Part shown: positions 1-49,733 of the stretch, piece by piece
How the letters are laid out: each line of letters opens with the position of its first letter
Numbering within the stretch: the stretch's first letter is position 1
Source: an uncultured Alphaproteobacteria bacterium
Lineage (GTDB): Bacteria > Pseudomonadota > Alphaproteobacteria > HIMB59 > GCA-002718135
NCBI GenBank assembly: GCA_902612825.1
Contig: CACMET010000010.1
Coordinates: 1-49,733 of the forward strand
Direction: 5' to 3'
Length of the DNA stretch: 49,733 bases
The notes under the pieces: generated by a model
Database searches by the model: none
Seen by the model: only the letters and a program-made list of their open reading frames with translations
Told to the model about the DNA's origin: nothing
Program-made: the position numbers and the translations under genes

Positions 1-472
1 AATTATTGTCACCAAAATTTATTTCTAGTTTTTTTTCATAAACATTTTTAATAATATTCTTTATTTCATTCTTAAAACCATAATTAAATGCAATATTTAA
101 ATTAAGAGATTTATTATTAGCTGATAAATTTTCTATTTTTTCAAAAATCTCAATAATTTTTGCAGGCAAATTATTTCTAGAACCAAAAATCTTTATTTTT
201 ACTCCATTATCTTTTACTAATTCATCAAACGTATTGGTAAAATTATCATATATTATATCGTAAATTATATTAAGAGATGATCTCTTAAAATTCTCTGAAG
301 ATAAAGCAAATACAGTTAGATTTTGTAAGTTTATTTTGAGGGAATATTTAACTAAATTATTAATATTTTCAAATCCTTTTCTATAGCCGTATACATTTGT
401 AAAGTTATTTTTTTTTGCCCATCTTTTATTGCCATCAAGAATCATGGCTATATGACGTAAGTTATTGTACAA
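1..472 (-). CDS. uppS: Isoprenyl transferase (undecaprenyl diphosphate synthase), partial
   Basis: This is the N-terminal part of UppS, which condenses farnesyl-PP with isopentenyl-PP to make the C55 lipid carrier for peptidoglycan. The C-terminus lies beyond the left edge. The translation shows the family signature HIAMILDGNKRWAKK near residue 6, with the catalytic Asp of the DGN motif, followed by FALSSENFKR, which corresponds to the conserved FSTENWKR block. No ATG lies upstream of the signature, and an in-frame stop closes the frame further up. A TTG codon at 472-470, two bases after the frr stop, is therefore the likely start. It is the last visible gene of the rpsB-tsf-pyrH-frr-uppS series, the usual alphaproteobacterial order. 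Family is sure; the start codon is inferred. Confidence 0.88.
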   Translation of the reverse strand, partial: MYNNLRHIAMILDGNKRWAKKNNFTNVYGYRKGFENINNLVKYSLKINLQNLTVFALSSENFKRSSLNIIYDIIYDNFTNTFDELVKDNGVKIKIFGSRNNLPAKIIEIFEKIENLSANNKSLNLNIAFNYGFKNEIKNIIKNVYEKKLEINFGDNN

Positions 473-474
473 AC

Positions 475-1017
475 TTATACTTTCAAAATATCAACTTTTT
501 TTGTTTCTAATATTTTGTCAATTTTTTCTATATTATTATCAGTAGTTTTCTGTATATCATTTATTTTTCTTTTTAATTCATCTTCAGACAGGTTAGAGTT
601 CTTTTTTTCATTTTTCGAAGTTTCAATAAAGTCTCTTCTTATATTTCTAACTGTGACTTTTGAATTTTCAGCAAATTCAGAAGCTATTTTAATTAATTCT
701 TTTCTTCTTTCTTCACTTAATTTTGGAATTGGCAATCTTATTAGTTGTCCATCTGTTTGAGGGTTAATTCCTAAATTTGATTCTGTTATTGCATTTTCAA
801 TAGATTTTATAAGTGATAGATCCCAAATTTGAATAGTTATTGTATTAGCATCAAGAATAGAAATATTTCCTAACTGATTAAGAGGAGTTTTAGCTCCATA
901 TGCTTCAACAAAAATATTATCTAGCATAGATGGATTTGCTCTAGATGTACGTAAAGAATTTAATTCTTTTTCAAAATGTAAAACAGCTGAACCCATTTTA
1001 CTGTCAAGATCACTCAT
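475..1017 (-). CDS. frr: Ribosome recycling factor
   Basis: RRF works with EF-G to split post-termination ribosomes. The product is 180 residues, close to the usual 185. It shows the family pattern throughout: FEKELNSLRTSRANPSML near the N-terminus, the central block LIRLPIPKLSEERRKEL, and VRNIRRDF followed by a charged coiled-coil C-terminal helix of the three-helix domain. It begins 2 bases after the pyrH stop and ends 2 bases before the TTG of uppS, so all three are almost certainly cotranscribed. Nothing about the gene is unusual apart from high Lys/Asn/Ile use, which fits the AT-rich genome. Confidence 0.97.
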   Translation of the reverse strand: MSDLDSKMGSAVLHFEKELNSLRTSRANPSMLDNIFVEAYGAKTPLNQLGNISILDANTITIQIWDLSLIKSIENAITESNLGINPQTDGQLIRLPIPKLSEERRKELIKIASEFAENSKVTVRNIRRDFIETSKNEKKNSNLSEDELKRKINDIQKTTDNNIEKIDKILETKKVDILKV

Positions 1018-1019
1018 AA

Positions 1020-1721
1020 CTAATTTATCTTACTATAAGAACCCTTACGATTCAAAACATTAATTAATGAGTTTTTTTTAAAAATATTTGTAATAAATAT
1101 TGGAATATTTGTTTCTTTTGCTAGACTTATGGCCGTTAAATCCATAACGTGCAAATTCTTATTAATTACTTGATTGTAAGTAATTTTTTTAATGAGTTTT
1201 GCATTCTTATATTTTGCTGGATCTTTATTATATATTCCATCAACTTTAGTTGCCTTTATAATAAACTGACAATCTAATTCTGATGCTCTTAGTGCAGCAG
1301 CTGTATCAGTTGAAAAAAATGGATTCCCTGTTCCTGCTGCAAAAATTACAATTCTGTTTTTTTCTAAATGTCGTATTGCTCTTCTTCTAATATAAGGTTC
1401 AGCAATTTGAGACATAGTGATCGCTGATTGAACTCTTGTGGGAACATTTATTTTCTCTAAACTACTTTGCAATGATAATGCATTCATAACGGTAGCTAGC
1501 ATACCCATATAATCGGATGTTGATCTATCTATACCCTCTGATGCACCTTTAATACCTCTAAAAATGTTTCCACCTCCAATGATTAAACAAATTTGATATT
1601 TTTTTTTATAAACATTTTTAATTTCATTAGATATTTTATTTATCGTTGATACATCAATACCATAGTTTGAAGATCCCATAAGTGACTCACCTGAGATCTT
1701 AAGTAATATTCTTTTATTCAT
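1020..1721 (-). CDS. pyrH: UMP kinase
   Basis: PyrH phosphorylates UMP to UDP in pyrimidine nucleotide synthesis. The 233-residue product is typical in size for the hexameric bacterial enzyme of the amino acid kinase fold. It begins [13 protein letters not shown] (the Lys of the nucleotide-binding segment), contains the glycine-rich GGGNIFRG loop near residue 50, and the conserved [16 protein letters not shown] region near residue 130. It sits one base after the tsf stop and two bases before frr, in the usual translation-factor operon. No anomalies seen. Confidence 0.97.
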
Positions 1722-1722
1722 T

Positions 1723-2574
1723 TTATAAATTAATTAAATCAAAAGAAATTAGTTTAAAATTTAGTTTTGAATTTTCATCAATAATCTCTTTTACTGTCTT
1801 ATTCTGATCCAAAATGTAAGATTGATTTAGTAAAGTAACATCACTATAATATTTTTTCATTTTACCTTCTAAGATTTTATCAGCTATGTTAGAAGGTTTA
1901 CCCGAATTTAAGATTAAATCTCTTTGAATATTTTCTTCTTTAGTAATTAAATTACTATCTAAATCTTCGATATCAATAGATTCTGGTTTCATGGCAGCAA
2001 TATGCATACATAAATTTTTAGATAAATTTTTGATTTCATCACTATAATCATCTGCAGAGTATTGTATTAAAGATATTATTTTTCCAATATTTTTTCTATA
2101 ACTATTGTGTATATAAAATGAAAAATTAGTATCTCTATTTTCCTTAATTAATAAATCATTTAAAATTAAGTTTTCACCAATTTTTGCAATCATAGTATTG
2201 AAATAATCCTTAACAGTTCCATTATCATATTTTAAATTCAGAAATTCATCTTTACTTATTCTGGAATTATTTTCTAAAATTAATCTACCTAAATTATCAA
2301 GGAAATCTAAGAAGGTATCACTTTTAGCAGCAAAATCTGTTTCGCTATTAACTTTCATTAAAGCTGTAATATCTTTATTTGAATAAATACCTACGGCACC
2401 TTCAATAGCTGTACGATCACTTTTTTTAGATGCTTTAGCTAATCCTTTTTTTCTAAGATTTTCTATTGATTTTTCAATATTATTATTATTTTCTTCTAAA
2501 GATTTTTTGCAATCTAAAAAACCCGCACCTGTTTTTTCTCTTAATTCTTTAATAAGTTCAGTTAGGCTGGACAT
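1723..2574 (-). CDS. tsf: Elongation factor Ts
   Basis: EF-Ts is the nucleotide exchange factor for EF-Tu. The 283-residue protein begins with the UBA-like helical domain carrying [18 protein letters not shown], in which the usual MMDCKKAL has become FLDCKKSL. It also has the second signature, [13 protein letters not shown], near residue 77. The two dimerisation subdomains follow. The start codon shares its first base with the last base of the rpsB stop (TAATG), implying translational coupling with ribosomal protein S2, the standard rpsB-tsf pair. Confidence 0.96.
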
Positions 2575-3329
2575 TATTTATCATCCTTTTTATTATTATT
2601 TTCTTTAGCTTCATTACTTTTAATCTCAGGTTCTTTTTGAAAATTAATAGCATCTTGAATAGTTTCAGAAAAATAATTTTTATACAAATTTATAGAACGA
2701 AGTGCATCATCATTCCCAGGAATTATATAATCAATATTTTCTGGATCTGCGTTTGAATCCACTATTGCAACAACAGGTATATTAAGTTTTGAAGCTTCTT
2801 TTACAGCAATTTTATCTTTTATGACATCAAACACTATTAAAAGATCTGGTTTGCCATTAAGAGTTCTAATGCCGCCTATATTTAAATCAAGTTTCTGCTT
2901 TTCTCTTGAGATATCAAGTAATTCTTTCTTAGATAAATTTTTTGATTGCTCGTTATCTTTTAGAAACAATTCAATTTCATCTAACCTTTTAATTGAATTT
3001 GAAATTGTTTTCCAGTTAGTAAGTGTTCCACCTAACCATCTTTTGTTGACATAAAAATTATTATTCAACATGGCTAAGTCCTTTACAACATCGCTACACT
3101 GTTTTTTTGTACCAACAAAAAGTATTTTGCCAGATTTAGAAACAGTCTCATGTATTTTAGTTAGAGCTGTATTTAATAATTCTAATGTAATTCTTAAGTC
3201 AAATATATGAATGCTATTTCTAACTCCATATATATATTCTTTCATTTTAGGATTCCATCTTCTAACATTGTGACCAAAATGAACACCCGATTCTAGAAGA
3301 TCTTCTATTTTAACTTCTGGTAAATTCAT
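2574..3329 (-). CDS. rpsB: Small ribosomal subunit protein uS2
   Basis: Ribosomal protein S2, 251 residues from the start chosen here. The N-terminus MNLPEVKIEDLLESGVHFGH matches the usual S2 start, and the family motifs WNPKMKEYIYGVRN, FVGTKKQC and NKRWLGGTLTNW follow. An open GTG lies 24 bases further upstream at 3353. The ATG at 3329 is preferred because GGGAG (3339-3335) sits five bases before it and because homologues begin there. The C-terminus carries a charged Lys/Asn/Glu tail. The gene lies 98 bases from the end of dnaE and is the first gene of the rpsB-tsf-pyrH-frr-uppS series. Its leader holds a hairpin, described separately. Confidence 0.96.
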   Translation of the reverse strand: MNLPEVKIEDLLESGVHFGHNVRRWNPKMKEYIYGVRNSIHIFDLRITLELLNTALTKIHETVSKSGKILFVGTKKQCSDVVKDLAMLNNNFYVNKRWLGGTLTNWKTISNSIKRLDEIELFLKDNEQSKNLSKKELLDISREKQKLDLNIGGIRTLNGKPDLLIVFDVIKDKIAVKEASKLNIPVVAIVDSNADPENIDYIIPGNDDALRSINLYKNYFSETIQDAINFQKEPEIKSNEAKENNNKKDDK

Positions 3330-3334
3330 AAAAA

Positions 3335-3381
3335 CTCCCGGTTTAACCTCCACAGAAATAAAAACACCGGTTTTTTCTGTG
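3335..3381 (-). promoter_or_regulatory. Candidate structured leader of rpsB (hairpin plus possible pseudoknot over the ribosome-binding site)
   Basis: On the minus strand CACAGAAA (3381-3374) can pair with TTTCTGTG (3358-3351) over eight bases. Between them AAAC and GTTT can form a short upper stem around a loop containing CCGGT (3370-3366). ACCGG at 3342-3338 is complementary to that loop over five bases and overlaps the GGGAG ribosome-binding site (3339-3335). The arrangement suggests a pseudoknot that could occlude rpsB translation, as expected for autoregulation by S2; S2 control of rpsB-tsf is established in E. coli. A TATAAT hexamer at 3414-3409 could be the promoter -10 box, but no good -35 is visible. 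The pairing is seen in the sequence; the function is inferred. Confidence 0.45.
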
Positions 3382-3427
3382 TGCTAGATTTATTCTGATT
3401 GCTGTATTATTATAATGTAAAATATAT

Positions 3428-6400
3428 TCAAGATATTTCTAAAGAATAATCTAAAATTTTTGATTTATTTAGTTCATCAAGTTTTTTAAATGATTTTATG
3501 GAATATTGATTAAAATCAAAGTTAATCAATTTTTGATCAACTGTGATAAAAAGTTCAATAAAATTATTTGTATTACTTGTATATTTTTTTTCAAAAATCT
3601 TATCTCTCAATTCAATTATGTTACTGATATTTGAGTAGATATTAAATTTATATCTATTTTTTGCAAAAAAAGAGTCTAAAGAAACTATATCCCTTATAAT
3701 AAAACGAGAATCTGAGTTATTTTTTACAATATCGATTGTGAAAACTAATAAATTACCCTCTTTTAAAATGGGTCGATATTTGTATAAATTTTCACTAAAT
3801 ATTGTTAATTCAAACTGATAACTAATTTCTGAAACTGTAATAAAAGCATATTTTTTTCCATCTTTATTTGATCTCTCTTTGATATCCAAGATTGCACCAC
3901 AGACCTTCATAGAATTAATATTAATATTTTCATAACAATCTTTAAATGAATAAATATTTTCTAATTCAAAAAATTTTCTTGGATAATGATTAAGTGGATG
4001 ATCAGAAAAGTAAAATCCAATGACTTCTAATTCATTAGAAAGGATTTCTGAATTTTTCCATTCTTTATAATTTTGATTAAATAAATTTTTATCATCAAAA
4101 GAAATCTCATTATCTTCAAAAAGCATATCCTGATTTAGAAATTTTTCTCCTCCGAATAATTCAACAAATTTTGTAACATTATTAAATAATTTTGATCTAT
4201 TCATTTCTAAGCTGTCAAATGCTCCTGCTTGTATCAATTTTTCAAGCTGTCTTTTATTTATTACTTCCTTGGAAACTCTATTCATAAAATCAATGATACT
4301 TTTAAATTTGCCATTTTTATTTCTTTCATCAACCATGCTAGAAATTGATTTTAAACCTACACCTTTAATTGCTGCCAATCCAAATCTTATTGATTTTAAG
4401 CTGTCATTTATTTCAATAGAAAATAAAGGATCAGAAAAATTTATATCTGGTTTTAAAAAGTTAATATTTAATCTTTCTATTTCTTGTTTTAGTAAAATAA
4501 TTTTTTCTGTTCTATCTATAGAATAGTTTAAAGTTGCTGTAAGAAATTCGTGAGGAAAGTTTGCTTTTAAATAAGCAGTTTGATAAGATATTAAAGCATA
4601 TGCTGCTGCATGACTTTTATTAAAACCATACCCTGCAAATTTATCAACTAAATCAAATATTTTTGAAGCTTCTTTTTTATTAATATTATTTTGAACTGCA
4701 CCTTCTATAAATCTTGTTTTTTGCATATCCATTTCTTTTTGAATTTTTTTTCCCATTGCTCTTCTTAACAAATCTGCTTCTCCTAAAGAATAATTTGATA
4801 AAACTTGTGCAATCTGCATTACTTGTTCTTGATAAACAATAATTCCATAAGTTTCTTTTAAGACGTCTTCTAACATAGAATGAAGATATTTGATTTCTTC
4901 ACGTCCATGTTTTCTATTACAAAAAGAAGGAATATTATCCATTGGCCCAGGTCTAAACAAAGCAACTACAGCAATTATTTCTTCAAATCTATCGGGTTGT
5001 AGTTGGCGAAGGACGCTACCCATACCATTACTTTCTAATTGGAATATTCCTACTGTATCGCCCTTACTTAACTGATCATAGGTTTTTTTATCATTAAGAG
5101 GAATTTCATTTATTAAAAAATCTTTATTTTCTCTAACTATTAATTTTATGCAATCATCGATAATGGATAATGTAGTTAAACCAAGAAAATCAAATTTTAT
5201 TAAACCTGCCTCTTCAACATATTTCATTGAAAATTGTGTAGCATTCGTATTAGTATTTTGATCTTTGTATAAAGGAACTACTTTAGATAACTTTTCATGA
5301 CCAATTACAACTCCAGCGGCATGAGTTGATGCGTGTCTATGAGTTCCTTCAATTTTAAGACTGACATCAATAATATTTGAAATTCTTTCATCACTGCTTA
5401 TCCTTTCTTGCAAACTTCTTTCAGATTTAATAGACTCACTTAAAGTAAGTGGATTTGAAGGATTAAAAGGTATCAATTTAGCAAAGGAATCTACTTCTCC
5501 ATACGGAACTTCTAAAACCCTACCAATATCTCTTACCGCAGCTCTTGATGCTAGAGTACCAAATGTAATTATATGAGCAACACATTCACTTCCATATTTA
5601 TTATTTACATACTCAATAACTTCATCTCTTCTAGTTTGACAAAAATCTATGTCAAAATCTGGCATTGACACTCTTTCTGGATTTAAGAATCTTTCAAATA
5701 ATAATTCATATTCTAATGGATCTAAATCAGTAATCCCTAAGCACCAAGCTACTAAACTACCTGCACCTGATCCTCTTCCGGGACCAACAGGAATGAATTG
5801 TGCTTTAGCCCAATTAACAAAATCTGCTACTATTAAAAAGTATCCTGCAAAACCCATTCTAATAATTATTTCATTTTCATATTTCAATCTATCACTATAA
5901 ATTTGTATATTCTTAATATTCTTTTCTTTTATTTTTTTTTCAAGTCCCAGTTCTGAGGATTTTAATAAAAAATCTTCTGCTGATAAATTTAAATCATTTT
6001 TAAATTCAGGTAATTGTGGTTTTGTTGATTCAGGAAAATAATTACAAGATAGAGAAATATTTAAATTATTTTGTATTATCTCAGGAATATCTTCAAAATT
6101 TGAATACATTTCATCATTTGACTTAAAATAAATATTTTCATTTGAAGTATTTCTTTGAGAATTATTAATTGTAGATTTTTGAGCAATACATAGTAATGCA
6201 TCATGAGCTGAATAATCATCTTTATTTGCGTACTTAATATTATTTGAACCAATGAGGGGTATATCAAATTCCTTTGATAAATTAATAAATTCTTTTTCAA
6301 AAATATCTATATTTTGATCATTTATTCTTTGAATTTCAAAAAGAAAATTTTGCTTAAAAACTTTTTTAAAATTACCTATTAATTGAATGATATCTTTTTT

Positions 6401-6832
6401 TTTGTTTTCTTTATTTAATAAAAGTAGAGGATTAAACTCACCACCAATATAACAGAATAAACCTTCAGAAAATTTCTCTAATTGTGAAAAGTATATACCA
6501 ACATTATTTTCTTCATTAAGATGAGAAAGTGAACTTAATTCTAATAGATTTGTATACCCAATTTCATTTTTAACTAAAAATGTAACTTGGGAAATTTTAT
6601 TATTTACAATAATATCTAATAGATTTATTGAAGTTCCAATTATAGGCTGAATGTTATTTTTTACACATTCTTCCGAAAACTCAAATACTCCAAACATATT
6701 ATTATTATCTGTAATTGCGATTGCAGGCATGTCATTTTTTTTAGCAAGATCAACTAAATTACTAATTTTTAGCGTACTTTCAGATAAAGAATATGAAGAT
6801 AAAGAACGTAAATGAATAAAAGGATTATTCAT
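3428..6832 (-). CDS. dnaE: DNA polymerase III alpha subunit
   Basis: This is the replicative DNA polymerase catalytic subunit, 1134 residues, close to the 1160 of E. coli. The order is an N-terminal PHP domain (residues about 5-280), the palm with the catalytic PDFDIDF motif at 391-397, the fingers and (HhH)2 region, and a C-terminal OB fold and tail. GPGRGSGAGSL at 350-360 is the conserved glycine-rich segment of this family. The PHP metal-binding motif is degenerate: the usual HLRVHSxYS reads HLRSLSSYS, so the domain is probably not a nuclease and proofreading would rest on a separate DnaQ. It overlaps the end of lolD by 8 bases, and proS-lolC-lolD-dnaE is a familiar alphaproteobacterial order. 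Confidence 0.97.
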   Translation of the reverse strand: MNNPFIHLRSLSSYSLSESTLKISNLVDLAKKNDMPAIAITDNNNMFGVFEFSEECVKNNIQPIIGTSINLLDIIVNNKISQVTFLVKNEIGYTNLLELSSLSHLNEENNVGIYFSQLEKFSEGLFCYIGGEFNPLLLLNKENKKKDIIQLIGNFKKVFKQNFLFEIQRINDQNIDIFEKEFINLSKEFDIPLIGSNNIKYANKDDYSAHDALLCIAQKSTINNSQRNTSNENIYFKSNDEMYSNFEDIPEIIQNNLNISLSCNYFPESTKPQLPEFKNDLNLSAEDFLLKSSELGLEKKIKEKNIKNIQIYSDRLKYENEIIIRMGFAGYFLIVADFVNWAKAQFIPVGPGRGSGAGSLVAWCLGITDLDPLEYELLFERFLNPERVSMPDFDIDFCQTRRDEVIEYVNNKYGSECVAHIITFGTLASRAAVRDIGRVLEVPYGEVDSFAKLIPFNPSNPLTLSESIKSERSLQERISSDERISNIIDVSLKIEGTHRHASTHAAGVVIGHEKLSKVVPLYKDQNTNTNATQFSMKYVEEAGLIKFDFLGLTTLSIIDDCIKLIVRENKDFLINEIPLNDKKTYDQLSKGDTVGIFQLESNGMGSVLRQLQPDRFEEIIAVVALFRPGPMDNIPSFCNRKHGREEIKYLHSMLEDVLKETYGIIVYQEQVMQIAQVLSNYSLGEADLLRRAMGKKIQKEMDMQKTRFIEGAVQNNINKKEASKIFDLVDKFAGYGFNKSHAAAYALISYQTAYLKANFPHEFLTATLNYSIDRTEKIILLKQEIERLNINFLKPDINFSDPLFSIEINDSLKSIRFGLAAIKGVGLKSISSMVDERNKNGKFKSIIDFMNRVSKEVINKRQLEKLIQAGAFDSLEMNRSKLFNNVTKFVELFGGEKFLNQDMLFEDNEISFDDKNLFNQNYKEWKNSEILSNELEVIGFYFSDHPLNHYPRKFFELENIYSFKDCYENININSMKVCGAILDIKERSNKDGKKYAFITVSEISYQFELTIFSENLYKYRPILKEGNLLVFTIDIVKNNSDSRFIIRDIVSLDSFFAKNRYKFNIYSNISNIIELRDKIFEKKYTSNTNNFIELFITVDQKLINFDFNQYSIKSFKKLDELNKSKILDYSLEIS

Positions 6833-7514
6833 TTGTCAAATGTATTTTCTTATTTTTAAAATAATAAATTTCATCAGCTAATAATGAATAATTTTTGTTA
6901 TGAGTAACATATACTAAAGTTTTATTATTTTGTTTGATATAATTTATAAAAAATTTAAAAATATTGTTAGCAGTATCTTCATCAAGATTTCCAGTCATCT
7001 CATCAGCTAAAATTAAATCTGGATCATTTACCAAAGATCTAGCAATAGCGACTCTTTGTTGCTCTCCTCCTGATAATTTTAAAGGTTTATAATTTATTCT
7101 TTCAACTAAACCAAATTCAAGAAGTAGTTTTTTAGATATTTCATAACTTTTCTTTTCATTTTTATTAATTAATAGTGGTAGCATAACATTCTCGATCACA
7201 GTGAGTTCAGGAATCAGATGAAAAAATTGATGAATAAAACCAATGGATAATCCTCTAATTTTATTCGTTTCATCTTTAGAGCACAAAGAAATATCTTTAT
7301 TCTTAAAATAAAATTTTCCATCATATTCTGAGTCAAGTAAACCAATAATATTAAGAAAAGTTGTTTTGCCTGAACCTGAAGGCCCAACAATTGAAACTTT
7401 AGTGTTTTGCTTTAATTTAAAATTTAAATTTTTAATTATCTCAATTTTTGCATTATTTTCATTTGTATAATTTTTACAAAGATTGGTTATCTCTAATAAA
7501 TATTTATTATTCAC
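6825..7514 (-). CDS. lolD: Lipoprotein-releasing ABC transporter ATP-binding protein
   Basis: LolD is the ATPase of the LolCDE machine, which extracts lipoproteins from the inner membrane for transfer to the outer membrane. The 229 residues include Walker A GPSGSGKTT (about 44-52), the Q-loop region IGFIHQFFHLIPELTVIENV, the signature LSGGEQQRVAIAR, Walker B LILADEMTGNLDE and the switch His in YVTHN. The residue after ADE is Met where most of the family has Pro (ADEPTGNLD). It overlaps lolC by 8 bases upstream and dnaE by 8 bases downstream, so the three are translationally linked. The neighbouring FtsX-type permease supports LolD rather than another MacB-like ATPase. Confidence 0.93.
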   Translation of the reverse strand: MNNKYLLEITNLCKNYTNENNAKIEIIKNLNFKLKQNTKVSIVGPSGSGKTTFLNIIGLLDSEYDGKFYFKNKDISLCSKDETNKIRGLSIGFIHQFFHLIPELTVIENVMLPLLINKNEKKSYEISKKLLLEFGLVERINYKPLKLSGGEQQRVAIARSLVNDPDLILADEMTGNLDEDTANNIFKFFINYIKQNNKTLVYVTHNKNYSLLADEIYYFKNKKIHLTNE

Positions 7515-8757
7515 TTCTTAAACTTTTAACAGGGTCTATTCTAGCTGAACTTAAAGCTGGAAAAATAGTTGATATAATTGATATGATTATTGCTACACAA
7601 AGCACATAAACTACCTCATTTATACTAATTTTAGAAGGTAAAGATGATAAATAATAAACTTCTTCAGAAAACAGTTTTGTTCCAAGTAAATATTCTAAAA
7701 AACTTTGAATTGATTTAATATTTATTGTGAAAAGAATTCCAATTATTAATCCTATTAAAGATCCTATTAAACCAATTGAAATTCCAATAGTAAAAAATAT
7801 TTTTATAATACTTTTATTACTCATTCCAATAGTTTTCAAAATTCCAATATCTTTGTTTTTTTCTTTTACAAATATAATTAATCCTGAAATTATATTTAAT
7901 GATGCAACTAAAATAATTAAAGAAAGAATAATAAACATAACATTCTTTTCCACCTTAAGTGCATTTATTAAAGTTTTGTTTTGATCCTTCCAAGATATTG
8001 AATAAAAATTTAAAAAAAGATTAGATGTTTCTAATTCTACTTTATTTTTAAATAATTCAATTTCATTAGGAGATGATGTAAAGAATTCAATTTTGTTATA
8101 TATATGTTGATCATATAAGAGTAATTTTCTAACGAGTTCTGAAGATAAAAAAATTAAGTTTGAATCATATTCATATAAACCTAGATCAAATACACCTACT
8201 ACCTCCAATGTTTTAAACCTTGGAATATTTCCTAATATTGTTTTATCAGTCTTTGGAATTGCAATTTTAACCTTATCTCCCAAGCTTAAGTTCATTTCGT
8301 TTGCTAAGGAGTCTCCAATTAATATTTCACTTTTTGGATTTTGAATTAATGCGCCCATATTAATTGAATTAAACAAATAATGATTTTTATCAAATGCATC
8401 ATAACCTTTAATCATTACACCTCTTGAGTTATTTGATTTTATAATTAATCCATTTGTTTCAATAGATTTGTAGTGTTGATAAAAAAAAGAATTATCAATA
8501 TTCAATATAAGTTCATCAGCTTGCTTATTTGTTATCTTATTATCAAAACTATAAATATTAAGGTGCGAATTAAGTCCAATTATTCTGTTAGTTAGATCAA
8601 TTCTAAAACCATTCATAACAGACATAACTATAATAACTGCTGCTACTCCTAAACTAATACCTATTATTGAAAACCAAGCGAAAATAGACACATAGCCATC
8701 GGATTTCTTAGAAAATAAAAATCTAAAAATCAGTAATCGTTCTGATTTAGAAATCAT
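7507..8757 (-). CDS. lolC: Lipoprotein-releasing ABC transporter permease (LolC/LolE family)
   Basis: This is the inner-membrane permease of the Lol system, 416 residues. Its layout is that of the MacB/FtsX superfamily: one N-terminal transmembrane helix (around residues 25-50, WFSIIGISLGVAAVIIVMSV), a periplasmic domain of roughly 220 residues, then three C-terminal helices. The conserved block NIISGLIIFVKEKNKDIGIL precedes the coupling segment LKTIGMS, and the protein ends with the family tail PVKSLRSE. Many alphaproteobacteria have a single LolC/E-type protein that serves as a homodimer, and only one permease gene is visible here. It follows proS directly and overlaps lolD. Confidence 0.92.
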   Translation of the reverse strand: MISKSERLLIFRFLFSKKSDGYVSIFAWFSIIGISLGVAAVIIVMSVMNGFRIDLTNRIIGLNSHLNIYSFDNKITNKQADELILNIDNSFFYQHYKSIETNGLIIKSNNSRGVMIKGYDAFDKNHYLFNSINMGALIQNPKSEILIGDSLANEMNLSLGDKVKIAIPKTDKTILGNIPRFKTLEVVGVFDLGLYEYDSNLIFLSSELVRKLLLYDQHIYNKIEFFTSSPNEIELFKNKVELETSNLFLNFYSISWKDQNKTLINALKVEKNVMFIILSLIILVASLNIISGLIIFVKEKNKDIGILKTIGMSNKSIIKIFFTIGISIGLIGSLIGLIIGILFTINIKSIQSFLEYLLGTKLFSEEVYYLSSLPSKISINEVVYVLCVAIIISIISTIFPALSSARIDPVKSLRSE

Positions 8758-10053
8758 CTAATTTTTTAACTTATTATTAATAAAATCAATTACACTACCG
8801 GATGAAATTTTTTCACTTTCATTATTTTGGCGATTTTTAATTTCTACTAAATTATCTTTTAAATCTCTTTTGCCAATAATTATTTGATATGGTGTCCCAA
8901 TTAACTCATTATCAGATAATTTTTTTCCTATACTACAGATTCTATCATCTAAAATTACTTCAATATTATTTTTCATAAAATATTCATAATATTCTGATGA
9001 TTTTGTGGCACAATCTTGATCTTCTGGCATTAAATTAACTATGGAAATCTTAAATGGAGCAACTTCTAAGGGCCACCTAATTCCTTTTTCATCATGATAA
9101 GCTTCTATAATTGCACCCACAAGTCTTGAAACACCAATGCCATATGATCCCATATGTACTGGAACATTTTTTCCACTTTTATCTTGAACAAATGCGTTTA
9201 ATTTCTCAGAATATTTTGTTCCAAAATAAAATATATGACCCACTTCAATGCCCTTAGAAATTTTTAAATCTTTATTTGAAATTGGACAATTTTTTTCATC
9301 ATGTTGATCATCAACTGCAGCATAAAATGACTGCAACTCATTTGGGTCTATAGTTTCAGGGTTTAGTGTTTCTAATTTTTTATCATAATAAAGTGTACTT
9401 TCACCAGTCTTAGCTAGTATTTGAAATTCATGACTTAAGTTACCGCCAATTGGTCCAGTTTCCGCTCTTAAGGAAATTGGCGTTAAACCCATTCTAATAA
9501 AAGTTTTTATATATGCTTTAAACATATTGTCATATGATTTTTTTGCTTCGTTTTCATCAAGATCAAATGAATAATTATCCTTCATTAAGAATTCTCTTCC
9601 TCGCATCACTCCAAACCTAGGCCTAACTTCATCTCGGAATTTCCATTGAATATGATAAAGATTTTTTGGAAGATCTTTGTAAGAATTTATATGTGCTTGA
9701 AATATATCTGTAATTAATTCTTCATTTGTTGGGCCGTAAAGCATTTCCCTTCCACTTCTATCTGTAATCCTTAACATTTCTTTTCCATAATCATCGTATC
9801 TTCCTGATTTAATCCATAAATCAGAAGATTGAATCGTAGGCATAAGAAGTTCTACTGCTCCTGCATTATTTTGTTCCTCTCTAACAATCTGTTCAATTTT
9901 TTTTAATACAAGTAGACCTAGAGGTAACCACGAATAAATACCAGCACTAGATTGTTTAATCATGCCAGCTCTTATCATTAATTTATGTGAAATTATTTCA
10001 GCATCTGATGGCGCATCTTTAATAGTAGGAAGAAAAAAGTTAGAATATTTCAT
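8758..10053 (-). CDS. proS: Prolyl-tRNA synthetase (short alphaproteobacterial form)
   Basis: ProS charges tRNA-Pro. At 431 residues it is the short bacterial form that lacks the roughly 180-residue INS editing domain between motifs 2 and 3, which is characteristic of alphaproteobacteria. Class II motifs are visible: the dimer and motif 1 region around IVREEQNNAGAVELLMP, motif 2 at FRDEVRPRFGVMRGREF, and motif 3 at GSYGIGVSRLVGAI. A C-terminal anticodon-binding domain follows from about residue 340. Clearance of Ala-tRNA-Pro would need a free-standing editing protein elsewhere; none is in this window. Its start overlaps the DUF1467 gene by 4 bases, and it abuts lolC. Confidence 0.96.
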   Translation of the reverse strand: MKYSNFFLPTIKDAPSDAEIISHKLMIRAGMIKQSSAGIYSWLPLGLLVLKKIEQIVREEQNNAGAVELLMPTIQSSDLWIKSGRYDDYGKEMLRITDRSGREMLYGPTNEELITDIFQAHINSYKDLPKNLYHIQWKFRDEVRPRFGVMRGREFLMKDNYSFDLDENEAKKSYDNMFKAYIKTFIRMGLTPISLRAETGPIGGNLSHEFQILAKTGESTLYYDKKLETLNPETIDPNELQSFYAAVDDQHDEKNCPISNKDLKISKGIEVGHIFYFGTKYSEKLNAFVQDKSGKNVPVHMGSYGIGVSRLVGAIIEAYHDEKGIRWPLEVAPFKISIVNLMPEDQDCATKSSEYYEYFMKNNIEVILDDRICSIGKKLSDNELIGTPYQIIIGKRDLKDNLVEIKNRQNNESEKISSGSVIDFINNKLKN

Positions 10054-10283
10054 TTATTAAATATATTTGATAAATCAAATCCAAATAAAATCAAAAAAAA
10101 TAAAATTAAAGCTGATATTAATGAAGTTGCTATAAATTTTATTAGAAGATATGGCTTACTTGGAGCACTTTTTGCATGTCCAGATTCTACTTTTTGGGGT
10201 ACTTTTATCTTAATAGGTAGGAGTATGAAAAATAAAATCCACCAAACAAGGATAAAAATTAGAACATGAGTAAATAGTGCCAT
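10050..10283 (-). CDS. DUF1467 family small membrane protein
   Basis: A 77-residue protein with two predicted transmembrane helices (about residues 3-25 and 47-70) joined by a basic loop. The N-terminal segment containing VWWILFFILLPI, followed by KPYLLIKFIATSLISALI, matches the DUF1467 pattern of small alphaproteobacterial proteins usually encoded beside proS or rnj. Function is unknown. It overlaps the stop of rnj by one base and the start of proS by four bases, so it is part of the same transcription unit. Family assignment rests on pattern and context. Confidence 0.8.
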   Translation of the reverse strand: MALFTHVLIFILVWWILFFILLPIKIKVPQKVESGHAKSAPSKPYLLIKFIATSLISALILFFLILFGFDLSNIFNK

Positions 10284-11956
10284 TAAGATCGTATTAAATG
10301 AACTTCAATTTCTGGTTTTTTTTGAATTGAATTTTTTATAATCTTTCTAAAACTACTTTTAACTAAGTCAGATACTATAAGATCTGATGATTTTTGATCT
10401 TTGTTAAGTTTTGTATAGTTTTCTATAAAAAGTATTTTAAAATCATTTTTAATATTTTCTTCATCTATTCCCGGCAATCCTTTTAAAGTAAGTAACATAT
10501 TTTTATTAATTGAATAGTCATCATCATTGATAATTAAAGAAATTAAAACTAGCCCCTCAAATGAATACTTCCTTCTCTCTTTAATAAAAGCAGACTCAGA
10601 GTCGTAAAGATTTTTACCCTCAACAATTAACTTTCCAGTTTCAAATTTTTCTACAATTTTAGGTTCACCTGGTGCAATTTTGAGACATTTTCCATTTTCT
10701 AAAATTTTAGTAAATGGTACTTGAGATGAGTAAGATAATTGTTTATGTGCCTCTAGATGCATCGGTTCACCATGCACAGGAATAGATAAGTAAGGTTTTG
10801 TCCAATTATACATTTGTTTTATTTCATCTGCATAACCATGACCTGAAACATGTACTAAATCATCATCAGCAGTTACTATCTCAACTCTTTGTCTAATAAG
10901 TAAGTTCTTTAAATTATTTATTGATTTTTCATTACCTGGAATATCTCTAGAGCTAAAAATTACTACATCTTCAGGCTCTAAATGTAAATGTTGATGAGAA
11001 TTATAAGCTATTCTGAAAAGCGCAGATCTTTTTTCACCCTGACTTCCAGTACAAATTATGACTAAATTTTCTCTTGGTATATAAGAGGCTTCATCTTCAC
11101 TAATAAAAATTTCATCATCTGCAACATAACCACATTTTCTTGCAACTTCGATATTTTTTTTCATACTCCTGCCAACAAGAGCGACCTTTCTTTTATTTTT
11201 TTTTGCTGCTTGAATAATATTTTTCATTCGTGCAATATTTGAAGAAAAACAGGTAACAACAATTCTATTTGAAAATCTTGAAAATATACTTGTCAGTTCA
11301 TCTCTAACATCACTTTCAGATTCTGATTTACCAGGCACATTTGCGTTAGTAGAATCACCTATTAAGGCAAGTAATCCATCATTTCCTAATTTTTCAAATT
11401 TTTCTTTTGAAAATGAGTCTCCCAAAGTAGGTGAATGATCTATTTTCCAATCAGCAGTATGAAGTAATGATCCATATGTTGTTTTAATTACAATTGCAGT
11501 TGGTTCAGGAATTGAGTGTGTAGTTGGAATAAAACTTATATCAAAATTATTGAGTATTAATTTCTTTTCTAGATTTATCTCTTCTAAAGTAAATCCTTCT
11601 ACTTTATTGAATTCTTTTAGCCTATTTTCGATTAGAAATTTTGCAAATTTACTTGCATATACTGGACATTTAATTTTATTTGCTAAGAACGCAACAGCTC
11701 CTGCATGATCTTCATGACCATGGCTGATAATAATAGCCTCGAGATTATCTTCTAAACTTTCAATATGATCAATTTTTGGTACTAATAAATCTACACCAGG
11801 AAACTTTTCATCTGCAAATGAAAGACCTAAGTCTATCATTATCCATTTTCCATCACATCCGTAAAGATAACAATTTGCACCTATTTCTCCAATACCTCCA
11901 AGAGATAAAAAGTGTAGTCCTTCATTAAAATCATTTAGTTGTAAATTATTACTCAT
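10283..11956 (-). CDS. rnj: Ribonuclease J
   Basis: This is a metallo-beta-lactamase / beta-CASP ribonuclease with 5'-3' exonuclease and endonuclease activity in mRNA decay and rRNA maturation. The 557-residue product carries the metal-binding motif HGHEDH at 79-84, the downstream His and Asp of the fold (PTTHSIPEP and LHTADWKID), the beta-CASP region around ALIGDSTNAN and TCFSSNIARM, and a late HVSGHG motif. It overlaps coaX by 8 bases upstream. The birA-coaX-rnj order after nuoN is common in alphaproteobacteria. Length and motifs are normal for the family. Confidence 0.95.
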   Translation of the reverse strand: MSNNLQLNDFNEGLHFLSLGGIGEIGANCYLYGCDGKWIMIDLGLSFADEKFPGVDLLVPKIDHIESLEDNLEAIIISHGHEDHAGAVAFLANKIKCPVYASKFAKFLIENRLKEFNKVEGFTLEEINLEKKLILNNFDISFIPTTHSIPEPTAIVIKTTYGSLLHTADWKIDHSPTLGDSFSKEKFEKLGNDGLLALIGDSTNANVPGKSESESDVRDELTSIFSRFSNRIVVTCFSSNIARMKNIIQAAKKNKRKVALVGRSMKKNIEVARKCGYVADDEIFISEDEASYIPRENLVIICTGSQGEKRSALFRIAYNSHQHLHLEPEDVVIFSSRDIPGNEKSINNLKNLLIRQRVEIVTADDDLVHVSGHGYADEIKQMYNWTKPYLSIPVHGEPMHLEAHKQLSYSSQVPFTKILENGKCLKIAPGEPKIVEKFETGKLIVEGKNLYDSESAFIKERRKYSFEGLVLISLIINDDDYSINKNMLLTLKGLPGIDEENIKNDFKILFIENYTKLNKDQKSSDLIVSDLVKSSFRKIIKNSIQKKPEIEVHLIRS

Positions 11957-12710
11957 AATAATGTTTGTTACCGATTTCTTTTATTCCTTCTAATGTCAAA
12001 TGTTCCATATATATAGGTTTATAAATAATTTTATCCCTAAATATTTTACCTAGACCACCCGTAATATAGACTTTGGGCTTAAAGTTATTCTCCTTAATAA
12101 TTTGCTTTAATATGCCATTAACTGCATGCAAATAACCAAAATAGAAACCTGATTGAATAGAAGCTGATGTATTATTATTAACAATTTTATTTGATTTTGA
12201 GATTTTTGAAGTTTTTATTAACTCAGCATTTTTTAAAAGTGTCTCCATTGAAAGATTTATACCTGGAAAAATTAATCCACCCAAATATTGATTATTTTTA
12301 ATGACATCAAAAGTAGTAGCTGTACCAAAGTCGAGAATTATACAGTCTTTGATTTTCTTACTATATACATAGGCATAGTTTGCTATTCGATCACTCCCAA
12401 TTTGATTTAGATTATAATTGATTCTATTTCTGAATGATATTTTTTTGGGATTAATTACATAAAATTTGAATTTATTTTTTTGAAAAATATTTTTAAAAAT
12501 TAAATTTAAAGAAGGTACAACAGAGGACAAGATACAAAATCTATCTTTAAGATTATTAATCAACTTTTTGTTAGATTTAAAAAATTTATTTATTTCTTTT
12601 TTTGTAATATTGATTTTTTTTTCTGTTTTTAATCTAATAATTTTAATTAATTTATTTTTTGTATAAAAACCTATAACTATATTCGTATTACCTGCATCTA
12701 TAACAATCAT
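11949..12710 (-). CDS. coaX: Type III pantothenate kinase
   Basis: CoaX phosphorylates pantothenate in the first step of coenzyme A synthesis. The 253-residue ASKHA-fold protein starts with the phosphate-binding motif MIVIDAGNTNIVIGFY, has IGSDRIANYAY before the catalytic segment IILDFGTATTFDVI (the Asp is the general base), GGLIFPGINLS, and the adenosine motif VYITGGLGK near the C-terminus. It shares one base with the end of birA and overlaps rnj by 8 bases. Type III enzymes are not feedback-inhibited by CoA. Confidence 0.94.
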   Translation of the reverse strand: MIVIDAGNTNIVIGFYTKNKLIKIIRLKTEKKINITKKEINKFFKSNKKLINNLKDRFCILSSVVPSLNLIFKNIFQKNKFKFYVINPKKISFRNRINYNLNQIGSDRIANYAYVYSKKIKDCIILDFGTATTFDVIKNNQYLGGLIFPGINLSMETLLKNAELIKTSKISKSNKIVNNNTSASIQSGFYFGYLHAVNGILKQIIKENNFKPKVYITGGLGKIFRDKIIYKPIYMEHLTLEGIKEIGNKHYYE

Positions 12711-13444
12711 TAAATTATTCTAGCATTATATATATTTTCAAAATTAATATTATTTTTTAAAGTGATTGAACCATCTGGGTTGAGATTATGAAATATTCCT
12801 TGTTTTACATTTTGTTCATCAATTTTTAAATTAATATTGCTTCCTAAATATAATAATCTACTTTTATATTCAGTCATAATTTTTTCGTGGTTATTTAGCA
12901 GTTGTTTAAAATTTTTAAAATACTCTTCCATAATTTCATATACAAAATAAAAATTGTTAATTTCTTTATTGTATTTATTAATATTAGTTGTTGGATAATT
13001 TTCAATTTTAGGAGAAGATACTATATTAACTCCAAAACCAGTATTGATATATTTATCACTTTTGATACTAAATATTTCAGAAATTATTCCAGAAATTTTT
13101 TCTTTATTAATTAAAATATCATTTGGCCATTTAATTTGAGTTTTAACATTACAAATATTTTCAATCACAGAACAGATCATATTAGTAATAAAAGCATTAT
13201 TTAAAAAATGATTCTCTATTGGCAATATATTTTTAGATAAAATAGAAATATAGACATTATTTTTTGGACTTTCCCAAGTTGTTCCTCGTCTTCCAAATCC
13301 TTTTTTTTGTTCATTTGCCATCAAACATATATCTCTATTATAAATAAGTTTTTTAACCTCTGACATTGTAGAGTCTACAGATTCAATAAAATGAAAATCA
13401 AAATTGTTTTTATCTAATAGATTTTTAATTTTATCTAATGACAT
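12710..13444 (-). CDS. birA: Biotin--[acetyl-CoA-carboxylase] ligase (monofunctional)
   Basis: This enzyme activates biotin with ATP and attaches it to the biotin carboxyl carrier protein. At 244 residues it lacks the N-terminal winged-helix DNA-binding domain of E. coli BirA, so it is probably a pure ligase and not a repressor. Visible motifs are DSTM near residue 24, the nucleotide-binding loop GFGRRGTTWESP, and the biotin site IKWPNDILIN with KISGIISE. A short C-terminal SH3-like domain follows. It lies 3 bases after nuoN and touches coaX, as in many alphaproteobacteria. Confidence 0.93.
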   Translation of the reverse strand: MSLDKIKNLLDKNNFDFHFIESVDSTMSEVKKLIYNRDICLMANEQKKGFGRRGTTWESPKNNVYISILSKNILPIENHFLNNAFITNMICSVIENICNVKTQIKWPNDILINKEKISGIISEIFSIKSDKYINTGFGVNIVSSPKIENYPTTNINKYNKEINNFYFVYEIMEEYFKNFKQLLNNHEKIMTEYKSRLLYLGSNINLKIDEQNVKQGIFHNLNPDGSITLKNNINFENIYNARII

Positions 13445-13447
13445 TAA

Positions 13448-14884
13448 TCAAATGGTCAAACTTGCTGATATATTAATCAATAAAGATGGGTAAAATATAA
13501 AACAAATAATTACAAACAAACTTAAGGACAGAATAATTTTTGATTGAAAAGAAATTTGAAAATTAATTATTCCTTCACTTTTACTTTCATCAAAATACAT
13601 TATCTTAATAATTCTTAAATAATAAAAAGCAGAAATAACACTAGCTAGGACGCCAAGAACTGAAAGCATATATAATTCTTGTTCAATTGCAGCAATGAAA
13701 ACATAAAACTTTCCAAAAAATCCTATAAAGGGTGGGATACCAGCCATAGATAGCATTATTATTGAAATAGAAAGACTAACGATTGGATTACTTTTACTTA
13801 ACCCTTTTAAATCACTTATATTAATTAAATATTCATTTTTAACTTTTAACGAAAGTAAAATAGCAAAAATAGCAACATTCATTATCATGTATGAAAACAT
13901 ATAAATTGATGCTGCTTTAATTCCATCATCATTTGCAGCAACTAAAGCTATTAAGATATAACCTATATGTCCGATAGAACTATAAGCTAATAATCTTTTA
14001 ATATTTGACTGTGCTATAGCAGCTACAGCTCCAAGAAACATTGAGGCTATTGATAAAAATAAAATTATTTGACTCCATTCTAAGTAAAAATTTCCAAATG
14101 GAACTAAGCAAAAACGATAAATTAAAGCTACTGCAGCAATCTTAGGGACAATAGCAAAAAAACCTGTAATTGAGTTTGGAGCTCCTTCATAAACATCAGG
14201 AGTCCACATATGGAAAGGTACGGCTGAAACCTTAAAAGCCAAGCCTACCATCACAAATACAAGCCCAAATATTAGACCTAAATTTAAATTATCATATTTT
14301 GATAAATAGAAACTTATATCATCAAAATTCATTGAACCAGTAAATCCATAAATTAAGGAGAAGCCGTACAAAAGTATACCAGACGATAATGCTCCTAAAA
14401 TAAAGTATTTTACTCCTGATTCAGCTGATGAGATTGAATCTCTTTTTATTGCTGCAGCAACATATAGAGATAAACTTTGTAGTTCTATTGCTAGATACAT
14501 GGACATAAGATTATTTGAAGCAATCATTAACATCATCCCAAGTGTAGAAAATAAAAATAAAACAGGAATTTCAAAATTTTTAAGCTTAATGCCTAAGAAA
14601 TAATCTTTAGAAATGATGATACTAGCTATAGATCCTAATAGGGCTAAAATTTTAAAAAAATTTATAAAAGAAGAGTGGCTAAATAAACTTTTATAATTTG
14701 CAAAATTTGATTCACTATCATAATAAACAAGCAAAATGGTTAATAATAAAACGAAGACTGCTAGATTGGAAGTTTGTCTAAATGCATTCTTTTTTAAAAA
14801 AAGCCCAAAAAGTAAGCAAACAAAAGAAGAGCATGCTAAAAAAATTTCGGGTATAAAAAAAATATTGTAAATATTATTTAGCAT
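13448..14884 (-). CDS. nuoN: NADH-quinone oxidoreductase subunit N
   Basis: This is one of the three antiporter-like proton-pumping subunits of complex I in the inner membrane. The 478 residues form about 14 predicted helices. Visible family features are ELQSLSLYVAA on the fifth helix with the conserved acidic residue, KVSAVPFHMWTPDVYEGAP on the broken helix 7 with its pumping Lys, and SNIKRLLAYSSIGHIGYILI on helix 8. The start overlaps the end of nuoM by 11 bases. It is the last of the fourteen nuo genes. Confidence 0.96.
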   Translation of the reverse strand: MLNNIYNIFFIPEIFLACSSFVCLLFGLFLKKNAFRQTSNLAVFVLLLTILLVYYDSESNFANYKSLFSHSSFINFFKILALLGSIASIIISKDYFLGIKLKNFEIPVLFLFSTLGMMLMIASNNLMSMYLAIELQSLSLYVAAAIKRDSISSAESGVKYFILGALSSGILLYGFSLIYGFTGSMNFDDISFYLSKYDNLNLGLIFGLVFVMVGLAFKVSAVPFHMWTPDVYEGAPNSITGFFAIVPKIAAVALIYRFCLVPFGNFYLEWSQIILFLSIASMFLGAVAAIAQSNIKRLLAYSSIGHIGYILIALVAANDDGIKAASIYMFSYMIMNVAIFAILLSLKVKNEYLINISDLKGLSKSNPIVSLSISIIMLSMAGIPPFIGFFGKFYVFIAAIEQELYMLSVLGVLASVISAFYYLRIIKIMYFDESKSEGIINFQISFQSKIILSLSLFVIICFIFYPSLLINISASLTI

Positions 14885-16358
14885 TGGCTATTTCATAGTT
14901 TGTTATAATAAGTTCAAGTGATAATCTCATAGGATCTAAAAATAGATTTGGAAATATACCTAGTAATATTACTGAAATTGCTAAAGGAATTAATATGATT
15001 TTCTCTCTTGTGTTTATATCTAAAATATCTGCAAGTTTATTATTAGTTATGGTGCCAAAAATAATTCTTTTATAAAGGTATAGCATGTAAACAGCGGATA
15101 ATATTATTCCAAAAGCCGCGCCAATAACAACGTAACTTGAAAATTTAAATGCGCCAACAATAACTAAAAATTCCCCAATAAAACCACTAGTTCCAGGCAA
15201 TCCAACTGATCCCAGCATAAAAATCATGAATACTGTTGCATAAAGTGGCATTCTTTGAACTAATCCTCCGTAAAATTCAATTTCTCTAGTATGCATTCGA
15301 TCATAAATAACACCAACACATAAAAATAAAGCTGCTGAAACTAGTCCATGACTAATCATTTGCATCATTGCTCCTTCTAAGCCTTGTTGATTCACTAGGA
15401 AAATTCCAATTGTTACAATTCCCATATGAGCAACAGATGAATATGCAATTAGTTTTTTAATATCAGTTTGTGCTAGCGCTACTAAGGAAGTGTATACTAT
15501 GGCAACTATACTTAATGTCATAATTAAAGGAATAAAAAACTCTGTTGCTTCTGGAAGCATGCCTAAAGAGAAACGGATAAAACCATATCCACCCATTTTT
15601 AAAAGTACTCCGGCTAAAATAACAGATCCAGCTGTTGGAGCTTCAACATGGGCATCGGGCAACCATGTATGAAACGGCCACATAGGAATTTTAACTGCAA
15701 AGGACGCAAAGAAGGCGAGCCATAGAAACAATTGAGTATTATAGGAAAAATAATTACCTTGTAAGAATTCAATACTCATTGAACTTGTATTTCTGTACAT
15801 CACAATAATAGCAATCAACATGAGTACTGATCCCAAAAGAGTGTAGAGAAAGAATTTAAAAGAAGCATAGATTCTTCTATTACCTCCCCATATACCTATG
15901 ATTAGATACATTGGTATTAATACTGCTTCAAAAAAAATATAAAATAAAAGTATGTCTATAGAAGCAAACATTCCAATCATTACAGTCTCTAAAAATAAAA
16001 AAGAAAGCATGTATTCCTTGACTCTTTTTTTTATATTATTCCAACTAGCTAAAATACAAAGTGGGGTCAAAAATGTACTTAGTAAAATCATAAAAAGTGA
16101 GATACCGTCAACTCCAACATGGTAGAAGAAATTAAAATCATCAAACCATTTAAATTTTTCTTCATATTGATAAGACGGATTGGAATAATCAAATTGTAAC
16201 CAGAGTATTAAACTTAAAATAAATGTTCCTAATGTCGCTAGTAAAGCAGCCCATTTAATATTAATTGATGTTAATTCATCTTCTTTAATAAAAAGAATAA
16301 TTAAAGCACCAATTAAAGGTAAAAAAATTATTACTGATACTAATGGCCAGTCAATCAT
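14874..16358 (-). CDS. nuoM: NADH-quinone oxidoreductase subunit M
   Basis: Antiporter-like membrane subunit of complex I, 494 residues and about 14 helices. Motifs include IFFEAVLIPMYLIIGIWGG with the conserved Glu of helix 5, AVKIPMWPFHTWLPDAHVEA carrying the helix 7 Lys, and QTDIKKLIAYSSVAHMG on helix 8. It starts directly after the nuoL stop with no gap and its last 11 bases overlap nuoN. NuoM is distinguished from NuoL and NuoN by the IPMWPFHTWLPDAHVEAP block and by gene order. Confidence 0.96.
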   Translation of the reverse strand: MIDWPLVSVIIFLPLIGALIILFIKEDELTSINIKWAALLATLGTFILSLILWLQFDYSNPSYQYEEKFKWFDDFNFFYHVGVDGISLFMILLSTFLTPLCILASWNNIKKRVKEYMLSFLFLETVMIGMFASIDILLFYIFFEAVLIPMYLIIGIWGGNRRIYASFKFFLYTLLGSVLMLIAIIVMYRNTSSMSIEFLQGNYFSYNTQLFLWLAFFASFAVKIPMWPFHTWLPDAHVEAPTAGSVILAGVLLKMGGYGFIRFSLGMLPEATEFFIPLIMTLSIVAIVYTSLVALAQTDIKKLIAYSSVAHMGIVTIGIFLVNQQGLEGAMMQMISHGLVSAALFLCVGVIYDRMHTREIEFYGGLVQRMPLYATVFMIFMLGSVGLPGTSGFIGEFLVIVGAFKFSSYVVIGAAFGIILSAVYMLYLYKRIIFGTITNNKLADILDINTREKIILIPLAISVILLGIFPNLFLDPMRLSLELIITNYEIANAK

Positions 16359-18266
16359 TTAGTAATATAAAAACCATGTTAAAATTATTACTAATCCTCC
16401 AAGCATAGCAAAAGCATAATGAAACAAATACCCTGATTGAAACAAACTTACATAAGATGAAGATTTTGAAATAATCCAGGAGACCCCGTTTGGTCCTAAA
16501 CCATCAATAGTTTTTTCATCTCCTTTTTTCCAGAAAAAGTTTGCCAATTTGAAAAAAGTTAAAACAAATACTTTATGATATAGCTCATCCACATACCATT
16601 TATTTTTAGAAAGAGAATATAAAGGATCTAAGTTATAGGAAAGATTTTTTGCTCTGTTTAAATTATTTGAATATATCAACACACAGACAAGAATTCCAAT
16701 TGCAACAGCCGATTTTGATATTAATGATTGCGTAAGAGGAAGATATTTATGAGAGCTTTCTGTTAATAATATTGCATTATCCCAAAATTCTTTTTTGTAA
16801 TATCCAATAAAATAATCAGCAAAGAATATTCCAGAAAAAATAGAACCAATTGCAAGAATAAATAATGGAACTGTCATTACTAAAGGTGATTCATGGGCGT
16901 GATCATATGTTTTATTATTTGATCTATTTTCACCATGAAATGTTAGGAATAATAATCTCCATGAATAAAAAGCAGTAAGTAAAGCAGTTAAAATACCTAC
17001 TAAATATGCAAAATATGCTATTCCATTTGAAGTATAGAAAGCATTTTCTAAAATACTTTCTTTTGAATAGTAACCAGATAGATATGGGAAACCAATAATT
17101 GCAAGAGATCCAATCCACATCATTGTAGCAGTAAAAGGTATTTTTTTGAAAAGTCCCCCCATTTTTCTCATATCCTGCTCATGATGCATTGCGTGAATTA
17201 CAGAACCTGCAGAAAGAAATAGAAGAGCTTTAAAAAAGGCATGGGTTGTTAAGTGAAATATTGATGCATTATAAGCTCCTACACCTGCTGCAAAAAACAT
17301 ATATCCTAATTGACTGCATGTTGAATATGCAATGACTCTTTTAATATCATTTTGTGTTAAGGCTATAGAGGCAGCAAAAATAGCTGTGGCCGCACCAATA
17401 AAAGTAATGAATAAATTAGTAAATGTAGCAAATTCATAAAGAGGACTCATTCTTGCAACTAAGAATACACCAGCTGTTACCATTGTTGCAGCATGTATTA
17501 GCGCAGATACAGGAGTAGGTCCCTCCATAGCATCTGGCAACCAGGTGTGTAAACCTAATTGGGCAGATTTACCCATTGCGCCTATGAATAAAAGAAAACA
17601 TAAAAAATCTAAAGTTGGAAAACTGAATGAAAGAAATTGAATTTGATGATCACTAAACTGATCCACTTGTAAAAATATACTGTCGAAACTTACCGTGCCA
17701 AAAATATAAAAAATTCCAGCAATTCCTATTGCGTATCCAAAATCTCCAACTCTGTTTACAACAAATGCTTTAATAGCAGCTTTATTTGCTGAATCTTTAT
17801 GATGCCAAAAACCAATTAATAAATATGAGGCTAGCCCAACACCTTCCCAACCAAAAAACATTTGCAGCAAGTTATTACTTGATACAAGAACAAGCATAAA
17901 AAAAGTAAATAAGCTTAGATAACCCATAAATCTTATTTTTGATGGATCATCTTCCATATAGCCTATTGAATATAAATGAACACAGGCAGAAACAGTTGTA
18001 ACCACAATGAACATCACAGCAGTTAAAGTGTCTAATCTAATTGACCAATCAACAATAAAGTTTCCAGAACTTATCCAGTTAAGGATAAAGATTATTTCAG
18101 TTTCCTTATTATCAATAAACTGAATGAATATTATCCAAGAAAATAAAGTACAAAGAAAAAGGATTGAAGTTGTTGATATTTGATAAACCCTATAGTTAAA
18201 CTGTTTACCTAGTAAAAAACAAAAAAGAAAACCAAGTAGAGGTAAAAATATAATTGAGGTTGCCAT
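16359..18266 (-). CDS. nuoL: NADH-quinone oxidoreductase subunit L
   Basis: This is the distal antiporter-like subunit of complex I, 635 residues, long enough to include the C-terminal lateral amphipathic helix that braces the membrane arm. Motifs include FFGWEGVGLASYLLIGFW (helix 5 Glu), AQLGLHTWLPDAMEGPTPVS (helix 7 Lys), and LTQNDIKRVIAYSTCSQLGY on helix 8. The stop is immediately followed by the nuoM start, and nuoK ends three bases upstream. No irregularities are visible. Confidence 0.97.
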   Translation of the reverse strand: MATSIIFLPLLGFLFCFLLGKQFNYRVYQISTTSILFLCTLFSWIIFIQFIDNKETEIIFILNWISSGNFIVDWSIRLDTLTAVMFIVVTTVSACVHLYSIGYMEDDPSKIRFMGYLSLFTFFMLVLVSSNNLLQMFFGWEGVGLASYLLIGFWHHKDSANKAAIKAFVVNRVGDFGYAIGIAGIFYIFGTVSFDSIFLQVDQFSDHQIQFLSFSFPTLDFLCFLLFIGAMGKSAQLGLHTWLPDAMEGPTPVSALIHAATMVTAGVFLVARMSPLYEFATFTNLFITFIGAATAIFAASIALTQNDIKRVIAYSTCSQLGYMFFAAGVGAYNASIFHLTTHAFFKALLFLSAGSVIHAMHHEQDMRKMGGLFKKIPFTATMMWIGSLAIIGFPYLSGYYSKESILENAFYTSNGIAYFAYLVGILTALLTAFYSWRLLFLTFHGENRSNNKTYDHAHESPLVMTVPLFILAIGSIFSGIFFADYFIGYYKKEFWDNAILLTESSHKYLPLTQSLISKSAVAIGILVCVLIYSNNLNRAKNLSYNLDPLYSLSKNKWYVDELYHKVFVLTFFKLANFFWKKGDEKTIDGLGPNGVSWIISKSSSYVSLFQSGYLFHYAFAMLGGLVIILTWFLYY

Positions 18267-18269
18267 CTA

Positions 18270-18575
18270 CTATCCCTTAAGCTGATTAATTTTATTTACT
18301 TCTATTGATCCTAGATTTCTAAAAAATACTACAAGTATGGCGAGTCCAATTGCTGCTTCAGCTGCTGCAACGGTAAGTGTAAGCATTGCGAAGATCTGCC
18401 CTGAAATATCATTAATATAAGCTGAGAAAGCAATAAAATTAATATTTACTGACAGCAAGATGAGTTCTATAGACATTAAAATTATAATTAAATTTTTCTT
18501 ATTTAAAAATATTCCTAAAACACCTAAGGTAAAAATAATTGCGCCGAGAAAAAGATAGTGTTCAAGAGTAATCAT
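18270..18575 (-). CDS. nuoK: NADH-quinone oxidoreductase subunit K
   Basis: A small three-helix membrane subunit of complex I that helps form the E-channel leading from the quinone site. It has 101 residues, the standard length. The conserved Glu residues in helix 2 ([14 protein letters not shown]) and helix 3 ([15 protein letters not shown]) are present. It lies 3 bases from both nuoJ and nuoL. Confidence 0.96.
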
Positions 18576-18578
18576 TAA

Positions 18579-19190
18579 TTAAATTCCTTCGCCTATTTTT
18601 ACTTTTTTCTTTTCTATAGCTGTTGATGCATCAACTGTATTTTGTGAATCAATATTTTGCCTTTTAACGCCACCTTTATCTCTTAATGTAAGTGTAATAG
18701 AGCCAATCATTGCGACTAATAAAATTATCCCACATATTTGAAATAAATAAAAATATTCAGTGTAGAGTATTTGCCCAATCATTTTTGTATTCTCCACTTC
18801 ACTAACTATAGGTTGTAATGGTGTTTGATTGTTGTAAATATTAGACGATCTATCTGTTAAAAAAAGTATTCCAAGTTCAATTACTAGAACTATCCCTAAT
18901 AATGCTCCAAAAGGTAAATATTGCAAAAAACCTTCTCTCAACTTTACAAAATTTATATCAAGCATCATTACAACAAATAGAAAAAGGACAGCAACAGCTC
19001 CAACATATACAACAACAAGGATCATTGCCAAAAATTCAGCGCCTAATAAAACAAAGAGTCCTGATGCGTTAACAAAGCTTAAAATTAAGAACAAAACTGA
19101 ATGAACTGGATTTTTTGCACTTATAACCATTAGAGCAGAAAGAACCGCAACAGATGAAAAAAGATAAAATGTTAATGAATAAAGAATCAT
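18579..19190 (-). CDS. nuoJ: NADH-quinone oxidoreductase subunit J
   Basis: Membrane subunit of complex I, 203 residues with five predicted helices. The segment containing VVYVGAVAVLFLFVVMML is the conserved helix 3 with its pi-bulge, which takes part in quinone-coupled conformational change. The C-terminal 35 residues are a charged tail. It lies 2 bases after nuoI and 3 before nuoK. Confidence 0.95.
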   Translation of the reverse strand: MILYSLTFYLFSSVAVLSALMVISAKNPVHSVLFLILSFVNASGLFVLLGAEFLAMILVVVYVGAVAVLFLFVVMMLDINFVKLREGFLQYLPFGALLGIVLVIELGILFLTDRSSNIYNNQTPLQPIVSEVENTKMIGQILYTEYFYLFQICGIILLVAMIGSITLTLRDKGGVKRQNIDSQNTVDASTAIEKKKVKIGEGI

Positions 19191-19192
19191 TC

Positions 19193-19672
19193 TTATCTAT
19201 ATTTTCTATCGAGATGAATATTTTGAGCAATTTCTTGCTCCCATCTATCTCCATTTTCTAAAAGTTTATCTTTATTATAAATTAATTCTTCTCTCGTTTC
19301 AGTGGCAAATTCAAAATTTGGTCCTTCGACTATTGCATCAACTGGGCAAGATTCTTGACATAAACCACAGTAAATACATTTAGTCATATCTATATCATAT
19401 CTTGTTGTTCTTCTGCTTCCATCCTCTCTTGGCTCTGCTTCAATTGTAATTGCCTGAGCAGGACATACTGCTTCACAAAGCTTACATGCGATACATCTCT
19501 CTTCCCCACTTGGATATCTTCTTAAAGCATGTTCGCCTCTAAAACGTGGGCTTAATGGACCTTTTTCATGAGGATAATTTATTGTAACTTTAGATTTAAA
19601 TATGTATTTGAAAGTTAAAAATAGTCCTTGAAATAATTCAAATAAAGTAAAAGATTTAATTAATTTATACAT
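19193..19672 (-). CDS. nuoI: NADH-quinone oxidoreductase subunit I (2x[4Fe-4S])
   Basis: Peripheral-arm subunit holding clusters N6a and N6b. Two ferredoxin motifs are visible, [12 protein letters not shown] and [12 protein letters not shown], with a strongly conserved block containing [20 protein letters not shown] before the first. The start is set at the ATG at 19672, which gives 159 residues and the N-terminus MYKLIKSF as in homologues. An upstream codon at 19693 would overlap nuoH by 20 bases and add a non-homologous MTCCQIN extension. The chosen ATG falls one base after the nuoH stop. Confidence 0.95.
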
Positions 19673-19673
19673 A

Positions 19674-20675
19674 TTAATTTGGCAGCATGTCAAAATATAC
19701 TAAAAAACCGGAAGTTGCCACAACCCAAAACAAAGAAAACGGAAGAAAAACTTTCCATCCAAGTCTCATTAACTGGTCATATCTATATCTTGGGAAAGTT
19801 CCTCTAACCCAAATAAATAAAAATAATATAAATATTACTTTCACAGTAAACCAGATAACTCCAGGAACAACATTTAATGGGTATACATCAAATGGAGGAA
19901 GCCATCCGCCTAAAAAAAGAATGACAGTCATAGAAGACATTAAAATCATACTCGCGTATTCACCTAAAAAAAATAATACAAATGAAGCAGATGAATATTC
20001 AGTAAAAAATCCTGCAACAAGTGTTGATTCATCTTCAGGAAGATCAAAAGGTAATCTATTTGTTTCAGCTAACGCAGAAATAAAAAAAATAATGAACATA
20101 GGTAATAATGGAATTGCAAACCATACCGTCTGCTGAGCTAAAACTATCTTTGATAAATTTAAAGAACCTACACATAATAATACTGTAATTATTACAAATC
20201 CAATAGATACTTCATATGAAACCATTTGAGCAGCTGATCTTAATGCTCCTAGAAAAGGATATTGAGAGTTACTAGCCCATCCAGCCATTATTATTCCGTA
20301 TACTCCAAGAGATGATACTGCAAACAGATACATGATACCTACGTTAATATCAGAGACTACCCATCCTGGAGCAAAAGGTATTACTGCCCAACCTGCTAAG
20401 CTAAGTACCATTGTTATTATGGGTGCTAAAATAAAAACAATTTTATTTGATCCAGTAGGTATAATATTTTCTTTAGTAATAAGTTTTAATGCATCAGCAA
20501 AGCTTTGTAATATACCAAAAGGCCCTACTATATTTGGACCTCTTCTTAATTGAATTAGAGCTAAAACTTTTCTTTCAGCATAAACTAAAAAAGCTACAGA
20601 TATTAAAACTGGCACAACAACAGCAAGTATTTGGGCAATGATTATTAACCCTGTAATTAATATATCATAAGTCAT
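19674..20675 (-). CDS. nuoH: NADH-quinone oxidoreductase subunit H
   Basis: Membrane subunit of complex I that lines the entry to the quinone chamber, 333 residues and eight helices. The hallmark blocks are [60 protein letters not shown] and [20 protein letters not shown]. It starts 7 bases after the nuoG stop. Normal length and complete. Confidence 0.97.
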
Positions 20676-20682
20676 CTAATTA

Positions 20683-22722
20683 TTATGCTGCCTTATTTAA
20701 AATATCTTTAGTACATTTTGCCATTGTTTCAGAAGATCTAGAAATAGAATCATTCATATAAAAATTTTCAATGTTATATTTAATTTTAATATTCTCAATT
20801 TTATTATTTTTAGCAAAAGGTATTTCGCCAATAGAATTCACTTCATTTAAGAGAGCAAATTGACCATAGATACTTGTAAGCTCATTTCGAAGCTCCCCAA
20901 GATTATTAAAATTTAAATTTTTTTCAAATAAATCACTTAAAACTCTAAAAATTTTCCACTCCTCTTTTGCTTCACCTATTGGATTATGGCACTTAGTTGT
21001 TTGAATAACTCTACCTTCTATATTCATATAAGTAGAACTTTTCTCAGTATATGCAGGGGTTGGTAAAATTACATCAGCTATAGATGCTGAAACATCTCCA
21101 TGATGACCAAGATAAACAACAAAAGCATTTTCAAACGTTGAAAAATTTATCTCATCTAACCCCATTAAGAAAACTACAGGCTTTGTTTTATCAATATGTT
21201 TTTTTAATTGTTTATTGTAATCATTATCAAATTTTTTATTATAAAATTTCAAATCTAAGGCTCCAACTCTAGAAATATCTTGGTTAAGAATATTTAATGG
21301 ATTTATATTTTTATTTTTTTGAATTTTTTTCGCAATTAATCCTACAGTTTCTAATATTTTTTTTCCATGATCATTATTTATTGCTGAAGTCCCTATTATT
21401 ATAAGAGGGTTTTTTGAAGATTTTAAAACTTTATTGAATTCAGATTTATTATTAGATAATTTATTAAGGTAATCTAAAGAATCGGATAAATGATGATAAT
21501 CGTAAGTAAGATCTAATTTAGGACCTATAAGACCAATTTTGCAGTTATTTTCAATATATGCCTTTCTAATTCTAGCGTTTAATACCGCCGCTTCCCATCT
21601 AGGGTTGGATCCAATTAAAAGAATAGCATCAGCCTTTTCAATTTCTTGAATTGTTGAATTAAATTTATAACTGGAAGATGAATTATCGATAATTTGTGTA
21701 TTATCAAATCTGCAATCATAGTTTTTTGATTTTAGTGAATTGCTAAATTTTTGTGCGGAATATAAAGTTTCAATATCGGTAAACTTACCCGATAGGAATA
21801 CAGTATTTTCTTTACCTCTTTTTGTAATTTCTTTTTTTATTAATTCAAATGCATTATCCCATGAAGATTTTTGGAGTTTTTTATTTGATTTAGAATATAC
21901 ATTATCCAATCTTTGACTTGAGAGTCCATCAACTGCAAATCTAGATTTATCACTTATCCATTCTTCATTGGTTTCTTCATTTATTCTAGGAAGAGCTCTT
22001 AAAACTTTTTTTCCTCTAGTATCAATCCTTATACTTGAACCTATACCATCGAACACATCAAATGTTTCTGTCTTGGTTAGTTCCCATGGTCTAGATTTAA
22101 ATGCATATGGTTTACTTGTTAAAGCACCTACGGGGCATAAATCAATTACATTTCCAGATAATTCTGACTCAATAGTTTTTTCTAAATACGTCGTGATCTC
22201 AGCATTTTCACCTCTGCCAAGTAATCCTATATCATCAACACCCGCAACTTCTGTAGAAAACCTTACGCATCTTGTACAATGTATACATCTTGTCATAATT
22301 GTTTTGACAAGTGGTCCCATATTTTTATTTTGAACTGCTCTTTTGTTTTCTTCATATCTAGTTTTATCAAAACCATAATACATCGCTTGATCTTGAAGAT
22401 CACATTCTCCTCCTTGATCACAAATAGGGCAATCCAATGGATGATTAATGAGAAGAAACTCCATTACACCTTTTCGAGCTTTTTTAACTGTTTCTGTTTT
22501 TGTTTTTATAACCATTCCATCTGCAGCTGGCATGGCACATGATGCAATAGGTTTTGGAGCTTTTTCCATTTCTACTAAACACATTCTACAGTTTCCTGCT
22601 ATTGAGAGTTTTTCATGATAACAAAATCTTGGAATTTCAGTTCCTGCTTGTTCACAAGCTTGCATTACGGTCATGCCGTTTTCAAATTCGTATTCTTTAT
22701 TATCAATTGTTATCTTTGGCAC
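20683..22722 (-). CDS. nuoG: NADH-quinone oxidoreductase subunit G
   Basis: The large Fe-S subunit of the complex I peripheral arm, 679 residues, typical of alphaproteobacteria and mitochondria (about 690) and shorter than the E. coli form. The N-terminal ferredoxin-like domain has the 2Fe-2S ligands in CYHEKLSIAGNCRMC plus a later Cys. The His-Cys 4Fe-4S motif is at DCPICDQGGECDLQ and the next cluster motif at CIHCTRCVRF. The remainder is a molybdopterin-oxidoreductase-like domain with no cofactor motif, and its C-terminal half is highly diverged and rich in Asn and Lys. Its start shares one base with the end of nuoF. Confidence 0.96.
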   Translation of the reverse strand: MPKITIDNKEYEFENGMTVMQACEQAGTEIPRFCYHEKLSIAGNCRMCLVEMEKAPKPIASCAMPAADGMVIKTKTETVKKARKGVMEFLLINHPLDCPICDQGGECDLQDQAMYYGFDKTRYEENKRAVQNKNMGPLVKTIMTRCIHCTRCVRFSTEVAGVDDIGLLGRGENAEITTYLEKTIESELSGNVIDLCPVGALTSKPYAFKSRPWELTKTETFDVFDGIGSSIRIDTRGKKVLRALPRINEETNEEWISDKSRFAVDGLSSQRLDNVYSKSNKKLQKSSWDNAFELIKKEITKRGKENTVFLSGKFTDIETLYSAQKFSNSLKSKNYDCRFDNTQIIDNSSSSYKFNSTIQEIEKADAILLIGSNPRWEAAVLNARIRKAYIENNCKIGLIGPKLDLTYDYHHLSDSLDYLNKLSNNKSEFNKVLKSSKNPLIIIGTSAINNDHGKKILETVGLIAKKIQKNKNINPLNILNQDISRVGALDLKFYNKKFDNDYNKQLKKHIDKTKPVVFLMGLDEINFSTFENAFVVYLGHHGDVSASIADVILPTPAYTEKSSTYMNIEGRVIQTTKCHNPIGEAKEEWKIFRVLSDLFEKNLNFNNLGELRNELTSIYGQFALLNEVNSIGEIPFAKNNKIENIKIKYNIENFYMNDSISRSSETMAKCTKDILNKAA

Positions 22723-23996
22723 TAGGCTACTCTTCTATTTCTTTCTTGAATTCTTTTTTCTATTTCAGGTCTAAAGTGTCTAAACAAACCTTGAATAGGC
22801 CAAGCAGCAGCATCACCTAAAGCACAAATAGTATGACCTTCAATTTGCTTGGTAACATCTAAAATTTTATCAATATCTTGATGTTCAACATTTCCATGAA
22901 TCATTTTTTCCATCATTCTGTACATCCATCCAGTACCTTCTCTGCAAGGTGTACATTGACCACAACTTTCATGCTTATAAAAATGTGATAATCTAGCAAT
23001 TGCCTCAACAATATCTGTTGATTTATTCATTACAATAACAGCCGCAGTGCCTAATCCACTTTGCACTTCTTTTAGACTATCAAAATCCATTTTAACAGTA
23101 TCACAAATAGACTTAGGTAATAAAGGTACACTTGCGCCTCCAGGAATTACAGCTAATAAATTTTCCCAACCACCAATTACACCGCCTGCATGTTTTTCAA
23201 TGAGATCTTTTAATGGTATGCCCATTTCTTCTTCTACGTTACATGGGTTATTGACGTGCCCTGAAATACTAAAAATTTTTGTACCTGTATTGTTGGGACT
23301 TCCTAAATCAGCGAACCATTTTGAACCACGTCTTAAAATAGTTGGTGAAACGGCAACTGTTTCAACATTTGTAACTGTTGTTGGACATCCATATAAACCT
23401 GCGCCAGCGGGAAACGGAGGTTTTAATCGCGGTTGACCTTTTTTACCCTCTAAACTTTCAAGTAAAGCAGTTTCTTCACCACAGATATATGCTCCTGCTC
23501 CTCTGTGAAGATAAATATCAAAATCCCACCCTGTACCACATGCATTTTTACCAACTAAATTATTTGCATAGGCTTCATCTATTGCTTTTTGTAAATTAGA
23601 AGATTCAGAATAATATTCACCCCTTATATAAATATAACAAGTATGTGCATGCATAGCAAAGGCAGCAACTAAACAACCTTCTAAAAGAAGATGTGGATCG
23701 TTTCTCATAATCTCTCGATCTTTACATGTACCTGGCTCTGACTCATCTGCATTAACAACTAGGTAATGATCTTTTCCAGAGTCTTTTGGCATAAATGACC
23801 ACTTAAGTCCCGCAGGGAAACCTGCTCCTCCCCTTCCTCTTAATTGACTATTTTTAATTTCCTCAACAATTTTTTCGCTACCCATTTTAATAAGTTCTTT
23901 AGTATTTGACCAAATACCTCTTTTTTTGGCACCTTCTAATTTCCAGTCTTCAAAACCGTATAAATTTTTAAAAATTTTATCTTTTTCCTTAAGCAT
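22722..23996 (-). CDS. nuoF: NADH-quinone oxidoreductase subunit F (FMN, NADH-binding)
   Basis: The NADH-oxidising subunit carrying FMN and cluster N3. Motifs are [18 protein letters not shown] (NADH/FMN binding), [37 protein letters not shown] and the 4Fe-4S ligands in [11 protein letters not shown]. The ATG at 23996 gives 424 residues and the N-terminus [15 protein letters not shown], as in homologues. It overlaps the nuoE stop by 8 bases. An open codon at 24032 would add 12 residues without family similarity. Confidence 0.96.
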
Positions 23997-24588
23997 CAAA
24001 TTTTCTTTCAGGTTGTGATGATTTTCTACCAATTTGTGAACCTACTTTTATTGATTTATTATCTTTTAAATCTTGAAGTATTTTTTTAAAACTCTCTTCA
24101 TCTAAATCTTCATAATAATCATCATTGATCTGGACCATAGGAGCATTGCAGCATGCACCTAAACATTCAACTTCAACAACTGTAAATATTTCATCATCAC
24201 TTGTCTCGCCAATATTAGTTTCGCAAACTTCTTGTGCAACTTTAGACAGTTTATCACTCCCTCTTAACCAACAAGGTGTCGTTCTACAAATTTGGACAAA
24301 ATTTTTACCAATAGGTTCTAAATTAAACATCGAATAAAAAGTGGCAACTTCCATCACTCTTATATAAGACATACTTAAAGTTTCAGCTACTTTTTCCATT
24401 GAGTTTTTACTTAGCCATCCATTATTTTGTCTTTGTGCTAAATCAAGTAAAGGAATAACTGCGCTTTGAATACGGTTTGATGGATATTTTTTTATTATTT
24501 CAGAAATTTTTTTAAAATTTTCTGATGACCATTCGAAATTATCATTAATTTTTTTATATACTTTATTATTTGTACCAGGATGATGCAT
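23989..24588 (-). CDS. nuoE: NADH-quinone oxidoreductase subunit E (2Fe-2S)
   Basis: Thioredoxin-fold subunit carrying cluster N1a, 199 residues. The four Cys ligands are visible in CRTTPC and in [10 protein letters not shown]. The segment [19 protein letters not shown] is typical of the family. The start codon overlaps the last base of nuoD, and the C-terminus overlaps nuoF by 8 bases. Confidence 0.96.
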
Positions 24589-25766
24589 TATCTATCTATC
24601 TCTCCAAAAACAATATCTAAGCTACCTAGTATAGCGGCTATGTCAGCCATTAAGTGGCCTTTAGATAAATGATCCAATGTTTGAAGGTGTGCAAAACCTG
24701 GTGCTCTTATTTTACATCTATATGGTTTACTAGATCCATCAGAAACAAGGTAAACGCCAAATTCACCCTTTGGAGCTTCGACTGCACTATAAACTTGACC
24801 AGCGGGAACACGGTAACCTTCAGTGAAAAGTTTAAAATGATGAATTAAAGCTTCCATTGATTTTTTCATTTGATTTCTTTTAGGAGGTGTAATTTTATTA
24901 TCCTCAATCGATATTGGACCTGGTTTGATTTTATTTAAACATTGGTTAATAATACTAATGCTTTGTCTCATTTCCTCAATGCGAACCAAATATCGATCAA
25001 AACAATCACCTTTTTTTCCAACAGGAACTTCAAAATCAACTTGATCATAGGCGTCATAAGGTTGAGACCTTCTTAAATCCCATGCTACACCTGTGCTTCT
25101 TAACACAGGACCAGAACACCCCCATTCAATTGCTTCTGACTTTGAAATTATTCCTATATCAACTGATCTTTGTCTTAATATTCTGTTATTAGTCAGTAAG
25201 CTTTCGAGATCATCAATAAATTTTGGAAAAGTTTTAAAATGCTCATATAATTTTTCTTCCATTCCTTCTGGCATATCCTGATGAACACCACCAGGTCTAA
25301 AATAGGCTGCATGGAATCTTGCCCCAGATACGGCTTCATGAAACTCTAAAAGCTTTTCCCTTTCTTCAAAACACCATAAAAATGGTGTCACTGCACCAAT
25401 GTCAGCAGCATAGGCAGGTATATTTAATAAATGATTTAGTATTCTAGTAATTTCGGCAAAAATAACGCGAATATATTTAGCTCTTTCAGGGACATTAATA
25501 CCTAGGAGATTTTCAGTTGCTAATGCAAAAGCATGTTCTTGACACATTGGCGAAACATAATCAAGTCTATCAAAATAAGGAACTGCCTGAAGATAAGTTT
25601 TATATTCAATTAATTTTTCTGTTCCCCTGTGTAACAATCCAATATGTGGTTCTGCTCTTTGAACTACCTCACCCTCCAGCTCAACTACTAAACGTAAAAC
25701 ACCATGTGCGGCTGGATGTTGAGGGCCAAAGTTAATTGTAGTTGTATTAAGCTCCACTTCTTTCAT
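24588..25766 (-). CDS. nuoD: NADH-quinone oxidoreductase subunit D
   Basis: The 49-kDa-type subunit that, with NuoB, forms the quinone reduction site. 392 residues. [21 protein letters not shown] at the N-terminus includes the HGV His, which lies near the quinone head group. Further blocks are [33 protein letters not shown], and the C-terminal DIVFGEIDR. NuoC and NuoD are separate genes here, as in alphaproteobacteria, not fused as in E. coli. It starts directly after the nuoC stop. Confidence 0.97.
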
Positions 25767-26348
25767 TTAATTTTCATCACTAGATTTCTCATCACCAAAA
25801 AGTTTGTTTTCCATTCCTTCCCAAGGAGATTCACTATCAAAATTTCTAAATTCTTGAGTTAACTTGACAGGCTCATATATTACTTTTTTTTCAAGGTCGT
25901 CATAGCGAACTTCTGTGTGTCCTGTTAAAGGAAAATCTTTGCGCAATGGATAACCTTCAAAATTATAATCAGTCATTATCCTTCTTAAATCAGGATGGTT
26001 AATGAATTCTATTCCAAATAAATCATAGCATTCTCTTTCATACCAATCCGCAGATTTGTGAATATTGGTTATTGATTCTATTTTTTCGTTTTCTTTAATA
26101 AAAGTTTTAAGAATAATTTTTTTATTTTTTCTTAAACTTTGCAAAATATAAATCAAATCAAATCTAAATTCTCTTGAAGGATAGTCAACAGCTGTAATAT
26201 CTAATAATTGATTAAAATTAAGCTCATCGTTATCTTTTAATTCGTTAACAATTTTTATGATATTATTTTTTTCAAATTCTATTTCTAACAAATTATTATT
26301 CTCTAAAATATTATTTATGCCATCTATTTTAGTAAGAATTTTAATCAT
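25767..26348 (-). CDS. nuoC: NADH-quinone oxidoreductase subunit C
   Basis: The 30-kDa-type subunit of the complex I peripheral arm, 193 residues. The signature around residues 105-135 reads WYERECYDLFGIEFINHPDL and is followed by LRRIMTDYNFEGYPLRKDFP. The N-terminal third is diverged and rich in Asn and Ile. It lies 6 bases after nuoB and abuts nuoD. No anomaly. Confidence 0.95.
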   Translation of the reverse strand: MIKILTKIDGINNILENNNLLEIEFEKNNIIKIVNELKDNDELNFNQLLDITAVDYPSREFRFDLIYILQSLRKNKKIILKTFIKENEKIESITNIHKSADWYERECYDLFGIEFINHPDLRRIMTDYNFEGYPLRKDFPLTGHTEVRYDDLEKKVIYEPVKLTQEFRNFDSESPWEGMENKLFGDEKSSDEN

Positions 26349-26354
26349 ATAAAA

Positions 26355-26867
26355 TTATCTTTTAAATTTATTTTCTCTTCTAATTTTTTTTTGTAATTGC
26401 AATATGCCGTAAACTAATGCTTCTGCTGTTGGAGGGCATCCAGGCACATAAACATCAACGGGGACTATTCTATCACACCCTCTAACTACTGAATACGAGT
26501 AGTGATAATATCCACCACCATTTGCACATGAACCCATCGATATTACCCACCGAGGTTCTGGCATTTGATCATACACTTTTCTTAAAGCTGGTGCCATTTT
26601 ATTTGTTAATGTGCCAGCAACAATCATCACATCAGATTGTCTAGGGCTACCTCTTGGTATGACTCCATAACGATCTAGATCATATCTTGCCATATAAGAA
26701 TGTATCATTTCTACTCCACAACATGCCAATCCGAATGTCATTGGCCACAAGGAACCAGTTCTAGCCCAAGTAAGAATTTTATCGTAGCTAGCGACTAAGA
26801 AACCTTTAGAGGATAATTCTGTATTTAGAGTATCATCAACAATTTTTTTTGCTTCATCTACTCCCAT
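26355..26867 (-). CDS. nuoB: NADH-quinone oxidoreductase subunit B
   Basis: The subunit carrying cluster N2, the last Fe-S centre before quinone. The cluster ligands are seen in GLACCGVEM (adjacent Cys pair), [10 protein letters not shown] and [11 protein letters not shown]. The start is taken as the ATG at 26867, preceded by AAGGGGC and overlapping the nuoA stop by 10 bases, which gives 170 residues. An ATG 21 bases upstream (26888) is open and cannot be excluded. Confidence 0.94.
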
Positions 26868-27223
26868 TCTAAAGCCCCTTTTTTCCATTCATAAATAAAA
26901 CCTATAGTTAAAACAGTCAGGAAAATCATCATTGACCAAAAACCGAACAATCCAATTTTACCAAGTGTTATTGCCCATGGAAACAAGAAAGCAACTTCTA
27001 AATCAAAGATAATAAATAAGATTGCTACTAAATAAAATCTTACATCAAATCTTCCACGAGCATCGTCAAAAGCTTCAAATCCACACTCATAGGCAGATAA
27101 TTTTTCTTTATCTGGTTGAGAGTCTCCAACTACAAAAGATAATAAAGTCATTCCAACAGCCAATGCCAAAGCAATAAATATAAAAATTAATATTGGTAAA
27201 TATTCAAATAGAAACTCAGACAC
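26858..27223 (-). CDS. nuoA: NADH-quinone oxidoreductase subunit A
   Basis: A three-helix membrane subunit of complex I and the first gene of the fourteen-gene operon, 121 residues. Conserved features are the first helix, [20 protein letters not shown] in the loop near the quinone site (with the exposed Cys), and [20 protein letters not shown] on the second helix. About 100 bases separate it from tRNA-Asp upstream, the only space in which an operon promoter could lie. I see no convincing -35/-10 pair there, so readthrough from the tRNAs is also possible. Confidence 0.96.
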
Positions 27224-27322
27224 TATAATCTCACAAATAATTTAGTAATGTATTTAAAGATTTATTCAACAATAACAACGTGTCTTGTTGCGACTTTAGT
27301 ACACAAAAAACAATGAAATTAG

Positions 27323-27399
27323 TGGCGCGAGAGACGGGATTCGAACCCGCGGCCTCTGCCGTGACAGGGCAGCGTTCTAACCAGCTGAACTACTCCCGC
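27323..27399 (-). tRNA. tRNA-Asp (GTC)
   Basis: A cloverleaf folds on the minus strand: acceptor GCGGGAG pairs with CTCTCGC (one G-U), followed by discriminator G and an encoded CCA. The anticodon stem CTGCC/GGCAG closes the loop CTGTCAC, anticodon GTC for Asp. The T-arm contains GGTTCGAATCC. It lies 3 bases downstream of tRNA-Val in the direction of transcription and about 100 bases before nuoA. Confidence 0.97.
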
Positions 27400-27402
27400 G
27401 CA

Positions 27403-27478
27403 TGGTGGGTGTTGAGAGACTTGAACTCCCGACCCTCTCGGTGTAAACGAGATGCTCTACCAACTGAGCTAAACACCC
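27403..27478 (-). tRNA. tRNA-Val (TAC)
   Basis: A cloverleaf on the minus strand with acceptor GGGTGTT pairing perfectly with AACACCC, discriminator A and an encoded CCA. The anticodon stem TCTCG/CGAGA closes the loop TTTACAC, anticodon TAC for Val. It starts just after the hup terminator and precedes tRNA-Asp, so the two are probably processed from one transcript. Confidence 0.97.
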
Positions 27479-27487
27479 AAATAAAAA

Positions 27488-27513
27488 CGGCTGTTAAATT
27501 TATTTAACAGCCG
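27488..27513 (-). terminator. Rho-independent terminator of hup
   Basis: CGGCTGTTAAA and TTTAACAGCCG form a perfect 11-bp stem around a 4-base loop. On the minus strand it is followed by TTTTTAT. It lies 19 bases beyond the hup stop, so it ends the hup transcript and separates it from the tRNA-Val/tRNA-Asp pair. Confidence 0.88.
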
Positions 27514-27532
27514 GTGCAAGAAAAAAAGATAA

Positions 27533-27808
27533 TTAATTGTTTACTGAGTCTTTTAAAGCTTTTCCTACAGTAAATTTAGGTCTTTTGGATGCTGGTATTT
27601 GAATTGATTCACCCGTTCTAGGATTTCTACCAGTAGTTGCTTTTCTATGGCTAACGCTAAAATTACCAAAACCTACAATACTAACCTTTTCATCTCTTTT
27701 TAAAGAATTAGTGATTGCATCTAGAAAACTTTCAATTGCTCTAGTTGCGTCAGATTTAGATAATCCTGCGGAGGATGCTACAGATGCGATAAGATCATTT
27801 TTGTTCAC
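27533..27808 (-). CDS. hupB: HU family DNA-binding protein
   Basis: A small nucleoid-associated protein that binds and bends DNA as a dimer. 91 residues, the usual HU length. It starts MNKNDLIASVASSAGLSKSD and contains the beta-arm signature GFGNFSVSHRKATTGRNP followed by KRPKFTVGKALKDSV. It sits between lon and the tRNA pair with its own candidate promoter (27864-27837) and a strong terminator, consistent with an independent, highly expressed transcript. It is HU rather than IHF by length, sequence and the lon-hup neighbourhood. Confidence 0.96.
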   Translation of the reverse strand: MNKNDLIASVASSAGLSKSDATRAIESFLDAITNSLKRDEKVSIVGFGNFSVSHRKATTGRNPRTGESIQIPASKRPKFTVGKALKDSVNN

Positions 27809-27836
27809 TTTTAATCTCCTTTATTAATTTTTACTG

Positions 27837-27864
27837 ATAATTCTTTGTTTTTCCAACAAGTCAA
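27837..27864 (-). promoter_or_regulatory. Candidate promoter of hup
   Basis: On the minus strand TTGACT (27864-27859) is followed after 16 bases by AATTAT (27842-27837). This is a near-consensus -35 with a four-of-six -10, about 30 bases before the hup ATG. The position and the separate terminator of hup support it. AT-rich background makes -10 matches common, so confidence is modest. Confidence 0.35.
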
Positions 27865-27880
27865 CATTATTATTAAAATT

Positions 27881-27898
27881 TTCCCAGAAAAAAGGGAA
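27881..27898 (-). terminator. Weak candidate terminator of lon
   Basis: TTCCC (27881-27885) and GGGAA (27894-27898) form a 5-bp stem with an 8-base loop. On the minus strand it is followed by AATTTTAATA. It lies in the 136-base lon-hup gap, just upstream of the candidate hup promoter. The stem is short and the T-tract interrupted, so this is only suggestive. Confidence 0.3.
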
Positions 27899-27944
27899 TT
27901 TATCAAATAATTGCCTTAATTTAATACTTTTTTAAAAAAAAATA

Positions 27945-30311
27945 TTAATGAGTACTTGTTGTATTTTGATTATTTTTTATTTGAGATTCGGTTAAATTTA
28001 GTGGAATTATAGATTTTGTAAGGGTGTGCTCAAGAATTGAAATGGCATCAGAGACAGGGATTATTTTAATTCCTCTAATAACTTCTTTATCAAACTCAGA
28101 GACTTCTCTGAAATTTTCTTGAGGTATAAGAACTTTTTTTATACCTGCTCTACTTGCTGCATATATCTTTTCTTTTAAACCGCCGATTGGCAAAACACGC
28201 CCTCTGAGAGTAATTTCGCCAGTCATTGCAACATCTCTTTTAATTTTATTATTAGTCAATGATGATACTAATGAATTGAAGATAGCTATGCCAGCACTTG
28301 GACCATCTTTAGGAGTAGCTCCTTCAGGCACGTGTATATGAATATCATAATTTTCAAAATCTTTTGGATTAATACCTAGACTTAACGATTTTGATTTTAC
28401 GTAAGAAGTTGCAGCTTGTATTGACTCTCTCATAACTTCACCTAGCTTGCCAGTAATTGTTAGTTTACCTTTGCCTATTGATAAAATAACTTCAACTGAT
28501 AAAATTTCACCACCAACTTCTGTCCATGCCAAACCATTAGTTACACCAACCAAATTCTTTTTTTCAATCTCACTAGATCTATATTTTGCAATACCTAGGA
28601 GTTCTTGCAAAGATTTGTCATTTAAATTGACCTTTTTCAATTTTGAAGTTTCAAGTTTTTTGACAGTTTTTCTACAAACTTTAGAAATTTCTTTTTCAAG
28701 ATTTCTTACACCTGCTTCTTTTGTATAGTTTCTTATTATTGAACTTAAAACTTTAGAAGTGAATGAAATCTCAGAATTTTTAATTCCATGATTTTTTATT
28801 TGTTTTGGAACTAAATATCTTTTAGCAATTTGATTTTTTTCTTTCTCGGTGTAACCTGGTATTCTTATAACCTCCATTCTGTCAAGAAGAGCAGGGGGTA
28901 TATTAAGTGTATTAGCAGTACACACAAACATTACGTCAGAAAGATCGTAATCAAGTTCTAAATAATGATCGTTAAATTTACTATTCTGTTCAGGGTCGAG
29001 AACTTCTAATAGTGCTGAAGATGGATCTCCCCTCCAGTCTGAACCAAGTTTATCAATTTCATCTAATAAAATTAGCGGGTTTGAAGTCTTTGACTTTTTC
29101 ATTGCTTGAATAAATCTACCAGGCATTGATCCAATATAGGTCTTTCTGTGACCTCTGATCTCAGCTTCATCTCTAACACCTCCAAGAGACATTCTAACAA
29201 AACTTCTTCCTGTAGAATTTGCAATAGATTTTCCAAGAGAAGTCTTTCCAACACCAGGAGGACCTACCAGGCATAATATGGGTCCTTTGAGTTTATTTGT
29301 TCTTTTTTGAACAGCTAGGTATTCGAGAATTCTTTCCTTAACTTTTTCTAAACCATAATGATCATTTTCTAAAATAGATGATGCTTTGTTTATATTTTTA
29401 GAAATTTGATTTGGATTATTCCATGGAATGGACATAACCCAGTCTAAATAATTTCTGATTACAGTTGCTTCAGCTGACATAGGGCTCATATTTTTTAATT
29501 TTTTAATCTCAGAAGTACATTTATCTTTTGCTTCTTTAGTTAATGCATATTGATTTAATTTATTTTCAAGTTCAGCGATTTCATCTAAATCTTCATTTTC
29601 CCCTAATTCTTTTTGTATTGCCTTCATTTGTTCATTCAAATAATATTCTTTCTGTGTTTTCTCCATTTGTCTTTTTACGCGGCCTTTTATTTTTTTCTCA
29701 ACTTGAAAAGAATCAATTTCAGAGACCAAATAACCGTAAATTTTATTAAGCCTATCTTCTGTATTTGTGATTTCCAGAATTTCTTGTTTTTGAGATAAAG
29801 ATATGGAAATGTTTGATACAATTATATCAACTATTTTATCAGGATCATTTAAGGTTTTAACATTATTAATGACATCGAGTGAAACTTTTTTATTAATTTT
29901 TTGAAACTCGATAAATTGTTCAATTATTAATTTTTGTAGAGCCCTTATATTTGAATTTTTTTTAGTTTTTTGATTAATTTCTATTATTGAAGCAGTAATA
30001 AATTCCTTATTAAAATTTATTTTAGCAACTTTTGCTCTTTGTATACCTTCGACTAATACCTTAAGTGTGCCGTCGGGAAGTTTTAAAAGTTGAATTATTT
30101 TTGCAACAGTTCCAAAAGAATAAAGATTTTCTTTATTAGGATTATCAACTTTAGAATTTTTTTGAGATAATAAAAAAATTCTCTTATCGCCAGTCATAAC
30201 ATAATTAAGAGCATTTACTGATTGCTCTCTTCCAACAAATAATGGGGCCACCATGTTTGGAAATACAACAATATCTCTTAGTGGAAGTACCGGTAATAAG
30301 CTTTTAACCAT
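27945..30311 (-). CDS. lon: ATP-dependent protease Lon
   Basis: A cytosolic AAA+ serine protease that degrades misfolded and regulatory proteins. 788 residues, usual length. The order is an N-terminal substrate-binding LAN domain (starting VLPLRDIVVFPNM), a coiled-coil stretch around 200-270, the AAA+ module with Walker A GPPGVGKTS at 350-358 and Walker B ILLDEIDKLG, then the protease domain with catalytic Ser in PKDGPSAGIAI and catalytic Lys in the GGLKEKIYAA region. It follows clpX by 31 bases and precedes hup, the conserved tig-clpP-clpX-lon-hup order. Confidence 0.98.
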   Translation of the reverse strand: MVKSLLPVLPLRDIVVFPNMVAPLFVGREQSVNALNYVMTGDKRIFLLSQKNSKVDNPNKENLYSFGTVAKIIQLLKLPDGTLKVLVEGIQRAKVAKINFNKEFITASIIEINQKTKKNSNIRALQKLIIEQFIEFQKINKKVSLDVINNVKTLNDPDKIVDIIVSNISISLSQKQEILEITNTEDRLNKIYGYLVSEIDSFQVEKKIKGRVKRQMEKTQKEYYLNEQMKAIQKELGENEDLDEIAELENKLNQYALTKEAKDKCTSEIKKLKNMSPMSAEATVIRNYLDWVMSIPWNNPNQISKNINKASSILENDHYGLEKVKERILEYLAVQKRTNKLKGPILCLVGPPGVGKTSLGKSIANSTGRSFVRMSLGGVRDEAEIRGHRKTYIGSMPGRFIQAMKKSKTSNPLILLDEIDKLGSDWRGDPSSALLEVLDPEQNSKFNDHYLELDYDLSDVMFVCTANTLNIPPALLDRMEVIRIPGYTEKEKNQIAKRYLVPKQIKNHGIKNSEISFTSKVLSSIIRNYTKEAGVRNLEKEISKVCRKTVKKLETSKLKKVNLNDKSLQELLGIAKYRSSEIEKKNLVGVTNGLAWTEVGGEILSVEVILSIGKGKLTITGKLGEVMRESIQAATSYVKSKSLSLGINPKDFENYDIHIHVPEGATPKDGPSAGIAIFNSLVSSLTNNKIKRDVAMTGEITLRGRVLPIGGLKEKIYAASRAGIKKVLIPQENFREVSEFDKEVIRGIKIIPVSDAISILEHTLTKSIIPLNLTESQIKNNQNTTSTH

Positions 30312-30341
30312 ATAATATAAATGTCTATATATTAATTAAAT

Positions 30342-31607
30342 TCAAGAGTTATTGGACATTAATTTTTGATTATTTTCTTTATTTGAATAAATTAAAATTG
30401 GTTCAGAATTTTTTGCTATTACATCTTTATTTATAACAACTTTATATAAATCTTTTTGATCTGGAACTTTATACATAAGATCCATTAATGCATCTTCTAT
30501 TATTGATCTTAAACCTCTAGCTCCTGTATTTTGAGAAACTGCTAACTTTGCAATTTCCTTCAAAGCATCTTCTTTGATTTCTAACTTCACTCCATCCATT
30601 TTCATAAGAGATTCAAATTGCTTTACAATAGCATTTTTTGGTTGTGTCATTATACGAATCAACATTTCCTCATCTAGTTCTCTTAATGTGGTTATTACTG
30701 GAAGCCTCCCAATAAATTCTGGTATCATTCCAAATTTAAGTAAGTCTTGATTTTCTAATTTTTTAAGTGATTCACCGACAGTTTTTTTTGTTTCTAGATC
30801 TAACTTAGAATTAAATCCTATAGATGTACCTTTTAACCTATAACTAATAATCTCCTCTAAACCAGAAAATGCCCCTCCACATATAAAAAGAATATTTGAA
30901 GTATCTACTTGTAAAAATTCTTGCTGTGGATGTTTTCTTCCACCCTGCGGTGGTACGCTAGCTATAGTTCCTTCCATGATTTTAAGCAAAGCTTGCTGAA
31001 CACCTTCACCTGATACATCTCTAGTAATAGAAGGGTTGTCACTTTTTCTTCCAATTTTATCAATTTCGTCAATATAAACAATTCCTTTTTGGGCACGTTC
31101 AACATTGTAATCAGATGCTTGTAATAATTTAAGAATTATATTCTCTACATCCTCACCAACATATCCTGCTTCAGTTAAACTAGTTGCATCAGCTACTGTA
31201 AAGGGAACATCTAATATCTTTGCTAAAGTTTGGGCTAATAATGTTTTGCCAGTTCCAGTTGGACCAACTAAAAGAATATTTGATTTTGATATTTCAATGT
31301 TATCGTTTTCTAAATTAGATGAAAGTCTTTTATAATGATTATACACTGCGACTGAAAGTATTTTTTTTGACTCTTTCTGACCTATAACATAATCATTCAA
31401 AAATTTATTTATTTCTGAAGGTTTAGGTATATCTTTTTTAATTTTAAATTTATTATTTTTATTATCTTCTTTGATAATATCCATGCATAGTTCAACGCAT
31501 TCATCACATACAAAAACAGTTGGCCCTGCTATTAACTTTTTAACTTCTTTTTGATTCTTGCCACAAAAAGAACAAAATAAAGAATCTTTATCATTTTTTT
31601 TATTCAT
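30342..31607 (-). CDS. clpX: ATP-dependent Clp protease ATP-binding subunit ClpX
   Basis: A AAA+ unfoldase that feeds substrates to ClpP. 421 residues. The N-terminal zinc-binding domain has Cys at positions 12, 15, 34 and 37 (CSFC and CDEC). Walker A GPTGTGKT is at 115-122, the pore loop GYVGED follows, and Walker B reads [11 protein letters not shown]. The ClpP-contacting IGF loop is visible as TSIGFNSK. The start shares one base with the clpP stop, so clpP and clpX are translationally coupled. Confidence 0.98.
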
Positions 31608-32218
31608 TATTTCCTACCCTTAACAACTTTGTCTATAAGACCGAACTTAATAGCTTCATCGGCAGAGAAATACTTATCTCTTTCCATGATACTTGATATT
31701 TCTGATATTTTTTTTCCTGTATGCTTTGAATAAATTTCATTTAATTTTAACTTTGCTCTTTTTATTTCATTAGTTTGAATTTCAATATCAGTTACCTGAC
31801 CTTGATAACCTCCACTTGGTTGATGAACCATAATTCGAGAATTAGGTAAAGAGAACCTCATGCCTTTTTCTCCAGCAGTTAAAAGAAGTGAGCCGGCAGA
31901 TGCTGCTTGACCGATACAAATAGTCATTATCTTTGATGAAACATATTGCATTGTATCATAAATCGCTAATCCAGACCAAACAATGCCCCCAGGTGAATTG
32001 ATATAGAAAGAAATTTCTTTTTTTGGATTTTCAGATTCTAAAAATAATATTTGAGCACATATTAGGCTTGCAACATTATCATCTATAGGTCCAGTAAGGA
32101 AAATTATTCTTTCTTTTAATAACCTGGAATAAATGTCATAGGATCTTTCACCTCTAGATGATTGCTCAACAACCATTGGGATAAGATTATTTGTAATATT
32201 ATCTATCGGATCTTTCAT
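31607..32218 (-). CDS. clpP: ATP-dependent Clp protease proteolytic subunit
   Basis: A serine peptidase forming the tetradecameric chamber with ClpX. 203 residues. Catalytic Ser107 lies in [11 protein letters not shown] and His132 in [11 protein letters not shown]. The catalytic Asp follows in the [11 protein letters not shown] region. [20 protein letters not shown] is standard except for a Trp where most homologues have Thr or Tyr. It overlaps the tig stop by 4 bases (ATGA) and touches clpX. Confidence 0.98.
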
Positions 32219-33567
32219 TTTTTTGTATCTTTAATATCAAATGTTTTAACTTCAAGTTTTTTATAATCATCTTCACTTAATTTTATAACATTTGTTTTCG
32301 ATTTGGAAATAATTGAATCAATTACTTTTTGCTCAATAAGAGGTGCTCGAATCGTATCCAGTGATGATGGGTTTTTTTCAAAATATTCCATAATCTGTTT
32401 TTCTTGACCAGGATATTGCCTAGTATATTCCAAAATCCCTTTGTTAATTTCTTCTTCAGATAAAACAACTTTTTCTTCTGAAGCAATATGTTGCATTAAT
32501 AAACCAAGCTTAACCCTTCTTTCTGAAATTTTTTTATATCTTTTTTTAAGATCGTCATCTTTTAATAACTTATCATCCTCATCTAAACTACCTTCTTTTT
32601 TAGCCTGCTCTAAACGATTCCATATTTGATTAAAATCATCTTCTAGTACTCCATCAGGTAAATCAAATTTATAATTATTGTCTAAAAGATCCATCAATTC
32701 TTTTTTTTCAATTTGTTTTATTCCTTGTTCAAATTGAGATTTCATATTACTCACGAGAAAATCTTTAAGATCCTTTTCAGTTTTGAAACCATTCTTATCT
32801 AAAAACTCTTTTGTGAGTTCAAATTTAATTTTTTCTTCAATTGAGATTATTTCAAAATTAAAAGTTGTTTTTTTAAATTTATCATCTTTAAGAATTTTAG
32901 ATAAGTTGATTTTTAATTCAATTTTATCTCCAACTTTTACTTTTCTTTCAATCAATTCTTTATTTAAACCTGGAAGTATTCCATCATCAAAACCCAAATC
33001 AATAGGAAAATTTTTTTGAGATTTTAAATAGTCTGGAAGATCTTCTTGAGAAGATTCAAAATTAACAATGACCTTGTCGGAATTTTTAACTTGTCTCGAA
33101 CTTTCAATTTTTTTGAAATTTTTTTGTGAGTCAATAAAATTCTTAAATTGATTTTCTTCAGCTTTCTTACCTAATTCAATTTCATACTTATTAATTTTGA
33201 GATCTTTAAAATCTTTGAGTTTGATTTCAGGTTTTAAATCAAATTTTAAATTTATTGTTATTGGCTTATTTTTTTCATAGTTACTAAGCTCAACTTTAGG
33301 AGCTCTAAAAAGAGAAAATTTTTTTTCATCAATTAATTTTTTTGTATTTGTATCTATTACTTTTTGAATTACTTCATTTAAGACATTATCTTCATATTTT
33401 TTTTTAACAATATTTAGTGGAGCTTTACCTTTTCTAAAACCGGGAATATTAACAGTAGGTAGTATTTGATTTATTTTATTATCTACTTCAATATCAATTT
33501 CTTCATAAGGAATTTCTAATGAGTATTCCTTATAAAGTTTTGTTGATTTTAATTCTTTTGTATTCAT
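32215..33567 (-). CDS. tig: Trigger factor
   Basis: A ribosome-associated chaperone and peptidyl-prolyl isomerase. 450 residues. The ribosome-docking loop GFRKGKAP is at 43-50, followed by a diverged FKBP-type PPIase domain (about 150-245) and a long helical C-terminal chaperone domain rich in Lys and Glu. Only 16 bases separate the start from the 3' end of tRNA-Leu, so there is no room for a promoter between them. tig is probably transcribed with, or through, tRNA-Leu. It overlaps clpP by 4 bases. Confidence 0.96.
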
Positions 33568-33583
33568 AATTCATCAAACCTAA

Positions 33584-33668
33584 TGGTAGGCCGGAAAGGA
33601 CTTGAACCTTCACACCTCGCGGCACTAGAACCTAAATCTAGCGTGTCTACCAATTCCACCACCGGCCC
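33584..33668 (-). tRNA. tRNA-Leu (TAG)
   Basis: A class II tRNA with a long variable arm, 85 bases with encoded CCA. Acceptor GGGCCGG pairs with CCGGCCT (first pair G-U), discriminator A. The anticodon stem CTAGA/TCTAG closes the loop TTTAGGT, anticodon TAG for Leu. The variable arm is TGCCGCGAGGTGTG. It lies directly upstream of tig on the same strand. Confidence 0.96.
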
Positions 33669-33734
33669 TATTATTATAAGCCTTTTATGTACAATAAATT
33701 AAAAAACAATAGAGAAAATAAACTAAATACAAAT

Positions 33735-33812
33735 TGGGGCGAACGATGGGATTCGAACCCACGGCATCAGGCACCACAAGCCTGCGCTCTAACCAACTGA
33801 GCTACGTTCGCC
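33735..33812 (-). tRNA. tRNA-His (GTG)
   Basis: A cloverleaf with acceptor GCGAACG pairing with CGTTCGC. An extra 5' G is encoded opposite C73 (the G-1:C73 identity pair of tRNA-His), and CCA is encoded. The anticodon stem CAGGC/GCCTG closes the loop TTGTGGT, anticodon GTG. It is divergent from the aminotransferase gene, with 52 very AT-rich bases between them that must hold both promoters. Confidence 0.97.
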
Positions 33813-33864
33813 ATATAACTTAATTAAAAGTTTAATTTTTATATTAAATCGCTATATCAAAAAT

Positions 33865-35022
33865 ATGGAAGTTTCAAAAAGAATATTTAATTTAGAAACA
33901 GAAACAGCATTCTCTATTCTTGCTAAAGCTAATGATCTTGCAGCCAAAGGTAAAGATATTATCAATTTGGGAATTGGACAGCCTGATTTTCCAACACCAA
34001 TTAATATTCAAGAAGCTGCAATTAAAGCAATTAAAGATGGTTATCATGGATACACTCCATCAAATGGTATACCTGAATTACGAGAAGCAATTTCAGAGTT
34101 TGTATTTAACAAATACAAATCAAATATTAAACCAGAAAATGTTTTAATAACTCCAGGAGGTAAGCCTGTAATTTTTATTTCAGCATTATTGTTAGGTAGT
34201 GAAGATAGAGAAATAATTTTTCCTGATCCAGGATTTCCAATTTATAGATCTATGATTAAATATAGCGGTGCAAAAGCAGTACCATTAAAACTTTCAGAAA
34301 AAGATAATTTCGAAATTAATACTGAACAATTAAAAGAATTAATTTCTGATAAAACAAGTTTGATAATAATAAATAATCCAAACAATCCAACAGGATCATA
34401 TATGAATAAGAAAAAAATTACTGATCTTGTTAATTTACTAGAACAGCACCCAAACGTCTCCATTTTAAGTGATGAAATTTATAGTAATATTATTTTTAAT
34501 AATGAACAAATGCCATCATTATTAGAATACGAAAGTATAAGAGATAGACTAATAGTTCTTGAAGGATGGAGTAAAACATATTGTATGACTGGATGGAGAT
34601 TAGGTTGGAGTGTATGGCCAGAAAATTTAATTGAACATGCTAACAAAATATGTGTCAATTACAATTCCTGCGCTACCTCAATTTCGCAATATGCAGGATT
34701 AGAAGCAATAAAAGGTTCTCAGAAAGAAATAACAAAAATTGTTAGTGAATTTGAAAAAAGAAAAGAGTACGTTTTTAATGAATTAAATAAATTAGAAAAA
34801 ATTTCTTGTTTTGAACCAGGTGGCGCTTTTTATGCATTTCCCAATATTTCAAAAACTGGATTAAGTGGAAATAAATTTTCAGAAGTAGCACTTCAAGAAA
34901 AAGGTGTTGCTTTAGTTCCAGGTTCAAGTTTTGGTGATAATGCTAGTGAATTTGTTAGAATAAGTTTTGCTAATTCTCTAGAAAACATTAAAGAAGCAAT
35001 TAAAAGATTATCTACAATATGA
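33865..35022 (+). CDS. Class I PLP-dependent aminotransferase (aspartate aminotransferase-like)
   Basis: A fold-type I aminotransferase of 385 residues, probably acting on aspartate or a related amino acid with 2-oxoglutarate. GIGQPDFPTP near 36-45 and TPGGKPVIF mark the N-terminal region, and NPNNPTG is at 171-177. Asp203 and Tyr206 in SDEIYSNI contact PLP, and the Schiff-base Lys237 lies in WSKTYCMTGWRLGW. The substrate-carboxylate Arg is in FVRISFANS near the end. The sequence resembles the AspB-like subgroup; exact substrate cannot be read. Its stop overlaps the glnB start by 4 bases (ATGA), so it is translationally coupled to PII, a link to nitrogen metabolism. Confidence 0.9.
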   Translation: MEVSKRIFNLETETAFSILAKANDLAAKGKDIINLGIGQPDFPTPINIQEAAIKAIKDGYHGYTPSNGIPELREAISEFVFNKYKSNIKPENVLITPGGKPVIFISALLLGSEDREIIFPDPGFPIYRSMIKYSGAKAVPLKLSEKDNFEINTEQLKELISDKTSLIIINNPNNPTGSYMNKKKITDLVNLLEQHPNVSILSDEIYSNIIFNNEQMPSLLEYESIRDRLIVLEGWSKTYCMTGWRLGWSVWPENLIEHANKICVNYNSCATSISQYAGLEAIKGSQKEITKIVSEFEKRKEYVFNELNKLEKISCFEPGGAFYAFPNISKTGLSGNKFSEVALQEKGVALVPGSSFGDNASEFVRISFANSLENIKEAIKRLSTI

Positions 35023-35360
35023 AAAAAATAGAAGCAATCATCAAGCCCTTTAAGCTGTCTCAAGTAAAAGAAGCGCTCCATGAAATTGGAATATCTGGAA
35101 TGACTTTAATTGATGTCAAAGGTTTTGGAAGACAACGGGGATCGACTGGAGGCATGGAGGCTAATGACGTTTATGATGATGAATTTTTAGCCAAAATGAA
35201 ACTAGAGGTAATAGTCGAAGATAATCAAGTCGATGAAGTTATAGAATCAATAAAATCTAGCGCATACTCGGGAAAAATTGGAGATGGTAAGATTTTTGTA
35301 TCAAATATAGAGCAAGTTATAAGAATAAGAACTGGTGAAAAAGACAGTGATGCTGTCTAA
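35019..35360 (+). CDS. glnB: Nitrogen regulatory protein P-II with a divergent T-loop
   Basis: A PII signal protein of 113 residues (E. coli 112). The core is normal: MKKIEAIIKPFKL at the start, the KGFGRQ segment at 34-39 leading into the T-loop, the B-loop SGKIGDGKIFV that binds ATP, and the C-loop VIRIRTGEKD. The T-loop is not normal. E. coli has GHTELYRGAEYMVDF, while here residues 41-56 read GSTGGMEANDVYDDEF, one residue longer and acidic. Tyr46 is replaced by Met, and the only candidate for uridylylation is Tyr52. Family assignment is firm; whether GlnD can modify it is doubtful. It follows the aminotransferase with overlap and precedes the glnA riboswitch leader. No glnD or amtB is in the window. 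Confidence 0.93.
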   Translation: MKKIEAIIKPFKLSQVKEALHEIGISGMTLIDVKGFGRQRGSTGGMEANDVYDDEFLAKMKLEVIVEDNQVDEVIESIKSSAYSGKIGDGKIFVSNIEQVIRIRTGEKDSDAV

Positions 35361-35403
35361 TTTTTCTTTACTTTTGTTTAAAAGCAAGTAATTAAATAAT
35401 AAT

Positions 35404-35450
35404 CGTTCAACTCTTTTAGAGTCGGAAGTAGGCATTGTGCCGAAGGAACG
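35404..35450 (+). promoter_or_regulatory. Glutamine riboswitch aptamer 1 (glnA RNA motif)
   Basis: P1 is CGTTC (35404-35408) with GAACG (35446-35450). P2 is ACTCT (35410-35414) with AGAGT (35418-35422). The conserved internal segment CGGAAGTA is at 35423-35430. P3 is GGCA (35431-35434) with TGCC (35438-35441), followed by GAAG (35442-35445) closing into P1. This matches the glnA glutamine aptamer as I know it from cyanobacteria and marine metagenomes, including the invariant CGGAAGTA and GAAGGAACGC stretches, and it sits upstream of glnA. Confidence 0.9.
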
Positions 35451-35468
35451 CATGCAAAAGTTATAAAT

Positions 35469-35518
35469 CGTTCAACCTATTTTATTAGGTCGGAAGTAAG
35501 CCAAAAGCTGAAGGAACG
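35469..35518 (+). promoter_or_regulatory. Glutamine riboswitch aptamer 2 (glnA RNA motif)
   Basis: A second copy with the same architecture. P1 is CGTTC (35469-35473) with GAACG (35514-35518), P2 is ACCTA (35475-35479) with TAGGT (35486-35490), and CGGAAGTA is at 35491-35498. P3 is AGC (35499-35501) with GCT (35507-35509), followed by GAAG (35510-35513). P2 and P3 differ from copy 1 by compensatory changes (ACTCT/AGAGT to ACCTA/TAGGT; first P3 pair G-C to A-T) while the binding segments are identical, which is strong evidence for selected structure. Tandem copies allow a steeper response to glutamine. Confidence 0.9.
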
Positions 35519-35559
35519 CGCATCAAAAGCAGATTTCATAACTAGAGCATGATTTAACC

Positions 35560-35586
35560 GGGTAACGCTGGATAGCATACCCTTTT
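35560..35586 (+). promoter_or_regulatory. Candidate expression-platform hairpin of the glnA riboswitch
   Basis: Between aptamer 2 and glnA, GGGTA (35560-35564) pairs with TACCC (35578-35582) and GCT (35567-35569) with AGC (35574-35576) around the loop GGAT. The stem is followed by TTTTGTT. It resembles a small intrinsic terminator 20 bases before the glnA start, and it lies just before the ribosome-binding site TAAGGAG (35594-35600). How the aptamers would switch it is not evident, as I find no clear alternative pairing with the P1 strands. The stem is seen; the regulatory role is inferred. Confidence 0.4.
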
Positions 35587-35606
35587 GTTGAAGTAAGGAG
35601 ATAGAT

Positions 35607-37037
35607 ATGAAATTAAAAAGCTCGACTCCAAAAGATTTAATGTCAGAAATCAAAGATATGGACATTAAAATGGTTGATATGCGCTTTACTGATATACCAG
35701 GAACAACTCAACATTTTACAATACCAATTAAATTTTTAGACGAAGATATATTTTCTGACGGACTTGGTTTTGATGGATCTTCAGTAAGAGGTTTCCAAGA
35801 AATTCAAGACAGTGATATGATTGTTTTGCCAGATGCAACGACTGCATACATTGATCCATTTTTTTCAGAAAAAACTCTAGCATTACATTGTAATATTAAA
35901 GATCCTGTAACTTTGGTTGATTATAGTCGTGATCCAAGAAATATTGCTAAAAAAGCTGAAGCCTATTTGAAATCATCTGGAATCGGAGACACAGCATTTT
36001 TTGGTCCAGAAGCAGAATTTTTTGTTTTTAATAATGTTCAGTTTGATTCGGGATCAAACTTTGCATTTCATGAAGTTGATTCTGTTGAAGGTACATGGAA
36101 TAGTGGTGCTGATGAAAATCCGAACCTAGGACATAAACCTAGACATAAAGAAGGTTATTTTCCTTTACCACCAGTAGATACTCTTCAAGATGTAAGAACT
36201 GAAATGGTAATGACAATGCAAGACATTGGTCTTACTGTTGAAGCACATCACCATGAAGTTGCAACAGGTGGACAATGTGAAATTGATTTAGAATTTTCGC
36301 CTTTACTAAAAATGGCTGATGATATGATGAAATATAAGTACGTTGTTAAAAATGTTGCTAGACAACATGGAATGACAGCTACATTTATGCCTAAACCTTT
36401 ATTCGAAGATAATGGTTCAGGTATGCACGTTCATCAAAGTGTTTGGAAAGACGGTGACACATTAATGTATAAAGAAGGAAACTATGCTAACCTAAGTGAT
36501 TTAGCCCTAAATTATATTGGCGGTATACTTAAACATGCACCTGCTCTTTTAGCTTTTTGTGCGCCTACTACTAATTCTTATAAAAGATTGGTCCCAGGCT
36601 TTGAGGCTCCGGTGAACATTGTTTATTCTCAAAGAAACAGAACTGCATCTGTTAGAATTCCTGCTTATTCTCAAAGCCCTAAAGCAAAAAGAATGGAATT
36701 TAGATGTCCAGATCCAAGTGCAAATCCATACCTAGCATTTTCAGCTATGTTAATGGCAGGATTAGATGGAATTAAAAATAAAATTAATCCTGGTGATCCA
36801 ACTGATATAAATCTTTATGCTGCGAGTGAAGAGGTTTTATCTAAAATTCAATCCACGCCTGGATCTTTAGCTGAATCTCTTGAAGCTCTTGAAAAAGATC
36901 ATGCATTTTTATTAGAGGGTGATGTATTCACCAAAGATGTAATTGAAACTTATATTAGCTATAAAAAAGAGAGTGAGGTCGACCCTATTAATATTAGACC
37001 TCATCCACACGAGTTTAAACTATACTACGACGTGTAG
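35607..37037 (+). CDS. glnA: Glutamine synthetase type I
   Basis: GS makes glutamine from glutamate, ammonia and ATP as a dodecamer. 476 residues. Key blocks are [13 protein letters not shown] (about 51-63), [25 protein letters not shown], the ATP-site segment [28 protein letters not shown], and [10 protein letters not shown]. The start follows TAAGGAG with a 6-base spacer. The adenylylation Tyr (Tyr404) is present, but the usual NLYDLPPEE reads NLYAASEEV. The segments [19 protein letters not shown] and [17 protein letters not shown] resemble cyanobacterial-type enzymes more than the rhizobial or rhodobacterial GlnA sequences I know. It is controlled by the tandem glutamine riboswitch upstream and ends at a strong terminator. 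Confidence 0.97.
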
Positions 37038-37060
37038 AATTATACTTATCTCTATAAAGA

Positions 37061-37085
37061 AAACCGCCTTAGGGCGGTTTTTTTT
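37061..37085 (+). terminator. Rho-independent terminator of glnA
   Basis: AAACCGCC (37061-37068) and GGCGGTTT (37073-37080) form an 8-bp GC-rich stem around the loop TTAG, followed by TTTTT. It lies 24 bases after the glnA stop and separates glnA from parE. It is one of very few strong terminators in the window. Confidence 0.92.
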
Positions 37086-37121
37086 ATATTTTTAGAACAA
37101 CACTTTTGATAAGAAATATTT

Positions 37122-39056
37122 GTGGCTAAAAAATCTACTTATAATGCAAAAGATATTGAAGTACTTGAGGGTCTTGAGCCAGTCCGTAAAAGACCGGGTA
37201 TGTATATTGGAAGCACAAATCAAGATGGTCTTCATCATTTAGTTAACGAAGTACTAGATAATAGTATAGATGAAGTTTTAGCTGGTCACGCGACCGATAT
37301 AAGTTTTCAATATAAAAAAGATGGTTCGATAAAAATAAAAGATAATGGAAGAGGTATTCCTATTGATTTTCATCCAAAATATAAAAATAAAAGAGCACTA
37401 GAAGTAGTTTTAACTACACTTCACGCAGGTGGTAAATTTAACAGTAATGCTTACAAAACTTCTGGTGGATTACACGGGGTTGGGATTTCTGTTGTAAATG
37501 CATTAAGTTCTTTATTACAAGTTAAGGTATTCAAAGATGGAAAAGTGTATAGACAAGATTACTCAAAAGGAAAGGTTAAGACAAAAATAAAAATTGAAAA
37601 ATGTAGCAAAAAATTAAAAGGTACTGAAATTTCTTTTATCCCAGATGAAAGCATATTTGAAGAAACACAATTTGTTCCAAAAAAATTATATAATTTTATA
37701 AATATGAAATCAGTATTAGTTGGAGGCACAACTATCAACTTTGAAATTGATAAAGAATTAATAAAAGATAAAACCCCTAACAAAAAAAGTTTTTTTTATA
37801 AAAAAGGAATTGAAGATTATTTTCAATTAGAATACGCAAACAACTCTAAATTATTTGAAAAAAATTTTTTATTAAAGTCAAAAATTAAAGATAATGAAAA
37901 TTTTGAAACTTTAATTTCATTTAATACAAATGAAAATTCAAGTTTAATGTCATATTGTAACACTATTGAAACACCAGATGGCGGCTCTCATGAAAATGGT
38001 ATTCGTAATGGAATTCTAAAAGCTATTAAACTTTATGGTCAAAAAAATCAATTCTCAAAAATCAGTAATATCAATCATAGTGATATTTTTGATTACTCTA
38101 ACGTTATTATTTCAATCTTTATAAATGATCCAAGTTTTGAAGGTCAAACAAAAAAGAGAATAATAATGCCAAATTTACAAAAAGAAATTGAAACAAAAAC
38201 ACAGCAAGAATTTTTATTATGGTTAAATGCTAACAAGAAAAATTCAAAAATACTTTTAGATAATTTAATTGAAAGAGCTCTTCAAAGAACTGATTTATCA
38301 AAAATAAAAGAGTTAGATAGAAAAAGTATTAAAGAAAGAAATCGTCTTCCAGGTAAATTAGTAGATTGTTCGAGTAAATCAATAAAAGATTCTGAAATAT
38401 TTATTGTTGAAGGCGACAGTGCTGGAGGTTCTGCTAAGCAAGCAAGAAATAGAGAATTTCAAGCAATACTTCCTTTAAGGGGGAAAATATTAAATGTTTA
38501 TAATGTTGGACTATCTAAAATTGCTGATAACAATGAAATACAAAATCTTATTCAATCTTTAGGTTGTGGTATTGGAAAAAACTTTGAAATTTCAAAACTT
38601 CGATATGAAAAAATAATTTTAATGACTGATGCGGACGTAGATGGTTCACATATTGCAACTCTACTTATTACTTTTTTTTATAAATATATGAAAAGTTTAA
38701 TTGATGAAAATAAACTATATCTAGCAATGCCTCCTTTATTTAAAATTTATAACAAAAATAAATCTTTTTACGCATATGATGAAAAAGAGAAAGATAAATT
38801 AATTGAAAAAGAATTTAAGTCTGACAATTATAACATTACAAGATTTAAAGGTTTGGGTGAAATGCCAGCTGATCAATTGAAAGAGACTACAATGGATCAA
38901 AGCAAAAGAAATCTAATATTGATTAACTCTGAAAAAGCGAAGAAAGATATGAAGAATACCCAAAGTTTATTCGAAACTTTAATGGGAAAACAAGCAGAGT
39001 TACGTTTTAAATTTATTCAAAATAATGCTAACTTCATTAAAAATTTAGACATCTAA
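37122..39056 (+). CDS. parE: DNA topoisomerase IV subunit B
   Basis: The ATPase subunit of topoisomerase IV, which decatenates daughter chromosomes. 644 residues, shorter than GyrB (about 800) and typical of ParE. The GHKL ATPase domain shows LEGLEPVRKRPGMYIGST, LDNSIDEVLAGHA and SGGLHGVGISVVNAL. The TOPRIM domain has EGDSAGGSAKQARNREFQA and the metal-binding MTDADVDGSHI. The GTG start at 37122 gives MAKKSTYNAKDIEVLEGL, as in alphaproteobacterial ParE. The central part (residues about 200-270) is unusually rich in Lys, Asn and Phe. glpK follows after 3 bases, so they share a transcript. Confidence 0.93.
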   Translation: MAKKSTYNAKDIEVLEGLEPVRKRPGMYIGSTNQDGLHHLVNEVLDNSIDEVLAGHATDISFQYKKDGSIKIKDNGRGIPIDFHPKYKNKRALEVVLTTLHAGGKFNSNAYKTSGGLHGVGISVVNALSSLLQVKVFKDGKVYRQDYSKGKVKTKIKIEKCSKKLKGTEISFIPDESIFEETQFVPKKLYNFINMKSVLVGGTTINFEIDKELIKDKTPNKKSFFYKKGIEDYFQLEYANNSKLFEKNFLLKSKIKDNENFETLISFNTNENSSLMSYCNTIETPDGGSHENGIRNGILKAIKLYGQKNQFSKISNINHSDIFDYSNVIISIFINDPSFEGQTKKRIIMPNLQKEIETKTQQEFLLWLNANKKNSKILLDNLIERALQRTDLSKIKELDRKSIKERNRLPGKLVDCSSKSIKDSEIFIVEGDSAGGSAKQARNREFQAILPLRGKILNVYNVGLSKIADNNEIQNLIQSLGCGIGKNFEISKLRYEKIILMTDADVDGSHIATLLITFFYKYMKSLIDENKLYLAMPPLFKIYNKNKSFYAYDEKEKDKLIEKEFKSDNYNITRFKGLGEMPADQLKETTMDQSKRNLILINSEKAKKDMKNTQSLFETLMGKQAELRFKFIQNNANFIKNLDI

Positions 39057-39059
39057 TTT

Positions 39060-40541
39060 ATGAAAAAATATTTTTTGGTAATAGATCAAGGAACAACAAG
39101 TTCAAGAATTGTACTGTATAATAAAAAATTTGAAATATTCGATATTGTCCAAAAAGAATTTAAACAATATTTTCCCAATGAAGGATGGGTAGAACATAAT
39201 GCAACAGAAATTTGGGATGATGTTAGAAATTTAATTTCAAAAATATTAAGAAAAAATAAGTTAAATTCAAAAAATATAATTTCAATTGGAATTACCAATC
39301 AAAGAGAAACAACAGTTTTGTGGAATAAGAAAACTGGGAAACCAGTTTACAGAGCAATAGTCTGGCAAGATAGAAGAACAGCTAATCTTTGTGAAAATTT
39401 AAAAAGAAAAGGGATTGATAAAAAAATTCAAAAAATAACTGGTCTAGAGCTTGATCCATATTTTTCAGCTACTAAAATTAAATGGATTATTGATAATGTT
39501 AAGGAAGTAAATAAGAATTTAAAAAATAATAATTTAATTTTTGGAACAATAGACACCTGGCTATTATGGAAATTAACCAAGGGAAAATCTCACCTAACAG
39601 ATATTTCAAATGCCTCAAGAACTATGATTTTTGATTCTCAAAAAGAGCAGTGGTCAGACAAAATTTTAAAAATATTTAATATTCCAAAAAATATCTTACC
39701 AACTGTAGTTGAAAATGCATATGATTTTGGCTCTACTAAATTATTTGGTGATTCAATACCAATTGGAGGCATGGCTGGAGACCAACAGTCAGCAACAATT
39801 GGTCAAGCTTGTTTTAAAAAAGGGCAATCAAAAAGTACATATGGTACAGGCTGTTTTCTTCTTATGAATATTGGAGAGAAATTTAAATTATCTAAAAATA
39901 GATTACTAACAACTGTTGCTTTTAAAATAAATGGTAAAAAAATGTTTTGCTATGAAGGAAGTATTTTTGTAGCAGGCTCTGCCATACAATGGCTTCGCGA
40001 TAATTTAAAATTTATAAAAGATTCTAGTGAAACTGATAAATTATATAAAAAAGCTAATAAAGATGAAAGTTTATTTTTTGTCCCAGCCTTAACTGGACTC
40101 GGCGCCCCATATTGGAACCCTAATGCAAGAGGAACATTTTTTGGCATCACTAGAAATACGTCTAAAGAAGATATCATCAAAGCAACTTTGGACAGCCTAT
40201 CTTTTCAAACTTATGAATTAATTGAGTGTATGGAAAAAGATGCTAAGACAAAGATTAGTGAAATAAGAGTTGATGGAGGTATGGTTAAAAATAATAGCTT
40301 TCTACAAAGTTTAGCAAATATTTCTCAAATTAAAATTATTAGACCAAGTAATGTTGAGACTACTTCACTTGGCGCAGCATATCTTGCAGCAATTCAATCT
40401 GGATATTTAAAAAATACAAGCCAAATAAGTAAACTTTGGAAAAAAGATAAAACAGTAAAAGCAAACATTAACAAATCCATTTCAACTTCTAGTATTAGTA
40501 AGTGGAAATCAATTATAAATGTGGTCAATAATTTTTATTAA
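39060..40541 (+). CDS. glpK: Glycerol kinase
   Basis: A FGGY-family kinase that converts glycerol to glycerol 3-phosphate. 493 residues, usual length. DQGTTSSRIVLYN near the N-terminus is the phosphate-binding loop. ITNQRETTVLWNKKTGKPVYRAIVWQDRRT is the glycerol-binding block, split here only by description, and GTIDTWLLWKLT and GMAGDQQSATIGQ complete the active-site cleft. It starts 3 bases after parE, which is not a functional partner, and its last 17 bases overlap the end of the convergent amidotransferase gene. No glycerol-3-phosphate dehydrogenase or uptake facilitator is in the window. Confidence 0.96.
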   Translation: MKKYFLVIDQGTTSSRIVLYNKKFEIFDIVQKEFKQYFPNEGWVEHNATEIWDDVRNLISKILRKNKLNSKNIISIGITNQRETTVLWNKKTGKPVYRAIVWQDRRTANLCENLKRKGIDKKIQKITGLELDPYFSATKIKWIIDNVKEVNKNLKNNNLIFGTIDTWLLWKLTKGKSHLTDISNASRTMIFDSQKEQWSDKILKIFNIPKNILPTVVENAYDFGSTKLFGDSIPIGGMAGDQQSATIGQACFKKGQSKSTYGTGCFLLMNIGEKFKLSKNRLLTTVAFKINGKKMFCYEGSIFVAGSAIQWLRDNLKFIKDSSETDKLYKKANKDESLFFVPALTGLGAPYWNPNARGTFFGITRNTSKEDIIKATLDSLSFQTYELIECMEKDAKTKISEIRVDGGMVKNNSFLQSLANISQIKIIRPSNVETTSLGAAYLAAIQSGYLKNTSQISKLWKKDKTVKANINKSISTSSISKWKSIINVVNNFY

Positions 40542-41346
40542 GATTTAACCAATTTGAAAGTTCTAAAGAATGGATTTCTTCATCAACTACATCATCATAT
40601 ATATGTAATTCTTTTTTCTCAAGATTATCAGGGTTTTGTAAAATCATTTTTTCGTTTTCAAATTTTGATAAATTTTCATATACTTTTTGTTCCAACAAAA
40701 TATCTTTTCTCATTTCCATAAGTCCGGCCATCCATTTTGAATTAAATTCTGGATGGTATTGCACTGCCCAAACACTTGATTGATTTACTTCAAAGCTTAT
40801 AGATTGGAATTGACTGATCTTATTTGAGGCTAGTACCTTAGTTTCTTTTGGAAGCTTTTCTGCTTCATCATAATGCCAGCAGAGTGCATTAAATGATTTT
40901 TTTTTGTTTTTATACATGGGATGAATTTCACCATCTTGATTTAATGTAATATTTTTAGCTAAAACTGCTTCAAGGCCATTTGGATTTTTTCTTACTTTAC
41001 CTCCTGCGGCAGTTACTAAAACCTGAAGCCCCCAACAACTTCCAAATATTTTATTCTTTTTTTTAAATAATTCTTTAGCTAAATCTATTTGATTAGTTAT
41101 GGATTTTGTCATGTTATATATATTAAGTAGGCTTCCTGTCCAAGCAACCGCTTCGAAATCGTCAAGACTTATGCCTAAAGGAAGATAATTATTATGAACA
41201 GCAGGATGAATTGTTGTAATATTGATAGTTGATCTAGAATATTTTTTTAAAATTTTTTCATATACTTGAAATTGAGTGTCCATACCCAATTTTGTATATC
41301 GATCAGAAGCTTCTTTTTCATTTCCATCGACTAATAATATGTTCAT
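40525..41346 (-). CDS. Class I glutamine amidotransferase domain protein
   Basis: A stand-alone GATase1 protein of 273 residues. The catalytic triad is visible: Cys104 in GSCWGLQVL, and His198 and Glu200 in VQYHPEF. The fold resembles the GMP-synthase-like GATases that act on small molecules or gamma-glutamyl compounds, with a C-terminal extension of about 70 residues that ends in an acidic segment. The partner or acceptor is not evident. It is divergent from the iolE-like gene, with 43 bases between them, and convergent with glpK, whose end it overlaps by 17 bases. A gamma-glutamyl hydrolase role cannot be excluded. Confidence 0.8.
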   Translation of the reverse strand: MNILLVDGNEKEASDRYTKLGMDTQFQVYEKILKKYSRSTINITTIHPAVHNNYLPLGISLDDFEAVAWTGSLLNIYNMTKSITNQIDLAKELFKKKNKIFGSCWGLQVLVTAAGGKVRKNPNGLEAVLAKNITLNQDGEIHPMYKNKKKSFNALCWHYDEAEKLPKETKVLASNKISQFQSISFEVNQSSVWAVQYHPEFNSKWMAGLMEMRKDILLEQKVYENLSKFENEKMILQNPDNLEKKELHIYDDVVDEEIHSLELSNWLNLNKNY

Positions 41347-41389
41347 ATTTATCTTTATTTTTCATCTATCATGAAATATGTAAAACTTC

Positions 41390-42283
41390 ATGAAAATTAA
41401 ACTTGGTATCGCGCCTATTGCCTGGAGCAATGATGATATGCCAGAACTAGGAGGTGATACTCCTATTGAAAAATGTTTAGAGGATGCAAGCACATCTGGA
41501 TTTTCAGGTATTGAATTAGGTGGAAAATTTCCGAGAAATCCTGGAATAACAAAGTATCTTTTAGAAAAATTTAATTTAAAAATGCCAGGTGGTTGGTATG
41601 GCGCAATGCTTAGAGAAAGAAGTGTAAAAGAAGAATGGATAGCACTCCAAGATCATTTAAATTTATTAAAGTTAATTAATGCGGATGTTTTTGTTTTTGC
41701 TGATGTGTCTGGATCAATCCAAGGCGATCAATCAAAAGCTCTTAGTAAAAGACCAATACTTGAAAAAGATGAATGGGATAGCTATTGCAAAAAAATCAGT
41801 GAATTATCTAATATGCTGATGGATGAAGGAATGCCAATGTCGTATCATGAGCATATGGGAACTATTATACAGTCCGAGGAAGATGTAGATCGATTTATGA
41901 ATATGACAAATCAAAATACATTTTTGCTTTACGATAGTGGACACTTAATGTTTGCCGAAGCAAATTACGAAAGAGTATTAAAAAATTATATTTCTCGAAT
42001 TAACCATGTTCATTGTAAAGATATCAGAAAAGATGTTTTTTTAAAATCTATTAAAGATGACTTAAGTTTTAGAGAGTCTTTTTTAGATGGTGTTTTCACT
42101 GTTCCTGGAGATGGTTGCATCGATTACGATCCATTAATTAAGATACTATATGATGCAAAATATCAGAAATGGTTAATTATTGAAGCTGAGCAGGATCCTA
42201 AAAAAGCAAACCCTCTTGAATATGCAAAATTAGGACATAATTACTTGCATAATATAATAACAAAAAATGGGTATATTCTTTAA
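41390..42283 (+). CDS. iolE: Inosose dehydratase-like sugar phosphate isomerase/epimerase (IolE family)
   Basis: A xylose-isomerase-like TIM barrel of 297 residues. The N-terminus IKLGIAPIAWSNDDMPELGG matches IolE, which dehydrates 2-keto-myo-inositol in inositol breakdown. Further metal-site blocks are MSYHEHMGT (His-Glu-His), LLYDSGHLMFA (Asp), INHVHCKDIR (His) and LIIEAEQDP (Glu). No other iol gene is present here, so the pathway is either encoded elsewhere or the enzyme has another substrate. Its last 17 bases overlap the start of the cytochrome c'-like gene, implying cotranscription. Confidence 0.85.
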   Translation: MKIKLGIAPIAWSNDDMPELGGDTPIEKCLEDASTSGFSGIELGGKFPRNPGITKYLLEKFNLKMPGGWYGAMLRERSVKEEWIALQDHLNLLKLINADVFVFADVSGSIQGDQSKALSKRPILEKDEWDSYCKKISELSNMLMDEGMPMSYHEHMGTIIQSEEDVDRFMNMTNQNTFLLYDSGHLMFAEANYERVLKNYISRINHVHCKDIRKDVFLKSIKDDLSFRESFLDGVFTVPGDGCIDYDPLIKILYDAKYQKWLIIEAEQDPKKANPLEYAKLGHNYLHNIITKNGYIL

Positions 42284-42716
42284 AATAACGATAAGTACTT
42301 TAATTTCATTCATTCCTTTATATGTTTTAGCTCACAAAGTAACTTTAGAGGACAAATCATTAGAAAAAATTGTTAACGAAAGAATGGCAATAATGCAAAA
42401 AATTAAAAGCACATCATCGAAACTTTACAGATTAATAAATTCAGATCAATATGAAGAAATGTTGGAGCTTAATGAAACTCTTCTTCATTCAGCATCTGAA
42501 TTTAAATATTTTTATCCTGAAAATAGTCAAGCAGAAGGAGCTAGTGATAATATTTGGAGTGATCGTGAGACATTTAATGAATATAACCAAAACTTTGTAG
42601 ATGATATCGAAATGATATCTTTAAGTATAGAATTAGAAGATAAAGAGATGATAAGTGATGCTATTAAAGCAATGGCTGCAAATTGCAGCACTTGTCATAA
42701 AAAATTTAGAAATTAA
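42267..42716 (+). CDS. Cytochrome c'-like periplasmic protein
   Basis: A 149-residue protein with an N-terminal hydrophobic signal segment (FFKITISTLISFIPLYVLA, residues 4-22) and a single C-terminal heme motif CSTCHKKFR (Cys140, Cys143, His144). One heme at the extreme C-terminus of a helical protein is the layout of the cytochrome c' family (class II), which binds NO or acts in electron transfer. The length fits a four-helix bundle. The start overlaps iolE by 17 bases, and the signal peptide fixes the frame. The stop overlaps the convergent permease stop by 4 bases. Electron partner unknown. Confidence 0.85.
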   Translation: MGIFFKITISTLISFIPLYVLAHKVTLEDKSLEKIVNERMAIMQKIKSTSSKLYRLINSDQYEEMLELNETLLHSASEFKYFYPENSQAEGASDNIWSDRETFNEYNQNFVDDIEMISLSIELEDKEMISDAIKAMAANCSTCHKKFRN

Positions 42717-43423
42717 TTATTTAATCTTAAGTGTGGATTATATTTCCATTCTAAATATTTAACAAATTGAACCATTAGAAAATTTAAAAAAAGATAAAGA
42801 ATTCCTGCAGCAATAAATGCTTCAACAGGTGCAAATGTTTTAGCCATTATCTTTCTAGCAATACCTGTCATTTCCATGTATGTTGTCAGACTAACTAAAG
42901 AGGTTGCTTTAACCATTAGTATTAATTCATTACCGTAAGACGGTAGAACTTTTCGTATAGCAATAGGTAGAATAATTTTTCTTAAAAGTAAAAATTTTCC
43001 AAACCCAAGAGATAGGCCTGATTCAACCTGACTTTTCTCAATTGATTGAATACCACCTCGAAAAATTTCTGCTCCATATGCAACAGTATTAATTGTAAGT
43101 GCAATTACCCCGCACCAAAAAGGTTCTTTTAATGCATACCATAAAAAGCTTTCTCGAATAAATTTTACAGAACCTAAACCGAAATAAATTAAATATATTT
43201 GAACAAGTAAAGGGGTTCCTCTAATGACAAAAATATAACTAGCAATTGTTCTTGATAATAATGTAATTTTAGAAACTCTTCCTAGAGCAAATAATAATGC
43301 TAAAACAAAACCAAGTGGTAGTGAAATTAATAATAATAAAATTGTATTATCTAAGCCAGATAGGACCAAAAAGAAATTTTTATAAATAAGAGAATTTTGA
43401 ATACTATTTAAATATTCAATCAT
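42713..43423 (-). CDS. Polar amino-acid ABC transporter permease (HisM/OccM-like)
   Basis: An inner-membrane permease of the His/Glu/Gln/Arg/opine ABC family, 236 residues and about five helices. The EAA coupling loop reads VESGLSLGFGKFLLLRKIIL. The N-terminal part RTIASYIFVIRGTPLLVQIY is the typical conserved segment of HisM-type subunits. Its start overlaps the HisQ-like gene upstream by 4 bases. The substrate cannot be told without the binding protein, which is not in the window, nor is the ATPase. Confidence 0.9.
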   Translation of the reverse strand: MIEYLNSIQNSLIYKNFFLVLSGLDNTILLLLISLPLGFVLALLFALGRVSKITLLSRTIASYIFVIRGTPLLVQIYLIYFGLGSVKFIRESFLWYALKEPFWCGVIALTINTVAYGAEIFRGGIQSIEKSQVESGLSLGFGKFLLLRKIILPIAIRKVLPSYGNELILMVKATSLVSLTTYMEMTGIARKIMAKTFAPVEAFIAAGILYLFLNFLMVQFVKYLEWKYNPHLRLNN

Positions 43424-44127
43424 GTCGAAAATCCTTTTGAATAATTTACTTCTAGCGTTTTAAAAACCCTGCCAGAGATTGTTGTTAAACATAAATACAA
43501 TATTGCGGCTGTTATTAAGAAAGTTAAAGGTGAATGCTCAACGTTAGAAGATATTCTAGATTGACGCATAATTTCAACAAGACCAGTTACGGAAATAAGT
43601 GAAGTATCTTTAAGAGTTATTTGCCATACATTCCCTATTCCCGGTAAAGCATGTCTTATAACTTGAGGCGAAATAACTTTAAAAAAAATACTAAATTTAT
43701 TCATACCCAGTGCTCTAGCAGCTTCTATTTGACCCTTAGATATAGCCAAATAAGAAGCTCTTAAAACTTCACTGGAATATGTAGCTGATATTACTGCAAT
43801 GGCAATTGTCGCAATTGTAAGTGCGTTTAGTTCTATATATTTATTATATCCAAATACTTTAGCTATACTCATAACAACAGCATTGCCGCCAAAGAAAATT
43901 AGATAAATAACTAATAATTCAGGAACACCTCTTATTACTGTTGTATAAAAATTTGCAATAAATCTTGTTATTCTGTTTTGTATTATCTTTGCCCAAACTG
44001 TAATAATTGCTAAAAAAAGACCTAACCCCATTGATAAAATGCTTACTAGTAGAGTCATGAATGTTGCTATGAGAAATTCATCACCCCACCCTGCATCGCC
44101 AAATACAAGTTTATCAAATTTGAACAT
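43420..44127 (-). CDS. Polar amino-acid ABC transporter permease (HisQ/OccQ-like)
   Basis: Partner permease of the preceding gene, 235 residues with five predicted helices. The EAA loop is IEAARALGMNKFSIFFKVIS, and TTVIRGVPELLVIYLIFFGG is the HisQ-type membrane motif. It is the first gene of a two-gene unit; 33 bases separate it from the end of the GT9 gene upstream. A complete importer needs a periplasmic binding protein and an ATPase, normally in the same operon, and both are missing here. Confidence 0.9.
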   Translation of the reverse strand: MFKFDKLVFGDAGWGDEFLIATFMTLLVSILSMGLGLFLAIITVWAKIIQNRITRFIANFYTTVIRGVPELLVIYLIFFGGNAVVMSIAKVFGYNKYIELNALTIATIAIAVISATYSSEVLRASYLAISKGQIEAARALGMNKFSIFFKVISPQVIRHALPGIGNVWQITLKDTSLISVTGLVEIMRQSRISSNVEHSPLTFLITAAILYLCLTTISGRVFKTLEVNYSKGFST

Positions 44128-44186
44128 ATAAAAGTAAACAAGTAATGATGAAAAATATACTTGTCTACCTTCTAATATATGAAATT

Positions 44187-45161
44187 TTAAATCAGAACTT
44201 TTTCTATTTCTTCAATAACTCTAGAGACAGGTATTTTATTGATATTTTTTGAGTTAAAATCACTTGAGGATATTGAAAATAGATTTCGATTTTCAGGAGT
44301 AAATTTTGTAGAATCTTTGGGGCCAAAAAGTTTAATTAATGGGCAATGTCCAGTTGATAACATATGACTAACTCCACTATCGTTGGATATGGCTAATTGT
44401 AAATATTTGGTTGTAGCCATAATAATTTCTATATTTTGAAATCCAGTAATATGATCCTCGATAAATATTGAGTGAGGATAAAGATTTTTTAATTTTTCTT
44501 TTAAATATAATTCGTCAGGCCCAATAAAAAAAACTATAGTCTTATTATTTACTTGAAGATAGTTACATAACTCAATGTATTTATCTAAAGGCCAAATCTT
44601 ATTTTTTTCTCCAGCACCAGGTGCAATTCCTACATAACTTTTATGTTTTAATAAAATATTACTTATTACTTCTTCGAGATTTTCACTTATTGGAATTTTA
44701 AAATCACTTCTATTTTTTTTAATAACTATTAAATCTAATAAATCTAAAATGTAGTTTAAATAATATTTTCTTTTCTTATTACTTTTAATTTTTTTAGAAG
44801 AAAAAAATCCATTAGCTGATCCAGAAATAAAATTTTTATGTTTGATACGTTTTAATGCTATAGTTCTTATTACTGATTTTTGTGTATCTAAAATATAATC
44901 AAAAAACTCATTCTCTAAATTATATTTTTTTGATATTTTATTCCAAAAAAATGGACTAAGATCTGATTGATCAAGAATCTCGTCAATATAATTACTTGCA
45001 ATGAATTTAAGAGTGCTTGAATAAACAGTCTTACCCTTATTAGTAAGCCAATATAATTTATAGTCTGGAAGTCTTGTTTTAATTTCATGAAGAAGTTGTA
45101 ATTTTATTATTCCATCTCCAATTTTTTCACCATTTGAAAAAACTAAAATTTTTTTGCCCAT
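44187..45161 (-). CDS. Glycosyltransferase family 9 (heptosyltransferase-like)
   Basis: A GT-B fold enzyme of the ADP-heptose:LPS heptosyltransferase family, 324 residues. KILVFSNGEKIGDGIIKL replaces the usual N-terminal GDxL segment. The C-terminal donor domain shows VGIAPGAGEKNKIWPLDKY and AISNDSGVSHMLS, both diagnostic for GT9. FGPKDSTKFTP follows, as in WaaF-type enzymes. The ATG at 45161 is preferred over a GTG at 45179, which would add six residues. The gene stands alone between tRNA-Phe and the permease pair, and the acceptor (LPS core or another surface glycan) is not known. Confidence 0.85.
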   Translation of the reverse strand: MGKKILVFSNGEKIGDGIIKLQLLHEIKTRLPDYKLYWLTNKGKTVYSSTLKFIASNYIDEILDQSDLSPFFWNKISKKYNLENEFFDYILDTQKSVIRTIALKRIKHKNFISGSANGFFSSKKIKSNKKRKYYLNYILDLLDLIVIKKNRSDFKIPISENLEEVISNILLKHKSYVGIAPGAGEKNKIWPLDKYIELCNYLQVNNKTIVFFIGPDELYLKEKLKNLYPHSIFIEDHITGFQNIEIIMATTKYLQLAISNDSGVSHMLSTGHCPLIKLFGPKDSTKFTPENRNLFSISSSDFNSKNINKIPVSRVIEEIEKVLI

Positions 45162-45258
45162 ATTAGAATACTTTAACACAAATTTTGTAAGAGTCTAATT
45201 TTGAAGAATTTTAGGATTAAATAGTGTAAATAAAACAAAACATTTCGAGGGTGATAAA

Positions 45259-45276
45259 AGGTAACATTTACTACCT
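45259..45276 (-). terminator. Weak hairpin in the tRNA-Phe to GT9 intergenic region
   Basis: In the 214-base gap between tRNA-Phe and the GT9 gene, AGGTAA (45259-45264) can pair with CTACCT (45271-45276; one non-canonical or wobble pair). On the minus strand it is followed by TTTATC, a possible weak terminator for the tRNA transcript. A run of eight T also follows the tRNA directly on that strand. The rest of the gap holds no ORF or RNA that I recognise. Confidence 0.25.
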
Positions 45277-45375
45277 AATTAACTAAACAAAAATTATCAA
45301 AAACTTAGACTTTTCTCTAATAAAAGCTGTGTAGTTTATCTTTACAAAAGTAAAAAAGTTACCTTCAAAAAAAAG

Positions 45376-45451
<76 letters not shown>

Positions 45452-45503
45452 ACAAGACATCAGATAAAGTATTTATAATTAAATTCAATTAAAAATAGAA
45501 AAA

Positions 45504-45683
45504 TTAATCGGATTTTATTTGCAGCCCATGTTCATCAGTTAGCCATTTCATCAAATCAAGACTAGCACATTTTTTTGAACAAAAAGGTATAAATGGTTCC
45601 TTAGAAACCTTTTTACATGTTGGGCATTTAGATTTTTTTTTTAATGAAATAATATTATTTTTTTTGGATTTTTTTACTTCCAT
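45504..45683 (-). CDS. yacG: DNA gyrase inhibitor YacG (zinc-ribbon protein)
   Basis: A 59-residue protein. The zinc-ribbon Cys are at 20, 23, 35 and 39 (CPTC and CSKKC), with [19 protein letters not shown] matching the YacG core. E. coli YacG binds gyrase and inhibits it. The N-terminus here is a Lys/Asn-rich extension. The ATG at 45683 overlaps the infA stop by 10 bases. In most alphaproteobacteria maf and rng lie between infA and yacG; here they are absent from that position. tRNA-Phe follows. Confidence 0.88.
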
Positions 45684-45892
45684 CTAAAAGTAATTCTACC
45701 TTTTGTTAAATCATAAGGTGTCATTTCTACTGTCACTTTATCACCAGCTAATACTCTTATTCTATTTTTTCTCATTTTTCCTGATGAGTGAGCTAGAATT
45801 TCATGATCATTTTCTAATTTCACTTTAAACATTGCATTTGGAAGAAGTTCTAATACAACTCCTTGAAATTCAATCGATCCTTCTTTTGGCAT
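45674..45892 (-). CDS. infA: Translation initiation factor IF-1
   Basis: IF-1 binds the ribosomal A site during initiation. 72 residues, the standard length, forming a single S1/OB domain. It reads [20 protein letters not shown], then [20 protein letters not shown], and ends with the conserved [18 protein letters not shown]. It follows hisD after 24 bases and overlaps yacG by 10 bases. Confidence 0.97.
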
Positions 45893-45916
45893 ATTTTTAT
45901 AAGCTTATAGTAAAAA

Positions 45917-47197
45917 TTATTTCTTTTGTCTAATTTTAACTGACAATTTATGTCCATCTAGACCTTCAAGTCCTGACATTTTTTCAGTATCTTCCGAAAG
46001 AGCATTAAAAGATTTTTTCTTCATATCAACAACAGAGGTTCTTTTCATAAAATCTAAAACACCTAGACCTGATGAAAATTTTGCCGCTCCTGATGTCGGC
46101 AATACATGGTTAGTTCCTACAATATAATCACCAAAAGCTTCGACAGAGTATTCACCTAAAAATATACCGCCAGCATTATTTATATTCGATAATAATTTTT
46201 TATTATTAGAAATGTGAATATGTAAATGTTCTGGTGCAACAAAATTTATGATTTCTGAAGAAAGTTCTATATTATCAACCAAAGCAATTATTCCATTATT
46301 ATTTAAACTTTTTTCAATTATTTTCTTTTTTGATAAATCTTTTTTAATTTTTTTAATTGAACTTAAGACTTTAGTTGCAAAAACTTTACTATCCGTAATT
46401 AAAATTGATTGTGCATTTTCATCATGTTCTGCTTGAGCTATTAGATCTGAAGCTACCCAATCTGGATTATTATTGTTATTTGCAACAACTATTATTTCAG
46501 ATGGTCCTGCTAGTAAATCTATACCTACTTTTCCATACAATTGTTTTTTTGCCTCTGCTACATAAGCATTACCAGGTCCAAATATTTTATTGACTGGCTT
46601 AATAGTTTGAGTGCCAAACGTTAGTGCACTAATAGCTTGAGCTCCTCCTACAAAATATGTTTCTTTAATACCTAATTCCCTTATTAATTTTATAAAATAT
46701 GGATTAATTGATTTAGTTGGTGGTGTGATACAAACAATTCTTTTTACTCCAGCTATGATTGCAGGTACTGCATTCATAATTAAAGATGAGGGATAAAAAG
46801 CCCTTCCTCCAGGTACGTACAAGCCAACTGAGTCAATAGGTTTCCATACAGATTTCAATGTTGCACCGTTATTAGTATAGATGATATTTTTAGGTAATTG
46901 TTTTTTGTGAAATAATGAAATATTTTTAATAGCTTTTTTAAAACTATTAAATATTTGTGGCTCAACTTTAGATTGTATTTTTATTTTAGATAAATCTAAA
47001 CTAAGATCTTGTTTGTTAATTTTAACTTTATCAAATTTTGCTGCATACTTAATTAGAGATTTATCGCCATTTTTTTTTACATCATAAATAATTTTTTTTA
47101 CATCTTCTTGAATTGATTTACTTGATAATGAATTTCTTTTTTCAATCTTTGTCTTAAATTGATTATAAAAATTTTTATTAAATTTTATTATTTTCAT
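45917..47197 (-). CDS. hisD: Histidinol dehydrogenase
   Basis: A zinc enzyme that oxidises L-histidinol to histidine in two NAD-dependent steps. 426 residues. Motifs include VPGGRAFYPSSLIMNAVPA, FGPGNAYVAEAKKQLYGKVG with IDLLAGPSEI, the metal/base segment AEHDENAQ, and VAPEHLHIHI. The start overlaps the hisG stop by 4 bases (ATGA), so hisG and hisD are translationally coupled although the other his genes are elsewhere. Its position before infA is typical for alphaproteobacteria. Confidence 0.96.
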   Translation of the reverse strand: MKIIKFNKNFYNQFKTKIEKRNSLSSKSIQEDVKKIIYDVKKNGDKSLIKYAAKFDKVKINKQDLSLDLSKIKIQSKVEPQIFNSFKKAIKNISLFHKKQLPKNIIYTNNGATLKSVWKPIDSVGLYVPGGRAFYPSSLIMNAVPAIIAGVKRIVCITPPTKSINPYFIKLIRELGIKETYFVGGAQAISALTFGTQTIKPVNKIFGPGNAYVAEAKKQLYGKVGIDLLAGPSEIIVVANNNNNPDWVASDLIAQAEHDENAQSILITDSKVFATKVLSSIKKIKKDLSKKKIIEKSLNNNGIIALVDNIELSSEIINFVAPEHLHIHISNNKKLLSNINNAGGIFLGEYSVEAFGDYIVGTNHVLPTSGAAKFSSGLGVLDFMKRTSVVDMKKKSFNALSEDTEKMSGLEGLDGHKLSVKIRQKK

Positions 47198-47841
47198 TTA
47201 ACAAAAGCACCTATTTCAGAAATAATTTTTGAAACCTCATTCATATTTGTCTTATAAGCTGATCTATTGACAATTAATTTAGATTGAATTTTCATTATTT
47301 CTTCAATTTCAGTCAAACCATTTTCTTTTAATGTTTTTCCTGTAGAAACTAAATCTACAATTCTCCTACACATATTTAAAGAAGGAGCTAATTCCATTGA
47401 TCCACTTAGTTTTATAATTTCTACTTGTATTCCCTTATTATAAAAAAATTTTTTAGTAATATTTGGGTATTTAGTAGCAATTCTAATATTACTCCAGGTT
47501 TCTGGATCCTCTTTTTTTAATAAAGATTTCAGAGCAGCTACAGAAATTCGACAATGACCAATATTTAAATCAAGTGGAGCATATATTTCTGAGTAATCAA
47601 ATTCATTAATTACATCCTCACCAGCTATTCCTATTTGTGCAGCTCCAAATGCAACAAATGTACATGCATCAAAGGCTCTTACTTTAATATACTCAATATT
47701 TCTTTTTTTAGATTTGAACGTTAACTTTCTTGTGTCTTTATCAAATAGTAGAGGATCAGGGGCAAAACTTGTTTTAAGTAACAAGTTTTTACATTCTTTT
47801 GTTATTCTGCCTCTTGGTACTGCAATAACTATTTTGCTCAT
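47194..47841 (-). CDS. hisG: ATP phosphoribosyltransferase, short form
   Basis: First enzyme of histidine synthesis, joining ATP and PRPP. At 215 residues it is the short HisG form that lacks the C-terminal histidine-binding regulatory domain. Short HisG normally works with the HisZ regulatory subunit, which is not in this window. Conserved parts include IAVPRGRITKEC, FGAAQIGIAGEDVI, and the PRPP-binding segment RRIVDLVSTGKTLKENGL. It lies 46 bases after murA and overlaps hisD by 4 bases. Confidence 0.94.
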   Translation of the reverse strand: MSKIVIAVPRGRITKECKNLLLKTSFAPDPLLFDKDTRKLTFKSKKRNIEYIKVRAFDACTFVAFGAAQIGIAGEDVINEFDYSEIYAPLDLNIGHCRISVAALKSLLKKEDPETWSNIRIATKYPNITKKFFYNKGIQVEIIKLSGSMELAPSLNMCRRIVDLVSTGKTLKENGLTEIEEIMKIQSKLIVNRSAYKTNMNEVSKIISEIGAFVK

Positions 47842-47887
47842 AAATTGCAGGCTTTTATATTGTGATCAAAGAAAAAACTAGAAAAAG

Positions 47888-49144
47888 TTAGTTTTTCTGT
47901 CTTTTTATTTTTACACCCAAACTACCTAATGTTTTTTCAATATTTTCATAGCCTCTATCAAGGTGATAGACACGATTTAGTGTCGTTTGACCATTCGCAT
48001 TCATAGCAGCTAACACTAAACTTATACTAGCTCGTAAATCACTAGCCATTACCTGCGCTCCTTTAAATGTTTGATTGCCTATTATTGTAGCGGTATCTTT
48101 TTCTACTGAAATATTCGCACCTAATCGATTCAGTTCAGGAACATGCATGAATCTATTTTCAAAAATTGTTTCTTTAATTTTTGACTTCCCATCAGAGATA
48201 CACATAAGAGACATTAACTGCGCTTGTAAATCGGTGGGAAAACCTGGATATGGATTAGTTGCAAGACTAGTAGATTTTAGTTTTGATCCTTTAGAGACTT
48301 TTATCGAATTTTTACTTACTTTTAATTTTGCACCCATTTTTTTTAAAATATCAATTAAGGATTTTAAATAAATAGTATTAAAGTTATTTATTTCTAAAGC
48401 TGAATTTAACATCAAAGCTGCAATTATATATGTGCCAGCTACAATTCTATCAGCAATTATCTCATGCTCTGCTTTTTTTAAATTTGTTACACCTTGTACA
48501 AGAATAGTTTTTGTTCCATGACCTTCTATTTTTGCACCCATTTTTATAAGACATTTTGACAAATCTTCTATTTCTGGTTCTCTTGCAGCATTAGAAATTT
48601 TAGTTTCACCTTTTGCCAATACTGAGGCCATTAGTATATTTTCAGTTGCTCCTACACTTGGAAATGGTAGTTTAATTTTATTTCCAATTAATTGTGATTT
48701 AACACTGCCAACAACAAAACCATTTTGAATTTCAAAATTAGCTCCCAATTTTGATAAACCAGCAAGATGTATATCTATTGGCCTAGTTCCAATGGCACAT
48801 CCTCCTGGTAAAGATATTCTAGCCTCACCAAATCGAGAAAGTAATGGACCTAGAATCAATATAGAGGCTCTCATTTTTCGAACAACATCATAATCTGCTG
48901 ATAGATTCTTAATTTTTGATGGATTTATTTTTAATTTATTTTTTTTGTGTTCAATTTTTACACCATAATTTTTCAGTAATTTTATTAAATTTAGAACATC
49001 AACCACATTAGGTACATTTGAGAGTTTTAAAGTTTTTTTAGATAAAAGAGAAGATACTATAATCGGTAGTGCAGAATTTTTTGAACCGTGAACATTAACT
49101 GAGCCAGAAATTTTAGAACCTCCTTTTATTATTAATTTATCCAT
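47888..49144 (-). CDS. murA: UDP-N-acetylglucosamine 1-carboxyvinyltransferase
   Basis: MurA transfers enolpyruvate to UDP-GlcNAc, the first committed step of peptidoglycan synthesis and the target of fosfomycin. 418 residues. Lys22 and Asn23 in HGSKNSALP bind substrate, and the catalytic Cys116 lies in LPGGCAIGTRPIDIH, so the fosfomycin-reactive Cys is kept. PYPGFPTDLQAQLM and ASDLRASISLVLAA are further family blocks. The start overlaps the end of a small upstream ORF by 8 bases. Confidence 0.97.
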   Translation of the reverse strand: MDKLIIKGGSKISGSVNVHGSKNSALPIIVSSLLSKKTLKLSNVPNVVDVLNLIKLLKNYGVKIEHKKNKLKINPSKIKNLSADYDVVRKMRASILILGPLLSRFGEARISLPGGCAIGTRPIDIHLAGLSKLGANFEIQNGFVVGSVKSQLIGNKIKLPFPSVGATENILMASVLAKGETKISNAAREPEIEDLSKCLIKMGAKIEGHGTKTILVQGVTNLKKAEHEIIADRIVAGTYIIAALMLNSALEINNFNTIYLKSLIDILKKMGAKLKVSKNSIKVSKGSKLKSTSLATNPYPGFPTDLQAQLMSLMCISDGKSKIKETIFENRFMHVPELNRLGANISVEKDTATIIGNQTFKGAQVMASDLRASISLVLAAMNANGQTTLNRVYHLDRGYENIEKTLGSLGVKIKRQKN

Positions 49145-49286
49145 TTTTGCTAATAGCTTGTTTTCTTTTTAAAATATTTGATTTCAGTTTTTTTTCTAAC
49201 CTTTTTAATCTCGTTAAGCGTATTTCTTTTTTAGAATCATCTTTTGCTTGATGTGTATCTTTTTCTTTATTTAATTTATCTGTCAT
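49137..49286 (-). CDS. Small basic protein of unknown function upstream of murA
   Basis: A 49-residue ORF, MTDKLNKEKD at the start and a strongly basic second half (RLTRLKRLEKKLKSNILKRK) predicted as one amphipathic helix. It ends with a stop overlapping the murA ATG by 8 bases, which suggests translational coupling. Small Lys/Arg-rich ORFs of the type LRxNLRRRKxQ are found in front of murA in many alphaproteobacteria, which makes a real conserved gene likely. No function is known to me. It is below usual ORF length limits and could be missed by gene finders. Confidence 0.6.
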   Translation of the reverse strand: MTDKLNKEKDTHQAKDDSKKEIRLTRLKRLEKKLKSNILKRKQAISKNG

Positions 49287-49295
49287 AAATAAGAT

Positions 49296-49442
49296 TTAAT
49301 TATTATTATTTTTTTTTAATCCATTTTTAGAGCATTTCTTAGAACAATATAAAACATTCTTCCAATCTCTTTCCCATTTTTTTCTCCAAGAGAATGGCTT
49401 ATTGCAAACAATACAGACTTTAGATGGTAAGTTTTTCTTCAA
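49296..49442 (-). CDS. DUF2256 zinc-ribbon-like protein
   Basis: A 48-residue protein with [20 protein letters not shown] followed by [14 protein letters not shown], the DUF2256 pattern of two Cys pairs and a central WRKKW. Function unknown, probably zinc-binding. The TTG at 49442, 4 bases after the transporter stop, is preferred as start because family members begin just before the LPxK motif. A further TTG at 49481 is open but would overlap the transporter gene by 35 bases. Confidence 0.8.
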
Positions 49443-49446
49443 GATT

Positions 49447-49733
49447 TTACTCAAATAGGTAAAAATATCCGTAGGCAACAACTAATGCAGGAATTGCACT
49501 ATAAAGGGTTGCTAAAATCGCAGCTTTTGGGGCAAGTGCAATTGCTGGGAATAAAGCATCACCATCATTTGAAATAGCATTACCAAGCTCTGCAGAAAGA
49601 GGAATATAGCCATTTAGATAAAACGTAGCTACAACAACTTGCGGTCCACAACCAGGTAAAAAACCAAATAGAATTGCTACCAATGGAACAAACGGTAGCC
49701 ATAAATCAAAAAATATTTTTAAATCTAAACTTG
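49447..49733 (-). CDS. Putative manganese/heavy-metal transporter (ArsP_2-like, DUF2899), partial
   Basis: C-terminal part of a membrane protein, with the start beyond the right edge. The visible 95 residues include two to three hydrophobic helices and the blocks [36 protein letters not shown] and [19 protein letters not shown]. The PGCGPQ and DGDALFP motifs are those of the ten-helix ArsP_2 family annotated as putative manganese transporters or heavy-metal exporters. The substrate is inferred from the family only. Confidence 0.75.

Follow-up and report, generated by a model that had tools for sequence, protein, structure and literature searches.

The glnA RNAs, with their aptamer class and tandem arrangement, have been in print since 2010, when they were described ahead of PII, GS, GOGAT and ammonium transporter genes, some of them in tandem (Weinberg 2010, PMC2864571). 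A later account gives 157 glutamine doublets and 4 triplets and classes them as pseudo-cooperative (PMC9481103), whilst a 2018 review calls the class restricted to cyanobacteria, describes the GS, PII and amt associations as apparently restricted to environmental samples, and presents both type 1 and type 2 glutamine switches as activating on glutamine (PMC6316151). Marine phages, including a Pelagibacter phage, are also reported to carry glutamine riboswitches (PMC9004378). In the solved aptamer with glutamine bound, P1 takes in G23, which pairs with C60 (PMC11477058); C60 is the first base 3' of P1 in the sequence printed in PMC5393176.

The locus studied here shares the aptamer fold, conserved core, linchpin bases and downstream nitrogen genes of the type 1 glutamine riboswitch (RF01739). 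It departs from the tested cyanobacterial member, which controls gifB and is described as an ON switch (PMC6316151), by being paired and alphaproteobacterial and by having a platform that predicts OFF. Like the tandem glutamine riboswitches of PMC9481103 it has two aptamers in series; unlike the pseudo-cooperative class of that account, one platform seems to serve both. The tandem glycine riboswitch likewise joins two aptamers for one ligand to one expression platform (PMC9481103), with the differences that its aptamer belongs to another class and that cooperation in our case is presumed. To the known aptamer class and arrangement, this analysis adds a host and a conserved platform that appears to be shared. 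The pair sits between glnB (35019-35360) and glnA (35607-37037) in the window, by which we mean the whole 49,733-nucleotide stretch of DNA analysed, and its surroundings are laid out as follows:

35019..35360, + strand: gene for glnB/PII (113 aa), lying 5' of the leader (ORF; Pfam P-II, E 7.7e-34)
35402..35454, + strand: glutamine aptamer 1, P1 35404-35408/35446-35450 (RF01739, 64.3 bits, GA 35)
35451..35455, + strand: CATGC, tail of aptamer 1, first base the equivalent of linchpin C60; outer strand of a proposed helix, P0 (sequence; complementary to GCATG 35547-35551)
35459..35468, + strand: AGTTATAAAT, inner strand of the proposed P0, immediately 5' of P1 of aptamer 2 (sequence; linker pairing scan)
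35467..35522, + strand: glutamine aptamer 2, P1 35469-35473/35514-35518 (RF01739, 65.7 bits, GA 35)
35532..35551, + strand: putative switch element GATTTCATAACTAGAGCATG, able to pair with the linker (P0) or with the start-codon region (pairing and folding analyses)
35553..35592, + strand: spacer hairpin between element and Shine-Dalgarno (SD) sequence, core GGGTA 35560-35564/TACCC 35578-35582 (folds)
35595..35600, + strand: Shine-Dalgarno AAGGAG of glnA (sequence)
35607..37037, + strand: glnA, type I glutamine synthetase, 476 aa (ORF; Pfam Gln-synt_C, E 3.4e-139)

The spacer hairpin shows two-sided changes in its amtB counterparts, and RNAalifold returned no consensus structure for the spacer of the glnA set. 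At the upstream edge of the locus, a terminator-like stem followed by a T-run lies across the final glnB codons (35342-35358); by eye, its sequence recurs in 28 of 29 glnA loci, and it may separate glnB and glnA transcription.

An earlier note, made from the letters of this DNA, had claimed two complete glnA-type aptamers ahead of glnA and proposed a covariance-model search as the check. Searching the whole window with cmscan against Rfam 15 returned significant, full-length RF01739 matches at 35402-35454 (64.3 bits, E 4.7e-12) and 35467-35522 (65.7 bits, E 2e-12), both exceeding the family's gathering score of 35, whilst a permissive scan of 34800-36100 produced four more matches, every one under its family's cut-off. 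The finer description given in the note also agrees with our alignments: the P1 stems lie 18 bases apart (35451-35468), the ligand-binding segments are identical (CGGAAGTA at 35423-35430 and 35491-35498; GAAGGAACG in both aptamers), compensatory differences occur in P2 (ACTCT/AGAGT in aptamer 1, ACCTA/TAGGT in aptamer 2) and P3 (GGC/GCC and AGC/GCT, respectively), and the downstream gene, with Pfam Gln-synt_C/N matches, is glnA. Type 1 membership is indicated by P1-P3 with CGGAAGUA and GAAG in both aptamers in the cmscan alignments, and by nitrogen genes, glnA and amtB, directly downstream. With numbering carried over from the published aptamer, the G23 and C60 equivalents are G 35425 and C 35451 in aptamer 1 and G 35493 and C 35519 in aptamer 2. 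A chance origin of the pair is excluded by the E-values and by the eight matches, in four pairs, found in the genome. The window pair is, on this sequence evidence, a set of genuine aptamers of the known class in a well-defined host family, and presumably binds L-glutamine.

The alphaproteobacterial host proposed in the note accords with the titles of two members of the genus, AG-457-C19 and AG-414-N23 (uncultured Alphaproteobacteria bacterium). The window's family is one that we take to be a member of the HIMB59/AEGEAN-169 order. AG-337-I02 is given as an AEGEAN-169 genus of that order (PMC8692485). RF01739 was detected in 106 of 110 genomes of the family, spanning five of its six genera. Three of the four negative genomes lacked a GlnA match at E 1e-60 and one matched residues 246-476 only, making incomplete assembly a possible reason for the negatives. 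In a search of relatives, 36 of 61 genomes were positive (the window's own included), all of them in the window's genus (36/37). None of 24 genomes from the order's other family (f2) carried RF01739; of four f2 genomes searched, three have glnB-glnA separated by a short, aptamer-free spacer, whilst GlnA found no match in the fourth. Six of 385 genomes were positive in an even sample of the class under stricter filters: two belong to the window's family and four to a single other family (f10), in which one aptamer directly precedes an ATP-grasp gene that shares 60-61% identity with this genome's own. The host assignment made in the note is useful in view of the environmental-sample restriction described for the GS, PII and amt associations in the 2018 review (PMC6316151): the glnA, PII and ammonium-transporter versions of the riboswitch gain an owner family, with 106 of 110 genomes against four others in the 385-genome class sample.

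A pattern scan of named genomes gave at least 119 records, at least 37 of which had two adjacent aptamers by a stricter motif, whilst the others look like chance; the two-aptamer pattern was too loose, and both names and counts are lower bounds. L067 and L125 have one aptamer only, near the end of the stored stretch. A CATGC/CGTGC linker was present in at least 26 of the 37 tandem records (23 uncultured Alphaproteobacteria, one SAR116, one Pelagibacteraceae and one Proteobacteria), and the other records, at least 11, came from SAR86, other gammaproteobacteria or unspecific proteobacteria and had a different layout.

The window's assembly (1.36 Mb, 78.9% complete) carries its eight RF01739 matches as four tandem pairs, which precede glnA, an ATP-grasp operon and each of two amtB genes (Pfam). 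The ATP-grasp operon (L009:1138-4333, contig C3 of this genome) encodes circularly permuted ATP-grasp, Alpha-E and transglutaminase-like proteins. To describe the module across the genus, we combined 85 loci from 35 genomes among the matches listed with the four of the window's genome. Two aptamers were present in 84 of these 89 loci, one further locus was cut by a contig end, and in the remaining four a single aptamer precedes an ammonium transporter-like protein of a third kind, which shares about 31% identity with amtB_a in one example. Across the four operons of this set both the linker, GCATGCAA(A)AGTTAT.AAATCG, and the element behind aptamer 2 are nearly invariant. The element reads ATTTCATAACTAGAGCATG in most glnA leaders and AATTTCCATAGCTA(A/C)GCATG in most others, and its pattern matches all 84 two-aptamer leaders. 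P2, P3 and the spacer are variable among the same leaders.

The note had the two aptamers arise by duplication; a local duplication at glnA is now disfavoured. Within this genome, aptamers in the same position of different operons have identities of 0.57-0.91 (first with first) and 0.64-0.93 (second with second), compared with 0.56-0.64 within a pair; a first aptamer is in most comparisons closer to its counterparts in other operons than to its neighbour, and tail 1 and tail 2 stay different from each other in sequence across all four operons. The position-specific similarity and the distinct tails together suggest, therefore, that the two-aptamer module probably predates its dispersal to the four operons, the likelier course being that it spread as a unit. 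Averaged over 110 distinct pairs, the similarities lie close together (within pair 0.709, first-first 0.719, second-second 0.776, crossed 0.698).

Several further features of these operons were observed. A short ORF of roughly 20 codons lies in the ATP-grasp leader of L009 (about 4333-4420, minus strand), with its start at CTATGG, past the spacer hairpin, and its end at the ATP-grasp start or just short of it (TGATG, TAATG); by eye, it is retained with altered sequence in relatives. A 124-aa protein with no Pfam match lies between the two amtB genes (L010:4848-5222), and 10 of 15 two-aptamer amtB_a loci have a relative upstream. The single-aptamer loci of the four f10 genomes, where the aptamer likewise stands before the ATP-grasp gene, are L365-L368. 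The ATP-grasp gene is hence tied to glutamine in two families and in this genome heads an operon with Alpha-E and transglutaminase-like genes, which hints that this peptide-ligase-like cluster serves nitrogen storage or turnover.

Absent from the earlier note was the element at 35532-35551 and its pairing with the linker. In the window, 35451-35468 and 35533-35551 can form a 15-bp helix, P0, that encloses aptamer 2. The pairings, across the leaders, are CATGC with GCATG, AGTTAT with ATAACT or ATAGCT, and AAAT with ATTT. A tail motif C(A/G)TGC together with an element ending in GCATG occurred in 131 of the 134 two-aptamer leaders that could be assigned to the four genes, and the three leaders without both were SAR86/gamma. 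For pairing analyses, these three and two ATP-grasp leaders (which failed the start-site pattern alone) were dropped and the 129 kept were reduced to 93 distinct leaders (36 glnA, 22 ATP-grasp, 17 amtB_a and 18 amtB_b, including L044, titled SAR116); having been selected for both motifs, all 93 contain them by construction. A further five two-aptamer, three three-aptamer and 13 one-aptamer leaders lay outside the leader analysis. When the whole downstream leader was scanned, the energetically best partner of the linker was the element in 93/93 distinct leaders, a result that does not follow by construction. Against shuffled downstream sequence, the mean z was -4.25 for glnA and -2.1 to -2.3 for the others, with only 35 of the 93 beating all 60 shuffles in this unbiased scan. 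P0 segments picked after inspection gave mean z of -3.8 to -5.3 and outdid every one of 100 shuffles in 68 of 93 leaders; the leaders are related, so these counts are not independent. The outer helix CATGC/GCATG was kept in 107/107 distinct composite segments, themselves selected for the motifs, once through a G-U pair, and the inner helix is incomplete in seven distinct glnA leaders, whose linker reads AGTTTGAA or AGTTAGAA. P0 thus appears to be conserved, but it hardly varies, and no covariation was found across the 107 segments.

The spacing between Rfam-defined aptamers is 10-12 nt in 58/58 genus pairs among the matches listed. Judged by sequence, a separate platform for each aptamer, as in the pseudo-cooperative class, was not found, given this 10-12 nt gap and a tail 1 that matches the element behind aptamer 2; the arrangement is, at the level of sequence architecture, two aptamers with one platform, as in the glycine kind. 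Both aptamers seem, then, to share one conserved expression platform. Neither the P0 platform nor this host was described in the literature searched, which does not establish their absence from print.

An alternative partner for the glnA element is the start region of glnA itself. Pairing of 35532-35540 with 35606-35614 and of 35542-35544 with 35602-35604 gives a 12-bp hairpin over the start codon, using largely the same element bases as inner P0, so that in glnA the two structures exclude each other. The glnA element with its own start region averaged -8.3 kcal/mol (z -2.5; 23 of 36 leaders at 5 or fewer of 100 shuffles), compared with -4.4 to -5.7 kcal/mol for the glnA element with the starts of other operons and -5.8 to -6.6 kcal/mol for other elements with the glnA start. 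The amtB elements carry UUCC against the SD, near chance (z -0.8 and -0.7; 1/17 and 2/18 leaders at 5 or fewer of 100 shuffles), the ATP-grasp element pairs with its ribosome-binding region at chance (z -0.06), and L044 has no anti-SD match. An anti-SD role of the element common to all four operons is accordingly rejected: ATP-grasp shows none, and amtB stays close to chance.

Folding without constraints gave the start-codon hairpin as the minimum-energy fold of the window's glnA leader, with P0 at a probability of 0.07. The remaining three leaders of this genome gave P0 probabilities of 0.37, 0.89 and 0.84, and two other glnA leaders 0.07 and 0.04. With both P1 stems enforced, P0 and non-P0 states differed by -5.7 to +0.2 kcal/mol on average, in energies that leave out tertiary structure, ligand and cold sea water. 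Excluding P0 under this constraint lowered the openness of the SD-to-AUG region by more than 0.05 in 30/36 glnA, 19/22 ATP-grasp, 13/17 amtB_a and 8/18 amtB_b leaders (the ATP-grasp window being the start of the short ORF and not that of the ATP-grasp gene). The closing effect was modest, with a mean openness in glnA of 0.54 versus 0.42, and there was no clear change in the other 10 of 18 amtB_b leaders. Complementing five element bases mostly removed the closing in glnA and abolished it in both amtB types, but left it in ATP-grasp. Making C60 alone unavailable reduced the mean P0 probability from 0.42 to 0.03 in glnA, 0.93 to 0.39 in ATP-grasp, 0.74 to 0.35 in amtB_a and 1.00 to 0.90 in amtB_b.

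C35451 is both the outer base of P0 and the linchpin base of aptamer 1, and its two uses are therefore mutually exclusive. We propose a two-aptamer type 1 glutamine riboswitch with one shared translational expression platform. At low glutamine, the element at 35533-35551 would be paired with the segment 35451-35468, made up of the aptamer 1 tail and the linker, and P0 would leave the ribosome-binding region free (ON). At high glutamine, C35451 would be taken for the linchpin pair with the G23 equivalent (35425) in aptamer 1, ligand-bound aptamer 2 would abut the inner end of P0, and P0 would open; the element could then pair with TAG.TATGAAATT over the start codon, stopping translation (OFF). 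The same module at the amtB genes and the ATP-grasp operon would create a small glutamine-repressed regulon. Repression by glutamine suits glnA and amtB physiologically. We give about an even chance to this shared-platform, glutamine-OFF explanation, which adds presumed glutamine binding, polarity and aptamer cooperation to the observed aptamers, module, conservation and complementarity. Somewhat short of even is the chance we would give to its fuller form, a platform gated at both ends in which C60 of aptamer 1, as the terminal base of the helix enclosing aptamer 2, would convert binding directly into helix loss, and in which copies of the whole module, placed before glnA, two amtB genes and the ATP-grasp operon, would constitute an RNA-run, glutamine-repressed nitrogen regulon of a marine alphaproteobacterial family. 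If the OFF polarity is true, the layout would be a glutamine-repressed riboswitch absent from the literature searched, and would offer a testable answer to how ammonium assimilation is controlled in a streamlined ocean bacterium.

Viral contigs provide a comparison, having two RF01739-like aptamers in series as well. From at least 120 IMG/VR stretches (loci L160-L276), at least 63 distinct two-aptamer leaders could be read. In 62 of 63 leaders among the matches listed, a helix of at least 4 pairs starts from C60 of the last aptamer, with its other arm overlapping or abutting the SD, a count made without a shuffled control. The tail and SD arms change together between types (CACCT/GGGTG, CATCT/GGAGATG and CAATCT/GAGATTG). 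In the viral layout the tail of the last aptamer can thus pair with the SD, whereas in our leaders it is the first aptamer whose tail would pair, its partner being the element behind the second; the predicted outcome is that glutamine would free the SD in the former (ON) and, through an anti-sequestering helix, act as an OFF signal in the alphaproteobacterial layout. A direct SD lock of the viral design by the tail of aptamer 2 was considered for our leaders and is not general, since a C60-start helix of at least 4 bp occurred in 29 of 93, with 19 at the ribosome-binding region.

Several observations count against the OFF reading: P0 scarcely varies, the window leader when unconstrained favours the closed state, start pairing is not general, and the glutamine riboswitches tested are ON switches. 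Precedent in particular speaks for an ordinary glutamine-ON tandem, in which P0 would be stabilized by glutamine through stacking of aptamer 2, or the aptamers would act singly, with translation switched on. Type 1 and type 2 members tested so far are described as activating genes (PMC6316151), glutamine doublets are classed as pseudo-cooperative (PMC9481103) and the viral tandems are ON-like in layout in 62 of 63 leaders among the matches listed; P0 also directly adjoins P1 of aptamer 2, and the window leader folds closed without constraints, as an empty ON switch would. We nevertheless judge this arrangement unlikely here, as the 10-12 nt between aptamers in the 58 listed genus pairs leave little room for a platform of aptamer 1, C60 of aptamer 1 is unable to serve P0 and the linchpin pair simultaneously, and a glutamine synthetase and ammonium uptake activated by glutamine would be physiologically odd.

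Control might instead be exerted on transcription, with the spacer hairpin (35553-35592) as an aptamer-controlled intrinsic terminator. The inner stem GGGTA/TACCC of the window is indeed followed by T-rich TTTTGTTG, and at least 5 T in 8 follow the hairpin in 7/17 amtB_a leaders, but the same is true after the outer hairpin in just 2/36 glnA, 0/22 ATP-grasp and 1/18 amtB_b leaders, and TTTT follows it in 2 of 93. A simple terminator scan was blank after aptamer 2, although it covered loops of 3-8 and the 13-base loop of the window stem is invisible to it, and in example folds the spacer hairpin forms in both modelled states. With such limited support for intrinsic termination across leaders, attenuation strikes us as improbable. 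The last alternative, in which some other factor (a protein, small RNA or further ligand) binds the conserved linker and element, with P0 incidental or part of its site, would accommodate the far greater conservation of these segments compared with P2, P3 and the spacer, the lack of covariation in P0 and the start-region pairing that is not general over operons. It sits poorly with the element being the best partner of the linker in 93/93 leaders, beyond shuffles on average, and with the match of the glnA element to its own start region, and we regard it as more improbable still.

Among the gammaproteobacterial leaders, those of SAR86 and others (L072, L078, L116, L130, L138, L423 and L430) share, by eye, an extra stretch behind the last aptamer, GTTAAAC..CGAGTTTRACTTC...CTGCA, which had no Rfam match in L072 and L078. 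Three aptamers in series were present in L078, L116 and L430.
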